A stretch of 64,000 bases of DNA from Gemmatimonadaceae bacterium. GTDB lineage: Bacteria > Gemmatimonadota > Gemmatimonadetes > Gemmatimonadales > Gemmatimonadaceae. The position numbers were made by a program, and so were the translations under genes. How positions within the stretch are numbered: position 1 is the first letter of the stretch; the number at the start of each line of letters is the position of its first letter. Below the pieces are notes generated by a model. The model did no database searches, was not told where the DNA came from, and worked only from the letters and a program-made list of their open reading frames with translations. Positions 1 through 64,000 of the stretch are shown in pieces. The stretch lies in the NCBI GenBank assembly GCA_036496605.1, contig DASXKV010000050.1, positions 124,001 through 188,000 of the forward strand. Direction: 5' to 3'.

Positions 1-1
1 C

Positions 2-670
2 AAGGGGCCCAACGCCGAGCGGCAGGAAGCGCCGCACGCGCATTGCATCGTTACCGAGCCCTGGAATCACTTCGCCTTTGCGACCGATCTCGGTCTTGAT
101 ACTGTTTTCGTCTATCGTATCGACGTCGATGGTGGTGCCCTCACTATCGTCGACGACGCCGATGGACACGTGAAAGCTGGCGCGGGCCCACGTCACCTCG
201 CCTTCCACCCACAACTGCCAATCGTCTACGTCGTCAACGAACTGGACTCCACGATCACGACGTTTCGCTTGGCGCGCGGAGCTGGCGCGCTCACGCCGAT
301 CGCGACGCACTCGACACTGCCGGTGGGATGGACGGGCAGCAGCTTCGCCGCCGACCTCCACGTCGCGCCGTCGGGACGCGTGCTCTACACATCGAATCGA
401 GGCCACAACAGCATCGCGGTGTTCTCCATCGACGAATCCTCGGGCGCACCCGCGCTCGAGCAAACGATTTCGACCGGTGGCGACTGGCCGCGCAACTTCA
501 CGCTCGACCCAACTGGCCGCTGGTTGCTCGTCGGCAATCAGAATTCGGGCTCGATCGTCGTCTTGGCGCGCGATGAGAAGACTGGTAAGTTGTCGCCCAC
601 GCAGCAACGTATCCAGTTGCCGAGTCCCGTCTGTGTTCGCTTCCGTGCGCACGTTGGCGTAACGACTTGA
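2..670 (+). CDS. Lactonase-family beta-propeller protein (6-phosphogluconolactonase-like), 5' partial
   Basis: The frame is open from the first bases of the window to the TGA at 668-670, so about 222 C-terminal residues are visible and the N-terminus lies outside. The reading PHAHCI, then TDLGLDTVFVYR, then AGPRHLAFHP, and the terminal PVCVRF match the Lactonase (PF10282) seven-bladed propeller fold. Family members hydrolyse 6-phosphogluconolactone or similar sugar lactones, or act as uncharacterised propellers. An internal ATG-like start inside the frame would cut blades in half, so the gene must begin upstream. Family is confident; the substrate cannot be read from this fragment. Confidence 0.85.
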   Translation, partial: KGPNAERQEAPHAHCIVTEPWNHFAFATDLGLDTVFVYRIDVDGGALTIVDDADGHVKAGAGPRHLAFHPQLPIVYVVNELDSTITTFRLARGAGALTPIATHSTLPVGWTGSSFAADLHVAPSGRVLYTSNRGHNSIAVFSIDESSGAPALEQTISTGGDWPRNFTLDPTGRWLLVGNQNSGSIVVLARDEKTGKLSPTQQRIQLPSPVCVRFRAHVGVTT

Positions 671-698
671 ATCGATCTATGACGACACCCCGACCGCA

Positions 699-1637
699 GT
701 GAGTCGCCGCGTTGCCCTTGTCCTCTCGGTCGTCGCTGCACTTGTTCTCGTTGCGGCCGGTTTCTACGTCGCACGCAACCCAGAGCGAAAGACGCTCGAT
801 GCGGCCGCGCGAGCGGGCGTTCCCGGCAGCTTCGTGCGCCTGAGCGACGGCATCACGCAATACGATCTCTCCGGTTCTGAAACGGGGCGCGTGATCGTAC
901 TGCTCTCGGGCGCGAGCGTCCCGTTTTATATCTGGGACTCCACGAGCACGGCACTCGCCGCGAACGGCTTCCGCGTACTGCGCTACAACTATTACGGACG
1001 CGGCTACTCCGACCGACCCGATCTTCGCTACGATCTCGCGACGTACGATCGCCAACTCACCGACCTGCTCGACGCGCTCGGCCTCGGCGGTCGTGTCGAC
1101 GTCGCCGGGTTGTCGATGGGCGGCCCGATCGCCGCGAACTTCGCGGACCGTCATCCCGAGCGCGTTCGCACGCTCACACTCGTCGATCCAGCCTTTAGTA
1201 TGTTCTCACGCGCACCACTCGCAATCCGGGCGCCTGTCGTCGGCAAGTACTTGCTGACCGTTGCTGCCGCGCCGGGAATGGCGAAGGGCCAGTACGACGA
1301 CTTCCTGCATCCTGAGCGCTACCCCGATTGGGCGACGCGTTACGAAGTACAGATGCAATACAAGGGCTTTCTCCGAAGCCTACTGCAATCGAGGCGCGGC
1401 GACGTGCTCACGCGACCGGCGTCGAGCTTCACGTCGCTCGCGCGAAGTGGGATACCCGTACTGCTCCTCTGGGGAAAGCAAGATCACACCGTCCCCCTTC
1501 CAAAGAGTGACAGCATCCGCTCGGCGTTTCCGCGCGCCGAGTTCCACGCGATCGACAGCGCAGGGCACCTTCCCAACATCGAGGAAGCGGCGCAGGTCGA
1601 CTCGATTCTCATAAGCTTTCTTCGCGCGCACGTATAG
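699..1637 (+). CDS. Membrane-anchored alpha/beta hydrolase
   Basis: A 312-residue protein starting at GTG 699; an ATG at 680 opens a frame that stops after seven codons. Residues 5-23 form a single hydrophobic helix (signal anchor or uncleaved signal), so the catalytic domain is probably periplasmic. The nucleophile elbow GLSMGG places the serine at residue 139. LLWGKQDHTVP supplies the acid region and SAGHLPNIEE the catalytic histidine near the C-terminus, completing the Ser-Asp-His triad of the alpha/beta hydrolase fold. It starts 28 bp behind the lactonase on the same strand, so co-transcription is possible. The substrate is unknown. Confidence 0.85.
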   Translation: MSRRVALVLSVVAALVLVAAGFYVARNPERKTLDAAARAGVPGSFVRLSDGITQYDLSGSETGRVIVLLSGASVPFYIWDSTSTALAANGFRVLRYNYYGRGYSDRPDLRYDLATYDRQLTDLLDALGLGGRVDVAGLSMGGPIAANFADRHPERVRTLTLVDPAFSMFSRAPLAIRAPVVGKYLLTVAAAPGMAKGQYDDFLHPERYPDWATRYEVQMQYKGFLRSLLQSRRGDVLTRPASSFTSLARSGIPVLLLWGKQDHTVPLPKSDSIRSAFPRAEFHAIDSAGHLPNIEEAAQVDSILISFLRAHV

Positions 1638-1678
1638 CCAATGCCGGACACCGAGTGGTGGCAGCGCCGCCGCTCTCG

Positions 1679-3148
1679 CTAACGCGGTAGCGCGACATTT
1701 CCCGTGTAGGGCCCGAGCAGCTCGCGGCGCCACCACGCTCCCGTGGCACGCTTCGTCGCCTCATCCGTGAACCAGTACTGCCAGATCACCGTTCGCACGA
1801 GCGTCGGAGGCTGCCCCTTGAAGGGATCGTTCCGGAATAATCGCAGGACGCTCGGACTACCTTCGGTGAGTCGAACCTGCGCGTTGACGACCCACGGCGA
1901 CTGCTGCCACGGACCTAACGACGCGAACCAGAGATTCCAGTCGAAGCGCGGCTGGTACGGCGCGTAGATTCCTGGCCGTTCGTTCACATCCTGTGGTTTG
2001 TACTTGAACGGATAGGCGACCCACGTCGTCCCGTCGCGGCTCCCCTGGAATTCGATCTCGTAACGTCCCTCCGTCATCACGGCGAACAGCCCATACGCAT
2101 TCGCGATCCGAAACGGCGCGAGCAGCCGCGCCGGCCAGCCCAGGAGCGGAATATCGGGGACGAACGCCATCACCGTCGCATACAACACGACCGCCAGCGC
2201 GGCCGTCTCGGTAACGCGGAGCCATCGCGGCCGCCTAACGACCCGCACGGCCTCCCCGACCCGGAATCGTAATCGGGTGAGCGTCTGATCGTCGAGGAGC
2301 AGCACGCCAAGCAACAAAACGAGGTGGTTCAGAAACGCGTAATTGGCCGTGGCGATGATCGCGATCTGAAGCGCCGTTACGATCACGAAGCAGACGATTC
2401 GGAAAGGACGGGCAAGCCAGACCATCCACACGAGTACCAGCTCGACGAAGAGCGTGAGAATTACGGTTCCCGCGTGAAACCCGTGCGGCCAGTGCTGCAC
2501 GTACCATCCGATCCAGGTCGGCAGCGGACCATTCTGGTAGTACTCGTCCATCGCGGTCAGATTTCGCCAGTGCGGATCCCCACTCGCAAACTTGACGATC
2601 CCCGACTCGAGGTAAATCCGGAACCACTCCCAGCGCAGCATGAAGAGACTGAAGCGCGAAGGCGGGTCGGTCGCGCCGAGGCCGGGACGCAGCCCGCGCG
2701 GCGCGAACCAGAAGGCGATGAATCCCGCCTCGAGGAGCATGCCGTCGGACTGATATGACGAGAAGTCCTGGAGCGCGGCGACGCACGAAAGAAAGAACAG
2801 CGTACAGAGCGCGGTCGTTAGGCGCGGCCAGAGGTTCGCGGTCAGGAGGAGCGAGCACAGGATGCCAGCACCGACGACGATCGCCAGCGCATAGTCTCCG
2901 GCACTCACCCAGAACAGGCTCGGCGCGTACCAGATCCCGCGCACCAGCCCGAGCGCGCCCCGCACGTTGTGCAGATATTCGCCGGCGGGCAGAATCGCGT
3001 GCTCGCCGATGAGGCCCTGGATCTGAAAAGCGAGCGAGTAGAACGCCGAGAAGAAGATCAGGCCGAGCCCGCGGAAGACGATCCAGCGCGGCCAGAAGTA
3101 CGTGGAGGCCGGCTCGTCCTCAGTGGCGAGAAATCGCTCGAGTCGCAT
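1679..3148 (-). CDS. Lipase maturation factor (LMF1-like) integral membrane protein
   Basis: A 489-residue protein with many hydrophobic segments in the first two thirds and a soluble C-terminal domain. The N-terminal WPRWIVFRGLGLIFFSAF, the central WEWFRIYLESGIVKFASGD followed by W-R-N-L and Y-Q-N-G-P-L-P-TW, and the C-terminal YWFTDEATKRATGAWWRR are typical of the lipase maturation factor family (PF06762). In vertebrates LMF1 helps lipases fold in the ER; the role of bacterial members is unsettled. It is divergent from the ADOP permease, with an 89-bp shared gap. Two CCTAACG/CGTTAGG heptamers lie on or next to Arg, Leu and Thr codons within it. Confidence 0.85.
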   Translation of the reverse strand: MRLERFLATEDEPASTYFWPRWIVFRGLGLIFFSAFYSLAFQIQGLIGEHAILPAGEYLHNVRGALGLVRGIWYAPSLFWVSAGDYALAIVVGAGILCSLLLTANLWPRLTTALCTLFFLSCVAALQDFSSYQSDGMLLEAGFIAFWFAPRGLRPGLGATDPPSRFSLFMLRWEWFRIYLESGIVKFASGDPHWRNLTAMDEYYQNGPLPTWIGWYVQHWPHGFHAGTVILTLFVELVLVWMVWLARPFRIVCFVIVTALQIAIIATANYAFLNHLVLLLGVLLLDDQTLTRLRFRVGEAVRVVRRPRWLRVTETAALAVVLYATVMAFVPDIPLLGWPARLLAPFRIANAYGLFAVMTEGRYEIEFQGSRDGTTWVAYPFKYKPQDVNERPGIYAPYQPRFDWNLWFASLGPWQQSPWVVNAQVRLTEGSPSVLRLFRNDPFKGQPPTLVRTVIWQYWFTDEATKRATGAWWRRELLGPYTGNVALPR

Positions 3149-3237
3149 TGCATCATATTGCTAGCGACTCCCGGGCGCGACGTATAGGCTACGGTGTCGT
3201 CGCGGCTGAACCTGGTCGACCAGAGGGGGCTATTCGC

Positions 3238-5700
3238 GTGGAGCGATTCATCCAGGACCTCAAGTATTCGCTGCGGACGCTTCGCCAGCAGCGCGCCTTC
3301 ACCATTGCCGCCGTCGCCGCGCTCGCGTTAGGCATTGGCGCCACGACGTCCGTCTTCTCGGTCGTCGACGCGATTCTGCTTCGCCCGTTCCCATATCCCG
3401 ATCCCAGTCGGATCGTGATGTTCATGAACACGTTTGCGAACGGGCAAGGTCCCGGTGCGTCGCCGATCAAGTTCGTGCATTGGGAACATCAGACCAGCGT
3501 CGTCGAGGACGCGTCCGCCTTTCGCAATGTCACGATGAATTACACCGGCGGCGATGTACCGGAGCAGGTGAACGCGGGCAATGTGAGCGAGGCGTTCTTC
3601 CGGCTCTGGGGCGCGAAGACGCTCCTCGGCCGCACGTTCTCGCCTGACGAAGACCGGCCGGGTGGTCCCCGCGTCGCTGTGCTCTCATACGGTTGGTGGA
3701 CGCGCCGCTTTGCCGCCGATCCCGCGATCATTGGCAAGGCCATTCTCCTCAGCGGCGATCCCTACGTGGTCGTCGGTGTGATCAACCGCGGCTTCGACGT
3801 TTCCGAGTTCCTCGACCCACCCGACGTCTGGACGGCCTTTCAGATCGATCCGAACACAACGAGCGGCGCTCACTACTTCCGCTCTGCGGGACGCATCAAG
3901 CCCGGCGTCACCCTCGCGCAGGCGCAAGCCAAGCTCCGTCAGTCAACCGGCGAATTTCGGGAGAAATTCCCGAACCAGATCGGCCCGAGGGACGCCTTCA
4001 GCGTCGAACCGATCCAGAACGTGTTCGTGCACAACTCGCGAACGCTGCTGGTGATCCTCCTCGCGGCCGTGAGCGGGGTGCTCCTGATCGCGTGTGCGAA
4101 CGTCGCGAACCTGCTCCTGGTGCGGTCCACGGTTCGTCGGCGTGAGATGGCAATTCGCGCGGCAATGGGCGCCAATCGCAGCCGGATCATCAGACAGTTG
4201 ATAACTGAAAGCGTGTTGCTCGCGGTTGTCGGCGGCGCGCTCGGTCTCATTCTCGGACTCTTCGGCATTCGCTCACTCCTCTCGATCAACACCGCGGGGC
4301 TGCCCCGCCTCGGTGAGGGCGGGGCCGCCGTCCATCTCGACTGGCGGTTGCTGGCCTTCACCGCGCTCGTCTCGATTGGGACGGGACTCCTGTTCGGTGT
4401 CATGCCCGCCATTCACGCTGCACGACACGATCTCAGCGGAACACTGAGAGACGGCACGGGCGCGTCTGGCGGCGGCGCCAGCAACCACGTTCGGTCGGCG
4501 CTCGTGGTCCTCGAGATCGCGCTCGCGCTGACGCTTGTGATTGGCTCGGGGCTTCTGATTCGCACGTCGCTCGCATTGCGCGCCGTCGACCCGGGATTCG
4601 ACGCGAACAACGTGCTGACGATGCGGATGGCGTTTACAGGCCCACGCTACGAGAGCGCAGTGGCCGTCGATCAGGTCATTCAAGCCGGCGTTGAGCGTTT
4701 GCGCGCACTGCCCGGCGTCGTCAATGCGAGCGCGGCCTGTTGCTTGCCGCTCGAGGGCGGCTACGGACTCGGCTTCAGGATCGTCGGCCGGCCGCTCGAG
4801 CCGGGAAGAACCAACCACGGCGGTGTGTCATGGATGACGGTGTCGCCGGGATATTTCGAAGTCTTTAAAATCCCGGTGATTCGCGGGCGAACTTTCACGA
4901 CGCTCGACACCAAGGCATCGCCGCCCGTCGTCGTCATCAACGAAGCAATGGCGAAACAGTACTGGAAGACCGGCAATCCACTGAACGACTTCATCACGAT
5001 CGGCCGCGGTGGCATGAAGGAGTTCGCCGCCGAGCCCGATCGACAGATTATCGGCATCGTCGCCGATAGCCGGGATAACGGCCTGAATCAGGAGGCGGAC
5101 CCGAAGGCGTTCGTGCCGCAGGCGCAGGTACCCGACGCGGTCAACGCGCTCAACATGCCGATCTCGCCGATCGCCTGGGTCATCCGGACGAAGGTCACGC
5201 CGCTATCGCTCAGCGCGGCCGTACAAGATCAGCTTCGTCAGGCAACGGGGCTTCCGGTTGCCGACATTCGCTCCATGAGCCAGATCGTGTCCGGCTCGAT
5301 CTCGCGTGAGCGCTTCAATACTTTGCTCATGACCGTCTTTGCGTTGTCCGCGCTCGCGCTGGCCGCGATCGGCATCTACGGGGTCATGGCGTACGCGGTG
5401 CAGCAGCGGACGCGGGAGATCGGCGTCCGGCTCGCACTCGGCGCGCAGCCGGGCGCAGTACGAACGATGGTCGTCCTTCAGGGAATGCGACTGGCCTTGA
5501 TTGGAGTCATCATCGGTGTCGCAGCCGCGTATGCGCTCTCGCGATTCATGAGTACTCTCTTATTCGGCGTCGAGGCGCGCGATCCGTTGGTGTTCGTGGG
5601 CGTGCCATTGCTTCTCGCGCTCATCGCTCTCGTCGCCGTGTGGGTTCCCGCGAATCGCGCGAGCCGCATCGATCCGCTCGGCGCCCTGCGCTCTGCCTGA
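3238..5700 (+). CDS. ADOP-family (MacB-like) ABC permease
   Basis: I start it at GTG 3238, where AGAGGGGG lies just upstream and the protein begins MERFIQDLKYSLRTL, the usual ADOP N-terminus; the frame is open further to 3148 but adds unrelated residues. The 820-residue product has the duplicated layout of acidobacterial duplicated orphan permeases: TM helix near residues 20-45, a periplasmic MacB_PCD domain, FtsX-type helices about 285-400 with VANLLLVRSTVRRREMAIR, then a second MacB_PCD and a second FtsX block with QQRTREIGVRLALGA. No ATPase gene adjoins, which is usual for ADOP. The transported substrate is unknown; relatives export macrolides, peptides or lipoproteins. Confidence 0.9.
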   Translation: MERFIQDLKYSLRTLRQQRAFTIAAVAALALGIGATTSVFSVVDAILLRPFPYPDPSRIVMFMNTFANGQGPGASPIKFVHWEHQTSVVEDASAFRNVTMNYTGGDVPEQVNAGNVSEAFFRLWGAKTLLGRTFSPDEDRPGGPRVAVLSYGWWTRRFAADPAIIGKAILLSGDPYVVVGVINRGFDVSEFLDPPDVWTAFQIDPNTTSGAHYFRSAGRIKPGVTLAQAQAKLRQSTGEFREKFPNQIGPRDAFSVEPIQNVFVHNSRTLLVILLAAVSGVLLIACANVANLLLVRSTVRRREMAIRAAMGANRSRIIRQLITESVLLAVVGGALGLILGLFGIRSLLSINTAGLPRLGEGGAAVHLDWRLLAFTALVSIGTGLLFGVMPAIHAARHDLSGTLRDGTGASGGGASNHVRSALVVLEIALALTLVIGSGLLIRTSLALRAVDPGFDANNVLTMRMAFTGPRYESAVAVDQVIQAGVERLRALPGVVNASAACCLPLEGGYGLGFRIVGRPLEPGRTNHGGVSWMTVSPGYFEVFKIPVIRGRTFTTLDTKASPPVVVINEAMAKQYWKTGNPLNDFITIGRGGMKEFAAEPDRQIIGIVADSRDNGLNQEADPKAFVPQAQVPDAVNALNMPISPIAWVIRTKVTPLSLSAAVQDQLRQATGLPVADIRSMSQIVSGSISRERFNTLLMTVFALSALALAAIGIYGVMAYAVQQRTREIGVRLALGAQPGAVRTMVVLQGMRLALIGVIIGVAAAYALSRFMSTLLFGVEARDPLVFVGVPLLLALIALVAVWVPANRASRIDPLGALRSA

Positions 5701-5759
5701 CGTGTCATCATCGGACGCTCGTGGGATAGTGTCGCTCGATAACACATAAGGTGAGACTT

Positions 5760-6029
5760 ATGTCGACATCGATCTACTGCCCGAAGTGCGAGTGGGCACC
5801 TGGTCCGCACGATCGCTGGATGTGTTATCCAGGATGCAGCACGGTCTGGAACACCTTCGAGACGCACGCCTGCTGCCCTGGATGCCGCAAGCAGTGGCAG
5901 GTGACGCAGTGCCTAACGTGTCACGCCACCTCGCCGCACGACGACTGGTATCACGACCACGACGTCGACGCCGAGCGTGGCTGGGACAACGTCGAGCAGG
6001 AACGCGAGCTCGAGCTTGTCGACGTCTGA
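5760..6029 (+). CDS. Small cysteine-rich zinc-ribbon-like protein
   Basis: An 89-residue protein; ATG 5760 is preceded by AAGGTGAG at a good distance, which decides against the in-frame GTG at 5751. It holds about nine cysteines in paired arrangements: CPKC near residue 8, CYPGC near 23, CCPGC near 39 and CLTC near 51, followed by histidine- and aspartate-rich sequence (SPHDDWYHDHDVD) and an acidic tail. This suggests binding of two or more zinc ions. I do not recognise a named family. It lies 59 bp behind the ADOP permease and just ahead of a GNAT gene. Confidence 0.7.
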   Translation: MSTSIYCPKCEWAPGPHDRWMCYPGCSTVWNTFETHACCPGCRKQWQVTQCLTCHATSPHDDWYHDHDVDAERGWDNVEQERELELVDV

Positions 6030-6043
6030 CGATACCTGCGAGA

Positions 6044-6742
6044 ATGCCGGCATCGCCACGTGAGTTGATGCGCATGCATGTCGAGGCACTCTTCACCCAT
6101 GACGGTGCCGGTGATCTCGTGAGCGTGAACGAGCCGACGGTCGGTGACACGCCTGCGCCGCGTTTCTTCCTCGGTGTAACGGAGGATGGATGCCTGTTGC
6201 GCTTCCGCAATGACCTGAGCGCCGCGTTGCGCGCCGAATTGATTGTGGGAGCGCGAGAGGAGCACGCTGGCGTTGCAATCCCGCCGGTCGCTACGAGATA
6301 CGAGGACATCGTTGGTCGCGACGCACCCGCGAACAAGACATGGGCTGGTCCGGCCTTTACGTTCCCCGCTCGACTCCCGGCAGTATTCGGGACGACGTTG
6401 ATCGACGCATCGACTGCGTCGCTCCTCGAGCCGTTGCTCTCGCCGTGGATCCCTGACGTGTCGGCCTGCCAACCGATGGTCGTGATGGTCGTCGGTGGCA
6501 AAGCGGTGTCGATTTGCGCGAGCGTCCGGATCACCGACGACGCGCACGAGGCGGGCGTCGACACGGCTCCGCTGCATCGAGGCCGCGGCTACGCGGCGCA
6601 AGTCGTCGCTACGTGGGCGAACGTGGTGCGCGAGACGGGCCGAGTTCCGTTCTACAGCACGTCGTGGAGGAACGCGGCATCGCGGTCGGTCGCGCGCAAG
6701 CTATCGTTGATCCACTTCGGCAACGACCTGCATATCACGTGA
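6044..6742 (+). CDS. GNAT-type N-acetyltransferase
   Basis: A 232-residue protein from ATG 6044; ATG 6068 in the same frame is an alternative and neither has a strong Shine-Dalgarno. The C-terminal third carries the acetyl-CoA pyrophosphate loop RGRGYAAQVVATW, followed by YSTSWRNAASRSVARKL, which matches GNAT motif A and the Asn-containing motif B of FR47-like acetyltransferases. The N-terminal 150 residues resemble the variable half seen in GNAT proteins that first discriminate a substrate. The substrate is unknown. Confidence 0.75.
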   Translation: MPASPRELMRMHVEALFTHDGAGDLVSVNEPTVGDTPAPRFFLGVTEDGCLLRFRNDLSAALRAELIVGAREEHAGVAIPPVATRYEDIVGRDAPANKTWAGPAFTFPARLPAVFGTTLIDASTASLLEPLLSPWIPDVSACQPMVVMVVGGKAVSICASVRITDDAHEAGVDTAPLHRGRGYAAQVVATWANVVRETGRVPFYSTSWRNAASRSVARKLSLIHFGNDLHIT

Positions 6743-6899
6743 TCGGCGCGGCAAGCGCGTTGAAGAGCCTGCGCCAATCATTGGTTCGAGAATCAGCTCG
6801 CCTAGCGGTTCGTCACCGCGCCTCGACGCTGCGAGCACGTCATGCGCTGGTCGGCCCTCGTTGCTGGACCGCTCGAGGACGAGAAGGCATATTCGCGGC

Positions 6900-7415
6900 A
6901 TGAGCTCTCGAACAGTTTCGCTCTTGCTCCGCACCTGGCTCACGATCGCTCTCATCGACTTTCTCTTCGCGAGCTGCCTGAGTGTCTTCGTGTATGGGTC
7001 GACCTTCTCGCGGTTGTGGCAAGGTGTCGCCTCCGCGGTGCTCGGGCCATCCGCATTGCAAGGAGGCACGAGCACTGTGCTCGTCGGACTGCTGCTGCAC
7101 GCCTGCGTGGCGTTCACGTGGTCAGCGGTCTTTCTGGCACTGGCGAAGTCGATCCCGGCCGTGCAGGCCCTGATCGCGAAGCCGGGAGGCATCGTCGGCG
7201 TTGCCGGGCTCTATGGGCCAACGGTCTGGCTCGTCATGTCGCTGGCCGTCATTCCGCGCGCCTCGGGCCGTCCACCGTCGATCACCGTCCGCTGGTGGAT
7301 TCAGCTCTTCGCGCACATCCCCTTCGTTGCGTTACCGATCGTAAGCGTTGTGGGCCGAGGGCTCAACACACGCGAGCGCGCACGCGCGATGCATGTCGCC
7401 TCCGTCGAAGCGTGA
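6900..7415 (+). CDS. Hypothetical four-helix membrane protein
   Basis: ATG 6900 begins MSSRTVSLLLRTWLTIAL; AGAAGG lies about 13 nt upstream. The 171-residue product has hydrophobic segments near residues 8-30, 50-75, 95-115 and 130-150, with an arginine-rich C-terminus. I do not recognise the family. The 157 bp between the GNAT stop and this start hold no clear gene or structured element. Confidence 0.6.
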   Translation: MSSRTVSLLLRTWLTIALIDFLFASCLSVFVYGSTFSRLWQGVASAVLGPSALQGGTSTVLVGLLLHACVAFTWSAVFLALAKSIPAVQALIAKPGGIVGVAGLYGPTVWLVMSLAVIPRASGRPPSITVRWWIQLFAHIPFVALPIVSVVGRGLNTRERARAMHVASVEA

Positions 7416-7443
7416 AGACGGACTAACGTGAACCATGCCAACG

Positions 7444-7486
7444 GTCATCCTGAGCGAAGGGAAGGCGCTCCGCTCGTCAGGATGAC
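7444..7486. repeat. GTCATCCTGA inverted-repeat hairpin (REP-like)
   Basis: GTCATCCTGA at 7444-7453 is exactly complementary to TCAGGATGAC at 7477-7486, with weaker GCG/CGC pairing inside the 23-nt loop. The arm GTCATCCTGAGCGAAGG resembles short palindromic repeats I recall as common in Acidobacteria and related soil bacteria. It sits between two convergent genes and overlaps the 3' end of the ferritin-like gene, whose TGA is inside the left arm. It could act as a bidirectional terminator. Confidence 0.7.
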
Positions 7487-8221
7487 ACTTGTGCGGCAGG
7501 CGTGCCTAACGTTCGCGCTGATGGCGAACGCCGCCTCGAAGCAGCGCCACGCTTCCGTCTGGAAGCGTCCGAACCCGAGTCCGCCTCGATCGAATACCCT
7601 CCGATGGGCGAGCCAGACGACGAAGCTCGTTGCCCAAAACAGAATTCGCTGGAACGCCATCGTCATCATGTAGAGGCGCGAGCCGCGATGCGCTCGCAGA
7701 ATGCCGAGCCGCTCCGCCTGAAACTCGACATGTCGGGCTTCATCACTGAGTATCTGCTCACAGAGGCGCTGGAGAATCTGTGACCGTGTCGCTTGGCGCA
7801 GTGCGTCGTAATACACCTGCGCCATCAACTCGGCGGTAATGAGCACGCCAATCGAGATCTCGAGCGTGCCGAAGATGTTGCGGAGGCGCCGGAACACCGC
7901 GTCGGCGAAGCTCGCGCGGGCGAGTGGAATGCGATGGAGCTCGAGAACGCGGCGTAGATCGCGCGCGTGTCGTTGTTCCTCGCGAATGAAGAGTATGATT
8001 GCGGCGGCGTAGTCGCGATCGCCCGTTCGCTCCGCATACTTCTGGGCGTAGCGAATGAGATGACGACCTTCCCCGCTCTCGCCGCGCTGGAATTCCGCGA
8101 TCGAGGGGCCAACAGCGATGATCTCGTCCGGCGTCAGCTCCGCAACTCGCTCCCAGGGGATGTCGAGTAGCTGCCCCGCGTTGCTCTCGAAGTATCGAAG
8201 CCATTCCGTCGACGTGCGCAT
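7445..8221 (-). CDS. Ferritin-like di-iron carboxylate protein
   Basis: A 258-residue protein; start at ATG 8221 (MRTSTEWLRYF) is chosen because AGGGTGA lies 5-6 nt upstream, although the frame is open to 8275. Glutamate-rich helices carry two ferritin-like motifs, REEQRHARDL around residue 80 and SDEARHVEFQ around residue 150, each with the E-x-x-H type iron ligands, plus TAELMAQVYYDAL between them. This is a four-helix di-iron fold of the ferritin/rubrerythrin class; oxidase or iron-handling activity is inferred only. The last dozen residues are encoded by a palindromic repeat and may be an extension of the ancestral C-terminus. A 17-bp dyad overlaps its promoter region. Confidence 0.75.
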   Translation of the reverse strand: MRTSTEWLRYFESNAGQLLDIPWERVAELTPDEIIAVGPSIAEFQRGESGEGRHLIRYAQKYAERTGDRDYAAAIILFIREEQRHARDLRRVLELHRIPLARASFADAVFRRLRNIFGTLEISIGVLITAELMAQVYYDALRQATRSQILQRLCEQILSDEARHVEFQAERLGILRAHRGSRLYMMTMAFQRILFWATSFVVWLAHRRVFDRGGLGFGRFQTEAWRCFEAAFAISANVRHACRTSVILTSGAPSLRSG

Positions 8222-8235
8222 CGGGATCACCCTGG

Positions 8236-8252
8236 ACTTTATATAATAAAGT
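8236..8252. promoter_or_regulatory. 17-bp dyad and -10-like element upstream of the ferritin-like gene
   Basis: ACTTTAT-ATA-ATAAAGT is a perfect 7-bp inverted repeat with a 3-bp centre in an otherwise GC-rich region. It contains TATAAT on the + strand and the AT-rich complement on the minus strand, 15 bp upstream of the chosen start of the ferritin-like gene. It looks like a repressor operator overlapping a promoter, similar in size to Fur/PerR-type boxes, but the regulator is not identified. Confidence 0.5.
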
Positions 8253-8400
8253 ACTCTACTCGAGGGACCCTCCACCCGTCAAGCACATGAGCCGACTCCC
8301 CACTCGCTGCTCCCGCGGGCGCGTGTCGACTGGCCTCTCATGACAGGCGTCCCGGCCCTTGTTGTCGCGCTCGCGCCGGCTACACTTGGGAGCCGCATCC

Positions 8401-8450
8401 ACGAATCACCAACGACCAGACACGAACCACCGACCACCAGCCAGGAAACC
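8401..8450. repeat. Intergenic ACCACCAGC-type repeat, copy 1
   Basis: The segment begins with ACGAATCACCAAC, identical over 13 bp to 53120-53132, and continues with ACCACCGACCACCAGCCA, similar to the ACCACCAGCAACCA units in the second copy. It fills most of the space just upstream of the MaoC gene and ends at a CCTAACG heptamer. It appears to be a dispersed low-complexity intergenic element. Confidence 0.55.
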
Positions 8451-8465
8451 TAACGAGCCACTGTC

Positions 8466-8894
8466 ATGACGACTGAGGTCAGGAGCAAACCCGTGGTCGG
8501 CGAGAAAGCGAGCCGCACGCTCACGCTCACCGAACATCACGTGCGGACTTTCGCCGAGCTCACGGGCGATTACAATCCGCTCCACTTCGACGCCGACTTC
8601 GCGAAGCGCACGCGTTTTGGCGGCCTCGTGGTCCAGGGTGGACTGACGACGGGTCTCCTCCACGCGCTTGTCGCGATGGACCTGCCGGGACCAGGATCGG
8701 TCTTTCTCAGCCAGCAATGGAAATTCACGGCTCCGGTCTACATCGGAGACACCATCACCGCGGAAGCCGAGGTGATGAGTGTCCACGAAACCAAGCCCGT
8801 AACCCAGCTCCGCATCGTCGTCACGCGACAGACCGGTGAGACGGTGCTCGAAGGCGAGGCCTGGTGCTACACGATGCGCCCTACTTCGACGTGA
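8466..8894 (+). CDS. MaoC-like (R)-specific enoyl-CoA hydratase
   Basis: A 142-residue single hot-dog domain protein. The signature FAELTGDYNPLHFD holds the catalytic Asp and His of the hydratase 2 motif (D-x-N-x-x-H), followed by FGGLVVQGGLTTGLLHAL, the typical MaoC active-site helix. The size matches PhaJ-type (R)-hydratases that convert trans-2-enoyl-CoA to (R)-3-hydroxyacyl-CoA. Its last 14 bp overlap the 3' end of the convergent OmpA-domain gene. Confidence 0.88.
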   Translation: MTTEVRSKPVVGEKASRTLTLTEHHVRTFAELTGDYNPLHFDADFAKRTRFGGLVVQGGLTTGLLHALVAMDLPGPGSVFLSQQWKFTAPVYIGDTITAEAEVMSVHETKPVTQLRIVVTRQTGETVLEGEAWCYTMRPTST

Positions 8895-10137
8895 CGAGAA
8901 GGGCGATCCGCCGATTCTGCGCGCGCCCGGGCTCGGTTGAATTGTCGCCGATGGCGTGAGCCTCGCCATATCCCTCCGACTGCACGCGATTCACGGCAAT
9001 GCCCTGATGCAGGAGCGATCGCTTCACGGCATCGGCGCGTTTCTGCGACAGCCGAAAATTCGTCTTCGCGTTACCGACATTATCGGTGTAGCCACCGACT
9101 TTCACGTGAGCATTCGGAAACGCCTTGAGAATCGCGACGAGGTTGGCGAGCTGCTCCTGCGATTCGGGAAGGATGTTGGCCGAGTTGGGCGCGAAGTTCA
9201 CGCGATCGAGCTCGAACCAGGTTGTCTTGTCAACCTGGCGCGACGGATCATCGATGAAGCCGACGAGCTTCGATTCGGTGCCATTGAGCGGAACGCGAAT
9301 CAAGACGCCGTTCGGCAACGCTTGCTTCGTGAAGGCGCCCGTGTTCTCGAAGGGCGTGCTCACTTCGCCGCCCGACGTCGACGGCACCGTGCCAACGTGG
9401 TACGACGTATCGACCACCGCCGTGCCCACCGGCATGCGCGTGTTCTTGTGCGAGATCGCGAGCCACACGAGCGCAAGCGTCGCCAGGCCAATGACCGGCC
9501 ACACCCACTTCCGGCCTTCGGACTCGTGCCGATCGGCGAACTGCCGCGGCGTGGTCGTGTCGCGATTCCACTCCGGCGTCTCGACGAACGACGGCGGTGC
9601 CGCGGTGCTCGAGATGAGACTCGACAATCCCGCCGGCATCGCGGCGAAGATACTGTCCTTCTCGCCCGTGAACACGTTCGCGAGACCGCTCGAATCCAGA
9701 TGGTCGTCCCGGACGCGCTTTCCGAGGACGCCGAGAACGAGCGGAGCCGCGAGCGTGAGCAACGTCGACGCCGACGAGGCGTTCTTGAAGCCGTTCACGC
9801 GGTTGAGCAAGTTCGCAACAGCGTTCGTCTGGCCACCGAACACCTGGTTGAGGAATTTCGTACCAGTTGCCGCCGCACCGCCGCCGGCGATGAACGAGCC
9901 CAGCACGCTCGCGGCATCGGCGGGCAGATCGGAACCAGCGGGACGGCTCGTGATCAGGTCGAACACCTGACGGAACGAGCCCGGGTCTTTCGCTTTCGTG
10001 ACGAGTCCTCCGAGGACCGACGCGAAGGTACTGGGAAGCGCACTCGAGACCGTGGCCTCCGACTCCCCTAGCCGGTCGGCGAGCTGCCCGGTCGCCGGCG
10101 TCACGAGAGTAGTCAGTGTATCCAACAACGTGGCCAT
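8881..10137 (-). CDS. DUF937 (YidB-like) - transmembrane - OmpA peptidoglycan-binding fusion protein
   Basis: A 418-residue protein. Residues 1-170 (MATLLDTLTTLVTPATGQLA onward, rich in Ala, Leu, Gly and Thr) match the DUF937/YidB-type helical domain. One membrane helix lies about 214-231 (VWPVIGLATLALVWLAI). The C-terminal 120 residues are an OmpA domain: FAPNSANILPES, then VGGYTDNVGNAKTNFRLSQKRAD, which binds diaminopimelate of peptidoglycan, ending NRRIALLV. There is no signal peptide before the DUF937 part, so this half is probably cytoplasmic and the OmpA domain periplasmic. Such a protein would link the inner membrane to the cell wall. Confidence 0.85.
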   Translation of the reverse strand: MATLLDTLTTLVTPATGQLADRLGESEATVSSALPSTFASVLGGLVTKAKDPGSFRQVFDLITSRPAGSDLPADAASVLGSFIAGGGAAATGTKFLNQVFGGQTNAVANLLNRVNGFKNASSASTLLTLAAPLVLGVLGKRVRDDHLDSSGLANVFTGEKDSIFAAMPAGLSSLISSTAAPPSFVETPEWNRDTTTPRQFADRHESEGRKWVWPVIGLATLALVWLAISHKNTRMPVGTAVVDTSYHVGTVPSTSGGEVSTPFENTGAFTKQALPNGVLIRVPLNGTESKLVGFIDDPSRQVDKTTWFELDRVNFAPNSANILPESQEQLANLVAILKAFPNAHVKVGGYTDNVGNAKTNFRLSQKRADAVKRSLLHQGIAVNRVQSEGYGEAHAIGDNSTEPGRAQNRRIALLVTSK

Positions 10138-10310
10138 AGGCGAAACCTCCCGGCGCGAGGCCGGCGTGTAAGACTACTCGGAAATTGGATTCGCCATGGC
10201 TCGAGACAGTATGGGCTGTACGGCCTACACGCGCTCCGACACGAGCCAGACGCATTTCGATTGCGTCGCGTTCGCAGTACTTTGGGGGCCTCTCATTCGA
10301 TGAGGGCGGC

Positions 10311-10634
10311 ATGGGCTTCTCGGTCACCCGGCTCGACGACAGAGTGATCATTCACGTGCCCGAGTGGCTCATCACCGCCAACAAGGGCGTGCTGCGTCAG
10401 CTGGCGCTCGATGCGCTGGACGAGGGTGGGCGCCGATTCACGGTCGATCTCGTGGACACGACCTATATCGACAGCTCTGGATTGGGCACGCTGGTCGGCA
10501 TCTCCAAGAAGATTCATGAACAGCAGGGGAACATCCGCCTGGTGCATCTCAGCGACGACATCAGTACGCTCTTCCGCCTCACCAAGCTCGACGCGTACTT
10601 CGATGGGCTCGGCGGCGGACCGTCCGCCGCGTGA
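10311..10634 (+). CDS. STAS-domain anti-sigma-factor antagonist
   Basis: ATG 10311 (MGFSVTRLDDRVIIHV) with GAGGG upstream gives 107 residues, the normal length of a SpoIIAA/RsbV-like protein. The conserved YIDSSGLGTLVG segment around residue 54 carries the serine that a partner kinase phosphorylates in this family. It would act in a partner-switch pathway, releasing a sigma factor or another target when dephosphorylated. Its stop overlaps the start of the APC permease gene by four bases (GTGA), so the two are translationally coupled. Confidence 0.85.
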   Translation: MGFSVTRLDDRVIIHVPEWLITANKGVLRQLALDALDEGGRRFTVDLVDTTYIDSSGLGTLVGISKKIHEQQGNIRLVHLSDDISTLFRLTKLDAYFDGLGGGPSAA

Positions 10635-12070
10635 CGTCACGCGTGCCTAACGAACCGACCGCAACGGTCCCTCGCGGCGCCGGCATCGAGCCTCCCGCGC
10701 CCGGCGAGCACGGCCAGTTACCGAGGCGCTTCGGCCTCGTGAGCGCGACGGCGCTCAACATGACGAACATGATCGGCGTGGGTCCGTTCATCACGATCCC
10801 GCTGCTCATGTCGGCGTTAGGTGGCCCACAGGCGATGCTCGGCTGGATCGTCGCGCTCGTGATCGTGATCTGCGACGGGATGGTCTGGAGTGAGCTGGGC
10901 GCGGCGATGCCCGGATCGGGAGGCTCGTTTCATTACCTGCGCGAGGCGTTCGGCCGAGCGCGCGTCGGACGGTTGATGGCCTTCCTGTTCGTGTGGCAGT
11001 TCGTGCTCAGCGGTCCGCTCGAGATCGCGTCGGGATACATCGGTTTCGCCGACTACGCGAGTTTCATATGGAATGGTCTGACGCGTACCGGCGTCATCGT
11101 CCTCGTGTCGGTGATCGGAGTCATCAACGTTGCCCTGCTCTATCGGCGTATTCATTCGATCGTGCGCATTACCGTGTCGCTCTGGGTCGGGACGCTCGTG
11201 ACCGTCCTCGCCGTGATCGTTACCGGCGCCACGCATTTCAACCCACGCGTCGCCTTCGATTTCCCGCCCGGCGCCTTCACGTTCTCGTTAGGCTTCTTCC
11301 TCGGCCTCGGCGCAGCGTCGCGGATTGGCATCTACGACTACCTCGGCTACTACGATGTCTGCTACATCGGCGACGAGGTGCGCGATCCCGGCCGCGTGAT
11401 CCCGCGATCGATTCTCATCAGCACCGCGGCGGTCGCGCTCATTTATCTCGGCATCAATCTCTCGATCGTCGGCGTCGTCCCGTGGCGCGACTTCGTTCCG
11501 GCATCGGCGCACCCCGAGTCCAACTTCGTCGTCTCGGTCTTCATGCAGCGGATCTATGGGTCGCGCGTGGCAACGCTCTTCACGCTGCTGGTTTTGTGGA
11601 CGGCGTTCGGGTCGGTCTTTGCCCTTCTGCTCGGATACTCACGCATCCCCTTCGCCGCGGCGGAGAGCGGCTATTTCTTCCGCGTGTTTGGCCGGCTGCA
11701 CCCGACGAAGCAATTTCCGTACGTGTCGCTCCTCGTGCTTGGCGCAATCTCGATCCTCGCTGGTTTCTTTGCGTTAGGCACCGTAATCGACGCGCTGATC
11801 GTGACGCGGATCCTCGTGCAGTTCATGGGGCAAGTCGTCGGCTTGATGCTCCTGCGACGCCAGGCGCCGGAGCTGCCGCGTCCCTACCGGATGTGGCTCT
11901 ATCCGCTGCCGGCACTGGTCGCCCTGCTCGGCTGGATCTTCGTGTTCGCGACGACGGATGTCCGCGTAATTCTGTTCGGTGTGGGCGTCCTCGCGCTGGG
12001 CGGATTGACGTTTCTCGTTTGGGCACGGCGCGGACATCAGTGGCCGTTTGTCGCATCGCGACCGGTCTAA
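10631..12070 (+). CDS. APC-family amino acid/polyamine permease
   Basis: A 479-residue protein with about 12 hydrophobic segments, starting at GTG 10631 inside the stop of the STAS gene. The first helix reads ALNMTNMIGVGPFITIPLL, the unwound Gly-rich substrate-binding segment of the APC superfamily, and SELGAAMPGSGGSFHYLREAF is the classic helix 2-3 motif. The N-terminal 30 residues are hydrophilic. It contains three in-frame CGTTAGG heptamers, each read as Leu-Gly with a rare TTA codon, plus one near its start. The substrate is not determined. Confidence 0.9.
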   Translation: MTSRVPNEPTATVPRGAGIEPPAPGEHGQLPRRFGLVSATALNMTNMIGVGPFITIPLLMSALGGPQAMLGWIVALVIVICDGMVWSELGAAMPGSGGSFHYLREAFGRARVGRLMAFLFVWQFVLSGPLEIASGYIGFADYASFIWNGLTRTGVIVLVSVIGVINVALLYRRIHSIVRITVSLWVGTLVTVLAVIVTGATHFNPRVAFDFPPGAFTFSLGFFLGLGAASRIGIYDYLGYYDVCYIGDEVRDPGRVIPRSILISTAAVALIYLGINLSIVGVVPWRDFVPASAHPESNFVVSVFMQRIYGSRVATLFTLLVLWTAFGSVFALLLGYSRIPFAAAESGYFFRVFGRLHPTKQFPYVSLLVLGAISILAGFFALGTVIDALIVTRILVQFMGQVVGLMLLRRQAPELPRPYRMWLYPLPALVALLGWIFVFATTDVRVILFGVGVLALGGLTFLVWARRGHQWPFVASRPV

Positions 12071-12098
12071 CGATCCTACGAACTCACAGGAGACACTC

Positions 12099-12436
12099 GT
12101 GGTCAGGGAATTCACCCGCACGCCGCGCGTGGACGCACACATGATGCCGGGCACGGCGACCCTCGCCGCGATCGAGGGGCTCGTCGAATTGGGAATGACC
12201 CGGCACAGGCGATCGTCGCGGCGACGAAGAATGGCGCGCGCGCGTCGCAAGGCTCGAAGGATTTCGGGACGCTCGAAGTCGGCAAGTACGCCGACATTCT
12301 GCTGCTCGATGCCGACCCGCTAGCCGACATTCACAACATCCGCAAGTTGTCGATGGTGATGAAGGACGGCCGAATTGTCGACCGCGACCGATTGCCGCAG
12401 AAGGTCGTCTGGACGCGGACCAAGCCGAAAGCCTAG
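12099..12436 (+). pseudogene. Remnant of an amidohydrolase (C-terminal fragment with a frameshift)
   Basis: From GTG 12099, preceded by CAGGAG, the frame reads VDAHMMPGTATLAAIEGLVELGMT, which resembles the metal-site-to-helix region of imidazolonepropionase-like amidohydrolases. One missing base near 12197-12200 shifts the frame. The next frame then reads PAQAIVAATKNGARASQ, LEVGKYADILLLDADPLADI and VMKDGRIVDR, the canonical C-terminus, ending at TAG 12434-12436. The N-terminal 250-300 residues expected of the family are absent, since the APC gene ends 29 bp upstream. It is probably a decayed paralogue rather than a functional gene. Confidence 0.75.
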
Positions 12437-12445
12437 GATTGTGTC

Positions 12446-14161
12446 ATGACCGATCGACAGAGCCGCAGGGAGTTCGTGAGCCTCGCAGCGTTAGGCGTCG
12501 CCGGCGCGTTGACGTCACGTCGTGGGACAGGCATCGCCGCTCTCCTCGGTGCCGCGTCGCCCGACGTGGACCTCGTGGTGCTCAACGCCAAGGTGATCAC
12601 GATGGACCCTGGGCTACCACGCGCCGAGGCATTCGCGATCAAGTCCGGTCGATTCGTAGCCGTCGGCCAGAGCGCCGATATCCGTGGGCTGATTCGCAAT
12701 GGCACACAGACCTACGACGCGAAGCGAATGACGATCGTCCCCGGCTTCATCGACACGCACAACCACGCGGGCGGGACGACGCTCCTCTACGAGGTGCTGG
12801 TCGGCAATCCCTTCGAGGTCGAGTTTGTCGCCATCTCCAGCATCGTCGACAAACTCCGTGTGAAGGCGCGTGAGACACCGGCTGGTACCTGGGTCGACGG
12901 CTATTTCTTCGATGACACGAAGCTCAAGGATAAGCGTCCGCTCAACATCCACGATCTCGATCAGGTCTCGACCGAGCACCCGGTCGTCGTGCACCATCGC
13001 GGCGGCCACACCTCGTTCTACAACAGCAAAGCGTTCGAGTTGGCGCGCGTCACGCGAGACGCGCCGAATCCCGCCGGCGGCACCTTCGACCGCGACGAGA
13101 ATGGTGATCTGAGCGGCCGAGTGACCGATCGCGCCCGGAGCGTCTTTAATAACGTCGGGCAACGGCCGCAATTCACGGCCGCGCAGCGGGCGCAGCGGGA
13201 GCGCAACGGCATCGAGCACATCTCGAAGCAGTTCGTTCGCTACGGCCTGACGAGCGTCCACCACGAGGGCGGCGATCTCGCCGCCATCCAGGACGTCCAC
13301 GCCCGCGGCGAGCTGCACCATCGCGTGAGCTACGAGCCGAACGAGCGCATGGTCGACACGATGATCGCGGACGGGATCAAGACGGGCTTCGGCGACGAGT
13401 GGATCAAATTCGGCGCGACGTCGGAGCATACCGTCGACGGATCGTTCTCGGAACGCACGATGGCGCTGAGCACGCCGTACGCCGGGACGCAATACAAGGG
13501 CAACGTCACCGAAACACAGGACGACCTGAACGCCTGGGTTGAAAAGGTGCATCCCGCGGGAATCCAGGTGAACTGCCACGCGAATGGCGACGTCGCGATC
13601 GACATGTACCTCACGGCGATCGAGCGCGCGCAGCAGCTGGCGCCGCGCGCCGACGCGCGTCCGAAGATCACGCATTGCACGCTGATCAACGACGACCTCG
13701 TCCGGCGGATCAAGGCCGTCGGCGCAGTGCCGGCGATGTTCACGACCTACGCGTACTACAACAGCGACAAGTTCGTGTTCTACGGCGAGGAGTTGATGAA
13801 ACGCTGCATGGCGTATCGCACGTTGCTCGACGCCGGCGTCCACGCCGCGGCCGGCTCCGACTTCAGTCCCGGTCCATTCGCGCCACTCATGGGAATCCAG
13901 GGAATGGTCACGCGCACCGGCTGGGACGGCAAGACATGGGGCGCGAATCAGCGCATCAGTGTCGACGAAGCGATCAGGGTCAACACGATGAACGGTGCGT
14001 ACGCCTCGCATGAGGAAACGCTCAAGGGCTCGATCGCTGATGGCAAGCTCGCAGACTTCGTCGTGCTCGCGGACGATCCGCATACGGTGAGTCCGGAGAA
14101 GATCAAGGATATTCAGATCGTGCGGACCGTCGTTGGGGGAAGCGCGGCTTATCAAGCCTGA
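12446..14161 (+). CDS. Tat-exported amidohydrolase, YtcJ-like (Amidohydro_3)
   Basis: A 571-residue protein. The N-terminus SRREFVSLAALGVAGAL is a twin-arginine signal, so it folds before export to the periplasm. The metal site motif FIDTHNHAGG is near residue 110, CHANGDVAI and ITHCTLI supply later histidines, and AAGSDFSPGPFAP supplies the last aspartate; the C-terminus GSIADGKLADFVVLADDP is the urease-superfamily strand. Members cleave amides, N-acyl amino acids or ring amides; the substrate here is unknown. It follows the amidohydrolase remnant by 10 bp, suggesting an old tandem of related genes. Confidence 0.88.
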   Translation: MTDRQSRREFVSLAALGVAGALTSRRGTGIAALLGAASPDVDLVVLNAKVITMDPGLPRAEAFAIKSGRFVAVGQSADIRGLIRNGTQTYDAKRMTIVPGFIDTHNHAGGTTLLYEVLVGNPFEVEFVAISSIVDKLRVKARETPAGTWVDGYFFDDTKLKDKRPLNIHDLDQVSTEHPVVVHHRGGHTSFYNSKAFELARVTRDAPNPAGGTFDRDENGDLSGRVTDRARSVFNNVGQRPQFTAAQRAQRERNGIEHISKQFVRYGLTSVHHEGGDLAAIQDVHARGELHHRVSYEPNERMVDTMIADGIKTGFGDEWIKFGATSEHTVDGSFSERTMALSTPYAGTQYKGNVTETQDDLNAWVEKVHPAGIQVNCHANGDVAIDMYLTAIERAQQLAPRADARPKITHCTLINDDLVRRIKAVGAVPAMFTTYAYYNSDKFVFYGEELMKRCMAYRTLLDAGVHAAAGSDFSPGPFAPLMGIQGMVTRTGWDGKTWGANQRISVDEAIRVNTMNGAYASHEETLKGSIADGKLADFVVLADDPHTVSPEKIKDIQIVRTVVGGSAAYQA

Positions 14162-14251
14162 ACGCGCCCGCCGCGCGAACAAAGTCCCAGCGTCATTGCC
14201 TCCACACGCAAGGGGTGGTACCCTCAACGGAGGTCTCCGAAGGAGTGCGTC

Positions 14252-15133
14252 ATGAGCAGCACCGCGACCCGCGAAGCGACCGTGGTTCAGCGTCCAACGC
14301 TTGCCGAGATAGACGCCTTCGGCGTCACGCATCCGGGGCTCGTCCGTAAGACCAATGCCGATCAGTTTCTCGTCGCGAGCCTGCACCGCACGCTCCATGT
14401 GCATTGCACGAGCTTGGGCGGCGGCGTCGGTCCTGAGGAAACCGAGTCGCGCGGATTCCTGCTTCTCGTTGCCGACGGCGTCGGTGGGCTCGCCGGCGCC
14501 GAGGAAGGCAGCGCGCGCGTCGTGTCCACCGTGGCGCAACATCTCCTGCACGCGACGGAGCTCTGTTCGCAGATGGCGGTCGAGCACGAGAGCGAGGCAA
14601 TGAACAGCCTCCGCGACGCCGTGGCGGGAGCTCACCGCGCGTTACTCGCCGCGACCGACGACGAGGGGGCGCCCCAAGCGTCGACCCTCACGATGTTCGC
14701 GTCATTCTGGCCGCGCGCGTTCGTCGTCCATGTCGGCGACAGCCGCGCCTATCGGTATCGCGACGGCAATCTCGAACGCCTAACGACTGATCAGACCTTC
14801 GCCCAGATGATGGTCCAGGCGGGGGCGCTCACGCCCGCCGGAGCCGAAGCGTCGCACCTCAAGCACATTCTGTGGAGTGCGATCGGCAGTCAGGAGGTCG
14901 TGCCCGAGGTCCAGGTCACGGACGTCACGCGTCGCGGCGTCGTCATGCTGTGCACCGATGGCCTAACGACCCACGTCTCCGACGACGAGATCAAGGCGCA
15001 TCTCGCGCAGTGTACGTCGGCCGAGGAGACCTGTCACAAGCTCGTTGATTTGGCGCTCTCGCGAGGTGGGCAGGACAACGTCACGGTGGTGATTGCGCAC
15101 GTCCGAAATGGTGAGGAGGGTCAGCGCCACTAG
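14252..15133 (+). CDS. PP2C-type serine/threonine protein phosphatase
   Basis: A 293-residue protein with an AAGGAG ribosome site ahead of ATG 14252. It shows the bacterial PP2C motif order: GLVRKTNADQFLV near residue 30, LLVADGVGG near 76 (metal-binding Asp and Gly), VHVGDSRAYRYRDG, LTTDQTF, MLCTDGLTTHV and GGQDNVTVVIAHV. An acidic/serine insertion separates the first two motifs. Such enzymes reverse Hanks-type kinases, several of which are encoded in this window. Two CCTAACG heptamers within it are read as Leu-Thr using CTA. Confidence 0.9.
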   Translation: MSSTATREATVVQRPTLAEIDAFGVTHPGLVRKTNADQFLVASLHRTLHVHCTSLGGGVGPEETESRGFLLLVADGVGGLAGAEEGSARVVSTVAQHLLHATELCSQMAVEHESEAMNSLRDAVAGAHRALLAATDDEGAPQASTLTMFASFWPRAFVVHVGDSRAYRYRDGNLERLTTDQTFAQMMVQAGALTPAGAEASHLKHILWSAIGSQEVVPEVQVTDVTRRGVVMLCTDGLTTHVSDDEIKAHLAQCTSAEETCHKLVDLALSRGGQDNVTVVIAHVRNGEEGQRH

Positions 15134-15157
15134 GGCGAAGCCAGAGTCCGCGCTCGG

Positions 15158-15171
15158 CGGCGGGCTCGCCG
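15158..15171. terminator. Weak terminator-like hairpin after the PP2C gene
   Basis: CGGCG-GGCT-CGCCG forms a 5-bp GC stem with a 4-nt loop about 25 bp after the phosphatase stop. No T-run follows, so this is only a possible terminator. Confidence 0.3.
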
Positions 15172-15250
15172 CGGCTACCTGACTTCCGCAATGCGCTTTG
15201 GGAGGTAGTGTATTGTCCGACTGGACGGCCATCCTCCCATACCCCGCTCC

Positions 15251-17203
15251 ATGAAACCAAAAGAACTGACGATCCGGGGCTTGATCCTCGGCGCGCTCAT
15301 CACGACCGTCTTCACCGCCGCCAACGTCTATCTCGGCCTCAAGGTCGGGCTCACCTTCGCGTCGTCAATCCCCGCCGCAGTCATCTCGATGGCGATCCTC
15401 AGCGCGGTCAAGGATTCGACGATCCTCGAGAACAACATCGTGCAGACGGTCGCCTCGGCGGCGGGGACACTCTCGGCGATCATCTTCGTGCTACCTGGGC
15501 TCGTAATCGTCGGGTGGTGGACAGGGTTCCCGTTCTGGCAATCGTTTCTCATCTGCCTGAGCGGTGGAATCATCGGCGTGCTATTCACGATCCCGCTGCG
15601 CCGAGCGCTGGTGACGACCTCGGATCTTCCCTACCCCGAAGGCGTCGCCGCAGCGGAAGTGCTGAAGGTCGGATCGGGCACGCGTGGCGAGACGAAGGAC
15701 GACACGGGTGAGGCGCGAGAAGGACTGATCGCGGTGATACTCGGCTCGATCGCGTCGGGCGGGCTCGCGATTGTTCAGGGGACACGCATCATCGCCGGGA
15801 CGCTCACGGGTTTTTTCCCGATCGGAAGCTCCGCGTCGACGGGCTATGATTTCGCTTGGTCGCTCGCGCTCCTCGGTGCGGGGCATCTTGTTGGGCTCTC
15901 TGTCGGTATGGCAATGCTCACGGGGTTGATCATCGCCTGGGTCATCGCTGTGCCGATCCTGACGTCGATGCAACCCGCTGCCGCGGGCGTCGCGCTCGCG
16001 ACGCACACCCTAACGATCTGGCGAACGCAGGTGCGCTTCATCGGCGCCGGCGCGATCGGTATCGCGGCACTCTATACGCTCGCGAGCCTAACGAAGCCGG
16101 TGATCGGTGGACTCGTGAGCACGCTCGCGGCGTCGCGACGGGCCGACACGGGTGACGATCTCGATCGCGATATCTCGCCGCCCTGGATCATCGCGCTGAC
16201 GATCGCGTGCCTGATCATCGCCGCGTACCTCGCTTATACCTTCGCCAAGTCGACGGTGCTCGCCGGCAGCGCGTTCGGACTCACGGTTTTCGCCGTTCCA
16301 TTCGTGCTGCTTGCCGGTTTTCTCATCGCCGGGATCTGCGGCTACATGGCGGGACTCATCGGGGCGTCGAACAGTCCGATCTCGGGTGTCGGCATTCTGT
16401 CGATCGTCATCTGCGCTTCGCTCGTCATTTTCGTCGTCGCGCCGACGCAAGGAACCCAGTCGGCGCTCGTCGCCTTCTCGCTCTTCATCACGGCAATCGT
16501 CTTCGCCTGCGCGACGATCTCGAACGACAATTTGCAGGATTTGAAGACGGGCCAGCTCGTCGGCGCGTCGCCGATGCGCCAGCAGATCGCGCTCATCGTC
16601 GGTGTCGCCGCGGGCGCGTCGGTGATTCCAAGTGTGCTCAACCTGCTCGCGAAGGCGTATGGGTTCGCCGGGGCGGCGAACGTCGGCGTCCTCGCGCCGA
16701 ATCCGCTGCCCGCGCCCCAGGCGACGCTGATCGCCGCCCTCGCACAGGGTGTGATCGGGGGTCAGCTCAACTGGACGATGCTCGGCATCGGCGCGGTGGT
16801 CGGCGTGGGTCTCATCGTGCTCGACGCGGCGTTAGGCGCGATGAACAAGCTCCGCATCCCACCGCTCGCGGTTGGTATCGGTATCTATCTTCCGATGTCG
16901 GCGACGTTCGCGGTGGTGGTGGGAGCGACTCTGTCACACTGGTACGACGGCAAGGCGAAGACGATGGCGAACCCCGGACGGGCCGAGCGGTTGGGCACGC
17001 TCGTCGCCTCCGGACTGATCGTGGGCGAGAGCTTGTGGGGAGTGATCAACGCAGGGCTGATCGTCGGCCTTACGACGGACGCGCCGATCGCGCTTGTCCC
17101 GGAGAATTTTGGACCGGCACCGTGGCTCGGCGTGCTCGGGTTCATCGGTGTGGTCGCGTGGCTCTACGGCTGGATGCTGCGCCGGTCGCGACAAGCCGGT
17201 TAG
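15251..17203 (+). CDS. OPT-family oligopeptide transporter
   Basis: A 650-residue integral membrane protein with about 14-16 hydrophobic segments. The N-terminus ELTIRGLILGALITTVFTA followed by NVYLGLKVGLTFASSIPAA is the defining first two helices of bacterial OPT (YSL/EspB-type) transporters; PYPEGVAAAEVLK, ASNSPISGVGI and GVGIYLPMSATFA are later conserved blocks. It would import oligopeptides or metal chelates by proton symport. The start is ATG 15251, with only a weak ribosome site. Three CCTAACG/CGTTAGG heptamers lie within it. Confidence 0.92.
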   Translation: MKPKELTIRGLILGALITTVFTAANVYLGLKVGLTFASSIPAAVISMAILSAVKDSTILENNIVQTVASAAGTLSAIIFVLPGLVIVGWWTGFPFWQSFLICLSGGIIGVLFTIPLRRALVTTSDLPYPEGVAAAEVLKVGSGTRGETKDDTGEAREGLIAVILGSIASGGLAIVQGTRIIAGTLTGFFPIGSSASTGYDFAWSLALLGAGHLVGLSVGMAMLTGLIIAWVIAVPILTSMQPAAAGVALATHTLTIWRTQVRFIGAGAIGIAALYTLASLTKPVIGGLVSTLAASRRADTGDDLDRDISPPWIIALTIACLIIAAYLAYTFAKSTVLAGSAFGLTVFAVPFVLLAGFLIAGICGYMAGLIGASNSPISGVGILSIVICASLVIFVVAPTQGTQSALVAFSLFITAIVFACATISNDNLQDLKTGQLVGASPMRQQIALIVGVAAGASVIPSVLNLLAKAYGFAGAANVGVLAPNPLPAPQATLIAALAQGVIGGQLNWTMLGIGAVVGVGLIVLDAALGAMNKLRIPPLAVGIGIYLPMSATFAVVVGATLSHWYDGKAKTMANPGRAERLGTLVASGLIVGESLWGVINAGLIVGLTTDAPIALVPENFGPAPWLGVLGFIGVVAWLYGWMLRRSRQAG

Positions 17204-17246
17204 GTCACCGTCGGTGTCGGTGATCTGGGATCCGGTCGACCGCGTG

Positions 17247-17717
17247 ATGAGGTCGCACCACGCTGGCCTAACGGTTCCACTCGTCGTCGGGTTCGTCACG
17301 TGCGCCGCGTTGCTCGTGTTGCGTCACCTGATTGGCGAGGATGCCGAAGGCAAGGTCCTGCTGATTGCGATTGTGGCAGCCGCTCTGCACGGCGGAATCG
17401 CCAGAATCGCGGTGTGGAGCTGGCGGCGCCTCTGGAGGGACGCGCCCCGAGAAGGCGACCGCTGGAATTGGGTCGTGTATGATTTCGGCGTGAAGCGCTT
17501 CGGTGGAATGATGGCGATCCTCATGCCTCCGCTGAACGCGCTGACCGTCGGCTGGAGCGACAGCTCGCAGGGACGCGATGTCGCGACGATCATGGTCGTG
17601 CTCATGCTGTGGGTCGGCTTCTTTCTCTGGCTGTCGCTCGGGCTCTGGGGAGGCTACTGGTGGGGACGCGTGATGGCGCGCGCGTGGGGACTCACGCCGC
17701 CGGGATCGTCCACTTAA
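17247..17717 (+). CDS. Hypothetical membrane protein
   Basis: The frame is open well upstream into the OPT gene, but ATG 17247 is the first start codon that gives a sensible N-terminus after the OPT stop at 17203; GTG 17220 and 17244 are alternatives. The roughly 156-residue product has helices near residues 10-28, 35-55 and 112-138, the last very aromatic (WVGFFLWLSLGLWGGYWWG). A conserved family is not recognised. It may be co-transcribed with the OPT gene. Confidence 0.55.
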   Translation: MRSHHAGLTVPLVVGFVTCAALLVLRHLIGEDAEGKVLLIAIVAAALHGGIARIAVWSWRRLWRDAPREGDRWNWVVYDFGVKRFGGMMAILMPPLNALTVGWSDSSQGRDVATIMVVLMLWVGFFLWLSLGLWGGYWWGRVMARAWGLTPPGSST

Positions 17718-17820
17718 GTCTCGCCGTGTTATCCCGGGCCGCCTCGCGAAGGATGGATTCGCATTTCAGTGCCACCCAATGGGCGACCAGCTCGAACATA
17801 CCTCTGGAGGTAAATCACCG

Positions 17821-18912
17821 ATGCGCGGACTCATGACGACGACGGCCCTCATCGCCCTCGGCGTCGCAAGATCGCCGGCGATGCCGCAGCGTCCGACTCC
17901 GCCAGCCCGCGATCCACGCGCACCAGGATTCGTCGCCGCCACCGAGCTTCCCGACGGCACCGTGCCTTCGCCCACCGCCGACGGAAACTTCATCATCGGG
18001 CCGACGCACGCACCCGCGCCCGAGATGGCCGTCCGTAGCGACGTGCCACACGGCGCCGTCTACACGTTCACGATGCGGTCCGCCGACAGCCGGATCTATC
18101 CCGGCATCGCGCGCGACTCGGGGACATTCGGCGTTCCCGATCCCGCCGACTCGGCGAAGCTCATCGTGAAGACGAGCCATCCCGCGCCCTACACGCGTCG
18201 CGTCGCCGTCTACGTACCCGCGCAATACGTCCGCGGCTCCGTTGCGCCGTTCATCGTCGGTGCCGACGGACCCGACTCCCTTCTCTTCGTCGCCCTCGAC
18301 AACCTCATCGCCGCGAAGCGGGTCCCAGTCATGATCGCCATCTCGATCGGGAACGGCGGCGGGGACGCGCAAGGGAGCGAGCGTGGACTCGAGTATGATA
18401 CGATGTCTGGACGCTACGCCGAGTTCGTCGAGACGGAGGTGCTGCCACTCGTCGAGCGGCAGTACGGCGTGACGCTCACGAAGGACCCTAACGAGCGAGC
18501 GACCACGGGAAACAGCTCGGGTGGCGCCGCGGCGCTCAGCATGGCGTGGTATCGCACCGATCTCTATCATCGCGTGCTCGCCTATTCGCTCACCGCGGTG
18601 AACCAGCAGTGGCCGCCGAATCCCGAGACGCCGCACGGAGCCTGGGGGTATCACGAGCAACTGATCCCGAACAGCCCGGCGAATCCGATCCGTATCTGGA
18701 TGATGGTCGGCGATAAGGATTTGCTCAATCCGAACCCGATGCGCGACGGGATGCACGACTGGGTGCTCGCGAACGAGCGCCTGGCTGCAACACTCGCCGC
18801 CAAAGAGTATCATTATCAATTCGTCTTCGCGCGCAACGCGCTGCACGTCGACCGCGGGGTGCGGCAGCAGACGTTGCCCGAAGCGCTCGAATGGCTATGG
18901 CGTAATCAATGA
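17821..18912 (+). CDS. Secreted esterase, enterochelin-esterase-like alpha/beta hydrolase
   Basis: ATG 17821 is chosen because TGGAGG lies about 8 nt upstream and the product then opens with a signal-like MRGLMTTTALIALGVARSPA; the frame extends to 17779. The 363-residue protein has the Fes/YieL-like layout: KTSHPAPYTRRVAVYVPAQY strand, MIAISIGNGG, nucleophile elbow GNSSGGAAAL with the serine near residue 233, and a C-terminal ALHVDRGV histidine. Family members hydrolyse siderophore or carbohydrate esters. The stop overlaps the OsmC start by four bases (ATGA). Confidence 0.8.
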   Translation: MRGLMTTTALIALGVARSPAMPQRPTPPARDPRAPGFVAATELPDGTVPSPTADGNFIIGPTHAPAPEMAVRSDVPHGAVYTFTMRSADSRIYPGIARDSGTFGVPDPADSAKLIVKTSHPAPYTRRVAVYVPAQYVRGSVAPFIVGADGPDSLLFVALDNLIAAKRVPVMIAISIGNGGGDAQGSERGLEYDTMSGRYAEFVETEVLPLVERQYGVTLTKDPNERATTGNSSGGAAALSMAWYRTDLYHRVLAYSLTAVNQQWPPNPETPHGAWGYHEQLIPNSPANPIRIWMMVGDKDLLNPNPMRDGMHDWVLANERLAATLAAKEYHYQFVFARNALHVDRGVRQQTLPEALEWLWRNQ

Positions 18913-19361
18913 CAACTCCCTCATCGACTCTCCGCGAGTACGACGTCGCCGCCGGATCGACGGCCGTGTTTGGCCGCGTCCTGTGTAGCGTGCGGGACCA
19001 TCACTATGTCATCGATGGGCCGGTGCAGAATGGTTGCCCCGGCGAGGAGGTCACACCCGTCGAGGCGTTCCTCTCCGCCGTCGCGGCGTGCGGTGTCGAG
19101 CTCATTCACGTCATCGCCAAGACGGAGAGCAGGCCGCTCGACCGCGTTTCCGTGAAGGTCCATGGTTGGTCGGACCGCGCCAAGCAGACGCGGACCGACG
19201 TCAGCACACTGAACGGCGTCACGCTCGACTTCAAGCTCTGGGGCACCGACGACGCGAATGCGGCGGTCCTCATCGAATCGTTCAAGCGGCGGTGACCGTT
19301 GTACGGTACGGTCGCGGTCGCGACCGCAGACGTTCAGGTCCGATACGCGCTCGGCGACTAG
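18909..19361 (+). CDS. OsmC-family peroxide/organic-hydroperoxide protein, probable selenoprotein (TGA at codon 129)
   Basis: ATG 18909 overlaps the esterase stop. Residues 1-128 are a normal OsmC domain: GPVQNGCPGEEVTPVEAFLS, then VAACGVELI with the first conserved cysteine at residue 61. At codon 129 the frame has TGA (19293-19295), and the same frame continues PLYGTVAVATADVQVRYALGD to TAG 19359-19361. In OsmC proteins this segment reads Cys-Pro-h-Tyr/His-x-T, so TGA replaces exactly the second catalytic cysteine. A 7-bp hairpin with loop GGTC follows at 19309-19326. OsmC-like selenoproteins have been reported from marine metagenomes. The alternative is a TGC-to-TGA nonsense mutation giving a 128-residue protein without the key cysteine. 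If read through, the product is 150 residues, a normal family length. Confidence 0.75.
19309..19326 (+). promoter_or_regulatory. Candidate bacterial SECIS hairpin
   Basis: CGGTCGC (19309-19315) pairs perfectly with GCGACCG (19320-19326) around the loop GGTC (19316-19319). The loop begins 20 nt after the in-frame TGA at 19293-19295. Published bSECIS rules ask for a 4-16 bp upper stem, a loop with G among its first two bases, and a loop about 16-37 nt after the TGA; all are met. The E. coli fdhF element has a GGUC in its loop at a similar distance. Confidence 0.65.
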
Positions 19362-19451
19362 CGACGGGCCCCGGCACAACGCGGCCTGATGCGCAATCAA
19401 GGACTGCTCTAACGATTCGCAATGCGTTACCTAGACGCTAAACCTTAGCCC

Positions 19452-19943
19452 ATGACACGACATCTCCTGATCTTCGCCATCGCAGCCGCGGCCGGCAGCT
19501 GCGCAAGCGGCTCGAATGGCGCGGCGTCCCGGGCCGCGTGCGCGCTCGAATCTGGCGACTCCGTATACCTCGTGCGCGGACCGGTCTATCGTGATTGTGC
19601 GGTCGACGAGCGCGCGGCAGTTATTGACCGTTCCGGACATCCGAACTTCAGTCCCTCTTCACCGCCCCCTGGAGGCCGTGCGTGTTATACGGCTGAAGTC
19701 GAGTTCGTGGTGGATACCCAGGGGATACCGGAGATGGAGACGGTGAAGCTAGTCCGCACGAATAACCCGGATTACGCCCAGGCAGCGGTGCCGGTAGTTG
19801 CTGGGTGGCGCTACAAGCCAGCGATCCTTCACGGAGTTCCGGTTCGACAGATCGTACACGAGAGTGAAACCATGGCCGTCGCGGTCGTTGCGGCGCCGGC
19901 TGGGGAAACCCCGCGGCCGCCGACGCGCGCACCGCTGTGCTAA
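19452..19943 (+). CDS. Lipoprotein with a TonB-C-like domain
   Basis: A 163-residue protein beginning MTRHLLIFAIAAAAGSCASG, a lipoprotein-type signal with a possible lipobox cysteine at residue 17. Residues 75-145 (CYTAEVEFVVDTQGIPEMET, then NNPDYAQAAVPVVAGWRYKPA and G-V-P-V-R-Q) match the beta-alpha-beta pattern of the TonB C-terminal domain, as found in free-standing periplasmic proteins of this bacterial group. There is no membrane-spanning TonB anchor or ExbBD nearby, so energy transduction is doubtful. Confidence 0.65.
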   Translation: MTRHLLIFAIAAAAGSCASGSNGAASRAACALESGDSVYLVRGPVYRDCAVDERAAVIDRSGHPNFSPSSPPPGGRACYTAEVEFVVDTQGIPEMETVKLVRTNNPDYAQAAVPVVAGWRYKPAILHGVPVRQIVHESETMAVAVVAAPAGETPRPPTRAPLC

Positions 19944-20006
19944 CTTCGCAACCATCGATGGGTTCAGCGCCATCACGCGGGATCCTGCCTCTACAGAGGG
20001 ATGCTC

Positions 20007-21554
20007 ATGAGCGACGTGAATGAATCGGCTGACGACATCAAGCGGCGAGACTTCGTTCAGGGCGCGGTGACGGCAGCAGCGGCGCTGGTCGTCGGCTGGA
20101 GACCGTCGCTGAGCATACCGCGCCGCCCGCCAGACGACGTGATCGCGCAGATCGCGCTCCAGCATGACAAAACTCTAAAGATCCTCCAGGACTGGATCGC
20201 GCTGCCCTCGATCGCCGCCGAGAATCGGGGCTATCCGCAAGGCGCCGAGTACATGGCGCAGCTCGCGCGCGACGCGGGGTTCACGCACGTCGAAGTCGTG
20301 CCGACGACCGGGAAGCCCGGCGTGTTCGCGACCCTCGATGCCGGCGCGCGGACGTCGCTCGCGATCTATTTCATGTACGACGTCAAGCAGTTCGATCCCG
20401 CGGAATGGTCGTCCCCTCCACTCGAGGGGCGACTGGTCGACAAACCAGGACTCGGCAAAGTGATCGTCGGACGCGGCGCGACGAACACGAAAGGGCCGCA
20501 GACCGCGTTTCTCGCCGCGCTGCACGCGTTCAAGGCCGCGGGCAAGAAGCCGGCGGTGAATATCGTCCTCGTCTGCGAAGGCGAGGAGGAGATCGGTTCA
20601 CCGAATTTCTCGCAGATCGTCTTCAAACCCGAAGTCGAAGCCGCGCTCCACAAGTGCCTCGGCATCATCATTCCGTTCGGGAGCCAGGACCTCGACGGCT
20701 CCGTCCAGATCAACCTCGGCGCCAAAGGCGTCGTCGAGTTGGAGCTGGTGTCGAGTGGCGAGAAGTGGGGACGCGGCCCGAGGCACGACGTGCACTCGAG
20801 CCGCGAGGCGCAGCTCGACAGTCCGACGTGGCATCTCGTTCAGGCTCTCAACACACTCGTCGCCGCCGACGGCCACACACCGGCCGTGGAAGGATTCTTC
20901 GACAAGGTGCGGCCACTCACGGCGACGGAGAAACGCGTCCTGGAGGACGCGATCCCGAAGCGCAACGAGGCGGCAGCGAAGAAGTCGTTGGGCGTCGAGC
21001 ACTGGTACAAGGACGAGTCCTGGCACGATTCGCTCGTTAGGCTCGTGTCGCAGCCCACGATCAACATCGAGGGGCTCGTCGGTGGTTACACGGGCCCCGG
21101 CGGGAAGACGATTCTTCCTCACCGCGCCGTCGCGAAGATCGACATGCGGCTCGTGCCCGACATGACCGCCAAGGGTACGCTCGAGTTGCTGAAGCAACAC
21201 CTCGCCAAGCACGGCTTCGGCGACATCGACGTGAACATGAGCGGCGGCTACGATCCGACAGAGACACCGGCTGATTCAAAGTTGGTGAGTGCAATGACAG
21301 CAGCATTCCGCAAATCGGGCGTCGAGCCGGTTCTGTGGCCGCGTCTCGCCGGCTCCTGGCCGGGCGTGACGTTCACCGGCGCACCGCTCAAGCTACCGGC
21401 CGGACAGTTCGGCATGGGTCACGGCGATGGCGCGCACGCGCCTGACGAGTACTGGGTTATCGAGTCGTCAAATCCGAAGGTCGCGGGGATGGACGGCGCC
21501 GTCAAATCGTATGTCGAGTTCTTCCAAGCGTGTTCTGAAGGGGCTAGGGCCTAG
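20007..21554 (+). CDS. M20-family peptidase-like protein with Tat signal and altered metal ligands
   Basis: AGAGGG lies 6 nt before ATG 20007, which decides against ATG 20001. The N-terminus DIKRRDFVQGAVTAAAALVVG is a twin-arginine signal. The 515-residue protein follows the M20 (ArgE/DapE/CPG2) layout, with CEGEEEIG as the catalytic and metal-binding glutamates, a dimerisation lid around 205-380, and GDGAHAPDEY carrying the last histidine. However, the first metal motif, normally H-x-D, reads M-Y-D at 123-125, and the bridging aspartate position in GRGATNTKG is Asn160. Zinc binding may be changed or lost. It converges on the arginase-like gene, overlapping by 11 bp. Confidence 0.82.
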   Translation: MSDVNESADDIKRRDFVQGAVTAAAALVVGWRPSLSIPRRPPDDVIAQIALQHDKTLKILQDWIALPSIAAENRGYPQGAEYMAQLARDAGFTHVEVVPTTGKPGVFATLDAGARTSLAIYFMYDVKQFDPAEWSSPPLEGRLVDKPGLGKVIVGRGATNTKGPQTAFLAALHAFKAAGKKPAVNIVLVCEGEEEIGSPNFSQIVFKPEVEAALHKCLGIIIPFGSQDLDGSVQINLGAKGVVELELVSSGEKWGRGPRHDVHSSREAQLDSPTWHLVQALNTLVAADGHTPAVEGFFDKVRPLTATEKRVLEDAIPKRNEAAAKKSLGVEHWYKDESWHDSLVRLVSQPTINIEGLVGGYTGPGGKTILPHRAVAKIDMRLVPDMTAKGTLELLKQHLAKHGFGDIDVNMSGGYDPTETPADSKLVSAMTAAFRKSGVEPVLWPRLAGSWPGVTFTGAPLKLPAGQFGMGHGDGAHAPDEYWVIESSNPKVAGMDGAVKSYVEFFQACSEGARA

Positions 21555-22533
21555 CCTGTCTCTTCATCACTCCTCGCACTGCCCCTTCGATCATCCGATT
21601 CACCGCCGCGAGCGACAAGCCGCCAGAATCAGTGGCGGGGATCGTCGCGAAGCCGATCGCGGACGCCTTCGGATAGCGCGCGAAGATCTGCTCGAAGAGC
21701 CGCGCGAGCTGCTCGCTCGATGGACCGTTAGGCACCTTGTTCACGTGACCCATCACCTCGCGGGGATCGAGCACGTCCATGTCGATGTGAACGTAGATCT
21801 TGTCGACCGCTCGGCTGAGGCGGTCGAGCTGCGCGAAAACCGCCGGTGTCATGTTGCGCAAATCATCGACGCTCAGTTGCGCGATAACTGACTTGTCGAG
21901 TAGCTCCTGCTCGAGCGGATCGGTGAGGCGGACGCCGCCCATGACGACATCGCGATCCGCGAGTGGCGGATCGAGCTTCGCCTCGACGCGCATGCGTTGG
22001 AGCGCGCGGCCCGTCGCGACGGCCACCGGCATGCCGCCGAGATTCCCGCTGCGCGTCGTCTCGGGCGTGTTGAAGTCGGGGTGCGCGTCGAGCCAGAGCA
22101 TGCCGACTCTGATCGGATCGCGTGTTGGGCCGGAGTGCTGGAGTCCGCCGACGAGCCCGGGCATCGATGGACAGGTCGCCTCGAGTCCAACGGTGAACCA
22201 GCCCTGGCGCTCGTTCTCCGCGACGATGTCTGCGAAATGTCCGAGCGCCATGCTGAGCCGCTTCCAGCCGCCATACTCGGTGTCCTCCTGTGCCGTGAGC
22301 TTCACCTCAAACAGTCTCACGGTGGCACCGGCCGCGGCGAGGCGCGGCTGGATGCCGCCGTCGGCCATCGTCGTCGGCCCGACAGATGTTCCGTTAGGCA
22401 GATAGGGCTGCTTCACGAGCGCAACCCGGAGGTGCCCGCTCGGATCGGTATAGCGCTGCGCGCCAGCGGAGTGCACCGAAAGGATCAGTGCGGCGAGGAC
22501 GATAGCGGCGGTCCGCATCGAGTTTGAGATCAT
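21544..22533 (-). CDS. Secreted arginase/agmatinase-family (ureohydrolase) protein
   Basis: A 329-residue protein with a signal peptide ending near AGAQ (residues 6-25; ATG 22518 is an alternative start). LWLDAHPDFNTPETTRSGN provides the D-A-H-x-D manganese motif and YVHIDMDVLDP the second pair of aspartates. The first manganese histidine, normally in G-G-D-H, is not visible; the equivalent stretch reads GLEATCPSMPGLVGGLQ. Members hydrolyse guanidino or related C-N bonds, but export and the missing ligand leave the reaction open. It is divergent from the ArsR gene across a 93-bp AT-richer region. Confidence 0.8.
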   Translation of the reverse strand: MISNSMRTAAIVLAALILSVHSAGAQRYTDPSGHLRVALVKQPYLPNGTSVGPTTMADGGIQPRLAAAGATVRLFEVKLTAQEDTEYGGWKRLSMALGHFADIVAENERQGWFTVGLEATCPSMPGLVGGLQHSGPTRDPIRVGMLWLDAHPDFNTPETTRSGNLGGMPVAVATGRALQRMRVEAKLDPPLADRDVVMGGVRLTDPLEQELLDKSVIAQLSVDDLRNMTPAVFAQLDRLSRAVDKIYVHIDMDVLDPREVMGHVNKVPNGPSSEQLARLFEQIFARYPKASAIGFATIPATDSGGLSLAAVNRMIEGAVRGVMKRQARP

Positions 22534-22587
22534 AGGACGGGATGTTGCTGCTCTCGACCGCCGAGCGCAAATCCAACTTGTTTCTTG

Positions 22588-22627
22588 TAATATGCCTTGA
22601 CAGCAATATTGCTAATGAGGCATATTA
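22588..22627. promoter_or_regulatory. 40-bp nested dyad operator before the ArsR-type gene
   Basis: TAATATGCC (22588-22596) is the exact reverse complement of GGCATATTA (22619-22627), and the perfect 12-bp palindrome AGCAATATTGCT (22602-22613) lies at exactly the same centre. The element reaches the first base of the start codon of the ArsR-type gene and includes its ribosome site. Two concentric dyads in an AT-rich island look like an autoregulatory operator for a winged-helix dimer. Confidence 0.65.
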
Positions 22628-22941
22628 TGGACGTGAGCACCGTCCTCTTCGAAGTCCTCGCCGAGCCAAATCGCCGGCAGCTGCTCGACCTTCTGCGAGA
22701 GCAGGAGCGCACCGTCGGCGAGCTCGTCGACGCGCTCGACATCGGGCAGCCCGCCGTGTCGAAGCACCTGCGCGTGCTACGCGACGCGGGACTCGTCGAA
22801 GCACGCATCGATGCTCAGCGTCGCGTCTACAGCTTGCGGGCCGAGCCGCTCGCCGAAGTCGACGCGTGGCTCGCACCCTACCGGAAGTTCTGGCGCGGCC
22901 GGCTCACCGCACTCCAACGCCACCTGGCCAGTGACCGCTGA
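22627..22941 (+). CDS. ArsR-family winged-helix transcriptional regulator
   Basis: ATG 22627, with GAGG six bases upstream, starts MDVSTVLFEVLAEPNRRQLL. The 104-residue protein is one winged helix: LDLLREQERTVGELVDALDI, recognition helix QPAVSKHLRVLRDAGLV, wing ARIDAQRRVYSL. No metal-binding C-V-C motif is visible, so a metal sensor role is unlikely. It lies 22 bp ahead of an SRPBCC gene, the common ArsR-AHSA1 pairing of soil bacteria, and the nested dyad at its start suggests that it controls this pair. Confidence 0.88.
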   Translation: MDVSTVLFEVLAEPNRRQLLDLLREQERTVGELVDALDIGQPAVSKHLRVLRDAGLVEARIDAQRRVYSLRAEPLAEVDAWLAPYRKFWRGRLTALQRHLASDR

Positions 22942-22963
22942 CCCTTCACCCGAGAGTACAAAC

Positions 22964-23443
22964 ATGACCACGATGACCGTTCCCATGAGCGACCAGATCG
23001 AGGAGCAGGTTCTGCTCGATACGCCGCGTGCCCGCGTGTGGCGCGCTCTGACGAATGCCGACGAGTTGGGCGCCTGGTTCGGCGTCAACATCGCAGGCGC
23101 GACAATCGCCCCCGGGGCGCACGTTGTCGGACACATAACGATTCCGGGCTATGAGCACGTCGTGTTCGACATCGCGATCGAGGAGATGGTCGCCGAGCGG
23201 CGCTTTGCGTGGCGCTGGCACCCGAACGCGATCGACCCGAAGGTCGATTACTCGGCAGAGCCCCGAACACTCGTGACGTTCACGCTCGAGGACGCGCCTA
23301 ACGGAGGAACGCTACTTCGGGTCGTCGAATCGGGCTTCGAGGCATTGTCGGCCGCGCGGCGCGGTCCGGCATTCACCGGCAACAGCAAGGGTTGGCAGGG
23401 ACAGCTGCAGAAGCGCTTGCCAGCGTATCTCGCGTCGGCCTAA
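22964..23443 (+). CDS. SRPBCC (AHSA1-like) domain protein
   Basis: A 159-residue protein. EEQVLLDTPRARVWRALTN, then ELGAWFG, the pattern of beta strands, FAWRWHPNAID, TLVTFTLEDAPNGGTLLRVVESGF and the C-terminal KGWQGQLQKRL helix are typical of the START-like AHSA1 fold, which holds a hydrophobic ligand in a deep pocket. It is probably co-transcribed with the ArsR gene. Its TAA stop lies inside a CCTAACG heptamer. The ligand is unknown. Confidence 0.88.
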   Translation: MTTMTVPMSDQIEEQVLLDTPRARVWRALTNADELGAWFGVNIAGATIAPGAHVVGHITIPGYEHVVFDIAIEEMVAERRFAWRWHPNAIDPKVDYSAEPRTLVTFTLEDAPNGGTLLRVVESGFEALSAARRGPAFTGNSKGWQGQLQKRLPAYLASA

Positions 23444-23472
23444 CGAGCTGACCACGAGGTTCGATTGATGGA

Positions 23473-23504
23473 CAGAGCGGGCGGCAATCCAGCCGCCCGC
23501 TCTG
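23473..23504. terminator. Strong hairpin after the ArsR-SRPBCC unit
   Basis: CAGAGCGGGCGGC (23473-23485) pairs perfectly with GCCGCCCGCTCTG (23492-23504) across the loop AATCCA. It lies 30 bp after the SRPBCC stop. No T-run follows, as is common in this GC-rich window, but a 13-bp GC stem is a convincing terminator or 3'-end structure. Confidence 0.7.
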
Positions 23505-23587
23505 CGTCCAGCATCCTCCGGCCCTCCCGGGAGCGCCCGCCGTGTGCCACATTGTGAGCGAATCACTCACACCAATCCATCAGGCAC

Positions 23588-23917
23588 ATGCTCGTAACGA
23601 CGACAGAACGCGCGGAAGGCTATCAGGTCAAACGAGTCCTTGGTCAGGTATTCGGCGTGGTCGTGCGCAGCCGCAGCCTGGTCGGCAACGTCATGGCTGG
23701 CTTCCGAGCCCTCGCTGGCGGCGAAATCACCGAATACACGCGGCTCGTCGAGGACACGCGTCGTCACGCCATCGATCGCATGATCGAGAATGCGCGGCTG
23801 ATGGGCGCGAATGCCGTGGTCATGATGCGCTTCGATTCTTCCGAGATGGGTCAGACGATGTCGGAAGTCGTTGCGTATGGCACTGCAGTGGTGTTGGATC
23901 CGCCACCCGCCGACTGA
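23588..23917 (+). CDS. UPF0145 / YbjQ-like protein
   Basis: A 109-residue single-domain protein. MLVTTTERAEGYQVKRVLGQVFGVVVRS and the later RRHAIDRMIENARLMGANAVVMMRFD are the signature of the UPF0145 (DUF74, YbjQ) family, which forms pentameric rings in known structures and has been described as heavy-metal-binding without a firm function. It is followed after 9 bp by a small membrane protein, so the two are likely an operon. Confidence 0.88.
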   Translation: MLVTTTERAEGYQVKRVLGQVFGVVVRSRSLVGNVMAGFRALAGGEITEYTRLVEDTRRHAIDRMIENARLMGANAVVMMRFDSSEMGQTMSEVVAYGTAVVLDPPPAD

Positions 23918-23926
23918 GCGTGGACG

Positions 23927-24130
23927 ATGTCTCTCCTGCTTGCAGTTCCCGCGGCGGTGGTGTGCATCGCGCTCTACGTCATTTACGACAAGCGCTATCA
24001 CGGGAAGACTTCTGCGTCCGGGCTTCGGGCGACGAAGGAAGTGTTTCGTGACCCGACCACCGGCAAGCTGATGCGCGTGTACGAAGACCCGCGCACCGGT
24101 GCTCGCGAGTACGTGAACGAGGACGAGTGA
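23927..24130 (+). CDS. Small single-helix membrane protein
   Basis: A 67-residue protein: residues 2-19 (SLLLAVPAAVVCIALYVI) form one membrane helix, and the rest is charged and hydrophilic, with two similar short segments, FRDPTTGKLMRVYEDPRTG, that look like a repeated D-P-x-T-G unit. Nine bases behind UPF0145 suggests co-expression and perhaps a membrane anchor role. No family is recognised. Confidence 0.6.
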   Translation: MSLLLAVPAAVVCIALYVIYDKRYHGKTSASGLRATKEVFRDPTTGKLMRVYEDPRTGAREYVNEDE

Positions 24131-24159
24131 CGAGCAGTCGAGTCGCGCGGATTAGATGG

Positions 24160-24969
24160 TCACTTTGCCGACGCGGGGAACGCCGGCAGCTTCCCGATAT
24201 CGCGGGCGTCGTGCTGAATGATCACCGTGGCGTGCAGGTTTTTCGCGATCTGCTTGAAGCGATCGAGTGACGCGAGCGTCGCGGCGCGATCGGTGTTGAA
24301 GCTTGGCACGCCGTTCGAGTCGTAGTTCTCGTGAAAGTGCGCGAGGTCGCCGGTGATGAGCACCGGGCCCATGTCCTTGAGCCTAACGAGCAGGCTGTGG
24401 TGACCGGGCGTGTGGCCGGGCGTGTTGAGGATGACGACGGTGCCGTCGCCGAAGACGTCCTTGTCTCCCGACAGTGGCTCGACCCTCCCGCCGCCAGTGA
24501 TCCAGTTGGCGAATGGCGCCGGATTCGCCGCAGCGGCGGACTTCCCGTCCGTGAGAACATCCCAATCGCCTTTGCCGATGAGCAGCGTGGCGTGCGGGAA
24601 CGCGCTGACCTGACCTGTATGATCCCCGTGGTAATGACTAATGGCGACGTACTTGACCTGATCGGGTGTGACTTTCAGCTGGCCGAGCAGGTCGACGAGG
24701 CTCGTCTTGGGAGCAGTCGGGGTGTTGCCGACAGGATTTCCCGTGTCCCACACCATGTAATCGTCGCCATGCCTGACGAGGTAGCAGCTGAAGGTGAGTT
24801 GCACCTTGAGGCCGCTGAACGCATACGTGTCGGACATCCGGCCGCCGACGTCGGTGGGGGCGGTGTTGTTGCCGCAGTCGAGACGCGCGAGGGTCACGGC
24901 CGGTGTAGTCTGCGCCCGCGCGGCGCCGGCAAGCACCGTCAATGATACCATCGTCAACACTCGCTTCAT
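24160..24969 (-). CDS. Periplasmic metallo-beta-lactamase-fold hydrolase (AHL-lactonase-like)
   Basis: A 269-residue protein with signal peptide MKRVLTMVSLTVLAGAARAQ. The zinc motif AISHYHGDHTGQ (H-x-H-x-D-H) is around residue 109, GHTPGHHSLLVRL gives the third histidine, and ITGDLAHF the bridging aspartate; the early DTGNP and the overall order fit AiiA/AttM-type N-acyl-homoserine lactonases. Quorum-quenching activity is plausible but not proven; other lactones are possible substrates. Confidence 0.8.
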   Translation of the reverse strand: MKRVLTMVSLTVLAGAARAQTTPAVTLARLDCGNNTAPTDVGGRMSDTYAFSGLKVQLTFSCYLVRHGDDYMVWDTGNPVGNTPTAPKTSLVDLLGQLKVTPDQVKYVAISHYHGDHTGQVSAFPHATLLIGKGDWDVLTDGKSAAAANPAPFANWITGGGRVEPLSGDKDVFGDGTVVILNTPGHTPGHHSLLVRLKDMGPVLITGDLAHFHENYDSNGVPSFNTDRAATLASLDRFKQIAKNLHATVIIQHDARDIGKLPAFPASAK

Positions 24970-25068
24970 CGGTCGGCCTTGAGGGATGGAGAGGCCACGA
25001 ACATGCTACCGTGGGCCGCTCACTCGCAACCAGGTTGCGTGCCCGGCGACGAACCATCCTCGGCGAGT

Positions 25069-25959
25069 TTATTGTCTCTTGAAGCTCACCGTGCCGATCT
25101 GAATGGAACCGCCGTTCGGCAAGGACGTGGCAATCGCTTCCGGGCGATCCGGGGTGCCAAGCTTCATGTAGATCGAATCCCCGTGCACGGCGTACACGCC
25201 GGAATTCATGGGATCGGCGCGCCGCGCGCCAGCAAAATCGAATCGCGACGGGTCGTTGCCTGGCACTTTGAGCTCGTCGTAATGGCGATAAACGCGACCG
25301 TCGGCCGAGAGCAGGTAATACAGCAGTGCATTCGTGTAGTAGCCGTACGCGGGACCGCGCTGCAGGTCGGTCATGTACTTGCGCGCGAATCCCATGTAGA
25401 GCCCCGCGATCGCGCGGCCCACGCCGGGAGGCGGCGCGTCGTACACCGGCTCGGGCGTACCGGCGACCACGCGCAAACTTGACGCGAAGGTGTTGAGTGG
25501 TTGCAAAACTCGCTGCCAGCTCACCGCGCTGATCGCCTGCGCGTCGACGATCGCGATCGCATTGTTCTCGCCCACGATCACCATCCGCATTCGCTCGCGC
25601 GCAAGGCCGACGACGACTTCGTTGAACCGCACGCGCAGCGCCATGCGCGCGCCGGGAATCGCAACCGCGTCGATCCTGGCGCCCGGCGCGACATTGGACT
25701 CCACGTAGCGGGGATCGATGAACTCGCGAAAGAGCGTGCGCGAAAACGCCTGCTGGATATTTCCGGTGAATGCGCGGAAGGGGTAGACCTGAAGCGATGC
25801 GTTCACTTCGCGCGAGGAGAAATCCGCGGGCGGGTAGATGGCGCTTCGATAGAAGTTGGGTGGGTCCTCGAACTTGAGCTCGGGGACCGTCTGCGCGCCG
25901 CCGCGAGCCGCGACGAGCGCGATGGGCATGAGCAGCATCCAGCGTGGAAAGCGCATCAT
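25069..25959 (-). CDS. Secreted hypothetical protein
   Basis: The frame opens at 25995, but ATG 25959 has AGGGGAGG just upstream and starts a signal peptide, MMRFPRWMLLMPIALVAARGGAQ. The 296-residue product has no membrane helix after that and no cysteine or obvious catalytic motif. It includes GLYMGFARKYMTDLQRGPAYGYYTNALLYYL and a C-terminal strand-rich half. No family is recognised; periplasmic or outer-membrane location is inferred from the signal. Confidence 0.6.
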   Translation of the reverse strand: MMRFPRWMLLMPIALVAARGGAQTVPELKFEDPPNFYRSAIYPPADFSSREVNASLQVYPFRAFTGNIQQAFSRTLFREFIDPRYVESNVAPGARIDAVAIPGARMALRVRFNEVVVGLARERMRMVIVGENNAIAIVDAQAISAVSWQRVLQPLNTFASSLRVVAGTPEPVYDAPPPGVGRAIAGLYMGFARKYMTDLQRGPAYGYYTNALLYYLLSADGRVYRHYDELKVPGNDPSRFDFAGARRADPMNSGVYAVHGDSIYMKLGTPDRPEAIATSLPNGGSIQIGTVSFKRQ

Positions 25960-26078
25960 GGCAGCCTCCCCTTCCCCGGTTGCGGAAAAACTCACGTCGT
26001 CCCATCGTAACCGTGAATCGCCTTGAACGAGTTGTCAAGAAAGCCCCGCCTCACGCTTCACGCGAGTCGTCATCCTTC

Positions 26079-26651
26079 ATGGAAACCGTTCAGCCCAATT
26101 CCGTAGCCATTTCCGACGAATCCGAAGCGGGGGCCGTCGCTCGCGGCTTCGCCTTCCTCGGCGCGCTCGTGGTTCTCATCATCGGCGCGATTTTCTCGTT
26201 AGGCGCCGTCCTTCTCGCCCCGGCCGGGATGGCGATCGGGGCGTACGTATGGCGACGCCGCGGCCGGAGGCTGCCGGTGATGGGTCACTGGGTCGCCGCG
26301 GCGTGCGCATCCACACTGGTGCTCCTCGCCTACGCGGGCGTCGCGGCCAGCCTCATTCCGAAGGGAAGCTGGGAACATGCCAGACAAGCCGCGGACTCGG
26401 CGCAGAAGGTCTCGGCAAAGCAGGCGACGCCCGCGTGGCTCGAGCGGATTGCACCAGGGACGGCAAGGCGCGCCGCGGAGGCGCCGACGTCGGAGCGCGC
26501 ACAGACGTTCGGGATCGCCGCCGGCGCCGCTCTCGCGACGATGTTCTTCGTCGGCTTCTTCGGCACCGTCGGCTGGCTGGGGGGCATGTTGCTCGGCTTC
26601 GCATTCTTTGGACGTTGGCCCGGTGGCAAGACGGCCGTCCTCGCCGGATGA
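26079..26651 (+). CDS. Hypothetical membrane protein
   Basis: I place the start at ATG 26079 (METVQPNSVAISDESEAG); the frame is open upstream to 25944, and no strong ribosome site decides. The 190-residue product has helices near residues 25-55 (FLGALVVLIIGAIFSLGAVLL), 72-92 and 150-178. A basic segment WRRRGRRLP follows the first pair. One CGTTAGG heptamer falls in the first helix, read Ser-Leu-Gly with TTA. The function is unknown. Confidence 0.6.
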   Translation: METVQPNSVAISDESEAGAVARGFAFLGALVVLIIGAIFSLGAVLLAPAGMAIGAYVWRRRGRRLPVMGHWVAAACASTLVLLAYAGVAASLIPKGSWEHARQAADSAQKVSAKQATPAWLERIAPGTARRAAEAPTSERAQTFGIAAGAALATMFFVGFFGTVGWLGGMLLGFAFFGRWPGGKTAVLAG

Positions 26652-26704
26652 TCGCACGGACCGCGTGTCGAGGTTGATCGGCCATCGAAGCCGGAGCCTC
26701 AGCG

Positions 26705-27664
26705 TTAGCTCTCCGCAGCGCGGCGCATCGTGCACACGCGGTCCGTTCCGATCCCGCTCGCGAAGAGCCGCTCCTTGCTGTCGCTGAGCAATCGCTGCGT
26801 CCAATCGACGCAACCTCCGTCGACGAGTTGAATTGGCTCGGCTCCTTCACTTTCACTGACGATCCAGAAGCAAAGCGTACGATAGTAGGCGCGCCCCGCC
26901 GTTCGATCATGATCGACGACCGCCGTGACGCCTGGAAGCGCGCGGCGCAGGCGGTCCAACAATCGCTCGATCGCGGAATTCAATGTCGTCGCCGAGTCCA
27001 GCGGAGTGACGGACAGTTGCAGTGGAATGGAGTCGCCCAGATGGGCACGAATCGCGGAGAGATAGAACTTGACGTGCAGCCCCAGCGCCTCCGTGTCGAA
27101 CTGAAAGCTGCCGCGATCCCGGCCCGCGCTGCACAATGAGAAAACCCTAAAGTGCTGCGAGAGCCGTGGATCGCTGTAGCGTCTGGTGCGGAGGAGACGG
27201 TGGCTTGCGGCAAGGTGAACAGGCTCGCCAGAGCGCGGGTCGGCGCGCCTGAGCTCACGCCGCCGGCGCGCCGCTTCGAGCGAGAGCACGTTGGTCGAAT
27301 CGGAGACGACGTCCGTGTTGCGGATCGTCGACAGCGCCCAGTCCTGTCCCAGACCAGCCATCGCCGACGACGCGCCCAACGGACAAACAGGCGAGAGCTC
27401 GAGCGCCTCGAACTCGGAGGGCAGCAGCGAAAGCGCCAGACGCTCCCATTCGAGATACGCCGCGGGCCGAATCGTCGACGGCCGGACGAAGCGATTGGTG
27501 TCGAAGTCGGCGAGCAGGCTCGGCGTCGTCCGGTGCATAACGATGCGGCGATAAACGTCCAGTAGCAGGGACTGTAAATCGGATGGATCGAGGCGCTCGG
27601 CGAGCAGCGAAGCAATTCCGGGGAGGCCGAGCTCGCGCTCGATGCGGTTGGTGATGGAGGTCAT
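26705..27664 (-). CDS. Conserved hypothetical protein
   Basis: A 319-residue soluble protein starting at ATG 27664 (MTSITNRIERELGLPG); the frame extends to 27736. Central blocks LSPVCPLGASSAMAGLGQDW, STIRNTDVVSDSTNVLSLE and QHFRVFSLCSAGRD look strongly conserved and recall a widespread uncharacterised family whose layout vaguely resembles class II aminoacyl-tRNA synthetase-like folds. That resemblance is from memory and weak. There is no signal peptide. It lies on the same strand as the next hypothetical gene upstream. Confidence 0.6.
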   Translation of the reverse strand: MTSITNRIERELGLPGIASLLAERLDPSDLQSLLLDVYRRIVMHRTTPSLLADFDTNRFVRPSTIRPAAYLEWERLALSLLPSEFEALELSPVCPLGASSAMAGLGQDWALSTIRNTDVVSDSTNVLSLEAARRRRELRRADPRSGEPVHLAASHRLLRTRRYSDPRLSQHFRVFSLCSAGRDRGSFQFDTEALGLHVKFYLSAIRAHLGDSIPLQLSVTPLDSATTLNSAIERLLDRLRRALPGVTAVVDHDRTAGRAYYRTLCFWIVSESEGAEPIQLVDGGCVDWTQRLLSDSKERLFASGIGTDRVCTMRRAAES

Positions 27665-27814
27665 GGGCACGTCCGTGAAATTGCTCGGTGCATCGTCGTC
27701 GCCAGCGCGTTCACCGCCATCGCCTGCGCGAGACACGCCCGCAGCGTCTGGCGCGCGTCAGAACGCCCGCCGGCGCGGACGTTGAGCTGCGGTTCGTCCT
27801 GTCGAAATAGACGC

Positions 27815-27831
27815 CTAACGTGGACCGTTAG
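27815..27831. terminator. Hairpin built from an inverted pair of the CCTAACG-type motif
   Basis: CTAACG (27815-27820) and CGTTAG (27826-27831) form a 6-bp stem around TGGAC. The left copy is a full GCCTAACG; the right copy departs only in its last base (CGTTAGC). The structure begins at the TAA stop of the minus-strand gene ending at 27828, so it could end that transcript. Confidence 0.5.
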
Positions 27832-28355
27832 CGGACGTCGCGCGTGCCGCGCGTGTCCGGCAGATATGGCGTCTGCGGGCAGAAGCGGTCGAGGAGCGCC
27901 TGGGCCTTCTGCGTCGTCACGAGCGACACCTCCTGCCCCGTGTCGAGCACGAGCGGATCGTCCTTCGCCGCCTCGAGCAGCGCGGCGCGGAGGCGCGGCA
28001 CGTCCTGCTTCCAGTGGACGAGCAGCTTCTCGCGCATCATCGCCGATTCGTTCGCGCGATAGCGGCGTAGCAGACCATCGATGATCGCCTGCACACCGGC
28101 GTTCGAGATCACGAACGTATCCTTCGACTCGAAGAGATCCCTGAGCATCACGCCGACCTGTTCGGCGACGTCGTGCCGTTCGTTCGACTTCGGCAGCGGT
28201 CTCTCGGTATCGAGCATGGGTGGTTGCGGAGGCGGGATCATCCTGGGTGCGCTGTTCTCGGTGGTCGTGGAGAAAATCGAGCGCACGAAACCCTCGAGCT
28301 CGTCGCGAAGGCTCGGCTCGCTCGATGCAGATTGGACGTTGTCGTCTTTGGCCAT
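27828..28355 (-). CDS. Hypothetical soluble protein
   Basis: A 175-residue protein; AGGAG stands six bases before the ATG at 28355. The N-terminal 60 residues are polar with a proline run (MIPPPQPPMLDTERPLP). The rest is predicted helical: VAEQVGVMLRDLFESKDTFVIS, then IIDGLLRRYRANESAMMREKLLVHW. No signal peptide or membrane helix is visible and no family is recognised. Confidence 0.6.
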   Translation of the reverse strand: MAKDDNVQSASSEPSLRDELEGFVRSIFSTTTENSAPRMIPPPQPPMLDTERPLPKSNERHDVAEQVGVMLRDLFESKDTFVISNAGVQAIIDGLLRRYRANESAMMREKLLVHWKQDVPRLRAALLEAAKDDPLVLDTGQEVSLVTTQKAQALLDRFCPQTPYLPDTRGTRDVR

Positions 28356-28415
28356 GAGTACTCCTGATCGCGGCCAATCTATTCGTCGCGCATGGCCCCC
28401 GCGAGCAGCGCCCCG

Positions 28416-28943
28416 CTACTGGCTTCGATGACGATGCTCCACCGCCTGCTCCTCTCCGGATCGCCGTCGCGCGACGTTTGCGTCGAAGGTAGCGCGCTGG
28501 TCCGCCGCGAGTAACTGGCGCACTTCGCCGTACTCCCGGTCCTGCAGGTCGTGGCCATACTGGACGAGCGTGTCGAGCCGGGCCAGGTTCGGCGGCTCAC
28601 TCTGCGCATGAGCGTCGTCGAACACTTGCTTGGCCGCGTTCACGTATCCGCGGAAGTTCTCCTTGTATGTCTTCTCAATTCGTTTGATCGAATCATTGGC
28701 CGCTTTCTCGACCCTGACGTCCTTGAGCACCTCCTTGGTCGACGCCATGTCCTCGAAGCGCTGCGTCCACCGCTTTGATGCGTCGTCCTCATGGCGGGCG
28801 GCTTGATCGCCGTTCTCACCACGGCCGTGGCGTCCTCCGCCACCCATTCCGCCGCCGCGACCCTGCGCCTCGGCCGCCACTGAAGTGACCGCAATGAGCA
28901 GAATGCCTGCCCCGAGTCGAATCACGTTGCGTTTTAAAGTCAT
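28416..28943 (-). CDS. Periplasmic helical protein (Spy/CpxP-like in character)
   Basis: A 175-residue product from ATG 28943 (alternatively ATG 28955) with signal peptide LKRNVIRLGAGILLIAVTSVAAEAQ. The mature part starts with a glycine-rich stretch, GRGGGMGGGGRHGRG, followed by charged helices that end ADQRATFDANVARRR. The late ATFDAN segment resembles the end of Spy/CpxP-type and other LTxxQ periplasmic proteins, but similarity is low. It may be a stress or folding protein of the periplasm. Confidence 0.55.
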   Translation of the reverse strand: MTLKRNVIRLGAGILLIAVTSVAAEAQGRGGGMGGGGRHGRGENGDQAARHEDDASKRWTQRFEDMASTKEVLKDVRVEKAANDSIKRIEKTYKENFRGYVNAAKQVFDDAHAQSEPPNLARLDTLVQYGHDLQDREYGEVRQLLAADQRATFDANVARRRSGEEQAVEHRHRSQ

Positions 28944-29038
28944 TGTCTGCTGCATCCGCTGCTCAAGTAGTCGGTAATACAGACGAGAAGCGCCCCGCGT
29001 TGGCCGCATTGACGATCCGTAACGAGAACGCCCTCCTC

Positions 29039-29965
29039 TCAGCGACGACGTCCCCGGACCACGTCCAGGTGCAGCAGATCAGGGCGTGAGTAGTGCCCCG
29101 CAACATCGAGTGCCATGCGCTCGCCGGAGAGCCGAGCAAGATCGAGGTCGGCCGTGATGGTGCGCGGCTCGTCGTACACGGGCTCGACGATGTAGCGCCC
29201 ATCCGGCCCGATCACGCCACTTCCGCCGCGCATCACCCACTGATCGGGACGCCTAACGATCTCGGGGTGCGGCTCGAGCTCGGGCGGCAGCGCCGACGCC
29301 CGCGAGAGCGATCCAGCGACGAGCACGTAGCAACGCCCCTCGAACGCGTACGCGCGGCTGGCGAGCTGCAGCTGTTCGTGCGCCGTCGGCCACAAGGCCA
29401 CATGAACGTCCTCGCCGCTCTCATGCATCGCCTGGCGCGCCAGTGGCATCCAATGCTCCCAGCAGACGAGCGCTCCGACCCGGCCGTTAGGCGTGTCGAC
29501 TGCCTGGAGGCCGTCGGCATCCCCCTGGCCCCACACCAGGCGCTCGGAGTAGGTCGGCATGAGCTTCCGATGATGGTTGAGCAGCCGGCCATCCGGGCCG
29601 AACGTCAACGCCGCGTTGTAAAGCGTGCCATGGCCAGGTCCCGCGTCGACTCGTTCGATGACGCCGACGACCAACGTTACGCCCGCATCGCGAGCGATCG
29701 CGCCTAACGCATCAGCCCCGTCGCCCGGAACGGCGACGGCGTTGGCCGCCATCCGGGCGTGGACTGCCTTGACCGGCGGATGATCCCACAGCGCCACGTC
29801 GCGGCAGACGTCGAGCCAAACCGGGTAGCCCGGCAGCCACGTCTCCGGAAAGACCACGAGCTGCGCCCCCTCGCGGGCCGCCGCCAACGTGCGGTCGCGC
29901 GTGCGAGCGAGACCGTCCGCGAGAATTGGCACTGGCTCGTCCTGGACGATGGCGATGCGGACCAT
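29039..29965 (-). CDS. Nitrilase-type carbon-nitrogen hydrolase
   Basis: A 308-residue cytoplasmic enzyme with the full Glu-Lys-Cys triad: FPETWLPGYPVWLD (Glu near residue 41), NHHRKLMPTYSERLVWGQGD (Lys near 131) and GALVCWEHWMPLARQAMH (Cys near 166). The W-E-H-W-M-P-L sequence after the cysteine is typical of branch 1 nitrilases (nitrile to carboxylic acid) rather than amidases. Three CCTAACG/CGTTAGG heptamers lie in the gene. Confidence 0.88.
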   Translation of the reverse strand: MVRIAIVQDEPVPILADGLARTRDRTLAAAREGAQLVVFPETWLPGYPVWLDVCRDVALWDHPPVKAVHARMAANAVAVPGDGADALGAIARDAGVTLVVGVIERVDAGPGHGTLYNAALTFGPDGRLLNHHRKLMPTYSERLVWGQGDADGLQAVDTPNGRVGALVCWEHWMPLARQAMHESGEDVHVALWPTAHEQLQLASRAYAFEGRCYVLVAGSLSRASALPPELEPHPEIVRRPDQWVMRGGSGVIGPDGRYIVEPVYDEPRTITADLDLARLSGERMALDVAGHYSRPDLLHLDVVRGRRR

Positions 29966-29989
29966 GCGATTGCTAACCCACGTGCCTCG

Positions 29990-30484
29990 TTAGGTGACCT
30001 TCCGATATCGAAGGACCGCGCCGATGATAGCGAGCGCCAATCCCACAACTACGAACCCGCCGTTTCCTGTCCGAAAGGTAAGGTCGACGACGATCGGCGG
30101 GCGACGAATTATCTGATTGATGACGGCGAGCACAATCAGGGCGACTCCCGAAGCCAACGATATCGGTGGCGCCGAGAGTATCGCACGTGCGGGAACGGCA
30201 TCGACGAATCGAGCCATGCGCACCCTCGTTGCCGTCCAAAGCACGACGAACAGAATCGGAGCCAGGATCGAGCACACGATGACGCTTCTCAGAAAGCCGC
30301 CCGGCCGTGGCCCGGCGGTTTCACTTGGCCACGCAACGCGGCCTATCTGTGAGAGGACGAGATGGTGGTACCGGAAGATCTCGAGATACAGACCGAACCA
30401 ACTCAAAATCGCAATCGCGCCGAGCGCATTGGCAAACCTTCGCAGCGTGCTAGGAGGGAGGCTGGTCAACGACGAAGGGCTCAC
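29990..30484 (-). CDS. Hypothetical four-helix membrane protein
   Basis: A 164-residue protein starting at GTG 30484; this start overlaps the stop of the upstream YVTN propeller gene by four bases (GTGA), so the two are coupled. Helices lie near residues 15-36, 65-88, 103-123 and 140-158. Its TAA stop is part of a CGTTAGG heptamer. No family is recognised. Confidence 0.6.
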   Translation of the reverse strand: MSPSSLTSLPPSTLRRFANALGAIAILSWFGLYLEIFRYHHLVLSQIGRVAWPSETAGPRPGGFLRSVIVCSILAPILFVVLWTATRVRMARFVDAVPARAILSAPPISLASGVALIVLAVINQIIRRPPIVVDLTFRTGNGGFVVVGLALAIIGAVLRYRKVT

Positions 30485-31683
30485 CGTGAGAGAGGCGCGC
30501 GCCCGAGGTCGATCATCTCCAGTGAGCGTGACGCAAAGTTCGTCACGAACAGCGTGCGTCCGTCGGCCGTTAGGCGGAGCTCGCGCGGGAAAGCGCCCGC
30601 GGGGATCGTTCCGACGACCGATGGCGCGCCCGCGCGCAACTTCCCCGCATCGACGACGGTGAGCGGCTGACGATCGTTCGCGCCCCCGCTGAATCGATTC
30701 GAGCTCGTGACGACGACGCGCGCGCCGCTGTCGATCACCGCGACGCCAACGGGAGCAACGCCAACCTCGGCGCGGCCGACGAGCGCGTGCCCGCCGTCAG
30801 TGACGAGGCGCTGCGTGTCGAACACCTCGAGCGCGTTGTCGTCACGCGCGCTGACGTATGCGACGTCGCCGCGCGGCGAGAGCACGAGCCGCACGGGGTT
30901 GCAGCCGGCGGCGACCCGCGACACGGCCGCGTGCGAGGGATCTTTGAGTATTTGCGAAACGTCGAAGATGATGATTGCGCCTTGCGGATGATTCGCGGCG
31001 TTGCGTCGCGCGTTCGGGTTCTCGGGGCGGCAGGTGGTCGGCCAGCCCCACGCCGGGAGCGCCACCTCGCTCGTCGTGTACAGATAGCGGCCGTCGGGGG
31101 AGAGCGTCACGGCGATCGGCGCGATGCCGACATCGAGCTTCGCGACGCCGCCACGCGTGTTGAATCCACCGGCGCGCACCTGCTCCAGATCGACGACGAG
31201 AATCGCCGCACCACTTTCGGCCGCCGCGAACAGATATCGGTCGTCGGCGCTGACGTTGACGTAGATGTATCCCACCGGCGACCCGTTGCCGATGTAGCCG
31301 AGCACGGGATCGGCGTCGCCGGATTCGAGGCGAGCCGCGTCGAGAAACGCGAGGTAGTCGCCACTGGCGACGATGAGCAGCTTTCCATCGTGGGTGAGCA
31401 CGGCGCCGGTAGGATTGCCCTTGAGCGAAAACGTACGAGCAACCGACAACGCGCCGCCGGAGCGCCGCACGACCGAGACCTGTCCACCATTCGCATTACC
31501 GCCGGACGTGATCGTCACGAAGACCCAGCAACCGTCCGCTGAGATGACGGGCTCGAATGGCCGGCCGGGCATATCGAGTTGGACGAGCGGGTCTTTTGCT
31601 GGCGCGTTGCAGGCGTCCTGCGCTCGCGCAGCCGGGGCGGCGGCGAGGAGGAGTGCCACGCTGGCGACGAAGAGGTCACGCAT
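30481..31683 (-). CDS. Secreted YVTN/lactonase-like beta-propeller protein
   Basis: A 400-residue protein with signal peptide MRDLFVASVALLLAAAPAARAQ. It contains repeated propeller strands of the type VTLSPDGRYLYTTSE, VLSPRGDVAYVSARDDNALEVFD and LTADGRTLFVTNFASRSLEMID, characteristic of the 40-residue YVTN repeat family, probably seven blades. No catalytic residues are evident, so binding or structural roles are likely. It is translationally coupled to the following membrane protein. Confidence 0.82.
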   Translation of the reverse strand: MRDLFVASVALLLAAAPAARAQDACNAPAKDPLVQLDMPGRPFEPVISADGCWVFVTITSGGNANGGQVSVVRRSGGALSVARTFSLKGNPTGAVLTHDGKLLIVASGDYLAFLDAARLESGDADPVLGYIGNGSPVGYIYVNVSADDRYLFAAAESGAAILVVDLEQVRAGGFNTRGGVAKLDVGIAPIAVTLSPDGRYLYTTSEVALPAWGWPTTCRPENPNARRNAANHPQGAIIIFDVSQILKDPSHAAVSRVAAGCNPVRLVLSPRGDVAYVSARDDNALEVFDTQRLVTDGGHALVGRAEVGVAPVGVAVIDSGARVVVTSSNRFSGGANDRQPLTVVDAGKLRAGAPSVVGTIPAGAFPRELRLTADGRTLFVTNFASRSLEMIDLGRAPLSR

Positions 31684-31800
31684 CGTATGACCTTGTCGAG
31701 AAGTTCGTCGTTTGTGAAGCCCTTCGCCGCCGACCGTTTGTGGTGCATCGGCATGCGAGGTAAGTTCTCCCCGCCCTCCAACGACTCACCGGTGCCGACG

Positions 31801-34800
31801 ATGCGCACACTCCTGATCGCCGCCTGCGTCCTGCTCTCCGCTGGCCTCGCTCCCACGCGTTCCATAGCTCAGCAGAAGCCCAAGCAGGAGCTGAAGGAAG
31901 TGAAGCCACCAGAGATTGATACGGCGGTTTATCAAACACTCAAGTACCGGTACATTGGTCCCGAGGGAAATCGCGTCACCTCCGTTGCCGGCGCGGCGGG
32001 CGATCCGAACACCTACTACGCTGGCGCGGCGTCGGGCGGGCTATGGAAGTCCACCGATGGCGGGATTCACTGGGACCCGATCTTCGACAAGGAGCCGGTG
32101 TCTTCCGTCGGCTCGATTGCGGTGGCGCCGAGCGATCCGAACGTCATCTACGCGGGCACGGGCGAGCCATTCACGCGGAGCCACATCTCCGCGGGCTGGG
32201 GCATGTTCCGCTCGACAGACGCGGGCAAGACCTGGTCGCGCGCGGGATTGGAGAACACCGGACGCATTGCGCGCATCGTCGTGAACCCGACGAACCCCGA
32301 TCTCGTGTACGCTGCCTCGTTAGGGTTCGCGTACGGCCCACAACCAGAACGCGGGATCTATCGGTCGAGCGACGGCGGCAAGAACTGGGATCGCGTCTTG
32401 TTCGTCAACGACTCGACTGGTGCGTGCGATGTTGTCATGGATCCAACCAATGCGCGCATCCTGTACGCGGGGTTCTGGCAGATCGAGATCCACACGTGGG
32501 GGCGCTTCAGCGGCGGTGCCGGGAGCGGGATCTGGAAGTCAACCGATGGTGGGACGACGTGGAAGAGGCTCGCCGGCGGTCTGCCTAACAAGACAGTCGG
32601 CAAGATCGGACTCGGCATCAGTAAGGCAATGCCGAACCGGATCTACGCCGAGGTCGAGACGGGCGACGGCGTGCCGACGCCAGAGGGCAAGCCGACGGAC
32701 AGCGGCCGCCTCTTCCGCTCCGACGACGCCGGCGATACCTGGCAGCTGGTAAATAGCGATCGGCAGATGGCAGGGCGCACCCACTACTACAATCGCATGG
32801 GTGTCTCGCCCGATAACCCTAACGAGGCGTACTTCCTCGCCTCGAACTGGTCGAAGACGCTCGACGGCGGCACGACGATCATCGATCCCCCCTTCACCGA
32901 GTATCCGGGCGGCGATCACCACGACATCTGGATCGATCCGACGAACGGCAATCGCATGATCGTGAGCCACGACGGTGGTGTTTCGATTTCAGTCAACCGT
33001 GGCAAGTCGTGGAATATGGAGCAGCTGCCGCTCGCGCAGATGTATCACGTGGAAATCGACAACAAGGTCCCCTACAACGTGTACGGCAACCGGCAGGACG
33101 GTCCCTCGGCGATGGTGACGAGCAACGCGCGCGCCGGCGACGGCTTTGGCGGTGTCGCCTTCCCGACGATCACGCGTGGTCACATGCTCACCGTGGGCGG
33201 CGGCGAGAGTGGTTGGGCGTGGCCGGACACGGTCGACGGCAATCTGATCTGGTCGAGCGCATCGGGCTCGGGCTCGATGGGCGGCATCGTCACTCGTTAT
33301 GATCGGCGGACGCATCTCGTGCAGACCGTCGAGGTCTGGCCGCTCTCGACGATCGGCTGGCCGGCGGACAGCCTCAAGTACCGCTTCGTGTGGACCGCGC
33401 CGGTGACGCTCTCGTCACACGATCACAATGTGCTCTACATCGGCAGCCAGCACGTGCACATGACGAAGGACGGCGGGAATCACTGGGCCGAGATCTCGCC
33501 GGACCTGACGCGGAACGACAAATCCAGGCAGAAGATCTCCGGTGGTCTGACGCCGGACAATATTGGTGTCGAGTACGCGGGAGTTGTCTTTGCGATTGGA
33601 GAGTCGCCGATTGACGCAAAGGTCCTCTGGGCGGGCACGAACGACGGCTTCGTCCACGTGACGCGCGACGGCGGCACGACTTGGACAAACGTTACAAGCA
33701 ACATTCCGAACTTGCTCAACTGGGGCACGATCGCGAACATCGAGCCGTCGCGGTACGACGTCGCCACCGCGTATCTCACCGTCGACGGGCACCAGGTCAA
33801 TAACCGCGAGACGTGGGTCTACAAGACGAACGACTTCGGGAAGACATGGAAGCTGATCACGAATGGTGTCCCGAAGTCGCCGCTGTCGTACGCGCACGTC
33901 GTGCGCGAGGACCCCGTTAGGCGCGGCTTGCTATATCTCGGAACGGAGAACGGGCTGTACGTGTCGTTCAACGACGGTGCGAGCTGGCAATCGCTGCAGA
34001 ACAATCTGCCGCACGCGCCGGTGTACTGGATCGTGATCCAGCCGCAGTTCAACGATCTCGTCGTGGCGACGTACGGGCGTGGCTTCTGGATCATGGACGA
34101 CATCACGCCGCTCAAGACGTTGAGCGCGACGGTGACATCGAAGGATGCTCATCTCTTCGCGCCGCGCGTCGCGTATCGCCTGCACGACACCGAGCAGCCG
34201 ATGTCGGTAAGCTACGATCCATCGGCTGGATTCAGCCCGCCGGCGGGCACGCCGATCAATTTCTATCTCAAGACGGCGAGCGACAGCAGTGTGCGCGACA
34301 GCGCGGGCACGAAGCTCGTGACCAAAGACTCGATCGCCATCACGATCGCCGACGCGAGCGGTGGCGTCGTCCGCACGATGAAGGCGCCGAAGAACGCCGG
34401 CATCGGTCGGGTGTGGTGGAACTTCCGTGGCGATCTGACGAAGCAGGCGAAGCTCCGGACAAGTCCCGAGTACGCCGAGTGGTACAAGGTCCCGCTCGAG
34501 GGGCGCAATGCGCCGACAGTGGGTAGGATTGGCGTGCTCGAGCCGCCAGGAACCTACACGGTGCGGATTGCGGGGACGAACGAGTCACAGCAACTCGTGT
34601 TGAAGCGCGATCCCAATCAGCTTGACGCGTCAGACGCGGGGTTGGGCGAGAATGTGGCGCTGCAGAGGCAGATTGCGTCGGATCTCGATGCGTCGGTGGC
34701 GATGATCAATTCGTTGGAGAATGTGCGCGGGCAGCTCGCTGCGCTCAAAGCGACGGTGTCGAGCGATTCAACACGAAGGGAGGTCGCGGCGGCGGCTGAT

Positions 34801-35097
34801 TCGTTGGATCAGAAGCTACGGGGAGTGGAGCGGAAGCTCTTTCAAACTCGATCAACGAGTCGGGGTCAGGACGATCTGCGCTGGCCGCAGCGATTGAGTG
34901 AACAGTTGCAGTATTTGTCGGGGGAGATCGAGGGGTCGGACTACGGCCCGACCGAGAGCCAGAGGCAGGTGGCGACGTTGTTGAATGCGCAGGTGAAGGC
35001 GGTGCGGTCGGAGTTTGACAGGGTGACGACGGGCGATGTGACGGCGTTCAATCAGATGTTGCAGCAAAGGAAGGTGCCTAACGTCATCACGAATTGA
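31801..35097 (+). CDS. Large secreted sortilin/BNR-type beta-propeller protein
   Basis: ATG 31801 (MRTLLIAACVLLSAGLAPTR, a signal peptide) is chosen over upstream in-frame codons. The 1098-residue protein has many BNR/Asp-box units: GLWKSTDGGIHW, GMFRSTDAGKTWS, GIYRSSDGGKNWDRV, GIWKSTDGGTTWKRL, HVTRDGGTTWTNV and VYKTNDFGKTWK. The Y-R-Y/I-G-P-E-G-N-R-V-T start and W-R-G-D-L-T-K late region match the VPS10/sortilin-like proteins abundant in Gemmatimonadota and Bacteroidota, annotated as glycosyl hydrolases without proof. Residues about 1000-1090 form a likely coiled coil. It is probably periplasmic or surface-exposed. Confidence 0.85.
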   Translation: MRTLLIAACVLLSAGLAPTRSIAQQKPKQELKEVKPPEIDTAVYQTLKYRYIGPEGNRVTSVAGAAGDPNTYYAGAASGGLWKSTDGGIHWDPIFDKEPVSSVGSIAVAPSDPNVIYAGTGEPFTRSHISAGWGMFRSTDAGKTWSRAGLENTGRIARIVVNPTNPDLVYAASLGFAYGPQPERGIYRSSDGGKNWDRVLFVNDSTGACDVVMDPTNARILYAGFWQIEIHTWGRFSGGAGSGIWKSTDGGTTWKRLAGGLPNKTVGKIGLGISKAMPNRIYAEVETGDGVPTPEGKPTDSGRLFRSDDAGDTWQLVNSDRQMAGRTHYYNRMGVSPDNPNEAYFLASNWSKTLDGGTTIIDPPFTEYPGGDHHDIWIDPTNGNRMIVSHDGGVSISVNRGKSWNMEQLPLAQMYHVEIDNKVPYNVYGNRQDGPSAMVTSNARAGDGFGGVAFPTITRGHMLTVGGGESGWAWPDTVDGNLIWSSASGSGSMGGIVTRYDRRTHLVQTVEVWPLSTIGWPADSLKYRFVWTAPVTLSSHDHNVLYIGSQHVHMTKDGGNHWAEISPDLTRNDKSRQKISGGLTPDNIGVEYAGVVFAIGESPIDAKVLWAGTNDGFVHVTRDGGTTWTNVTSNIPNLLNWGTIANIEPSRYDVATAYLTVDGHQVNNRETWVYKTNDFGKTWKLITNGVPKSPLSYAHVVREDPVRRGLLYLGTENGLYVSFNDGASWQSLQNNLPHAPVYWIVIQPQFNDLVVATYGRGFWIMDDITPLKTLSATVTSKDAHLFAPRVAYRLHDTEQPMSVSYDPSAGFSPPAGTPINFYLKTASDSSVRDSAGTKLVTKDSIAITIADASGGVVRTMKAPKNAGIGRVWWNFRGDLTKQAKLRTSPEYAEWYKVPLEGRNAPTVGRIGVLEPPGTYTVRIAGTNESQQLVLKRDPNQLDASDAGLGENVALQRQIASDLDASVAMINSLENVRGQLAALKATVSSDSTRREVAAAADSLDQKLRGVERKLFQTRSTSRGQDDLRWPQRLSEQLQYLSGEIEGSDYGPTESQRQVATLLNAQVKAVRSEFDRVTTGDVTAFNQMLQQRKVPNVITN

Positions 35098-35144
35098 GAG
35101 CGCGTCGAACGTGGCCGGCAGCTGACGAGAACAGTCGAATGACA

Positions 35145-35654
35145 TTACTGAAGCGGTAACATCCCGACGCAGTCCGGGGAGAGGTCGCGTAGCGTCACGG
35201 ATACCAGGAACTTCGCTTCATCGGACTGCGCCTCCTCAAACTCCACTGTCTCACCGAGCCGGCGCGAGAGTGACGCGAGCTCGCCGAGGTCGATGAAGGC
35301 CATCGACGCGACCTGCAGCGTGACGCCGCCGAGATCGCGCAGTTCGACTTCACTCAACACGCGGCCAATGTCTATGATGTGCGCCCCCGCGGCCGTGGTC
35401 TCGAAAAGCTGCTCGACGATCTCAGGCGGCGGGTCATCGGCGGGCAAGCCGCGACGGACCAGTTCTTCCTTGAGCTCGAAACCCGCGGTCAACATTCCGC
35501 ATAACCGGGGGAGCAGGCGCTGGCCATACGCCGTTGGATGAAAGCTTCCGACCAGGTGGCATCGCTCGCCACGCTGCGGAGCGCTTTCGCCGTTCTCCTG
35601 CTCGAAATCCGTCTCGCCGATCAATTGCTTTCGGTGCCAGAGTGTGTAGGTCAT
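35145..35654 (-). CDS. Hypothetical soluble protein
   Basis: A 169-residue protein beginning MTYTLWHRKQLIGETDF. HLVGSFHPTAYGQRLLPRLCGML looks conserved, followed by an acidic and proline segment (LPADDPPPEIVEQLF) and a C-terminal strand pattern ending DCVGMLPLQ. No signal peptide, membrane helix or recognised domain is seen. Confidence 0.55.
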   Translation of the reverse strand: MTYTLWHRKQLIGETDFEQENGESAPQRGERCHLVGSFHPTAYGQRLLPRLCGMLTAGFELKEELVRRGLPADDPPPEIVEQLFETTAAGAHIIDIGRVLSEVELRDLGGVTLQVASMAFIDLGELASLSRRLGETVEFEEAQSDEAKFLVSVTLRDLSPDCVGMLPLQ

Positions 35655-35829
35655 ACGGGCAAGAATAGACGTTCCAGGGCCGAACGTCGTATCCGAATCA
35701 CGCGAGCCGGTTCATTTTGTTTCAGAACCAGGGAAGTGTCAGCATCGGCACCCTCGGCCCACATATAGAGCGGCCACGAAGCGCTCATGCCTCTTACAAC
35801 TTCTTTCGCGACAAGAAATCTTCTCATCA

Positions 35830-36255
35830 ATGACAGCGCCACGAGCGGCCGTCCAGACGGCAAGAACGATCCGTATTATCCACGCCGCAATGGTCACCGG
35901 CATGGTGCTCTTCGCTCTGGTCGGTCACTTCGTGATGAGGCCTTCGGTGGCGGCGGATTTGGTAGACTTCCCGGCCGCACTGCTCCGCGCGCTCATCGGC
36001 GTGTCGCTCGGTGCGTGCTGCCTATCGCTGCTCCTCCGGAGGCGCGTCCGCCGGCGAGCAGCCGATGAGTCGGCGGACTCGTTCTGGATGACGGCCGCTG
36101 GACCGGCACTGGTTACCTGGGCATTTCTCGACGCAGCGAGCCTGCTCGGGATCTTGCTCTATGCCCTCACGGGTTCACCGTCGGGCCTGGGCGTCACGGC
36201 AGTTGCCGTCGTGCTGTTCGTTATACTGAATCCGGCCCATCTCGAGAGACGCTAG
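35830..36255 (+). CDS. Hypothetical four-helix membrane protein
   Basis: A 141-residue protein starting at ATG 35830. Helices lie near residues 16-36 (IHAAMVTGMVLFALVGHFVM), 47-68, 88-110 and 115-135, with a basic loop RRRVRRRAADE between the second and third. No family is recognised. The 175 bp upstream, back to the start of the previous gene, contain a GGTTC/GAACC arm pair around 35708-35730 but nothing firm. Confidence 0.55.
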   Translation: MTAPRAAVQTARTIRIIHAAMVTGMVLFALVGHFVMRPSVAADLVDFPAALLRALIGVSLGACCLSLLLRRRVRRRAADESADSFWMTAAGPALVTWAFLDAASLLGILLYALTGSPSGLGVTAVAVVLFVILNPAHLERR

Positions 36256-36291
36256 TGCGTGCTGTAACGTCGCCGCGCACGGAGCATCGCA

Positions 36292-36720
36292 ATGTTGACC
36301 GCTGATCACAGGGCGCGCCTGCGTCGGTCGCTAGACTCTTTTATCGAGGAGGACACGCCGCGAGCGCGCAAGCTTCGTCGCGTCGCGAAGCAACTCGCCA
36401 TTCTCCCGATCACGGACGACTCGGATCGTCATTTCGGAATCAGGCTGTCTGACGGAAAAGTCGTTTCGTTCAACGGCAACGAACCCTTCGATCTCCAAGT
36501 CGTCGTTCTTCCAAACGCGCAGCTTGCGGTACTGGGACGCGCATGGACAGAGTTTCCAGAGCTGGCGCTATTGGTCCCAGCCCGACCCGCCGACGCGATT
36601 GATTGTCCGGCGTGTGGGGGTTCCGGATTGATCCGACACGGGGATTCTCCTGCCGGATTTTCTTGCTATTGCGGTGGACTCGGTTGGCTGTTTTCCGACG
36701 GCTGGCTAGCGCGGACGTGA
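36292..36720 (+). CDS. Hypothetical protein with a DnaJ-type zinc-ribbon tail
   Basis: A 142-residue protein from ATG 36292. The first 100 residues are an unrecognised domain with a basic N-terminus. The C-terminus has CPACGGSGLIRHG and CYCGGLGW, a C-x-x-C-x-G-x-G-like pair that would bind one zinc ion, as in the DnaJ cysteine-rich domain. It may contact protein or nucleic acid partners; the function is unknown. Confidence 0.55.
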   Translation: MLTADHRARLRRSLDSFIEEDTPRARKLRRVAKQLAILPITDDSDRHFGIRLSDGKVVSFNGNEPFDLQVVVLPNAQLAVLGRAWTEFPELALLVPARPADAIDCPACGGSGLIRHGDSPAGFSCYCGGLGWLFSDGWLART

Positions 36721-36802
36721 AGCACCGATGGGGCTTATTCCTCGTCGCGGCCCGCATACGTCGTCGCGACGCTCGTCAGCGTCTTGACGTACAACGCGAC
36801 CC

Positions 36803-37648
36803 GTGAAAGCTGAGCGCCCCAGCCGCACCGCTCATTTCGTCGCCCTCGGCCGCGCCATCGCCGATGTTGGCATCTCGCACGTCGCGGATTTTCACGACCC
36901 AACGGCGCGCGTTTTTCTCAACGAGAAGGGAAAGCAGAATCTCGCCAAGATCGAGCGCGCGACTCGAGTCGGACAGCGCAGTATGCGACTCGAAATGGCG
37001 CGTGGCATGGCCGACATCATGGCCCTTCGCACAGCGGCGATCGACAAGGCGGTCCGCGACGCGATTGCCGGTGGCGCGAAGCAGGTCGTCATACTCGGAG
37101 CCGGTTATGACGGCCGCGCATGGCGAATGCCCGAGATGGCCGGCATGAAAGTCTTCGAGGTCGATCATCCGGCCACGCAAGGCGAAAAGCGCGCGCACCT
37201 CGCCGAGCTGCCGCCAGCCATCGGAATGGTCAGCTTCGTCTCAATCGATTTTGAACGGGAATCGCTCGACGCCGTCCTCGAGCGCGCCGGACACGATCGC
37301 TCGCTGCCAACGTGCTGGATCTGGGAAGGAGTCGTTATGTACCTAACGCGAGACGCAATGCGTGCGACGCTCGCCAATATCGCCGGCAGGAGCGCGTCCG
37401 GCGGCTCGGCCCTGATCGTGAACTATCACACGGCTCATCGCCGGCTCATCACGCGGCTGATGTTCTGGTTGATGGGAGAACCGCAAATCAGCGCCTGGTC
37501 GCGCGAGGAGATGGCCGCGGACCTTCGATCCGTCGGTTTTAGCGTCGGCGACGATTCCGGCATGGCCGACTGGAACAAACAATTCGCTCGGGGCGACGCG
37601 AAGGTCGAGCGCGCGCTCTACATGCGAATCGCGGTCGCTCACACCTGA
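36803..37648 (+). CDS. Class I SAM-dependent methyltransferase (LCM/PPM type)
   Basis: A 281-residue protein that starts at GTG 36803 and reads SRTAHFVALGRAIAD, the usual opening of the leucine carboxyl methyltransferase-like family (PF04072). QVVILGAGYDGRAWRM is the SAM-binding motif I, KVFEVDHPATQGEKR the acidic strand, and PTCWIWEGVVMYL the motif of this family. Members O-methylate carboxyl or hydroxyl groups of varied natural products; the substrate is unknown. Confidence 0.88.
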   Translation: MKAERPSRTAHFVALGRAIADVGISHVADFHDPTARVFLNEKGKQNLAKIERATRVGQRSMRLEMARGMADIMALRTAAIDKAVRDAIAGGAKQVVILGAGYDGRAWRMPEMAGMKVFEVDHPATQGEKRAHLAELPPAIGMVSFVSIDFERESLDAVLERAGHDRSLPTCWIWEGVVMYLTRDAMRATLANIAGRSASGGSALIVNYHTAHRRLITRLMFWLMGEPQISAWSREEMAADLRSVGFSVGDDSGMADWNKQFARGDAKVERALYMRIAVAHT

Positions 37649-37709
37649 CGCCGGACATTTTGTCGTGCACCGATCCCGACGCGTCGAGCGGTGTAACACA
37701 TTCTCAGGC

Positions 37710-39098
37710 ATGTCGACACAACGGACGACTCGACGCGCGGCCTCGCTCGGCGCAATCGCCATCGGTATCGCGGCGTGCACGAGCGCGCGCCCCGGTGCGC
37801 CGGCCGCGCCGGCGGTAGCGTCGTGCGTCATCGGCGCGGCGCGAGCCAACGCTGGCGACACGCTCGTGCTGGCCACGATGGCCCCGGTCATTGGCAAGCA
37901 CGTGCCCGAGGCGACGAACGCCGCCGAGCGACTCGTGTTCGCTCAAGCTTACGAGACGCTGATCGACATAGACTGTGACGGTCGCGCGCGACCCGGGCTG
38001 GCCGCGTCATGGACGCTCGACGCAACGAGGTCTCGCGTCACCCTCGCGCTTCGCAGCGGTGCGGCGTTCTGGAGCGGCAAACCCGTGACAGCTGGCGAGG
38101 TCCTCGCGGCGTGGCAGGCGACGGCCTCGGGGTCGACGGCTTCGACTCGGCTCGCGCGCGAAATGGTAGGAAGCACCACCATCGTTGATGACCACACGCT
38201 GATCGTCTCGCTGCCCGACACCGCGTGGCCTGTGCTGTCCGACGGCGCGCTCGCCATATACGAACCGCAATCCGGCGCTGGATGGCCGGAAGGGTCGGGT
38301 CCCTATCGCATCGCCAGGAACGCGGCGGACACTCTGGCGGGAGGGTTGGTGCTGACGCCATTTGCGTCATCGTCCGATCCGTATCTGGTGACTCGGCGCA
38401 TGAAGAGCGGTGATCCGCGCGACGCCATCGACGCCGGTAGCGACGTGCTTGTCACCGACGATCCCGTCGCCGTCAGTTACGGTGCCGCGCGCGCGAATCT
38501 CGTCGCCGTTCCGCTGCCGTGGACGCGCACCTACGCGCTCGCTGTGCCGAGCGCACCGAAGATCTCGCCGACGCTGCTCCAGCCGGATTCCCAGTCCGTT
38601 GCGCTGCGAGCGTCGCTGGCGCACGACGCCGTGCACGCTGAAGCCCGCGCCGCGCAACCGCCGTACTGGTGGGATGGCGGCGGTACCTGCATCGCGAACC
38701 TGGATTCGCTTCCGGCGCGGGCCTCCGCCGATGGCCGCTCCAACCGTGTCGTCTACCGTCGCGACGATGGCATCGCGCGCGGACTCGCCGAGCGGCTCGT
38801 CGCCCTCGACCCACGCACCGTGGCGGCGGGGCTCGCACAGGACGATTTTGCACGCGCGCTTCGTGACGGCGGCGAGCTGGCCTATGTGCTCGACCTGCCG
38901 CGCGGGTCCCTGTCATTGTGCAACGACGTCGGCGAGCTCCGGTCGGCAGCTCCCTGGCTGTTGAGAGGCGGCGCGGACGTTAGGCTCGTTCCGCTCATCG
39001 ACACGCGCCAGACTGCAATCGTGAACCGCCACCGCGTCTCGGCAGCCGTCGACTGGCGCGGCACGCTCCATTTCTCGGACATCGGGAGCCGTCCGTGA
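37710..39098 (+). CDS. Solute-binding lipoprotein (SBP family 5, peptide/nickel-type)
   Basis: ATG 37710 starts MSTQRTTRRAASLGAIAIGIAACTS, a signal with a lipobox-type cysteine. The 462-residue protein has the SBP_bac_5 layout: FAQAYETLIDIDCDGRARPGLAASW, RVTLALRSGAAFWSGKPVTAGEV, then HTLIVSLPDTAWPVLS. No ABC permease or ATPase genes adjoin. Instead, the stop overlaps the histidine kinase start by four bases (GTGA), so the protein probably presents a ligand to that sensor. The ligand is unknown. Confidence 0.8.
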   Translation: MSTQRTTRRAASLGAIAIGIAACTSARPGAPAAPAVASCVIGAARANAGDTLVLATMAPVIGKHVPEATNAAERLVFAQAYETLIDIDCDGRARPGLAASWTLDATRSRVTLALRSGAAFWSGKPVTAGEVLAAWQATASGSTASTRLAREMVGSTTIVDDHTLIVSLPDTAWPVLSDGALAIYEPQSGAGWPEGSGPYRIARNAADTLAGGLVLTPFASSSDPYLVTRRMKSGDPRDAIDAGSDVLVTDDPVAVSYGAARANLVAVPLPWTRTYALAVPSAPKISPTLLQPDSQSVALRASLAHDAVHAEARAAQPPYWWDGGGTCIANLDSLPARASADGRSNRVVYRRDDGIARGLAERLVALDPRTVAAGLAQDDFARALRDGGELAYVLDLPRGSLSLCNDVGELRSAAPWLLRGGADVRLVPLIDTRQTAIVNRHRVSAAVDWRGTLHFSDIGSRP

Positions 39099-40789
39099 GC
39101 TTTCGGGCCAGGCTTCTCCTCGCCTTTGCGGCCGCGACGCTTCTCTCGCTGACACTGCTCGCCGTCGGCATTCGGCGGCAGGTCACCGCGCGCCTAACGG
39201 CGCAGAATGAACGGCGTGTCGACGCGCTCGCCCGAGTCGCCATTCAGGACCTCGCGCGCGAGAACGCAGACGTGTCGGCGCGCCTTCACTCGCTCGTCGG
39301 CTCGCTCGCCGACGACAACCGCTTTCGACTCGCTGTGCAAGGCACGCCGGCGGAGCGCGCGTTCCTGCTCGACTGGGCGGGCGGCGCGATGCGCGTGAGC
39401 GGACTCTCGATGCTCCAGCTACAGGATGAAGCAGGACGGATCCTCAGCTCCGGCCATTTCCGGAACGAGTACGATCGCCTGGAGCCGCAACTCCCGTCGC
39501 TCCTCGCGAGCGCCGCAGACCGCCCGACGGTCGTACGCGTTCGCGCGCCGGAGGGGCCGATGCTCGTACTGGCGCGCGTAGACTCGACGCGCATCGGCGC
39601 GCACGTACTCACACTCGTCGGCGGCATAACGATCGATCAGAGTTTTCTCAATCGGTTCTCGCGCGACACCGCGGTAACCGTGTCGCTGGTCACGCCGGAC
39701 GGCACGATCTCGTCCGACAGCGCGCAGGCGGCCGACACGTTGATGGTCTCGGCGGCCGAGCAGCTCGCGTACATCGGCGCGCTCGGCGACTCGATGCAGG
39801 TGGCGCCGGCACGCATCGTCGTCACCCACACGAGCGGCGAGGTCGAAGCGCTGCGGCGAGACATCAATAGCTGGTTCGCAGTCGCGCTGGCTGCGGCCGC
39901 GCTAGCCGGCCTCGCCCTCGCGTTCTGGCTGTCGGCGGGACTGAGCAAGCCGCTGGCCGCGCTCACGCACGCGACATCGTCGATCTCGCTCGAGGGTCCG
40001 GAGCTGGAGCTCGCCACCGGGCGTGACGACGAGGTCGGAACGCTCGCTCGCCGCTTCGGCGCGATGGGCCGGCGGCTGCGCGTGAGCGCCGCGCAGCTGC
40101 TCGACGCCGAGCGGCGGGCGACGAGAGGCGAGATGGCGCGTCAGGTCAATCACGACGTGAAGAACGGGCTCATCCCGATCCGAAACGTCGTGCAGCATCT
40201 CGCGCAGGTGCAGGAGCGCGAGCCCGAGCGGCTTCCGGCGGTGTTCGCCGAGCGTCGCGCGACCCTCGATTCGAGCATCGCCTATCTCGACACGCTCGCG
40301 CGCAACTATGCCCGCCTAACGCCGCGCATCGATCGCCGCACCTTCGACGCCAGCGCCGTCGCGCGCGATGCCGCCCGCTCGGCGAGCTCCGACACCGTCA
40401 TCGTGCAAACCCGGATCGCTGAGGCGCCGGCGACAGCGTTAGGCGATCCCGTGCTGCTTCGTCGAATTCTCGACAACCTGCTTCGGAACGCGATCGAGAG
40501 CCTTCCGCCATCGGGCGGGGAAGGCGAGGTCAGGCTCGAGACGGCGCGTACGCCCACGGGCGGCGTGCGCGTGATCGTGGCCGACACCGGCCGCGGCATG
40601 TCCGACGAGGAACTGACGCACGCGTTCGACGACTTCTATACGACCAAGGCAAGCGGCACGGGTCTCGGTCTATCCGTCGTCCGCCGTCTCGCCGCGGATC
40701 TCCAGGCCGACCTGCGCGTGGAGAGTGCCCCGGGCCGCGGGACGACATGCGTGATCGATTTGCCTCCGCCTTCAGAATCCCCTGCATGA
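39095..40789 (+). CDS. Membrane sensor histidine kinase
   Basis: A 564-residue kinase starting at GTG 39095 inside the stop of the binding-protein gene. TM1 lies about residues 5-22, an extracytoplasmic sensor domain about 25-255, TM2 about 258-282, and a HAMP-like linker follows. The phosphoacceptor is His353 in RQVNHDVKNGLIPIRNV, an NtrB-like H-box. NLLRNAIESLPP is the N-box, VADTGRGMSDEE the D-box and GTGLGLSVVRRLAADL the G-box. It ends in a four-base overlap (ATGA) with the response regulator, its evident partner. Confidence 0.92.
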   Translation: MSFRARLLLAFAAATLLSLTLLAVGIRRQVTARLTAQNERRVDALARVAIQDLARENADVSARLHSLVGSLADDNRFRLAVQGTPAERAFLLDWAGGAMRVSGLSMLQLQDEAGRILSSGHFRNEYDRLEPQLPSLLASAADRPTVVRVRAPEGPMLVLARVDSTRIGAHVLTLVGGITIDQSFLNRFSRDTAVTVSLVTPDGTISSDSAQAADTLMVSAAEQLAYIGALGDSMQVAPARIVVTHTSGEVEALRRDINSWFAVALAAAALAGLALAFWLSAGLSKPLAALTHATSSISLEGPELELATGRDDEVGTLARRFGAMGRRLRVSAAQLLDAERRATRGEMARQVNHDVKNGLIPIRNVVQHLAQVQEREPERLPAVFAERRATLDSSIAYLDTLARNYARLTPRIDRRTFDASAVARDAARSASSDTVIVQTRIAEAPATALGDPVLLRRILDNLLRNAIESLPPSGGEGEVRLETARTPTGGVRVIVADTGRGMSDEELTHAFDDFYTTKASGTGLGLSVVRRLAADLQADLRVESAPGRGTTCVIDLPPPSESPA

Positions 40790-42144
40790 CGACCGTTCTC
40801 ATCGTGGACGACGTACGGCCCATGGCCGAGCAGTACGCATACGATCTCGCGCGGATCGGCGGCTTCGACACCCTCGTCGCCTTCGACGGCGACCAGGCGC
40901 TCGCGATGCTCGGCGGAGAGGCCGTGGACTGCGTCGTGCTCGACCTCGAGATGCCGGGTAAAGACGGCTTCGCCGTGTTGCGCGCGATGCGCGAGCGCAA
41001 GCTGGAGACGCCGGTGGTCGTCTACACCGGCACGGGCGACTTCGATCGCTGCACGCAGGCGATCAAGCTCGGCGCATACTCGTTTGTCGACAAGTCGGAT
41101 CCGGTCGAGCGCGTCGCTCGCGAAGTGGAGAACGCAGTCGAACATCGCCTCCTCGTCGACGAGGTCGTGGAGCTGCGTCGTTATGCAGCCGAGGACACGC
41201 CGCTCCGCGGCACGAGTCCGGCGATGAAGAAGCTCAAGGACGCCATCGCGCGTGTAGCGCCGATCCCGAGCACGGTGCTCATTGTCGGAGAGAGTGGCTC
41301 GGGCAAGGAGCTCGTCGCTCGAGATGTGCACCGCCTGAGCGGTCGGGAGCGTGAGCCATTCGTCGCCGTCAATTGCGGTGCGCTCGCCGAGAGCCTCATC
41401 GAGAGCGAGTTGTTTGGCCACGAGCGCGGCGCGTTCACCGGCGCGAATGCGACGCGCAAAGGCGCCTTCGAGTCGGCAGGTAAAGGGACAATCTTCCTCG
41501 ACGAGATTGGCGAGCTCCCGCCCGCCGCGCAGGCGAAGCTGCTACGCGTGCTCGAGGAGCGACAGGTCGTGCGCGTGGGCTCGATGCACCCGATTCCCGT
41601 GCCCGCGCGCGTCATTGCCGCGACGCATCGCGAACTCGAGGAGGACGTTGCGGCGGGGCGCTTCCGTCAGGACCTGCTCTTTCGCCTCGCGGTGCACGTG
41701 CTACGCGTGCCGCCATTGCGCGAACGATTGTCGGACCTCCCGGAGCTCGTCGACGTAATTATCACGACCACGTGTGCGCGATTTGGCATCCGTCGGAAAT
41801 CGATTGCGCCCGAGGCACTCGAACTGCTCGCGGCCTACGACTGGAAGCGGAACAACGTGCGCGAGCTGCGCAACGTCGTTGAGCGTATGATCATCGCCGC
41901 GGACGGCGACCGGATCGGGGCAGAGCATGTACCGGCGGAAATTTTAGAAGGCTCGCCGAGCCCGGCGAGCCGGCCCGAGGCGCGCACCTTCCTCGAGCGC
42001 AAAGCCGAGGCGGAGCGTCAGATCATCGTCGCTGCGCTCGAGCAGAACGAGTGGCACATCACGCGAACCGCGCAGCAGCTCGGCCTCGCTGACCACGCGA
42101 GTCTCCTCAAGATCATGCGCCGGCACGGCATCAGCAGCCGCTGA
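40786..42144 (+). CDS. Sigma-54-dependent response regulator (NtrC family)
   Basis: ATG 40786 overlaps the kinase stop. Of 452 residues, 1-120 are a receiver domain with phosphoacceptor Asp53 (VLDLEMPG). About 145-375 is an AAA+ domain with Walker A GESGSGKE, the sigma-54 contact loop GAFTGA, Walker B GTIFLDEIGE and an R-finger region. The C-terminal Fis-type helix-turn-helix reads WHITRTAQQLGLADHASLLKIMRRHGI. It needs sigma-54 holoenzyme and binds upstream enhancers. Two GTGTCC dyads and a GG-N10-GC promoter follow directly downstream, before the TPR gene. Confidence 0.93.
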   Translation: MTTVLIVDDVRPMAEQYAYDLARIGGFDTLVAFDGDQALAMLGGEAVDCVVLDLEMPGKDGFAVLRAMRERKLETPVVVYTGTGDFDRCTQAIKLGAYSFVDKSDPVERVAREVENAVEHRLLVDEVVELRRYAAEDTPLRGTSPAMKKLKDAIARVAPIPSTVLIVGESGSGKELVARDVHRLSGREREPFVAVNCGALAESLIESELFGHERGAFTGANATRKGAFESAGKGTIFLDEIGELPPAAQAKLLRVLEERQVVRVGSMHPIPVPARVIAATHRELEEDVAAGRFRQDLLFRLAVHVLRVPPLRERLSDLPELVDVIITTTCARFGIRRKSIAPEALELLAAYDWKRNNVRELRNVVERMIIAADGDRIGAEHVPAEILEGSPSPASRPEARTFLERKAEAERQIIVAALEQNEWHITRTAQQLGLADHASLLKIMRRHGISSR

Positions 42145-42153
42145 TCATTCGTC

Positions 42154-42204
42154 GTGTGTCCAAGTGGACACACTGGCGCCGGAAAAACGTGTCCGCGCGA
42201 ACAC
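42154..42204. promoter_or_regulatory. Two GTGTCC dyads, candidate enhancer sites
   Basis: GTGTGTCC-AAGT-GGACACAC at 42154-42173 is a perfect 8-bp inverted repeat. A second near-palindrome, GTGTCCGCGCGAACAC, lies at 42189-42204. Their centres are 33 bp apart, about three helical turns, and 120-150 bp before the expected transcription start of the TPR gene. The first could instead be a terminator hairpin, being 10 bp after the activator stop. Confidence 0.55.
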
Positions 42205-42290
42205 GACGCCGCGAACGCGGCGAACGACGCCCCAAGCCACGTCGTTGAAGCACAGGGAGTTACGCCGCCCTCCGATTCCTCCGTGGGTCG

Positions 42291-42304
42291 GGACATCCGC
42301 TTGC
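42291..42304 (+). promoter_or_regulatory. Candidate sigma-54 (-24/-12) promoter
   Basis: GG (42291-42292), ten bases, then TTGC with GC at 42303-42304 fits the GG-N10-GC core of sigma-54 promoters with the preferred TT before GC; the C-A-C-G part after GG is only partly matched (ACAT). Transcription would begin near 42315, 40 nt before the TPR start codon. Confidence 0.45.
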
Positions 42305-42354
42305 CTTTCCATGGTCCCGCGATGTCACCGACAACCATACCACAGGAGGATTTT

Positions 42355-43332
42355 ATGTATCGCGCGGATCGATTTTCACGAGTCAATAACTCAGGCCACA
42401 CTCCCTTCATCGTGACGACGGTCGCACTGTCGATCGTTGCGATCGCCAGCGCGTGCTTCTCGCGCGGAGAGAAGCAGAAGGTCGATACGACCGCGTCGGC
42501 TGCGCCTGCCGTCGTCACGCCCGCGGTGTCGCCGGGCGACGTCGACTCGGTGCGGACAGAACCGCCCGTCGTGACGTTCGCTTCGGCGCAGACCTCGTAC
42601 ACGCAGCGGAAGTACGGCGAGGCGGAGCAGTCGTTCGGCGTCTACGTCGAGGGTCATCCCGACAATGCCTTCGGCTATTACATGCTCGGCTTGTCGGCGT
42701 GGAAGAACGGTGATCTGGATCGCGCGAAGGAGGCGCTGGAGCACTCGGTCGCGCTCGATTCGACGAACGTTAAGACTTTGCTAAACCTCGGCCGCGTGCT
42801 ACTCGATCAGGGCCGCCCGGACGACGCCCTGGTGCGGATCGAGTCGGCGGTCGCACTCGACTCGGAATCCGCCGAGGTGCATCGGATGAGGGGACGAGTC
42901 GAGAGCGCGCTTGGCCATCGCGATTCCGCGGAGGCGTCATATCGGCTCGCGCTGTCGATCGAACCGAATGACAGCTGGTCGATGAACAATCTCGGGCTCC
43001 TGCTCATCGACGAGGGTCGTTATGACGAAGCGCTGATGCCACTCGCACGTGCCGTGGAGCTTCGCCCCGCGGCGCCGTCGTTTGCGAACAACCTCGGCGT
43101 GGCGCTCGAGCGAACAGGTCACCCCGGTTCGGCGGCGCTCGCGTACCAATCCGCGCTGGCGGCGGACAGCACATACGCGAAGGCACAGACGAGTCTCGAA
43201 CGCGTGTATGGAATGGAAGACGAAATGCCGATCGACGTCTCGCAATTGGCCGCGCAGTTCAAGGAGGACCTGGAGAGAGCATCGCAGGTGCGGCTCTCGG
43301 CGAAGACGGCAGTGGTGAAGTCGGAGCCGTGA
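42355..43332 (+). CDS. TPR-repeat lipoprotein or membrane-anchored protein
   Basis: ATG 42355 has AGGAGG just upstream, so it is preferred to in-frame codons back to 42154. The 325-residue protein has an N-terminal hydrophobic segment VTTVALSIVAIASACFS, with a possible lipobox cysteine near residue 34. At least four tetratricopeptide units follow, such as GYYMLGLSAWKNGDLDRAKEAL, TLLNLGRVLLDQGRPDDALV and MNNLGLLLIDEGRYDEAL. A perfect hairpin follows the gene. Its position behind a sigma-54-type promoter suggests that it is controlled by the adjacent two-component system. Confidence 0.85.
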   Translation: MYRADRFSRVNNSGHTPFIVTTVALSIVAIASACFSRGEKQKVDTTASAAPAVVTPAVSPGDVDSVRTEPPVVTFASAQTSYTQRKYGEAEQSFGVYVEGHPDNAFGYYMLGLSAWKNGDLDRAKEALEHSVALDSTNVKTLLNLGRVLLDQGRPDDALVRIESAVALDSESAEVHRMRGRVESALGHRDSAEASYRLALSIEPNDSWSMNNLGLLLIDEGRYDEALMPLARAVELRPAAPSFANNLGVALERTGHPGSAALAYQSALAADSTYAKAQTSLERVYGMEDEMPIDVSQLAAQFKEDLERASQVRLSAKTAVVKSEP

Positions 43333-43370
43333 AGTCGATGATGGACGCGAGCGAGGCGCCACTACGAAAA

Positions 43371-43401
43371 GGGGCACAGAGGAGATCATCCTCTGTGCCC
43401 C
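43371..43401 (+). terminator. Terminator hairpin after the TPR gene
   Basis: GGGGCACAGAGGA (43371-43383) pairs perfectly with TCCTCTGTGCCCC (43389-43401) around the loop GATCA. It begins 38 bp after the TPR stop and is followed by a T-containing but interrupted stretch (GTCCTTTCGTTTCG). Confidence 0.8.
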
Positions 43402-43540
43402 GCGTCCTTTCGTTTCGGTAGGGCCGGGAGCATCGTGCATCCGCTTCGTCGGGCTAGAAGTTCGGACGAAGTACTCACTACTGGACTTCGTCAAGCGTTG
43501 GGTCAATCGTAGAATCACCGCCACCGAAACCGGGCCCTGC

Positions 43541-44452
43541 GTGCATATCACCGACCAGCTCAACGCCGAACTGGCGCCTCGATACGAAATCGAACAGCAA
43601 GTCGGGGAGGGCGGCATGGCAATCGTGTACCGTGCCCGCGATCTCCGTCACAACCGTGCTGTCGCGGTCAAGGTCCTGAAGCGCGAGCTCGGCGCACTGC
43701 TCGGCACCGAGCGCTTTCTTGCGGAGATCGCGGTCACCGCGAGCCTCCAGCATCCGCACTTGCTCCCGTTGTTCGACTCGGGTGAAGTGGACGGCTTGCT
43801 GTATTACGTGATGCCATATGTCGAAGGTGAGACGCTGCGCGCCCGGCTGGCGCGCGAACACCAACTGCCGGTCGACGAAGCCGTCCGTCTCGCGCGCGGT
43901 GTCGCGAGTGCGCTGGATTACGCACACAAGCGGGGCGTGATTCATCGCGACCTCAAGCCTGAGAACATCCTGCTGCACGGCGACGAACCACTGGTGAGCG
44001 ATTTCGGCATCGCGTTGGCGGTGTCGAACGCGGCCGGAGAGCGCATCACCCAATCCGGCATAACGCTCGGCACACCGCAGTACATGAGTCCCGAGCAGGC
44101 GTCCGGCGATCACCGAATCGATGCACGTAGCGATGTGTATTCGCTTGGTGCCGTGCTCTATGAGATGCTTGCCGGTGAACCGCCACACACCGGACCGACA
44201 CCGCAGTCGATCATCGCAAAGATCGTCGCAGAGGATCCGAAACCTGTTTCGGCATCGCGCAAAGCTGTCTCGCCGGAAGTCGATGCGGCCGTCGAGCGCG
44301 CTCTGGCGAAGCTGCCTGCGGACCGCTTCGCCACCGCGGGCGACTTCGCGGCGGCGCTCGGCGAGTCGACAACAAGGCGCTACCGGTCGACTGACCAGGC
44401 GCCGAGGTTATTCCCTTCGCTGTTCAACCGAAGCTCCTCGCGGCGATCGTAA
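43541..44452 (+). CDS. Hanks-type serine/threonine protein kinase (first half of a split kinase-PD40 gene)
   Basis: GTG 43541 starts MHITDQLNAELAPRYEIEQQVGEGG, the standard opening of the gemmatimonadal/acidobacterial kinases. All motifs are present: glycine loop VGEGGMAIVYRA, VAVKVLK lysine, HRDLKPENILL, VSDFGIAL, and GTPQYMSPEQASG. The 303-residue frame ends with an unnatural basic tail, LFNRSSSRRS. In the -1 frame the same DNA (about 44395-44500) encodes PKLLAAIVTAAITGGLFTYA, a membrane helix that leads into the following PD40 frame. Together they would make a kinase-TM-propeller protein of about 890 residues, so one base is probably missing near 44400-44450. Confidence 0.85.
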   Translation: MHITDQLNAELAPRYEIEQQVGEGGMAIVYRARDLRHNRAVAVKVLKRELGALLGTERFLAEIAVTASLQHPHLLPLFDSGEVDGLLYYVMPYVEGETLRARLAREHQLPVDEAVRLARGVASALDYAHKRGVIHRDLKPENILLHGDEPLVSDFGIALAVSNAAGERITQSGITLGTPQYMSPEQASGDHRIDARSDVYSLGAVLYEMLAGEPPHTGPTPQSIIAKIVAEDPKPVSASRKAVSPEVDAAVERALAKLPADRFATAGDFAAALGESTTRRYRSTDQAPRLFPSLFNRSSSRRS

Positions 44453-46218
44453 CCGCTGCCATCACCGGAGGGTTATTCACCTACGCCCTCATTGCGACGA
44501 TGGGCGCACGCGTCGGGCTGACGGACTGGGGGACCGGGTCTGGGCGGGGCGTCGCTGCTTTTGCTACGTCGAGAACGATTGTCTCGCAGCTCACGAACTA
44601 CGACGGTAACGAGACGGGTGGCGCCATTGCTCCCGACGGACGCTCATTTGTCTTCGTCTCTAATCGCAGCGGCCAGCCCGACATTTGGAGACGCCAGATC
44701 TCAGGCGGAGAGCCTGTCAGGTTAACCAACGACGACGCGATCGAGTCCGACCTCGTCTTTGCTCAGGACGGCGAATCGCTCTACTACACGCGCTCAGCCG
44801 GAGCAGACGTCTTGATCTGGCGAATTGGCGCGTTGGGCGGCCAGCCTCGCAAGGTGATCGGCGAGGCCAGCGCGCCATCACCATCCGCCGACGGGCGACG
44901 TCTCGCTTGGTTCGCACCGATCCCAGGCGGCTCTTTTTCATTGATGGTGGGCACCGTCGACGGCACCGGAGCACGCACGCTTGTGAAGAACGTTCAGGAC
45001 ATCAGCCGCGCGAGCTGGTCGCCCGATGGTACGTTGCTCGCGTACTCCTCCGGTGGACTATTTGCGCCGAGCAATCTGTTCGTGGTCGGCGTCATCGATG
45101 GTGTAAGACGACAGGTCACCCACTTCGAACGAGGTCTCGAGGGGCCGCGCACGCAGGCATGGCTACCCGATAACCATCACCTCGTGATCTCGTACTTCGC
45201 GTCCACGCAGCCTCAGGGCGCGGCCGATCTCGGCATAGTGGACGCTCGGACCGGATTGATCGTGCGCGTCACGACAAACGTGGCCGAAGGCTTTGACGCG
45301 CCAAGTCTGTCCGCTGATGCGACGCGCTTGATCGTGACGATGCGAGAAGTGTGGCGAGTGCCTTACGGCTCAGACCCAATCGCCAACGGCCGCAACGCAG
45401 TGCGGCTTCTCGATGCCTCGCTTGACCCGATGTGGACGTTCGTAACGCGTGACGGGCGCACGCTGCTCTTCAACAATGCTCTAGTTGGAAGCCGCAATCT
45501 CTGGATCATGTCTCTCGACGGCAACGCCCAACCTCGCCAGATCACGTTCATGGGCGGCAATGCTGTGATGCACTCGTCGCTCTCGCCAGACGGTACGGCC
45601 GTCGCGTTTGCGTCGACGACTGCGGGTACCTCTGACATCTGGCTACAGAACGTGGATGGATCGGATCTCCGACAGCTAACCAACGACAGTGCTGCCGACG
45701 CGTGGCCCGTGTGGTCGCCTGACGGACGGTCAATCATCTTCGGCTCGCTTCGCGATGGAGCCTGGCTCACCCGGCGTATTTCACCCACGGGAGGAGCGCC
45801 GGAGAAGGTCGTGGATGGATTCTTTCGAGGAGATTGGATCACCCGACCTGATCGCACGGGAACCTGGATCGTCACATCTATGCAGGGCGGTGGGCTCAGA
45901 CTTCTCGATGGGGAACGGCACACGGTCGTCTGGCAGGACGCGATGCCCGGAAATGCGCTGCCCATGTTTAGTCCGGACGGCAAAGCCATCAGTATCCCGT
46001 ATCGAGAGACGCGCGATCGTGACGCGATCTGGGTGTACGACGTGGCGACCGGCGCCAAACGCGTGGCTGTTCGATTCCCGCATCAGTTCCACATCAGCTT
46101 TCGCGCGAATTGGGTCGATAACGGCCGAGCCTTCGTGGTCAATCGATTTGAGAGCACGTCCCACATCGTTCTGTTCGATCGCTTCTGGCTCGAGAGTGGC
46201 GACGCAGCAAAGAGGTGA
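44395..46218 (+). CDS. PD40/TolB-type propeller domain (second half of the split kinase gene)
   Basis: The frame is open from 44395 (the codon after a TGA at 44392) to TGA 46216; the first plausible start is ATG 44500, but the membrane helix upstream (44430-44490) belongs to it. The domain has repeated WD40-like units such as IAPDGRSFVFVSNRSGQPDIWRR, LSPDGTAVAFASTTAGTSDIWL and WSPDGRSIIFGSLRDGAWL, about six blades, found as extracytoplasmic sensor halves of PknB-like kinases. Either a frameshift has split one gene, or a -1 event during translation joins the halves. A sequencing error is also possible. Confidence 0.8.
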   Translation, partial: PGAEVIPFAVQPKLLAAIVTAAITGGLFTYALIATMGARVGLTDWGTGSGRGVAAFATSRTIVSQLTNYDGNETGGAIAPDGRSFVFVSNRSGQPDIWRRQISGGEPVRLTNDDAIESDLVFAQDGESLYYTRSAGADVLIWRIGALGGQPRKVIGEASAPSPSADGRRLAWFAPIPGGSFSLMVGTVDGTGARTLVKNVQDISRASWSPDGTLLAYSSGGLFAPSNLFVVGVIDGVRRQVTHFERGLEGPRTQAWLPDNHHLVISYFASTQPQGAADLGIVDARTGLIVRVTTNVAEGFDAPSLSADATRLIVTMREVWRVPYGSDPIANGRNAVRLLDASLDPMWTFVTRDGRTLLFNNALVGSRNLWIMSLDGNAQPRQITFMGGNAVMHSSLSPDGTAVAFASTTAGTSDIWLQNVDGSDLRQLTNDSAADAWPVWSPDGRSIIFGSLRDGAWLTRRISPTGGAPEKVVDGFFRGDWITRPDRTGTWIVTSMQGGGLRLLDGERHTVVWQDAMPGNALPMFSPDGKAISIPYRETRDRDAIWVYDVATGAKRVAVRFPHQFHISFRANWVDNGRAFVVNRFESTSHIVLFDRFWLESGDAAKR

Positions 46219-46276
46219 GCAACGTCCGCCGCTCCCAGCTCAACTTCAAGCGTTAGGCGGCCACGGACTCCGTCGA

Positions 46277-46981
46277 ATGTTTCTGTATCCTGCGACGCCG
46301 ATGTTCAGAGTACTGACACGAGTCATCGCCGACGCAGCGGTCGTCGCGATCGTATTGTTCGTTGCGGCCGGTACGCTCGCGTGGCAACGAGCTTGGCTAG
46401 TCCTCGCCGTGCTGCTCGTCGTCAGGACTATGAGCGCCATCGCAGTGTTCCGCGTCAATCCCGCGCTGCTCACTGAGCGCGCCACGGTGCTGATCCATCG
46501 ACATCAGCCCTGGATCGACAGGCTGATTCTGCTCGCGTTCATGGGGACTGCGTTCGTGGGAGTGCCAGCTGTTGCGGCGCGCGATGCATTCCACTGGCAC
46601 GTGCTACCGAGTCCACCGCGCGTGCTGGCCAATATAGGGCTCGTCCTGTTCGTCCTTGGTTGGACGATCATCGCCGCTGCTCTTCGCGAGAACCCCTTCG
46701 CAGTCACTGTCGTGCGCCTTCAGAACAAGCGACAGCATACGGTGGTCGCCAGCGGGATCTACAGCGTCGTGCGTCACCCGATGTATGCCGGAAATCCATT
46801 GGTGAATGTGGGTCTGAGTTTTTGGCTGGGATCGTATACCGCGGCGCTGTTCGCCGCGATTCCGCTCGGGCTCTTGATCGTAAGGATTGGACTCGAGGAG
46901 CGTTTTCTGCGACGCGAATTGCCGGGCTATCCTGAGTATGCGGCGCGCGTGCCATATCGGCTGCTGCCCGGCCTATGGTAA
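46277..46981 (+). CDS. ICMT/PEMT-like membrane methyltransferase
   Basis: A 234-residue membrane protein from ATG 46277 (ATG 46301 is an alternative). It has about five helices. The C-terminal SGIYSVVRHPMYAGNPL motif and GLEERFLRRELPGYPEYAARVPYRLLPGLW are characteristic of the isoprenylcysteine carboxyl methyltransferase/phospholipid methyltransferase superfamily (R-H-P-x-Y for SAM binding, E-E near the end). The bacterial substrate is unknown. A CGTTAGGC heptamer lies in the gap upstream. Confidence 0.82.
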   Translation: MFLYPATPMFRVLTRVIADAAVVAIVLFVAAGTLAWQRAWLVLAVLLVVRTMSAIAVFRVNPALLTERATVLIHRHQPWIDRLILLAFMGTAFVGVPAVAARDAFHWHVLPSPPRVLANIGLVLFVLGWTIIAAALRENPFAVTVVRLQNKRQHTVVASGIYSVVRHPMYAGNPLVNVGLSFWLGSYTAALFAAIPLGLLIVRIGLEERFLRRELPGYPEYAARVPYRLLPGLW

Positions 46982-47075
46982 CGGACCCAGGTAAGTCGCA
47001 CACGTGCCGCGAGATGAAGGGCGGCCGCACGGAGTGGGAGTGCTGAGAACTTCCTAATCGCCGCCCGGGCCCACT

Positions 47076-49151
47076 ATGACCCACCCTTTTCGCACTCGGA
47101 TCGTCGGCCTCCTCGCGCTCGTCGCCGCATGCACCGCGCGCGACCGAGCGCCGACGCTCAGCGGCGATTGGGACGCGTACGTCGCCCTCGGCTCCGTTCC
47201 GCGCGGCGGCTTCGAGGGCTGGCGCCGCATGGGCTTCGCGCACTTCGCGGGCGCGGATTCCGGCTTCGTCGGTGCGATCCGCCGGCGCACGGGTGAGCCC
47301 ATGCTCGCGGTTGAGCGCGTCAGCGTGCGTAACGATTCCCTGCTCCTCACCGACGACGCCACACACGCGCTGAGCGCGGCGTGGCATCATGATACCCTCT
47401 CGGGCGTTATGCTCGCCGACGGCAAGCCGGCGGGACGCCGGATCCGCCTCGTGCGCCGCGTCACCGCCTTCGTGCCCGAGCAGAACTATCTCCTCTGGCC
47501 GGGCGCGGTGTCGGACTCGCAGTACGCCGTCACCGAGGACACCGCCGTCTTCATGAAGACGCGCGACGGCGCGCGGCTGGTGAGCTACGTTACGCGGCCG
47601 GTCGGCGACGGACCATTCGGCGTCGTTATGCAGCGCACGCCGTACACGCGCATCCTCCATCTCGCCGGCCGATACTGGGCGTCGCGCGGCTACATCTTCG
47701 TCGCGCAGCACGTGCGCGGGCGCGACATCTCGGATGGGAGCGATTTCGGCGATTACGACACCGACGTGCGGGACGGCTACGACGCCGTCGAGTGGGCGGC
47801 GAAACTGCCTGGCGCGAATGGCAAGGTTGGATTGATCGGTCACTCAGACGAAGGACGGCTCGCCTGGTACGCCGCCGTGAGCGCGCCGTCCCATCTCGCG
47901 GCGATCGCGCCGTCGGCCGCGAGCGCCGATCCGTGGCGCATCGCGCCTTACGAGGACATGGTGCTCTCGCCGATCAATGTCGATTGGGCGTGTCTCATGC
48001 GCACGCGCACGCTCGAAAACACCTCGGAGCTGGACATCGGCACGGCGATCACTCACCTCCCTCTCATCGATCTGCCGCAGCGACTCGGCTGCGGTCGAGT
48101 GGCACTGTGGGACCGGTGGCTCGCGCACCCGACGCTCGACGCGTATTGGCGAGCGCACGCCGTCACGACCAACATCGCGAAGGTGCGCGCGCCCGTGCTG
48201 CAGATCTCCGGCTGGTATGACGACTCGCGCGGACCGATCGACTATACCAACGCGCTCGCGAAGGTACCCGGCCACCCGTTCATTCGCGTGGTGATGGGGC
48301 CGGGCGCGCATAAAGGCGTCGACTACGTCGCCGGCGATTTCGGACCGCAATCGCGTGTCGAGACGCGCCGCCTGCAGCTGCGCTGGTTCGACCACTACCT
48401 CCTCGGCAAGAATAACGGTGTCGACACCGAGCCGCCGTTCGACCTCTTCGTCCTCGGCGACAACATGTGGCGCAAGGAAGTCTCGTGGCCGCTCGCGCGC
48501 GCGATCCCGACGAAGTGGTACGTCTCGTCAGGCGGCCGAGCCAACACGAGCGCCGGAGACGGTGTCCTCGACACGATTCCACCATCCGGGGCGCCCGCCG
48601 ACACGTTCACCTACGATCCCGCCAATCCCATACCGTATCCGATCGATTCGCGCGAGCTCGAGACGTCGCTCAACGAGGATTTCAGTTCTCTCAACACCGC
48701 GCGTCCCGACGCATTGGTCTTCACGTCCAGAGCGCTCACCAAGTCGGTCGAGGTCACGGGCCCGATGTCGGCCACGGTCTGGGCGGCGACAGACGCGAAG
48801 GACACGGACTGGAACGTCATGTTGCTCGACGTCTTTCCGGACGGCCGCGCCGAACGCGTGCAGGATGCTGTCGCGCGCGCACGCTTTCGGCGAGGGTTCG
48901 ACAAGGAAGTCCTGTTGACGCCGGGCGGCGTGGAGCGTTACGACATCGACCTCTGGTTCACGTCGCGCGTGTTCGAGCCGGGCCACCGGATCCGGCTGAC
49001 GTTGTCGTCGTCGCTCTTCCCGAAGTATGACCGCAACCTCAGCACAGGCGGGAACAACGAGCGCGACAGCACTTTCGTCGTCGCGCATCAGCGGCTGCTC
49101 CACGACGCGCAACACCCGTCGCACGTCGTGCTCCCGGTCGTGCCGCGTTAG
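47076..49151 (+). CDS. Lipoprotein CocE/NonD-family (X-Pro dipeptidyl-peptidase-like) hydrolase
   Basis: A 691-residue protein with lipoprotein signal MTHPFRTRIVGLLALVAACTA. After a 120-residue N-terminal domain, the S15/CocE hydrolase follows: FMKTRDGARLVSYVTRP, QRTPYTRI, FVAQHVRGRDISDG, the nucleophile segment GLIGHSDEGRLAWYAA, acid region ISGWYDDSRGPIDY and histidine VMGPGAHKG, then the C-terminal jelly-roll beta domain (DIDLWFTSRVFEPGHRIRL). The nucleophile motif reads G-H-S-D-E-G instead of the usual G-x-S-Y-x-G. Peptide, ester or amide substrates are possible. The TAG stop lies in a CGTTAGG heptamer. Confidence 0.85.
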   Translation: MTHPFRTRIVGLLALVAACTARDRAPTLSGDWDAYVALGSVPRGGFEGWRRMGFAHFAGADSGFVGAIRRRTGEPMLAVERVSVRNDSLLLTDDATHALSAAWHHDTLSGVMLADGKPAGRRIRLVRRVTAFVPEQNYLLWPGAVSDSQYAVTEDTAVFMKTRDGARLVSYVTRPVGDGPFGVVMQRTPYTRILHLAGRYWASRGYIFVAQHVRGRDISDGSDFGDYDTDVRDGYDAVEWAAKLPGANGKVGLIGHSDEGRLAWYAAVSAPSHLAAIAPSAASADPWRIAPYEDMVLSPINVDWACLMRTRTLENTSELDIGTAITHLPLIDLPQRLGCGRVALWDRWLAHPTLDAYWRAHAVTTNIAKVRAPVLQISGWYDDSRGPIDYTNALAKVPGHPFIRVVMGPGAHKGVDYVAGDFGPQSRVETRRLQLRWFDHYLLGKNNGVDTEPPFDLFVLGDNMWRKEVSWPLARAIPTKWYVSSGGRANTSAGDGVLDTIPPSGAPADTFTYDPANPIPYPIDSRELETSLNEDFSSLNTARPDALVFTSRALTKSVEVTGPMSATVWAATDAKDTDWNVMLLDVFPDGRAERVQDAVARARFRRGFDKEVLLTPGGVERYDIDLWFTSRVFEPGHRIRLTLSSSLFPKYDRNLSTGGNNERDSTFVVAHQRLLHDAQHPSHVVLPVVPR

Positions 49152-49245
49152 GCGGAACCGGATGAACGTCGCTGACGCCGCCAAGGACGCGACATTGTCA
49201 ATGCGCGGCGCGCGTGTATTTTCAGCGGCCCTGAGCAAAACGCCT

Positions 49246-50154
49246 ATGACTCTGGAAGGTCGTGTCGCAATCGTGACCGGTTCGGGCGGCGGATTGGGCC
49301 GCTCGCATGCCCGCTATCTCGCGCGAAAGGGTGCGCAAGTCGTCGTCAACGACGTGTCGCAGGACGCCCCCGACAGCGTCGCGCGCGAGATTGTTGACGC
49401 GGGAGGCAAGGCCACCGCGATCGCTGGCTCTGTCACCGACGTCGGCGCCATGACCGACATGGTCGCTCGCGTGGTCGACGACTGGGGTCGAGTCGACATC
49501 CTGATCAACAATGCCGGCATCCTGCGCGACACGAGCTTCGGCAAGATGACTCTCGATGATTTCCGCTTGGTTCTGGAGGTCCACTTGTTAGGCGCGGTGA
49601 TCTGCACCAAGGCGGTGTGGAACCTGATGCGCGAGCGGCGCTACGGTCGCATCGTCATGACCACGTCGTCCTCCGGTCTCTACGGTAACTTCGGGCAGGC
49701 GAACTACGGCGCGGCCAAGATGGCGCTGGTGGGCCTGATGCAGACGCTGGCCATCGAGGGCGAGAAGTACAACATCCGCGTCAACTGTCTCGCTCCCACC
49801 GCTGCAACGCAGATGACCGAAGACCTGTTTACCCAGGAGAGCCTGCGTCTGCTCGACCCCGCGCTGGTCAGCCCCGGTCTGCTCGCGCTGGTGAGCGACG
49901 ATGCACCGAACCATGCGATCCTGTGCGCCGGCGCCGGCAACTTCGCCGCCGCGAACATCACGCTCACGGAAGGCTATCATTCCGCGGCGGGCGAGAATGC
50001 CGGCGAAGAGGTGATCGCACACTGGCGGGAAGTGACCGACCGTACTGGCGAGATCGTACCGAGCTATGGCTTCACGCAGGCGGAGCGCGAAGTGGCACGC
50101 GCGGGCCTAACGACTCACACGATCCTTGGACCGCCATCGACGACGAGCGTCTGA
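49246..50154 (+). CDS. Short-chain dehydrogenase/reductase (3-hydroxyacyl-CoA dehydrogenase-like)
   Basis: ATG 49246 (MTLEGRVAIVTGSGGGLGRSHA) is the family-typical start; the frame runs further upstream. The 302-residue protein has cofactor motif TGSGGGLG, NNAGILRDTSFGKM, and the catalytic Ser/Tyr/Lys in TTSSSSGLYGNFGQANYGAAK. The G-R-S-H-A-x-x-L and V-V-V-N-D pattern resembles the (3R)-hydroxyacyl-CoA dehydrogenase part of MFE-2. NAD(P)-dependent oxidation of a hydroxyacyl substrate is likely. Confidence 0.88.
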   Translation: MTLEGRVAIVTGSGGGLGRSHARYLARKGAQVVVNDVSQDAPDSVAREIVDAGGKATAIAGSVTDVGAMTDMVARVVDDWGRVDILINNAGILRDTSFGKMTLDDFRLVLEVHLLGAVICTKAVWNLMRERRYGRIVMTTSSSGLYGNFGQANYGAAKMALVGLMQTLAIEGEKYNIRVNCLAPTAATQMTEDLFTQESLRLLDPALVSPGLLALVSDDAPNHAILCAGAGNFAAANITLTEGYHSAAGENAGEEVIAHWREVTDRTGEIVPSYGFTQAEREVARAGLTTHTILGPPSTTSV

Positions 50155-50201
50155 CCGCAGAAGACGCGGCATCCCCCAATCACCACACATCGGAGGTTCA
50201 C

Positions 50202-50588
50202 ATGAAGCGAGTCACTGGCGTCGGCGGCATCTTCTTCAAGGCAAAGGACGCACCTGCGCTGCAGGCTTGGTACAAGCGTCACCTTGGCATCGATGTCCAG
50301 GCGTGGGGTGGTACCTCGTTCGACTGGGCGGATTCGGATGGCAAGCCCACAAACGGAACGACGGCCTGGTTGGTTGCTCCGAAGGAAAGCAAGCAGTTTG
50401 CTCCAAGCGAAGCCTCGTTCATGGTCAACTACCGCGTTGAAGACCTTCACGGTCTGGTGGCGGCGCTCAAAGCGGAAGGCTGCAATGTCCTCGACAAGAT
50501 CGATGACTCCGACTACGGCAAATTTGGCTGGGTCATCGATCCTGAGGGAAACAAGGTCGAATTGTGGCAACCACCGGCCGGTCAATGA
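50202..50588 (+). CDS. VOC (glyoxalase/bleomycin-resistance-like) domain protein
   Basis: GGAGG precedes ATG 50202. The 128-residue protein is one VOC unit pair: GVGGIFFKAKDAPALQAWYKRHLGI, then SFMVNYRVEDLHGLVAALKAEGC and FGWVIDPEGNKVELWQPP with the C-terminal metal-ligand glutamate in the V-E-L-W context. Likely a small metal-dependent lyase, dioxygenase or binding protein. It lies 47 bp after the SDR and 119 bp before another VOC gene. Confidence 0.88.
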   Translation: MKRVTGVGGIFFKAKDAPALQAWYKRHLGIDVQAWGGTSFDWADSDGKPTNGTTAWLVAPKESKQFAPSEASFMVNYRVEDLHGLVAALKAEGCNVLDKIDDSDYGKFGWVIDPEGNKVELWQPPAGQ

Positions 50589-50707
50589 TCACACGGGAGC
50601 CACGCTCGATCTCGCCGAACTTGAGAGGCGCCTGAGACGGCCAACTCTTTGCAGCCGCAAAAACTGGAATCGAATACGACCGCGTCTCACCTCGACGGAG
50701 ATCTGAC

Positions 50708-51193
50708 ATGGCGAACCCGGCAAAGAACACGGTTTTCCTCTGGTACAATCGCGGCGCCGAGGAGGCAGCGCGATTCTACGCCAAGACCTTCCCCGATTCG
50801 TCCGTCGGCGCGGTCCATCGCGCACCGGGGGATTTTCCGTCGGGGAAGAAGGGTGATGTGTTGACCGTCGAGTTCACTGTCATTGGCATTCCATGCATCG
50901 GGCTGAATGGCGGACCTGCGTTCAGCCACACCGAAGCGTTCTCGTTCCAGGTCGCAACCGCCGACCAGGCCGAAACGGACCGGTACTGGAACGCGATCGT
51001 CGGCAACGGCGGCGAGGAGAGCGCGTGCGGCTGGTGTAAGGACAAATGGGGATTGTCCTGGCAGATCACGCCAATCGCCTTGACGAAGGCGATCGCCGAT
51101 CCCGATCCGGCTGCCGCCAAGCGCGCGTTCGACGCTATGATGCAGATGAAGAAGATCGACATCGCCAAGATCGAAGCGGCGCGCCGCGGTTGA
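50708..51193 (+). CDS. PhnB-like VOC protein (3-demethylubiquinone-9 3-methyltransferase domain family)
   Basis: A 161-residue protein with a GGAG site before ATG 50708. TVFLWYNRGAEEAARFYAKTFP and the central IGLNGGPAFSHTEAFSFQV match the PhnB/UbiG-like VOC family (PF06983), followed by CGWCKDKWGLSWQITP and a lysine-rich helix. The methyltransferase name of the Pfam family is historical; activity is unproven. Confidence 0.9.
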   Translation: MANPAKNTVFLWYNRGAEEAARFYAKTFPDSSVGAVHRAPGDFPSGKKGDVLTVEFTVIGIPCIGLNGGPAFSHTEAFSFQVATADQAETDRYWNAIVGNGGEESACGWCKDKWGLSWQITPIALTKAIADPDPAAAKRAFDAMMQMKKIDIAKIEAARRG

Positions 51194-51206
51194 GGTTTTA
51201 CCTTGG

Positions 51207-51386
51207 ATGAGGACTGAAGTGAGAAGCCAGATGGCCAGCGCACTCTACCTAGTCTTGATGGCAGTCCTGATCGTCGCGGTCGACGTGTTGTTCTTCAGAA
51301 ACCGATTCTGGGAACGGCTGAGCGTCAACGTAGGACTCGTCCTGGTTTTCGTAGCCTTCTACTTCAGGTTCCTGAAACGTCCTTGA
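51207..51386 (+). CDS. Small membrane protein (59 residues)
   Basis: ATG 51207, or in frame ATG 51231 (51 residues), leads to TGA 51384. The product has two hydrophobic segments, ALYLVLMAVLIVAVDVLFF and NVGLVLVFVAFYFRF, joined by a short basic turn with R-N-R-F-W-E-R, and ends in F-L-K-R-P. The two-helix hairpin with an aspartate in helix one looks like a genuine small membrane protein. No family is recognised. Confidence 0.55.
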   Translation: MRTEVRSQMASALYLVLMAVLIVAVDVLFFRNRFWERLSVNVGLVLVFVAFYFRFLKRP

Positions 51387-51435
51387 GCAAGGCGCGAGAA
51401 TGCGCGACGACGCCTAACGATCTTCGCGAACACGA

Positions 51436-52176
51436 ATGAACCTCGATCGCGCCGTCATCCCTTCCCTCATCCTTGCCCTCGGCGTCGCCGTCGGCGGACT
51501 CCTCGTCGGCAGCGGCTTCGCCCGCGGCCGCGCCGCCGAGCGATACGTCACCGTCAAAGGCGTCTCGGAGCGCGAAGTCCGCGCCGATCTCGCTATCTGG
51601 CCGATCCACCTCCTCGGCGCCGACAACGATCTCGCCGCGGCCAACGCGAAGCTCGCGCACAGCGTCGCCGGCGTGCGCGCCTTCCTCGTCCGCCACGGCG
51701 TTGACACGAATCAGGTGCAGATCGCCGACTTCGCGGTCGCCGACGCCTCCGCGAATCAGTACAACAACGCCGAGCGGCGCGTCGCGAATCGGTACGTCGT
51801 TCACGAAACGCTGATCGTTCGCTCGACCAATCCCGAAGCGATCCTGTCCGCGAGTCAAGAGATCAGCGAGCTCGCGGTGATCGGCGTCACGATCTCGTCG
51901 GCCAACGGCGACTACGCCGGCGGCAGCGGGCCCAACTTCCTCTTCACGGGACTCAACAAGCTCAAGCCGGACATGATCGCCGACGCAACGGCGCGCGCGC
52001 GCGAGGCCGCGACGCAATTCGCCCGCGACTCTCGCAGTGACCTCGGCGCCATTCGTCAGGCAAACCAGGGCGTTTTCGAGATCCTCCCCCGCGACCAGGT
52101 GCCCGGCATCAGCGAGTCGAGTCAGATCGCAAAGGTGGTCCGCGTCGTGTCGACGATCGACTATTACCTCCGCTGA
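51436..52176 (+). CDS. SIMPL (DUF541) domain protein
   Basis: A 246-residue protein with an N-terminal membrane segment, AVIPSLILALGVAVGGLLVGSG. RYVTVKGVSEREVRADLAIW is the conserved SIMPL/DUF541 start, and DATARAREAATQFARDS, then Q-I-A-K-V-V-R-V-V-S-T-I-D-Y-Y, its end. Members are periplasmic or membrane-anchored oligomers with no settled function. A CCTAACG heptamer is 17 bp upstream of the start. Confidence 0.88.
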   Translation: MNLDRAVIPSLILALGVAVGGLLVGSGFARGRAAERYVTVKGVSEREVRADLAIWPIHLLGADNDLAAANAKLAHSVAGVRAFLVRHGVDTNQVQIADFAVADASANQYNNAERRVANRYVVHETLIVRSTNPEAILSASQEISELAVIGVTISSANGDYAGGSGPNFLFTGLNKLKPDMIADATARAREAATQFARDSRSDLGAIRQANQGVFEILPRDQVPGISESSQIAKVVRVVSTIDYYLR

Positions 52177-52185
52177 GATCAGCTC

Positions 52186-53073
52186 GTGGCGGTGACCGTC
52201 GCGGCTCGTGTGAGCGGGCGTCGAACACGCATTTGCCGACCTCGCAGTGGATGGCCATATTCGCGCGTCTCCAACCCGACTGCCATCATCAGCTCGAGCG
52301 ACGCAGATGGCGAGAAAGCCTACGGCGCGCCGCTGGACTTCAGCGGTCGCGTCGCGATCGTCACCGGTGCCGCACGCGGCCTGGGGCGCGCCGTCGCCGA
52401 GCGGTTGCATGAACGCGGCGCGGCAGTGGCAGTCAACGTTCGCGATACGGCTCGCGCCGAGTCGTTGGCGGCGTCGCTGGGCGACCGAGCGCTGGCCGTG
52501 CCGGGCGACATTGCCGCCGACGGCGTGCCGGACGAGATCGTCCGCCGCACGCTCGACCGCTTCGGCCGCATCGACGTTCTGATCAACAACGCCGCCTTCG
52601 CGCGCTCGACACGCTTACCAAATCTTTCGGCAGAGGAGTTTCGTGACGCGCTCGAGGTAAATCTCACTGCGCCTTTCTTGTTCACGAAGGCCGTGTTGCC
52701 AACGATGCAGGCGCAGCACTACGGCCGTATCATTAACATTTCCTCATCAGCGGGCCGCATGGTCAGCACGTTGGGCGGCGCGCACTACACGGCGTCGAAG
52801 GCTGGGCTGCTCGGCTTGACGCGTGCCGCCGCCAAAGAGTTGGGAAAGTTCGGCATCACCGTCAACGCGGTGTGTCCGGGCATGATCGACACCGAACTGA
52901 CGCACGAGAATGCCACTCCCGAGCTGCTCGAGCGTCTGGGCGCGGGCTATCCCATTCCTCGCCTCGGGACCGCACGGGAAGTTGCCGACCTCATTTGCTT
53001 CGCCGCGTCCGAAGCGGCGGGCTACATCACGGGGACGTCGCTCGACATCAACGGCGGCGATCTCATGATGTAA
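52186..53073 (+). CDS. Short-chain dehydrogenase/reductase, FabG-like
   Basis: The SDR core is clear: FSGRVAIVTGAARGLGRAVA, NNAAFARSTRL, ISSSAGRMVSTLGGAHYTASK with Ser/Tyr/Lys, and GYITGTSLDINGGDLMM at the end, about 245 residues as in FabG. The N-terminus is unresolved: there is no in-frame ATG before the core, only GTG at 52186, 52192 and 52210, which add a basic, low-conservation leader of about 40 residues. A CTG at 52333 just before the core is another possibility. Confidence 0.82.
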   Translation: MAVTVAARVSGRRTRICRPRSGWPYSRVSNPTAIISSSDADGEKAYGAPLDFSGRVAIVTGAARGLGRAVAERLHERGAAVAVNVRDTARAESLAASLGDRALAVPGDIAADGVPDEIVRRTLDRFGRIDVLINNAAFARSTRLPNLSAEEFRDALEVNLTAPFLFTKAVLPTMQAQHYGRIINISSSAGRMVSTLGGAHYTASKAGLLGLTRAAAKELGKFGITVNAVCPGMIDTELTHENATPELLERLGAGYPIPRLGTAREVADLICFAASEAAGYITGTSLDINGGDLMM

Positions 53074-53094
53074 GACTACGGTTGGCGATTGGTA

Positions 53095-53170
53095 TTGGTG
53101 ATTCGTGGTTGGTGGAATGACGAATCACCAACCACTGGCTACAACCACCAGCAACCAACCACCAGCAACC
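53095..53170. repeat. Intergenic ACCACCAGC-type repeat, copy 2, with inverted repeat
   Basis: TTGGTGATTCGT (53095-53106) is the reverse complement of ACGAATCACCAA (53120-53131), forming a 12-bp stem. The right arm continues into tandem ACCACCAGCAACCA units (about 53144-53170) that reach the symporter start codon. The 13-bp ACGAATCACCAAC is shared exactly with 8401-8413. It could end the SDR transcript. Confidence 0.6.
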
Positions 53171-53171
53171 A

Positions 53172-54434
53172 ATGAAAGAGAGCACACGTGTTCTCGCAGC
53201 ACTCGCGGCTGCGATCGGCGTCGGCGCGCTCGTCGCCGCGTCCGGCAGTAAGCCATTGCTAAACGCGGCCGACGCGCTGGCTCCTGTCGGGACGCTCTGG
53301 GTCAACGCCATTCGGATGACCGTTATCCCGTTGGTGGTCTCGCTACTGATCACCGGCATCGCGTCGGCCACGGACGTCGGAACGATTGGCCGAATCGGCG
53401 GCCGCACGCTCGTTGTGTTCGGACTGTTGTTGGCCGGGACCGCGGCGATTGTCATTCCGCTGGCTCCATCGCTATTCGCGCTCCTGCCTCTTCCTTCGAC
53501 CGCCGGCGCGAGGCCGACGTTGCCGGCGGGCGCCGCCGAGGCAGCGAATCAGCTGTCGGCCGGCGGCCAGAATCCGAGTTTCAGCGCGTGGCTGACGTCG
53601 TTGATCCCGTCGAATCCCATCGCCGCCGCGGCAAACGGTGACATGGTGCCGCTGATTCTGTTCACGCTGATCCTCGCGATTGCGATCGCTCGCAGCCCCG
53701 AGCCGACACGAACGCCGCTCTTGGGATTAGCGCGAGCGCTCGGCGACGCGATGCTCGTGATTGTTCGATGGGTGGTGCTGGTGGCGCCGATCGGCGTGTT
53801 CGCTCTCGTGCTGCCGCTCGCGGCGCACCTTGGGGGCGCGGTGGCCGGCGCGATCGGCGTGTACATCGCGGCGTACTCGCTCGCGTGTGTCGCGGTCACT
53901 CTACTCGTCTACCCGGTGGTGGCGGTCTTCGGCAGAATTCCCATTGGGCGCTTTGCGCGTGCGGCGCTTCCTGCGCAGCTCATCGCGTTCAGCTCGAGCT
54001 CGTCGATCGCGTCGCTTCCGGCGCTGATCGAGAGCGGTGAGCGCGGGCTCGCACTCCCGAGTCGCATCACTGGGTTTGTCCTGCCGTTCGCCGTGTCGAC
54101 GTTCAAGCTGGCTGCTCCGGTGTCGTGGACGATCGGCGCGCTGTTCGTCGGTTGGTTCTACGGCATTCCGCTGCACGCGCGCGAGCTGGCGACGGTCGCC
54201 TTTGCCGCGGTCTTCCTCGCGTTCGCGGCGCCGGGCGTTCCGCGCGGCGCGTTCATCATGCTCACGCCATTGTTCCTCGCCATTGGACTACCCCCGGAGG
54301 GTATTGGCATCTTGATCGCGGTCGATGCGCTGCCGGACACCTTCGCGACAACGCTCAACGTGACCGGCGATCTTGCGGCGGCAGCCTTGGTGGCGAGTGC
54401 GGATCGCCAGTCTCGGCCTCTTACCGAGACGTGA
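53172..54434 (+). CDS. Dicarboxylate/amino acid:cation symporter (DAACS)
   Basis: A 420-residue membrane protein with the glutamate-transporter fold: TLWVNAIRMTVIPLVVSLLITGI in the scaffold, IPSNPIAAAANGDMVPLILFTLIL, the serine-rich hairpin IAFSSSSSIASLPAL, FVLPFAVSTFKLAAPVSW in place of the usual N-M-D-G-T segment, and GILIAVDALPDTFATTLNVTGDLAAA, where the substrate aspartate and asparagine lie. It would import C4-dicarboxylates or acidic amino acids with protons or sodium. Confidence 0.9.
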   Translation: MKESTRVLAALAAAIGVGALVAASGSKPLLNAADALAPVGTLWVNAIRMTVIPLVVSLLITGIASATDVGTIGRIGGRTLVVFGLLLAGTAAIVIPLAPSLFALLPLPSTAGARPTLPAGAAEAANQLSAGGQNPSFSAWLTSLIPSNPIAAAANGDMVPLILFTLILAIAIARSPEPTRTPLLGLARALGDAMLVIVRWVVLVAPIGVFALVLPLAAHLGGAVAGAIGVYIAAYSLACVAVTLLVYPVVAVFGRIPIGRFARAALPAQLIAFSSSSSIASLPALIESGERGLALPSRITGFVLPFAVSTFKLAAPVSWTIGALFVGWFYGIPLHARELATVAFAAVFLAFAAPGVPRGAFIMLTPLFLAIGLPPEGIGILIAVDALPDTFATTLNVTGDLAAAALVASADRQSRPLTET

Positions 54435-54473
54435 TTCGCTGTTACTGCTGGTCCGGGCCCCCGTCTCTACCGC

Positions 54474-55214
54474 ATGGACGACCCAGTCATCCAGATCTCC
54501 AATCTGACCCGAAGCTTCGGGACCAAGACCGCCCTGGATTCGGTGAGTCTGTCGCTGCCCCGGGGCGCTGTGTACGGCCTCGTCGGCGCCAACGGCGCGG
54601 GCAAGACGACGCTCATCCGCCACATCCTCGGACTGCTCAAAGCGGAGAGAGGCTCGGTGAGCGTGTTTGGGCTCGACCCGGTCGCCGACCCCGTGGGTGT
54701 TCTGTCGCGCGTTGGATACTTGTCCGAGGAGAACGACCTGCCAGGCTGGATGCGCGTGGACGAGTTGATTCACTATTCCCGCGCGTTTTATCCGCAATGG
54801 GACGATGCGTACGCCGATGAGCTGCGCCAGACGTTCGCCCTCGATGGCTCGGCGAGTATAAAGACGCTGTCCAAGGGACAGAAGGCGCGCGCGGGTTTGC
54901 TCGTCGCGCTGGCGCATCGGCCGGAGCTGCTCGTGCTCGACGAGCCATCGTCGGGACTCGACCCGATCGTTCGACGCGACATCCTGGGAGCGGTGCTTCG
55001 CACCATCGCGCACGACGGACGTACGGTGCTGTTCTCGTCGCACCTCCTGGACGAGGTGGAAGAGGTGGCCGATCACGTGACGATGATCAGCAGCGGCCGG
55101 CTCGTGTTGAGCGCGCCGCTCGAGGAAATTATAGATCTGCACCGCGTCGAGGGACGAGTGCCTTCGTTGAACGAGATATTTCACGCACGCGTCAGGAGCG
55201 TGAGTTCACAATGA
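54474..55214 (+). CDS. ABC transporter ATP-binding protein
   Basis: A 246-residue ATPase with Walker A GANGAGKTT near residue 40, signature LSKGQKAR, Walker B LLVLDEPSSGLDP and the H-loop FSSHLLDEVEE. The sequence fits the CcmA/NatA-type ATPases of ABC-2 exporters. The stop overlaps the next gene by four bases (ATGA), so its permease partner is the following membrane protein. Confidence 0.92.
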   Translation: MDDPVIQISNLTRSFGTKTALDSVSLSLPRGAVYGLVGANGAGKTTLIRHILGLLKAERGSVSVFGLDPVADPVGVLSRVGYLSEENDLPGWMRVDELIHYSRAFYPQWDDAYADELRQTFALDGSASIKTLSKGQKARAGLLVALAHRPELLVLDEPSSGLDPIVRRDILGAVLRTIAHDGRTVLFSSHLLDEVEEVADHVTMISSGRLVLSAPLEEIIDLHRVEGRVPSLNEIFHARVRSVSSQ

Positions 55215-56851
55215 TGTCTCCCGCCGGCGCGATCGGCTGGGAATTCTGGCATCGGCATCGTTGGGGATTTCGGGCGATGGGCGTCTACATCGTCCTGCTC
55301 TTTGGCGTCAAGCTCGTGGTCGTCGTGCGCGACGCACCCGTTGTATTTCGTAGCGCCGAGAGCTTTGCGCTGGTGGTCGTGGTGCCGATCACGGTGTCGT
55401 TCGTTTACCTGCTCGCGGTGTTCACCTATGGGTTGAGCGGCGATCTCGCCGCGCGCCAATCCATGTATCCCGGACGGATGTTCACGCTGCCGCTCTCCAA
55501 CGCAGCGCTTGTGGGTTGGCCGATGCTGTATGGGGCGATGGCCATGGTCGCCCTCTGGGTTCTCACCAGGTGGCTCTCCGTCTGGCCGTCGGACCTTTCG
55601 ATACCACATGTATGGCCGGCGACGCTTGCTGCTTCGCTGGTTATGTGGACGCAAGCGCTCGTCTGGATGCCGTACGGCCTTCCCGGGCTGCGTGTCGTCG
55701 TCTCGGTTTTTGTCCTCTGGGCGATCGACGCCATCGTCATCCTGGCGCTGGCATTGAAAGCTCCGGAGTGGGCGGTCGTTGCGATCACCGCTCCGCAGAT
55801 ACCCGTTGCCTACGCCGTGGCTCGGGTTGCGGTCGCGCGAGCGCGACGCGGTGTTGTACCGGATTGGTGGTTTCCAACTCGCGCCTCGCAACGCTCGGCC
55901 GACGGCCGAGAACAGAACGCCGGGTACCGAGAGCGATGGTCAGCCGCGAGGGCGCAGAGTTGGTATGAGTGGCGGCGCAACGGCAGGTCGCTGCCGGTGT
56001 GGGTCGCCATCATACTGCCACTCGAGCTACTCCTACTCTGGGTCGCCGGTACAGCGACGAGTCTCCTTATCATCATCCTGCTCGGCGCACTCCTGGCTCC
56101 CGTCGTCGTCGCGACGTTTGCCGCCGCGTCAGTAAGCAAACCGGGTGGGATCGCGAGCGATGCCTACGCACTGGCGCCCTTCGTCGCAGCGCGGCCGCGC
56201 ACCGATTCGCAATTGCTGGCAGCCAAGTTGAGGATGACGATCCGGAGCACGTTGATGGCGTGGGCGCTGGTACTACTCGCGATACCGATTGCCGTCTACT
56301 GGTCCGGTACGTGGCTCACGCTACTCGACTGGTTGCGCAGCGTCGCTAGCACCATCGGTGTCTCGCGCGCCATCGTCCTACTCGTTGTTGTCGTCGCGGG
56401 GCAGATGCTCTCCACATGGAAGCAGCTCGTGCAGAGCCTGTGTTTCGGCCTTACGGGCAACGAGCGGCTGATCAAGGGGAGCGTGTTCGTCTCGCTGATA
56501 CTGGCATCTCTCGCCGGGCCGCTGGCGATCTGGATCGTGGACAGCGAACGCATCGGCGTGGTGTGGAGCGCAATGCCGCTCATTCTCGCGGTGCTGGTTT
56601 GCGCCAAGATGCTCGCTGCGGGCTGGGTGGCCGCGCGATTGGTGCGCGAGGGAACACTTAACGACCGGACGCTCATCACGGGCGCAGTGTCCTGGACGAT
56701 CGCGGTACTGGGGATCTACACGCTAATGGCGTGGCTGACCGATACACCGCACATCCCGCGGTATTTCGTCATGCTGGTCGCGATCCTGTTTGTGCCGCTG
56801 GCGCGGCTCTCGGCGGCGCCGCTCGCGATTGCGCGGAACAGGCATCGATGA
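55211..56851 (+). CDS. ABC-2-like permease, uncharacterised
   Basis: A 546-residue membrane protein with about 12 hydrophobic segments in two groups (residues 15-210 and 265-540) and no recognised signature. Overlap with the ATPase gene at the start, and with the esterase gene at the end (ATGA again), makes it almost certainly the membrane partner of the ABC ATPase. The exported substrate is unknown. Confidence 0.75.
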   Translation: MMSPAGAIGWEFWHRHRWGFRAMGVYIVLLFGVKLVVVVRDAPVVFRSAESFALVVVVPITVSFVYLLAVFTYGLSGDLAARQSMYPGRMFTLPLSNAALVGWPMLYGAMAMVALWVLTRWLSVWPSDLSIPHVWPATLAASLVMWTQALVWMPYGLPGLRVVVSVFVLWAIDAIVILALALKAPEWAVVAITAPQIPVAYAVARVAVARARRGVVPDWWFPTRASQRSADGREQNAGYRERWSAARAQSWYEWRRNGRSLPVWVAIILPLELLLLWVAGTATSLLIIILLGALLAPVVVATFAAASVSKPGGIASDAYALAPFVAARPRTDSQLLAAKLRMTIRSTLMAWALVLLAIPIAVYWSGTWLTLLDWLRSVASTIGVSRAIVLLVVVVAGQMLSTWKQLVQSLCFGLTGNERLIKGSVFVSLILASLAGPLAIWIVDSERIGVVWSAMPLILAVLVCAKMLAAGWVAARLVREGTLNDRTLITGAVSWTIAVLGIYTLMAWLTDTPHIPRYFVMLVAILFVPLARLSAAPLAIARNRHR

Positions 56852-57765
56852 AAGCGCGAGTACTCGCCACCGTGCTGACCATCATCGCCCTGCCGCTGGC
56901 GACCGTGCCCATTCAGGCGGCGCACTTCTATCGCCACAACCGCGATAATGGCTCTATCGTCTCGTCCGGGCTGGAACGGACGTATCTGCTCCACGTACCA
57001 GCGCGGTACGATCCGACGAAGCCGACGCCGATGGTTCTGAGCTTTCACGGCGCTGGATTGTGGGGCGCGGCGCAACGCGACATTAGCCGGTGGAACGAAG
57101 TGGCCGACGACGAAGGGTTCATCGTCGTCTATCCGTCCGGTGTGGGCGGCCGAGGCGTGCGCGTGTGGCAGGTGGAGCCCTGGAATCGGAGTGGACGGGA
57201 CAACAGGTTCATCTCGGAGCTCATCGACACGCTGCGAGCGAGCTACAACATCGATACGGCGCGCATCTATGCGAACGGTCTCTCGAATGGCGGCGGGATG
57301 TCCTTCGGGCTCTCGTGCGCGCTCTCCGATCGCATCGCCGCGGTGGGTCTGGTCGGGTCGGCGCAGACGGAGCCGTGGCATTCCTGCCGCGACACCACCC
57401 CGGTGCCGATGATCAACTTTCACGGCACGGACGACCGCTTCGCCGCGTACAGGGGCGGCACGTCATGGGTGCTGCCGCGCGGGCAAGCGTTCCCGAGTCA
57501 GCTCGTGTGGACGGCGAACTGGGCAAAGCGCAATCGTTGCGCGTCGGTGCCCGTCGATTCAGTCGTCAGACCAGACGTGACGCGTCGGAGCTATGTCCAC
57601 TGCGCGCACAACGCCGATGTCGTTCTCTACACGGTCGCGGGCGGCGGCCACACGTGGCCCGGAGGCGGCCCACATCCGGCGTGGTTCGTCGGCAAAATGA
57701 CGCAGAGCATCGATGCGTCGCGGATAATGTGGCAGTTCTTCGTCGACCATCCACTCAAACGATAG
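56848..57765 (+). CDS. PHB-depolymerase/LpqC-like secreted esterase
   Basis: ATG 56848 overlaps the permease stop. The 305-residue protein has signal peptide VLATVLTIIALPLATVPIQA, then RTYLLHVPARYDPTKPTPMVLSFHG, the nucleophile motif YANGLSNGGGM (G-x-S-x-G), INFHGTDDRFAAYRGG and the C-terminal GGGHTWPGG histidine. This is the esterase family called polyhydroxybutyrate depolymerase or feruloyl esterase (LpqC). Its coupling to the ABC unit suggests joint expression. The GMC gene starts four bases after its stop. Confidence 0.88.
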   Translation: MKARVLATVLTIIALPLATVPIQAAHFYRHNRDNGSIVSSGLERTYLLHVPARYDPTKPTPMVLSFHGAGLWGAAQRDISRWNEVADDEGFIVVYPSGVGGRGVRVWQVEPWNRSGRDNRFISELIDTLRASYNIDTARIYANGLSNGGGMSFGLSCALSDRIAAVGLVGSAQTEPWHSCRDTTPVPMINFHGTDDRFAAYRGGTSWVLPRGQAFPSQLVWTANWAKRNRCASVPVDSVVRPDVTRRSYVHCAHNADVVLYTVAGGGHTWPGGGPHPAWFVGKMTQSIDASRIMWQFFVDHPLKR

Positions 57766-57769
57766 TTAG

Positions 57770-59542
57770 ATGCCAAACGGCGCTGAGTTCCAAACGGACT
57801 CTCTGGCGTCGGTCCCTCACCTCCGCCAACATCTAATTGACGCGAATCGCGAGAGAGGTGCCGTGAAAGTGCCAACGTATGACGCCATCGTCGTCGGATC
57901 TGGAATCTCGGGGGGCTGGGCCGCAAAGGAGCTAACCGAAAAAGGCCTGAGGGTCCTGCTGCTCGAGCGCGGAAAGAACATCGAGCACGTCAAGGACTAC
58001 CCGAACGCCACCAAGGCGCCCTGGCAGTACGCCCACCGCGGCCGTCGCACGGAGGAGCTGATCCGCCGCTATCCGGTGCTTCAGCGCGGCCACCAACTCA
58101 ACGAGAAGAACGCCGACTGGTGGACCACCGAGGAAGAGTCGCCCTATACCGAGGTGAAGCGCTTCGACTGGTATCGCGGCTACCACGTCGGCGGGCGCTC
58201 GCTCATGTGGGGACGCTGCTCGTTCCGCTGGAGCGATATCGACTTCGAGGCCAATGAAAAGGAAGGCGTAGGCTCCGACTGGCCCATCCGCTACGCCGAC
58301 CTCGCGCCCTGGTACAGCCACGTCGAACGCTTCGCTGGCATCGCCGGCTCCAGAGAAGGGCTGCCGCAACTCCCCGACGGCGAGTTCCAGCCCGCGATGC
58401 CGCTCAACTGCGCCGAGGCGCTCGTGGCGCAGCGCCTAACGAATCTGTTCGACGGTAAGCGCCGCCTCATCCCAGCTCGCACGGCCAACCTCACCCTGCC
58501 GCTCCCCGGACGCAGCCCGTGCCAGTATCGCAACGCCTGCGGCCTTGGCTGCCCATACGGCGCGTACTTCAGCACACAGTCATCGACGCTGCCGGCGGCG
58601 ATGAAAACGGGACGGCTCACGCTGCAACCGTTCGCGATCGTTACCGAGGTGCTCTACGACAAGGATAGGAAACGCGCGACCGGCGTGCGCGTGCTCGACG
58701 CGGTGACCAACCAGACGACGGACCACGAAGCGAAGATCATCTTCCTCTGCGCGTCGACGCTCAACTCGACCTGGCTGCTCCTCCGGTCGGCCAACGACAT
58801 CTGGCCCGGTGGCTTGGGGAGCAGCTCCGGTGAGCTCGGCCACAATCTGATGGACCACCACTTCCGCGTCGGCGCCGAAGGACACATCGACGGTTTTGAG
58901 AACAAGGACCAGTACGGGCGGAAGCCCAACTCCGTCTACATCCCGCGCTATCGCAACCTGTTCGGGGACAAGCGCGACTATCTCCGCGGCTTTGGCTACG
59001 AGGGCTCGGCGAGCCGTGAGGGCTGGTCACGCGCCGTCGCGGAGCTCGGCGTCGGCGGCGGCTTCAAGGACGCGGCGGCTGAGCCGGGTCAGTGGAGTGT
59101 TGGTGGCGCCGCCTTCGGTGAGATGCTGCCTAACCACGAGAACAAGGTCACGATCGACGCCGAAAAGAAAGACCACTGGGGGCTGCCAGTGCTCAAGATC
59201 GATTGCGCGACGGGGGAGAACGAGCGCCTCATGCGCATCGACATGGCGAACGACATGGCCGAGATGCTGTCGGCGTGCGGCGTCAAGGACGTGGCGACCT
59301 TCGACGACGAGTATTTCCCAGGAATGGGGATCCACGAGATGGGGACCGCGCGCATGGGCACGAGCCCGAAGAACTCGGTGCTCAACAAGTGGAACCAGGT
59401 GTGGGACGCGCCTAACGTCTTCGTCACCGACGGGTCGAGCATGGCGTCGACCGCGTGCCAAAACCCGTCGCTCACATACATGGCGCTCACGGCGCGCGCG
59501 GCGGATCACGCGGTGAACGAGCTGAGTCGGCGCAACCTCTAG
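57770..59542 (+). CDS. GMC-family FAD-dependent oxidoreductase
   Basis: A 590-residue flavoprotein. YDAIVVGSGISGGWAAKELTEKGLRVLLLERG is the FAD dinucleotide fold near residues 36-65, GGRSLMWGRCSFRW the GMC signature, CPYGAYFSTQSSTLPAA the second conserved block, and HEMGTARMGTSPKNS with CQNPSLTYMALTARAADH the C-terminal catalytic region (His and Asn). It resembles the large subunit of gluconate 2-dehydrogenase-like enzymes; no Tat signal is present here. It probably oxidises a sugar or alcohol. Confidence 0.9.
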   Translation: MPNGAEFQTDSLASVPHLRQHLIDANRERGAVKVPTYDAIVVGSGISGGWAAKELTEKGLRVLLLERGKNIEHVKDYPNATKAPWQYAHRGRRTEELIRRYPVLQRGHQLNEKNADWWTTEEESPYTEVKRFDWYRGYHVGGRSLMWGRCSFRWSDIDFEANEKEGVGSDWPIRYADLAPWYSHVERFAGIAGSREGLPQLPDGEFQPAMPLNCAEALVAQRLTNLFDGKRRLIPARTANLTLPLPGRSPCQYRNACGLGCPYGAYFSTQSSTLPAAMKTGRLTLQPFAIVTEVLYDKDRKRATGVRVLDAVTNQTTDHEAKIIFLCASTLNSTWLLLRSANDIWPGGLGSSSGELGHNLMDHHFRVGAEGHIDGFENKDQYGRKPNSVYIPRYRNLFGDKRDYLRGFGYEGSASREGWSRAVAELGVGGGFKDAAAEPGQWSVGGAAFGEMLPNHENKVTIDAEKKDHWGLPVLKIDCATGENERLMRIDMANDMAEMLSACGVKDVATFDDEYFPGMGIHEMGTARMGTSPKNSVLNKWNQVWDAPNVFVTDGSSMASTACQNPSLTYMALTARAADHAVNELSRRNL

Positions 59543-59604
59543 ATGTCTCGCGTCAACAGCTGGAGACCGCGTGAGCAGGGGAGACGTTCATGTCGTTCCA
59601 TGCC

Positions 59605-60981
59605 CTACGGACGATCGACCGGCAACCCGCTCGGCACACGCTTCGGAACTGACCTGGACAAATCGCGCGCGGCGGGATCCGTCAGCGCGCTCATGTAGGC
59701 CATCAGCTTCTCGACGAGATCGTCGGTGAGCACGACGCCGTTCAAGAGCGTGTCGCGTTGGGCCAGAATCCCGATCTGTGTGTTCACCAGCGTTCCCTGA
59801 AGGCGCGGCTCGACCTGCGTGACGTCGTACGCGAATAGTTTCTTGTCCGATTCGCTATAGTGCTCGACGAATCCGCGAAGCGTCGTGATGGCGCCGTCGT
59901 GGCCGTACGGTCCCGACAGCTCGACGTTGCGCAGCGGCGTGGTGCGGAAACGATAGAGATCGGAACCGATGCCCGTCACGTTGAGACGGCCGAAGTCGTC
60001 GCGACCTGTCGGTCCGTTGTCCTCACCCGGTCCGATCTGCGCCACGGCGACATTGTGAAACTGCTCGTCGCTGAACGTCGCTCCCGTGTGACAGATCGAG
60101 CACTTGAGGGTGAGGAACGTCTGCGCGCCGTCCAACTGCGCGCCGCTGAGCGCGTTGTCGTTGCCGGCAAGGAATCGATCCCACGGCGTGTTCGCGAATG
60201 TGAACTGGTCGATGATGAAGCCGGCGATCGCGTTCGACGCGTGCGCGAAGTTCATGTCGTCGAACTTGGTGCCCGGATATGCCTCCTCGAACATCTCGCG
60301 GTACTTCGGAATCGTCCCGAGCCGGCGCATCAGCGCCGCCCAGATGTCCGTGAGGTCGTCGTCGGGGACGTTCGCGACCTCGTTCTCGCCTAACGCCGCA
60401 CGCATCTCGAAGCGGTTAGTCACCGGGAAAAGCCCAAGCGCGGAGACTGCGCCGAACTCGAACACGCGCGTCATCTCCGGCGTGAGCTGCGCTCCGGCCG
60501 GCGTGTGGAAAGCGCCGGCGGCGTCGACCGATACGCGTCCGTCCCAGAAGAGATGCAGCATCGCGTTCAGGTTGAACAACGGCGGCGCGTTGCGGGGGAT
60601 GAACACGCCGTCTGGATGCTCCCGACTGGGGCCGAGTCCAATCCCCCCTTGGCCGACAGCGAGCGACTTCCCGTCACCTGTCGCGAACGCGGGCAAGTGA
60701 CACGTCATGCACGAGATGTCGCGATTGCCGCTCAGGATCTTGTCGAAGGCGAGCGCTTGGCCCAGGTGGACCAACTCCGGTCGAACGCGGGGCACTCTTG
60801 GCAATGGAATGATTCCGCGGCTGGCAGCTAATTGCCTAACGAGCTGCGCGGTGCTGGACGCCAGGTTGTTGTCCGCGCGCGCTTCTCCCGGTCGGAGCGC
60901 CGGGGATGTGGACGTAATTCGGTCTGAGCAGGCGACGACAGTTGCGGCGGCGAGCGCGGCGACGACGAAGTGACGGAACAT
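59605..60981 (-). CDS. Di-heme cytochrome c peroxidase (MauG/CcpA-type) lipoprotein
   Basis: A 458-residue protein with signal FVVAALAAATVVACSD (lipobox-type). Two C-x-x-C-H heme sites are present: ISCMTCHLPA around residue 95 and CSICHTGATF around residue 296, each in a MauG/CCP domain, with GQALAFDKILSGN ahead of the first and PLRNVELSGPYGHDGA behind the second. It would reduce hydrogen peroxide in the periplasm or carry out MauG-like oxidation. It converges on the GMC gene across 62 bp without a recognised hairpin. Confidence 0.9.
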   Translation of the reverse strand: MFRHFVVAALAAATVVACSDRITSTSPALRPGEARADNNLASSTAQLVRQLAASRGIIPLPRVPRVRPELVHLGQALAFDKILSGNRDISCMTCHLPAFATGDGKSLAVGQGGIGLGPSREHPDGVFIPRNAPPLFNLNAMLHLFWDGRVSVDAAGAFHTPAGAQLTPEMTRVFEFGAVSALGLFPVTNRFEMRAALGENEVANVPDDDLTDIWAALMRRLGTIPKYREMFEEAYPGTKFDDMNFAHASNAIAGFIIDQFTFANTPWDRFLAGNDNALSGAQLDGAQTFLTLKCSICHTGATFSDEQFHNVAVAQIGPGEDNGPTGRDDFGRLNVTGIGSDLYRFRTTPLRNVELSGPYGHDGAITTLRGFVEHYSESDKKLFAYDVTQVEPRLQGTLVNTQIGILAQRDTLLNGVVLTDDLVEKLMAYMSALTDPAARDLSRSVPKRVPSGLPVDRP

Positions 60982-61091
60982 GTCGTGTCTCCCGATGTTG
61001 GCACGGGGGACAGGACCTCATCGCGAACGCATCCCCCTGCTACGACATGCGGAATAGCTGGCCATGACCCGACACAAGGACCTGCGCCGTC

Positions 61092-63605
61092 TCAGCGCGG
61101 ACGACGGAGCGCATCGTACTTTGCCACTTCGGCGGTCCGGCCCTGCGACTGGTAGAGGCGCACAAGTGCGTCCAGAGCATATTCACGCGGTCGTTTAGAG
61201 AACCCGCGTCCGCTCTCGAAGGCCTTGAACGCCGGCAAGAGTAGCGACTCGGCTTGCGCGTACCTGCCGGTTCCGCGCAGCGCGTCGCCGAGCGCGATGC
61301 CAGCGCGAATCACCAGTGGGCTCGTCGCTGGATACTTCAAGCCAAGAATTCGCCTCGCATCGCGAGCCAGCTCGAGCGATTCGTCGTACCGGCCGGTCAT
61401 CGTGAGTGCGATGCACAGATCGAGCTCGCCATCGGTGACACGCGGGCTGTCCGGGCCGTCGAAGCGTCGCAAGATGGCGATGGCTTCACGCAATGGTGCC
61501 TCGGCCTCGGCGTATCGATGTTGGCGGTCGAGCGCAGCGCCCCGCAACCGGAGTGCGGCACCCAAGTCGGGGTGTCCGGAGGGGTACACCTCGCGGAAGA
61601 TGTCGACGCTATAGCGCTGCAACGAATCGGCTTCGGTGAACCTTCCGGCGTTGACGAGCGTCCAGGCGAGATTGACGAGCGCGTTCGCGTACTGCGCGTG
61701 CCGCTCGCCATACAGCGTCCGGTCGATGTCCGCCGATTCGCGCTCCAGACGCTCGGCGATATCGAGCTGGCCTCTCACCTCGTAAATCGAGGCGAGATCC
61801 GAGAGTTGCCGGGCACGAAGCTCGGTCACCTCGGGGCGCTGTCGCGAGACGATCGCCACCCACTCGTCCAGCAGCGGCTGCGCGTTCCGAAAATCGCCTT
61901 GCGCGTGCATCGCCGCCGCGAGCTCGAGTAGCGCCGTCGTCGTCTTCGTGTCGGAATCGCCGAAAAGGCCACGGCGCATCGTGAGAAGTGTGCGACGGAG
62001 CCTCGCCGCTTCGGCGTAGTTGCCCTGATCATACTCGAGCCACGCCAGCGATTCGAGGCTCGTCGCGACATCCGGGTCTACCTGTGCGTCGATCTTCCGC
62101 CGCAGGGCCAGGGCTTCCTCGAGGACAGGACGCGCGCGATCGAATTCGCCAAGCGTCGTCTCGAGGCGGCCGACGACGTCGAGCATCTGCGCTTGCAGCG
62201 CTGGCTGTCCTTTGAGCTCGTGCGCGCGTGTGAGACCGCGCTCGAGGAGCGCACGTGCCTTGACCGTATCGCCGAGTGATTGCCCAGCGGCGCTCGCGTC
62301 GAAGAGCCCGAGCATGAAGTCGGTCACCTGCTCGGCGCGGTGGGCACCCGCGGTCGCTTCGTCGAGCGCCCGATGAATGCGACGCCGATCCGCGGCAACG
62401 GTTGCCGCGTACGTCGCGAGCAGCATCACTACGATTGCGGCAACCGCCAATCCCGAGCGATGCCGCCGCGCAAAGCTTCGCGCGCGATAGCCGACGGTTT
62501 GCCGGCGGGCGAGCACCGGATGTCCGGCGAGATGCCGCCCCAGATCATCGACAAGCGCCCGTGGCGAAGCATAGCGCAGCTCCGGCTCCTTGCTCAGTGC
62601 CTTGAGCACGATGGCATCGATGTCGCCGCGGAGCGCGCGACGTCTCGGCGCGGGCGCCACGACGGACGGCATCGCTGGGTCGTCGCTGACCACTGACGTT
62701 TCCAGCTCGTGCATGCTTCGGCCGCGGGCGCCTAACGGCGGCCTGCCCGTGAGCAAATCGTAGAGCACCGCGCCGAGTTGATAGACGTCGGTGAGTGTGG
62801 TGATGGCACGGCCGGTGATTTGTTCAGGAGCCGCGTACTCGGGCGTGAGCCAACGGTGTCCCGGATGCGTCGACGGCGCGGCCACCGTGCTCACCGGCTC
62901 GAGGAGCTTCGCCAACCCGAAGTCGAGCAGTTTCACCACGCCATCCTTCGTGATGAGAATGTTCGACGGCTTGAGGTCGCGGTGCACTACAAGGCATTGA
63001 TGCGCCGCTTCGGTCGCATCGGCCACAGACGCAAACAGTGCCAGACGCTCGCGCACGCCAAGAGCGCGCGCGTCGCAGTAGGCGTCGATGGGCTCTCCGT
63101 CGACATACTCGAGCACGAGATACGGCGTGCCGTCGGCACTGACGCCGCCGTCCAGCAGACGACCGATGTTTGGATGGTTGAGCGTCGCGAGGATCTGCCG
63201 CTCGCTGCGAAAGCGATCGAGATCGATCTCCGAGTCGAGCCCCGGTCGCAACAGCTTGATCGCGACCTGTTGCTCGAACGCGCCGTCGGCGCGCTTGCCG
63301 AGGAAGACTCGCGACATGCCGCCGTATCCGATTTGCTTTACGAGACGATACGCGCCGACGCGACGGTGCTCGAATTGTTGCGCGGGCTCGCGCGCCTCGG
63401 CGACGAGCGCCGCCGCCGCCTCGGCTGGCGGCGATTCGAGGAACGATCGAGCTGCCGTGTAGCGCGTTAGGAGGCTCGCCACTTCCTGCCGCAGCCCGAC
63501 GTCGCCGTTGGACTCTTCGTCGAGAACGCGGGGCCAGTGCGACGGATCGCTATCGAGGGCGACGTCGATGATTCGCTCGACTCTCTTCCAATACTCTGAC
63601 TCCAT
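61092..63605 (-). CDS. Serine/threonine protein kinase with TPR sensor domain
   Basis: I start it at ATG 63605 (MESEYWKRVERIID); GTG 63611, directly after the sigma factor stop, is an alternative. The 837-residue protein has a kinase domain about 75-345 with IGYGGMSRVFLG, VAIKLLRP, HRDLKPSNILI, KLLDFGLAKLL and APEQITG, one TM helix about 390-410 (GLAVAAIVVMLLATYAATVAA), and a C-terminal half of TPR units such as DVVGRLETTLGEFDRARPVLEEALAL. This kinase-TPR layout behind an ECF factor of the TIGR02999 type is typical of Acidobacteria and Gemmatimonadota. Confidence 0.92.
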   Translation of the reverse strand: MESEYWKRVERIIDVALDSDPSHWPRVLDEESNGDVGLRQEVASLLTRYTAARSFLESPPAEAAAALVAEAREPAQQFEHRRVGAYRLVKQIGYGGMSRVFLGKRADGAFEQQVAIKLLRPGLDSEIDLDRFRSERQILATLNHPNIGRLLDGGVSADGTPYLVLEYVDGEPIDAYCDARALGVRERLALFASVADATEAAHQCLVVHRDLKPSNILITKDGVVKLLDFGLAKLLEPVSTVAAPSTHPGHRWLTPEYAAPEQITGRAITTLTDVYQLGAVLYDLLTGRPPLGARGRSMHELETSVVSDDPAMPSVVAPAPRRRALRGDIDAIVLKALSKEPELRYASPRALVDDLGRHLAGHPVLARRQTVGYRARSFARRHRSGLAVAAIVVMLLATYAATVAADRRRIHRALDEATAGAHRAEQVTDFMLGLFDASAAGQSLGDTVKARALLERGLTRAHELKGQPALQAQMLDVVGRLETTLGEFDRARPVLEEALALRRKIDAQVDPDVATSLESLAWLEYDQGNYAEAARLRRTLLTMRRGLFGDSDTKTTTALLELAAAMHAQGDFRNAQPLLDEWVAIVSRQRPEVTELRARQLSDLASIYEVRGQLDIAERLERESADIDRTLYGERHAQYANALVNLAWTLVNAGRFTEADSLQRYSVDIFREVYPSGHPDLGAALRLRGAALDRQHRYAEAEAPLREAIAILRRFDGPDSPRVTDGELDLCIALTMTGRYDESLELARDARRILGLKYPATSPLVIRAGIALGDALRGTGRYAQAESLLLPAFKAFESGRGFSKRPREYALDALVRLYQSQGRTAEVAKYDALRRPR

Positions 63606-63611
63606 GGTCAC

Positions 63612-64000
63612 TCAGCCAGTCGCATCGGGGGACAGCTCACGCAACAGAAACAAACGCGCCTTGAGCCAGTTGCGCTCGACCGTGCGTGGCGTGACGCCGA
63701 GTAGTTCGGCAATTTCACGTTCGCCGAATCCGCCGAAGAAGCGGAGCTCCACGATCTGCCGGAGCCGCTCGTCGACGGCGTCGAGCCGGTCCAGCGCCTC
63801 GTCGATCGCGATGATCTCATCGAGCTGAAACTCGAGGGTCGCGTCGCCGTCGCGGAGCGACACGCGGGTCGCGATACCGCCGCGCTTTGCGGCGTGCCGC
63901 CGGCGCGCGAAGTCGACGAGCACCTGCCGCATCGCGCGCGAGGCGGCGCCGAAGAAGTGTGACTTTGCCTGCCATTGCTTCCCGTCGTCCGCACCGAGCT
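63612..64000 (-). CDS. ECF sigma factor (TIGR02999-like), 5' partial
   Basis: The frame runs from beyond the window end to TGA at 63612-63614. Visible is HFFGAASRAMRQVLVDFARRRHAAKRGG, the hallmark of the sigma-70-like TIGR02999 group, and region 4: RLRQIVELRFFGGFGEREIAELLGVTPRTVERNWLKARLFL. The kinase gene starts within a few bases of its stop, so they form one transcription unit in which the kinase probably modulates the sigma factor or its regulon. Confidence 0.88.
   Translation of the reverse strand, partial: LGADDGKQWQAKSHFFGAASRAMRQVLVDFARRRHAAKRGGIATRVSLRDGDATLEFQLDEIIAIDEALDRLDAVDERLRQIVELRFFGGFGEREIAELLGVTPRTVERNWLKARLFLLRELSPDATG

Follow-up and report, generated by a model that had tools for sequence, protein, structure and literature searches.

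The window, that is, the whole stretch of 64,000 nucleotides of Gemmatimonadaceae DNA analysed here, carries on its forward strand an OsmC-family gene whose reading frame is interrupted by a UGA codon. This gene overlaps another upstream, and a stem-loop follows shortly after the UGA:

17779–18912, + strand: putative secreted esterase (PF00756), the upstream gene, whose TGA overlaps the ATG of the OsmC gene (ATGA)
18909–19361, + strand: predicted OsmC-family selenoprotein gene, 150 amino acids with selenocysteine (Sec) as residue 129, based on the read-through translation, PF02566 and the OsmC fold
19089–19091, + strand: codon of Cys61, the first (peroxidatic-position) active-site Cys and likely partner of Sec129, invariant in 46/46 orthologues
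19293–19295, + strand: UGA codon, putative Sec129, at the second active-site position (UGA in 43/46 orthologues, TGC in 3/46)
19309–19326, + strand: candidate bSECIS hairpin, CGGTCGC[GGTC]GCGACCG, with its loop at 19316–19319
19359–19361, + strand: TAG stop of the OsmC-family gene

An earlier sequence-only reading had put the OsmC frame, the TGA at codon 129 and the TAG stop at these same positions, and both the coordinates and the translation agree with ours. Standard annotation would truncate the protein at residue 128. The same reading had also proposed a coupling to the secreted esterase through the ATGA overlap, which is present in the window but is not conserved: tblastn found no esterase homologue beside the other copies (other fetched loci, flanks of 1.5 to 4 kb). 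Among the orthologue loci no gene neighbour common across phyla was found, synteny being confined to clade level (e.g. loci L030, L031, L055 and L095, and some betaproteobacterial loci), and for this reason we claim no conserved operon partner and have abandoned the esterase coupling. A small secreted protein encoded downstream (19452–19943) gave a weak TonB C-terminal-like match, below the cut-off.

The read-through protein matched PF02566 with 39.1 bits (cut-off 27.5; E 1e-9), and the structure predicted from 38 orthologues (pLDDT 90, superseding an earlier model from 10 sequences with pLDDT 79) has an OsmC fold, with 1lql as best match (Z 15.7, rmsd 3.0, 144 aligned) and many Ohr/OsmC chains next. 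Profile and fold together place the protein in the OsmC/Ohr superfamily. Its identity to solved OsmC/Ohr proteins is roughly 8–24%, below 25% to every solved member. Cys61 and residue 129 occupy the two Cys positions common to all OsmC types aligned, Cys61 being among only three residues shared by all of them, and residue 129 shares its alignment column with the second Cys in other OsmC proteins, which bears out the earlier placement of the TGA at the second redox-active Cys. In the Ohr/OsmC order the first Cys is peroxidatic and the second resolving, an assignment that we presume to carry over to Cys61 and residue 129. The family shares with the Ohr/OsmC/YhfA thiol peroxidases (PF02566) not only the fold and these two positions but also invariant Glu and Arg residues close by in sequence (Arg23, Arg29, Glu46, Glu52, Cys61 and Glu64 are invariant across the 46 orthologues). 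It differs from them in having a predicted Sec for the resolving Cys and an almost invariant extra Cys43. The latter, in the motif NGCPGE (codon 43, 19035–19037), is kept in 45 of 46 orthologues, Cys forms included, and possibly has a third redox role or a structural one.

The 46 distinct orthologues (the window protein included) came from 99 relatives, from a phylum-wide search and from about 85,000 species genomes that were scanned; the majority of the orthologues are from MAGs, and their identity to the window protein is 48 to 72%. At codon 129, 43 have UGA and three have Cys (UGC), so that an in-frame UGA aligns with Cys in homologues, the pattern of a bacterial selenoprotein gene. Among the 99 relatives, a clear orthologue is present in nine others, of which eight have UGA at this codon and one has Cys. 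The scan relied on patterns around NGCPGE and AVAACGVE and left the UGA codon out, so the ratio of UGA to Cys forms is unbiased by the search; the window protein alone as query gave no matches in the scan of genome contigs, as against 43 loci in the alignment-based scan. About six phyla are represented, namely Gemmatimonadota, Acidobacteriota, Pseudomonadota (betaproteobacteria), Myxococcota (the named strain Anaeromyxobacter soli SG29 among them), Chloroflexota and Actinomycetota.

OsmC-like selenoproteins are known from marine metagenomes (Sargasso Sea/GOS; PMC1088965), where they have the motif UxxT (PMC2398784, PMC13188914) and a bacterial SECIS just 3′ of the UGA (PMC1088965, PMC2398784). 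From the motif and the model name we infer that NCBIfam NF041052 (OsmC_like_Se; OsmC-related (seleno)proteins) is the same family. This model was the top NCBIfam match of the window protein, and both are OsmC-fold selenoproteins with a single Sec in place of one active-site Cys, which would suit a reading of the window protein as a divergent NF041052 member. The match, however, reached no more than 25.4 bits where the cut-off is 95, and the two UGA members of NF041052 examined (L120 and L121) have their UGA at the first Cys and keep the second (LAF-U-LLTQL and VGF-U-MFSQL respectively, with UxxT in L120, i.e. ULLT against UMFS), whereas the window family reverses this arrangement, with Cys first and Sec second in the motif U-P-L-Y-G. 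Membership of NF041052 is accordingly highly improbable, and by position of Sec and by score the window family is therefore best treated as an OsmC selenoprotein subfamily of its own, in which Sec is predicted at the resolving position. The sequence-only reading had seen here an example of the metagenomic Sec-containing OsmC proteins; the selenoprotein assignment holds, but the marine proteins belong to the other subfamily, and as they differ in the position of Sec the window protein is not simply another example. The open-licence papers searched yielded no account of an OsmC protein with Sec at its second site. One genome (G472) carries two UGA copies of the NF041052 type.

The window hairpin begins 13 nt (stem) and 20 nt (loop) from the UGA. 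With this 20-nt spacing (counted to the loop start), a GGUC loop, 7 bp and −12.0 kcal/mol it lies within the published bSECIS limits (spacing 16–37 nt, stem 4–16 bp, G in loop positions 1–2, energy < −7.5; PMC13188914), as had been claimed for this 7-bp hairpin with its GGTC loop. An Rfam search of the window returned no matches. In a single sequence such a hairpin is weak evidence and could stem from the coding repeat GTC-GCG-GTC-GCG-ACC; about 9% of random synonymous recodings of the same residues in the window sequence retain it. The earlier argument from the improbability of a chance hairpin was thus, on its own, weaker than it looked, and comparative evidence was needed, which makes the hairpin decisive.

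Seven consecutive pairs outward from the loop (six in the stem plus the N1–N2 loop pair) are present in 43/43 distinct UGA forms, whereas 0/3 Cys forms retain all seven. The loop ends are G-C in 16 and A-U in 27 of the UGA forms, with a mismatch in none, and elsewhere the pairs vary between C-G and U-A (position 3), among G-C, A-U, C-G and G-U (position 5) and between G-C and C-G (position 6). Pair changes on the tree number at least 7, 2, 4 and 2 for the loop ends and positions 3, 5 and 6 respectively, pairing being preserved every time; the changes are mostly synonymous and several are synonymous double changes (e.g. GCG GTC to GCA GTT). Third-position entropy of Val codons is 0.17 and 0.95 within the hairpin versus about 1.5–1.7 elsewhere. 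All four independent supported pairs agree in a sign test for covariation (4/4; n = 4 being too few for significance). RNA-level selection on the predicted SECIS hairpin is demonstrated by this comparison of sequences. Of the Cys forms, L031 and L095 can no longer form the hairpin, while in L056 the GGUC loop persists with five stem pairs, the next pair being a C-C mismatch, and this shortened hairpin looks like a possible relic SECIS.

The standard code alone gives a protein of 128 amino acids, and a recent nonsense mutation would have left either a pseudogene or a product now stopping at that residue. The UGA nevertheless stands at the same codon in 43 distinct orthologues spread over about six phyla, and no orthologue ends at residue 128: all have UGA or Cys at 129 followed by conserved protein, the segment PLYGTVAVAT just after the UGA being among their best-conserved stretches. 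With the OsmC-type continuation proposed from the sequence alone thereby upheld across phyla, and a hairpin that covaries, a nonsense mutation is hardly credible.

The frame is open once the UGA is read through, which would also suit decoding as another residue (e.g. Trp in a recoded code) or generic read-through. Against this, the overlapping esterase gene of the same genome terminates with TGA, orthologues without UGA at this codon always encode Cys there, and a SECIS accompanies the UGA in a genome that encodes tRNA-Sec, SelA and SelB, so that we give such decoding almost no weight. The genome (5.97 Mb, 97% complete) has a tRNA-Sec of 78 bits with a UCA anticodon, together with selA, selB and selD; the complete set selA, selB, selC and selD, which the sequence-only reading had proposed to look for in the rest of the genome, is therefore present. 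The selD gene (G000:C9:6983-8093; loci L041 and L001) lies about 100 bases from the tRNA-Sec on the same strand and has its own in-frame UGA near the N-terminus, in the N-terminal loop (FARCAG-U-AAKLG). Its Sec-containing product, an unrelated enzyme of a known selenoprotein family, would be decoded by the same machinery as the OsmC gene. A sequencing or assembly error for TGC, a change of one base, is next to impossible given the same codon in independent assemblies of many species and a complete hairpin in UGA forms only.

The UGA form accompanies the Sec machinery also in other genomes, selA having been found in 33 of the 37 genomes reached via the loci (33/35 with the UGA form versus 0/2 with the Cys form). 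The UGA-form relatives among the 99 have selA too, G039 with a fragment only. The two UGA-form genomes in which selA was not found (2/35) are the MAGs G422 and G423, plausibly because these are incomplete. Of the genomes with a Cys form, G030 retains both selA and tRNA-Sec, and G434 has tRNA-Sec with no selA found. In G244/G424 (loci L056/L084) neither selA nor a clear tRNA-Sec was detected, yet it is here that the shortened GGUC hairpin occurs.

We consider it almost certain from these comparisons that the OsmC-fold gene of the window is a functional selenoprotein gene with UGA129 read as Sec. The gene anatomy makes decoding by SelB and the SECIS very likely: the hairpin would recruit SelB with Sec-tRNA-Sec, and Sec129 would be inserted in place of termination. 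In Ohr/OsmC proteins the active-site Cys pair becomes linked by a disulfide, for which lipoylated proteins serve as reductants (PMC8945050). By analogy with this chemistry, Cys61 and Sec129 would form a redox pair in which a hydroperoxide, probably organic, oxidises Cys61 or Sec129, a Cys61–Sec129 selenenylsulfide forms, and a dithiol donor (a lipoylated or AhpD-like protein, as for Ohr) reduces it. The fold makes such a peroxidase cycle reasonably likely for the window protein, and position likewise leads us to lean towards Sec129 as the resolver; that Sec129 is instead the primary nucleophile, with Cys61 resolving, is a plausible, somewhat less favoured assignment. As a resolver, Sec could quicken formation of the selenenylsulfide and shield Cys61 from over-oxidation.

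This adds to the known OsmC selenoproteins a subfamily outside the NCBIfam models scanned. It and NF041052 would be natural counterparts that share a fold and an active site and carry Sec on opposite sides of it, making attacking and resolving Sec directly comparable. Its spread suggests selenoprotein use across soil lineages, in contrast to the statement that selenoproteins are rarely kept by aerobic bacteria (PMC13188914). Overall, we think it probable that this is an undescribed family, spanning about six phyla with many soil members, in which Sec replaces the resolving Cys, that Sec entered both halves of the OsmC active site independently in two lineages, and that Cys later returned at least once, with a vestigial SECIS remaining in L056.

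Sec-to-Cys reversions are rare in bacteria according to a 2026 review (PMC13188914), and the Cys forms of this family offer candidates. On the tree, the three Cys forms represent two changes, and a single Cys clade is compatible too (AU p 0.109); as such a clade is not rejected, a Sec-to-Cys direction is likely, short of proof. The family tree is unrooted, since rooting with other OsmC proteins failed, the outgroups sitting on branches of about 10 and scattering rather than staying together. The sequences cluster largely by phylum, with exceptions such as the Anaeromyxobacter copy placed among those of Gemmatimonadaceae, which suggests some horizontal transfer in the family. In this copy, from Anaeromyxobacter soli (L057), Cys43 is replaced by Ala.

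Follow-up and report, generated by a model that had tools for sequence, protein, structure and literature searches.

The question raised by this locus is what role can be assigned to a 40-bp symmetric element (positions 22588-22627, no strand assigned) which lies immediately upstream of a gene coding an ArsR-family regulator. The window, meaning the whole stretch of 64,000 nucleotides that was analysed, contains three genes of interest in this region: a divergent arginase-like gene on the minus strand, the ArsR gene, and a gene for a protein with an AHSA1/SRPBCC domain, the last two on the plus strand. The original prediction regarded the element as an exceptionally regular operator for the ArsR-SRPBCC pair. 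The comparisons presented here allow us to propose, with a probability of about 0.8, that it combines operator and promoter for an arsR-AHSA1 operon which is leaderless and autoregulated.

Anatomy of the symmetric element

The order of the segments in the element is TAATATGCC-TTGAC-AGCAATATTGCT-AATGA-GGCATATTA. The 9-bp arms TAATATGCC (22588-22596) and GGCATATTA (22619-22627) are exact reverse complements, as found both in the sequence itself and by a repeat search, and the segment AGCAATATTGCT (22602-22613) was found by the repeat search to be a perfect 12-bp palindrome. Arms and palindrome have a common centre at 22607/22608, and 16 of the 20 position pairs of the 40-bp element are symmetric. 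The description of two perfect inverted repeats with a single centre, on which the original prediction was based, is thus exact.

It is important to compare this symmetry with chance expectation. For this purpose 100 random 64-kb sequences were generated from a first-order Markov model of the window. A 40-mer with at least 16 of 20 symmetric pairs is present in 15 of them, so that the total symmetry is not exceptional alone and is weak as stand-alone evidence. The nested form, defined as six central pairs and a separate run of at least nine pairs (a definition set after the element was seen), occurs once in the window, as this element, and in none of the 100 random sequences. The nested form is beyond chance. 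Random centres with the base composition of the surrounding 100 bases reach 16 of 20 pairs in 7 of 3,992,000 cases. The outer-arm pattern, with up to three mismatches permitted, is found once in the window and in none of 100 shuffles; the genome as a whole contains one other instance, an exact one, before an ArsR paralogue.

The best promoter-like site in the interval 22400-23600 is located within the element. It consists of a -35 box TTGACA (22597-22602, plus strand) and, 18 bp further, a -10 box CATATT (22621-22626, plus strand), with 10 of 12 bases matching; two promoter-like sites were found in the interval, compared with 0.2 expected. The left arm lies just 5' of the -35 box, which is placed between this arm and the palindrome and has one base in common with the palindrome's first base, while the -10 box is contained in the right arm. 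The element covers a predicted core promoter.

Symmetry and site conservation in the relatives

The -35 box and the central ATAT were used to align the sequences upstream of 110 ArsR relatives. A region was retained when it matched at least 9 of the 10 bases of this promoter and palindrome anchor, and 71 of the 110 did so, compared with 50 of 11,000 control windows. The remaining 39 count against general conservation and were excluded from the symmetry tests. Removal of 26 of the 71 regions, each at least 80% identical over the 40 bp to a region that was kept, left 45 dereplicated regions; the compensation test was made on 47 rows, which are these 45 and two paralogues from the same genome. 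Positions are numbered from the centre, with the first base to its right as +1, so that the -10 box ends at +19. Because regions were chosen by their match to TTGACA and the central ATAT, the conservation of those columns, including the presence of ATAT in all 45 regions, is by selection.

In the 45 regions the symmetry has its peak at the common centre, 22607/22608. The mean pairing there is 0.69 for the inner six positions and 0.53 for the outer ones (positions 12-20), while the twelve neighbouring centres (13 were tested in all) give at most 0.41 and 0.29, respectively. Among the columns outside the anchor, A-16 (0.87), T-15 (0.96), C-12 (0.96), A15 (1.0) and T16 (0.93) are conserved; A15, T16, A17 and T18, all in the -10 box, are conserved outside the anchor. 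Within the inner palindrome the bases that flank the central ATAT vary with compensation, and this compensation in the inner dyad goes beyond column composition: a value as high as the one observed arises in 2 of 5000 permutations. The permutations ignore relatedness, for which an alternative register on the same sequences provides a rough control. The original prediction made conservation at orthologous loci its own test, and the outcome, with 71 of 110 regions passing the anchor, favours an operator.

Of the 45 regions, 5 have a perfect inner palindrome, the window copy being one of them, and 6 have a match at every one of the five core outer pairs (12-16). The element is ordinary in kind, and it is this copy that is unusually regular; the words "exceptionally regular" hold for it.

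It should be considered whether the inner palindrome is the only operator, with the outer dyad a by-product of the -10 box that happens to be mirrored by an unrelated upstream element. The outer symmetry is accounted for by the conserved columns (a value as high as the one observed arises in 553 of 2000 permutations), half of which belong to the -10 box that makes up the right arm. Compensation in the outer pairs -12 to -14 is weak (46 of 5000 permutations) and over the full outer arm, -12 to -19, it is not significant (346 of 5000). Position 14 pairs in 0.33 of the relatives, and the low count of regions with all five core pairs points in the same direction. However, the left half-site AT..C (positions -16, -15 and -12), the conserved core of the left arm, belongs to neither promoter box and yet is conserved at 87-96%. 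When all 351 column pairs were ranked by complementary excess, the pair -13/13 was third (z 3.2), -3/3 fifth (2.7) and -4/4 ninth (2.4); the top two are the adjacent columns 17/18 and 13/14, which are in neither register. In addition, a second copy in the same genome keeps exact outer arms while its inner palindrome is imperfect. An operator restricted to the inner palindrome is, in our estimate, somewhat unlikely.

A different arrangement would be two abutting 16-bp dyads (ATRCC-n6-GGYAT twice), one over the -35 box and one over the approach to the -10 box, each binding one dimer. The concentric appearance would then be a consequence of two palindromes standing side by side. The aligned regions do show a direct periodicity of 16 bp, with an identity of 0.475 at shift 16; among shifts 11 to 21 no other exceeds 0.289. 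Both 16-bp dyads can also be read in the consensus, and the right one is slightly compensated. Yet the central axis shows stronger compensation than the two dyads (742 and 231 of 5000 permutations), and in the window it is across the central axis, and not across the 16-bp dyads, that the inner bases match. The central axis is better supported than these dyads as the main register, and we consider the side-by-side arrangement clearly unlikely. Complete palindromes centred 16 bp to either side were likewise rejected as flanking sites, the symmetry there being near the column expectation.

The central-axis operator was followed through the genomes with a degenerate pattern. In the genome of the window it matches at three places when up to three mismatches are permitted, each directly before an ArsR gene, and a dispersed repeat was rejected on this account. 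Besides the gene of the window, these are the two paralogues most like it (59% and 55% identical) among 11 ArsR matches in the genome, and all three genes are followed by an AHSA1-domain gene. One of the two paralogous sites (L113, G000:C67:777-816), before the 55%-identical ArsR and its AHSA1 gene, has 9-bp outer arms identical to those of the window around an imperfect inner palindrome.

Across 149 genomes, the own genome included, the pattern with up to two mismatches gave 24 matches in 21 genomes, corresponding to 23 distinct places since one was matched on both strands. Of these 23, 22 lie directly before an ArsR relative. The pattern was built from sequences that include many of the sites later found, and the finding is the near-absence of sites elsewhere. 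The reversed control pattern has no match in the 149 genomes. No match at two mismatches was obtained in 128 of the genomes; 145 of the 149 have some ArsR relative. The remaining place, L138, was rejected as an operator site and scored as a miss; it precedes a different gene with ATGTC repeats of its own. It presents another regular promoter (L138:1490-1560, genome G008), in which TTGACA stands among repeated ATGTC words. By eye, the gene that follows has an HTH-like N-terminus and resembles a nucleotidyltransferase, and it is followed by a small gene, possibly forming with it an MNT-HEPN toxin-antitoxin pair.

The support for an operator of the ArsR-SRPBCC pair, as first proposed, comes from the conserved symmetry at the centre in the 45 relatives, the inner compensation and the three sites of the own genome.

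Neighbouring genes and the start of translation

The ArsR-family regulator (22633-22941, plus strand) has 102 amino acid residues. It matches PF01022 (HTH_5) with 65.9 bits (cut-off 22) and NF033788 with 88.2 bits (cut-off 55), and belongs to the ArsR/SmtB family. The closest solved structures are those of ArsR-family proteins, with 3f6o first (E 8.8e-14). The translated protein contains no cysteine, and a cysteine-based metal or thiol site of the kind used by ArsR/SmtB sensors is therefore excluded.

The AHSA1/SRPBCC (COG3832-type) partner is encoded at 22964-23443, adjacent and on the same strand, and matches PF08327 with 63.5 bits. Both genes are presumed to form one operon, on a common transcript. 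The partner is a regular companion of the regulator. An AHSA1/SRPBCC match within 450 bp downstream is present in 36 of the 41 dereplicated regions with enough sequence, four regions that ended too soon being left out. Without dereplication the count is 41 of 67, owing mostly to many Amycolatopsis copies, and over all regions it is 64 of 106. Pfam assigned nine of ten downstream proteins to AHSA1 and one to a DoxX-like family. Region L101 (995-1369) carries this operator before its ArsR gene too, and the gene immediately after arsR there codes for a DoxX-like membrane protein. Nine Amycolatopsis copies (L004-L009, L011, L014 and L015) keep the promoter and operator, TTGACGGAAATATGCC...GGCACATTT, upstream of position 3001, and the 450 bp downstream of them yielded no AHSA1 gene; in this genus the regulator and its AHSA1 partner may have become separated.

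The divergent gene (21544-22518, minus strand; alternative start at 22533) codes for a protein that matches the arginase family, below the cut-off of the rocF equivalog, and has by eye an apparent signal peptide. The original prediction suggested that the dyad might control this gene as well. Its start is 54 or 69 bp from the dyad, which is symmetric, and CATATT can be read on the minus strand (22594-22589) with a hexamer matching at 4 of 6 positions at 15-bp spacing. At the usual spacing of 16-18 bp, however, the minus-strand -35 matches at most 2 of 6 positions. A similarly close arginase was found in 2 of the 60 genomes searched, the own genome being one of them, and the 3.9-kb locus of the other copy, which is 72% identical, contains nothing that resembles the operator with fewer than 10 mismatches. 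No arginase occurs at the other operator loci within the flanking sequence examined, which was short for some. The arginase-like gene is probably not part of the ArsR-AHSA1 system. Its control by the dyad appears quite improbable and was set aside as unsupported.

The element had also been described as reaching the start codon and covering the ribosome site. This part of the description was not retained. The element coincides with the core promoter, and the codon concerned, ATG 22627 (position +20), overlaps the -10 region; it is unlikely to be where translation begins. An in-frame start codon is found at +24 to +29 in 44 of the 45 dereplicated regions, in 32 of them at +26, which corresponds to GTG 22633 in the window; two regions have one at +20, and in seven, the window included, an in-frame start codon occurs no later than +20. 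The N-terminus read from GTG 22633, MSTVLFEVLAEP, agrees with the closest orthologues. Shine-Dalgarno-like tetramers occur in 16 of 23 cases before a second start overlapping the stop codon of ArsR, and before the ArsR start itself in 2 of 44. One of those two is in the window, where the tetramer GAGG is part of the right arm together with the preceding base. The -10 box ends about 7 bp before the start codon.

The ribosome-site reading was rejected on the start-codon alignment and the lack of a Shine-Dalgarno sequence, and translation most likely begins at GTG 22633 rather than at ATG 22627. The ArsR mRNA is probably leaderless, because the relatives start at the position of GTG 22633 and not at that of ATG 22627. 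A true start at ATG 22627, with the dyad acting on the RNA as a hairpin or on ribosome access, is very improbable: this ATG is in frame, six bases after GAGG, and has a counterpart in one other region (L051, with ATG at +20 beside GTG at +26), but it is missing from the five closest distinct orthologues (L082, L083, L001, L084 and L085), all starting at +26, and from the two paralogues of the same genome, starting at +26 (GTG, L113) and +27 (ATG, L114), and under the predicted promoter it would lie upstream of the transcription start, with the left arm untranscribed.

Predicted autoregulation and comparison with known systems

An inverted repeat lies over the regulator's own predicted promoter, in a position conserved together with the regulator. 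Most likely the element is the site at which the ArsR of a two-gene ArsR-AHSA1 (COG3832) module, a regulator without cysteine, represses its own gene. The boxes recognised by RNA polymerase would be TTGACA (22597) and CATATT (22621), and transcription would begin about seven bases past the -10 box, at or beside GTG 22633, the predicted start of translation. We infer from the compensation in the inner dyad that an ArsR dimer would bind over the inner palindrome, at the two-fold axis within the promoter spacer. Further contacts with ArsR could be made at the outer half-sites, just 5' of the -35 box and over the -10 box, and flanking dimers at a distance of 16 bp would be their simplest source; that these outer sites are bound cooperatively is a guess, consistent with the 16-bp step. 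The bound ArsR would cover both promoter boxes and shut off arsR and the AHSA1-domain gene, which would be autorepression by occlusion.

A broader proposal is possible rather than probable: that the leaderless ArsR-AHSA1 pair and a nested operator of four half-sites around the -35 and -10 boxes, with both dyads cooperatively bound, form one ancient cassette. Similar predicted operators precede related genes in several bacterial phyla, and the cassette would be recognisable, going by the record titles, from Gemmatimonadota to Actinomycetota, Chloroflexota and Bacillota and in single MAGs of Eremiobacterota and Alphaproteobacteria.

The ArsR-AHSA1 pair is widespread, and a conserved predicted operator makes it searchable and testable. 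The promoter alone could separate the pair's own ArsR members from other ArsR genes, and the predicted operator provides a ready binding probe for ligand screening. It also permits the correction of start codons which automatic annotation may have put within the -10 box. The three sites of the own genome, all before ArsR genes, suggest that these regulators mainly control their own operons.

It is useful to compare the locus with known autorepressors. Members of the ArsR/SmtB family such as SmtB and CzrA are winged-helix proteins of the HTH_5 type with an inverted-repeat operator in their own promoter. The ArsR of the window resembles them in its HTH_5 domain and in the predicted inverted-repeat operator in its own promoter. 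Unlike in those systems, the 12-bp palindrome of the window is nested in outer half-sites at 16-bp steps, and the regulator is without cysteine. There is also a significant similarity in the DNA-binding domain (66.7 bits) to the SdpR autorepressor subfamily, NF033789. However, this score is below the cut-off of 100 bits, which places the ArsR of the window outside the subfamily, and the partner gene differs, the partner of SdpR being the membrane protein SdpI.

A literature search gave no paper that we recognised as describing an operator of the ArsR-AHSA1 pair. In Frankia the pair is reported to form a large set of possible operons for which no link was shown (PMC4531530), and the Stenotrophomonas copy of the pair is reported to have shown no toxicity (PMC7650669). 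The pair of ArsR and COG3832 (Aha1/AHSA1) was described in 2009 by Makarova et al., who listed it among toxin-antitoxin-like pairs and leaned to a role in resistance (PMC2701414). The sections of that account considered here give no operator, promoter or leaderless start for the pair, in which respect the window differs. According to the same sections, these modules contain an ArsR subfamily without metal-binding motifs and are present in several copies in some genomes (PMC2701414). The locus of the window is like them in all three features: the same pair of families, several copies in the genome, and an ArsR without the metal motif of the family, as judged by the absence of cysteine.
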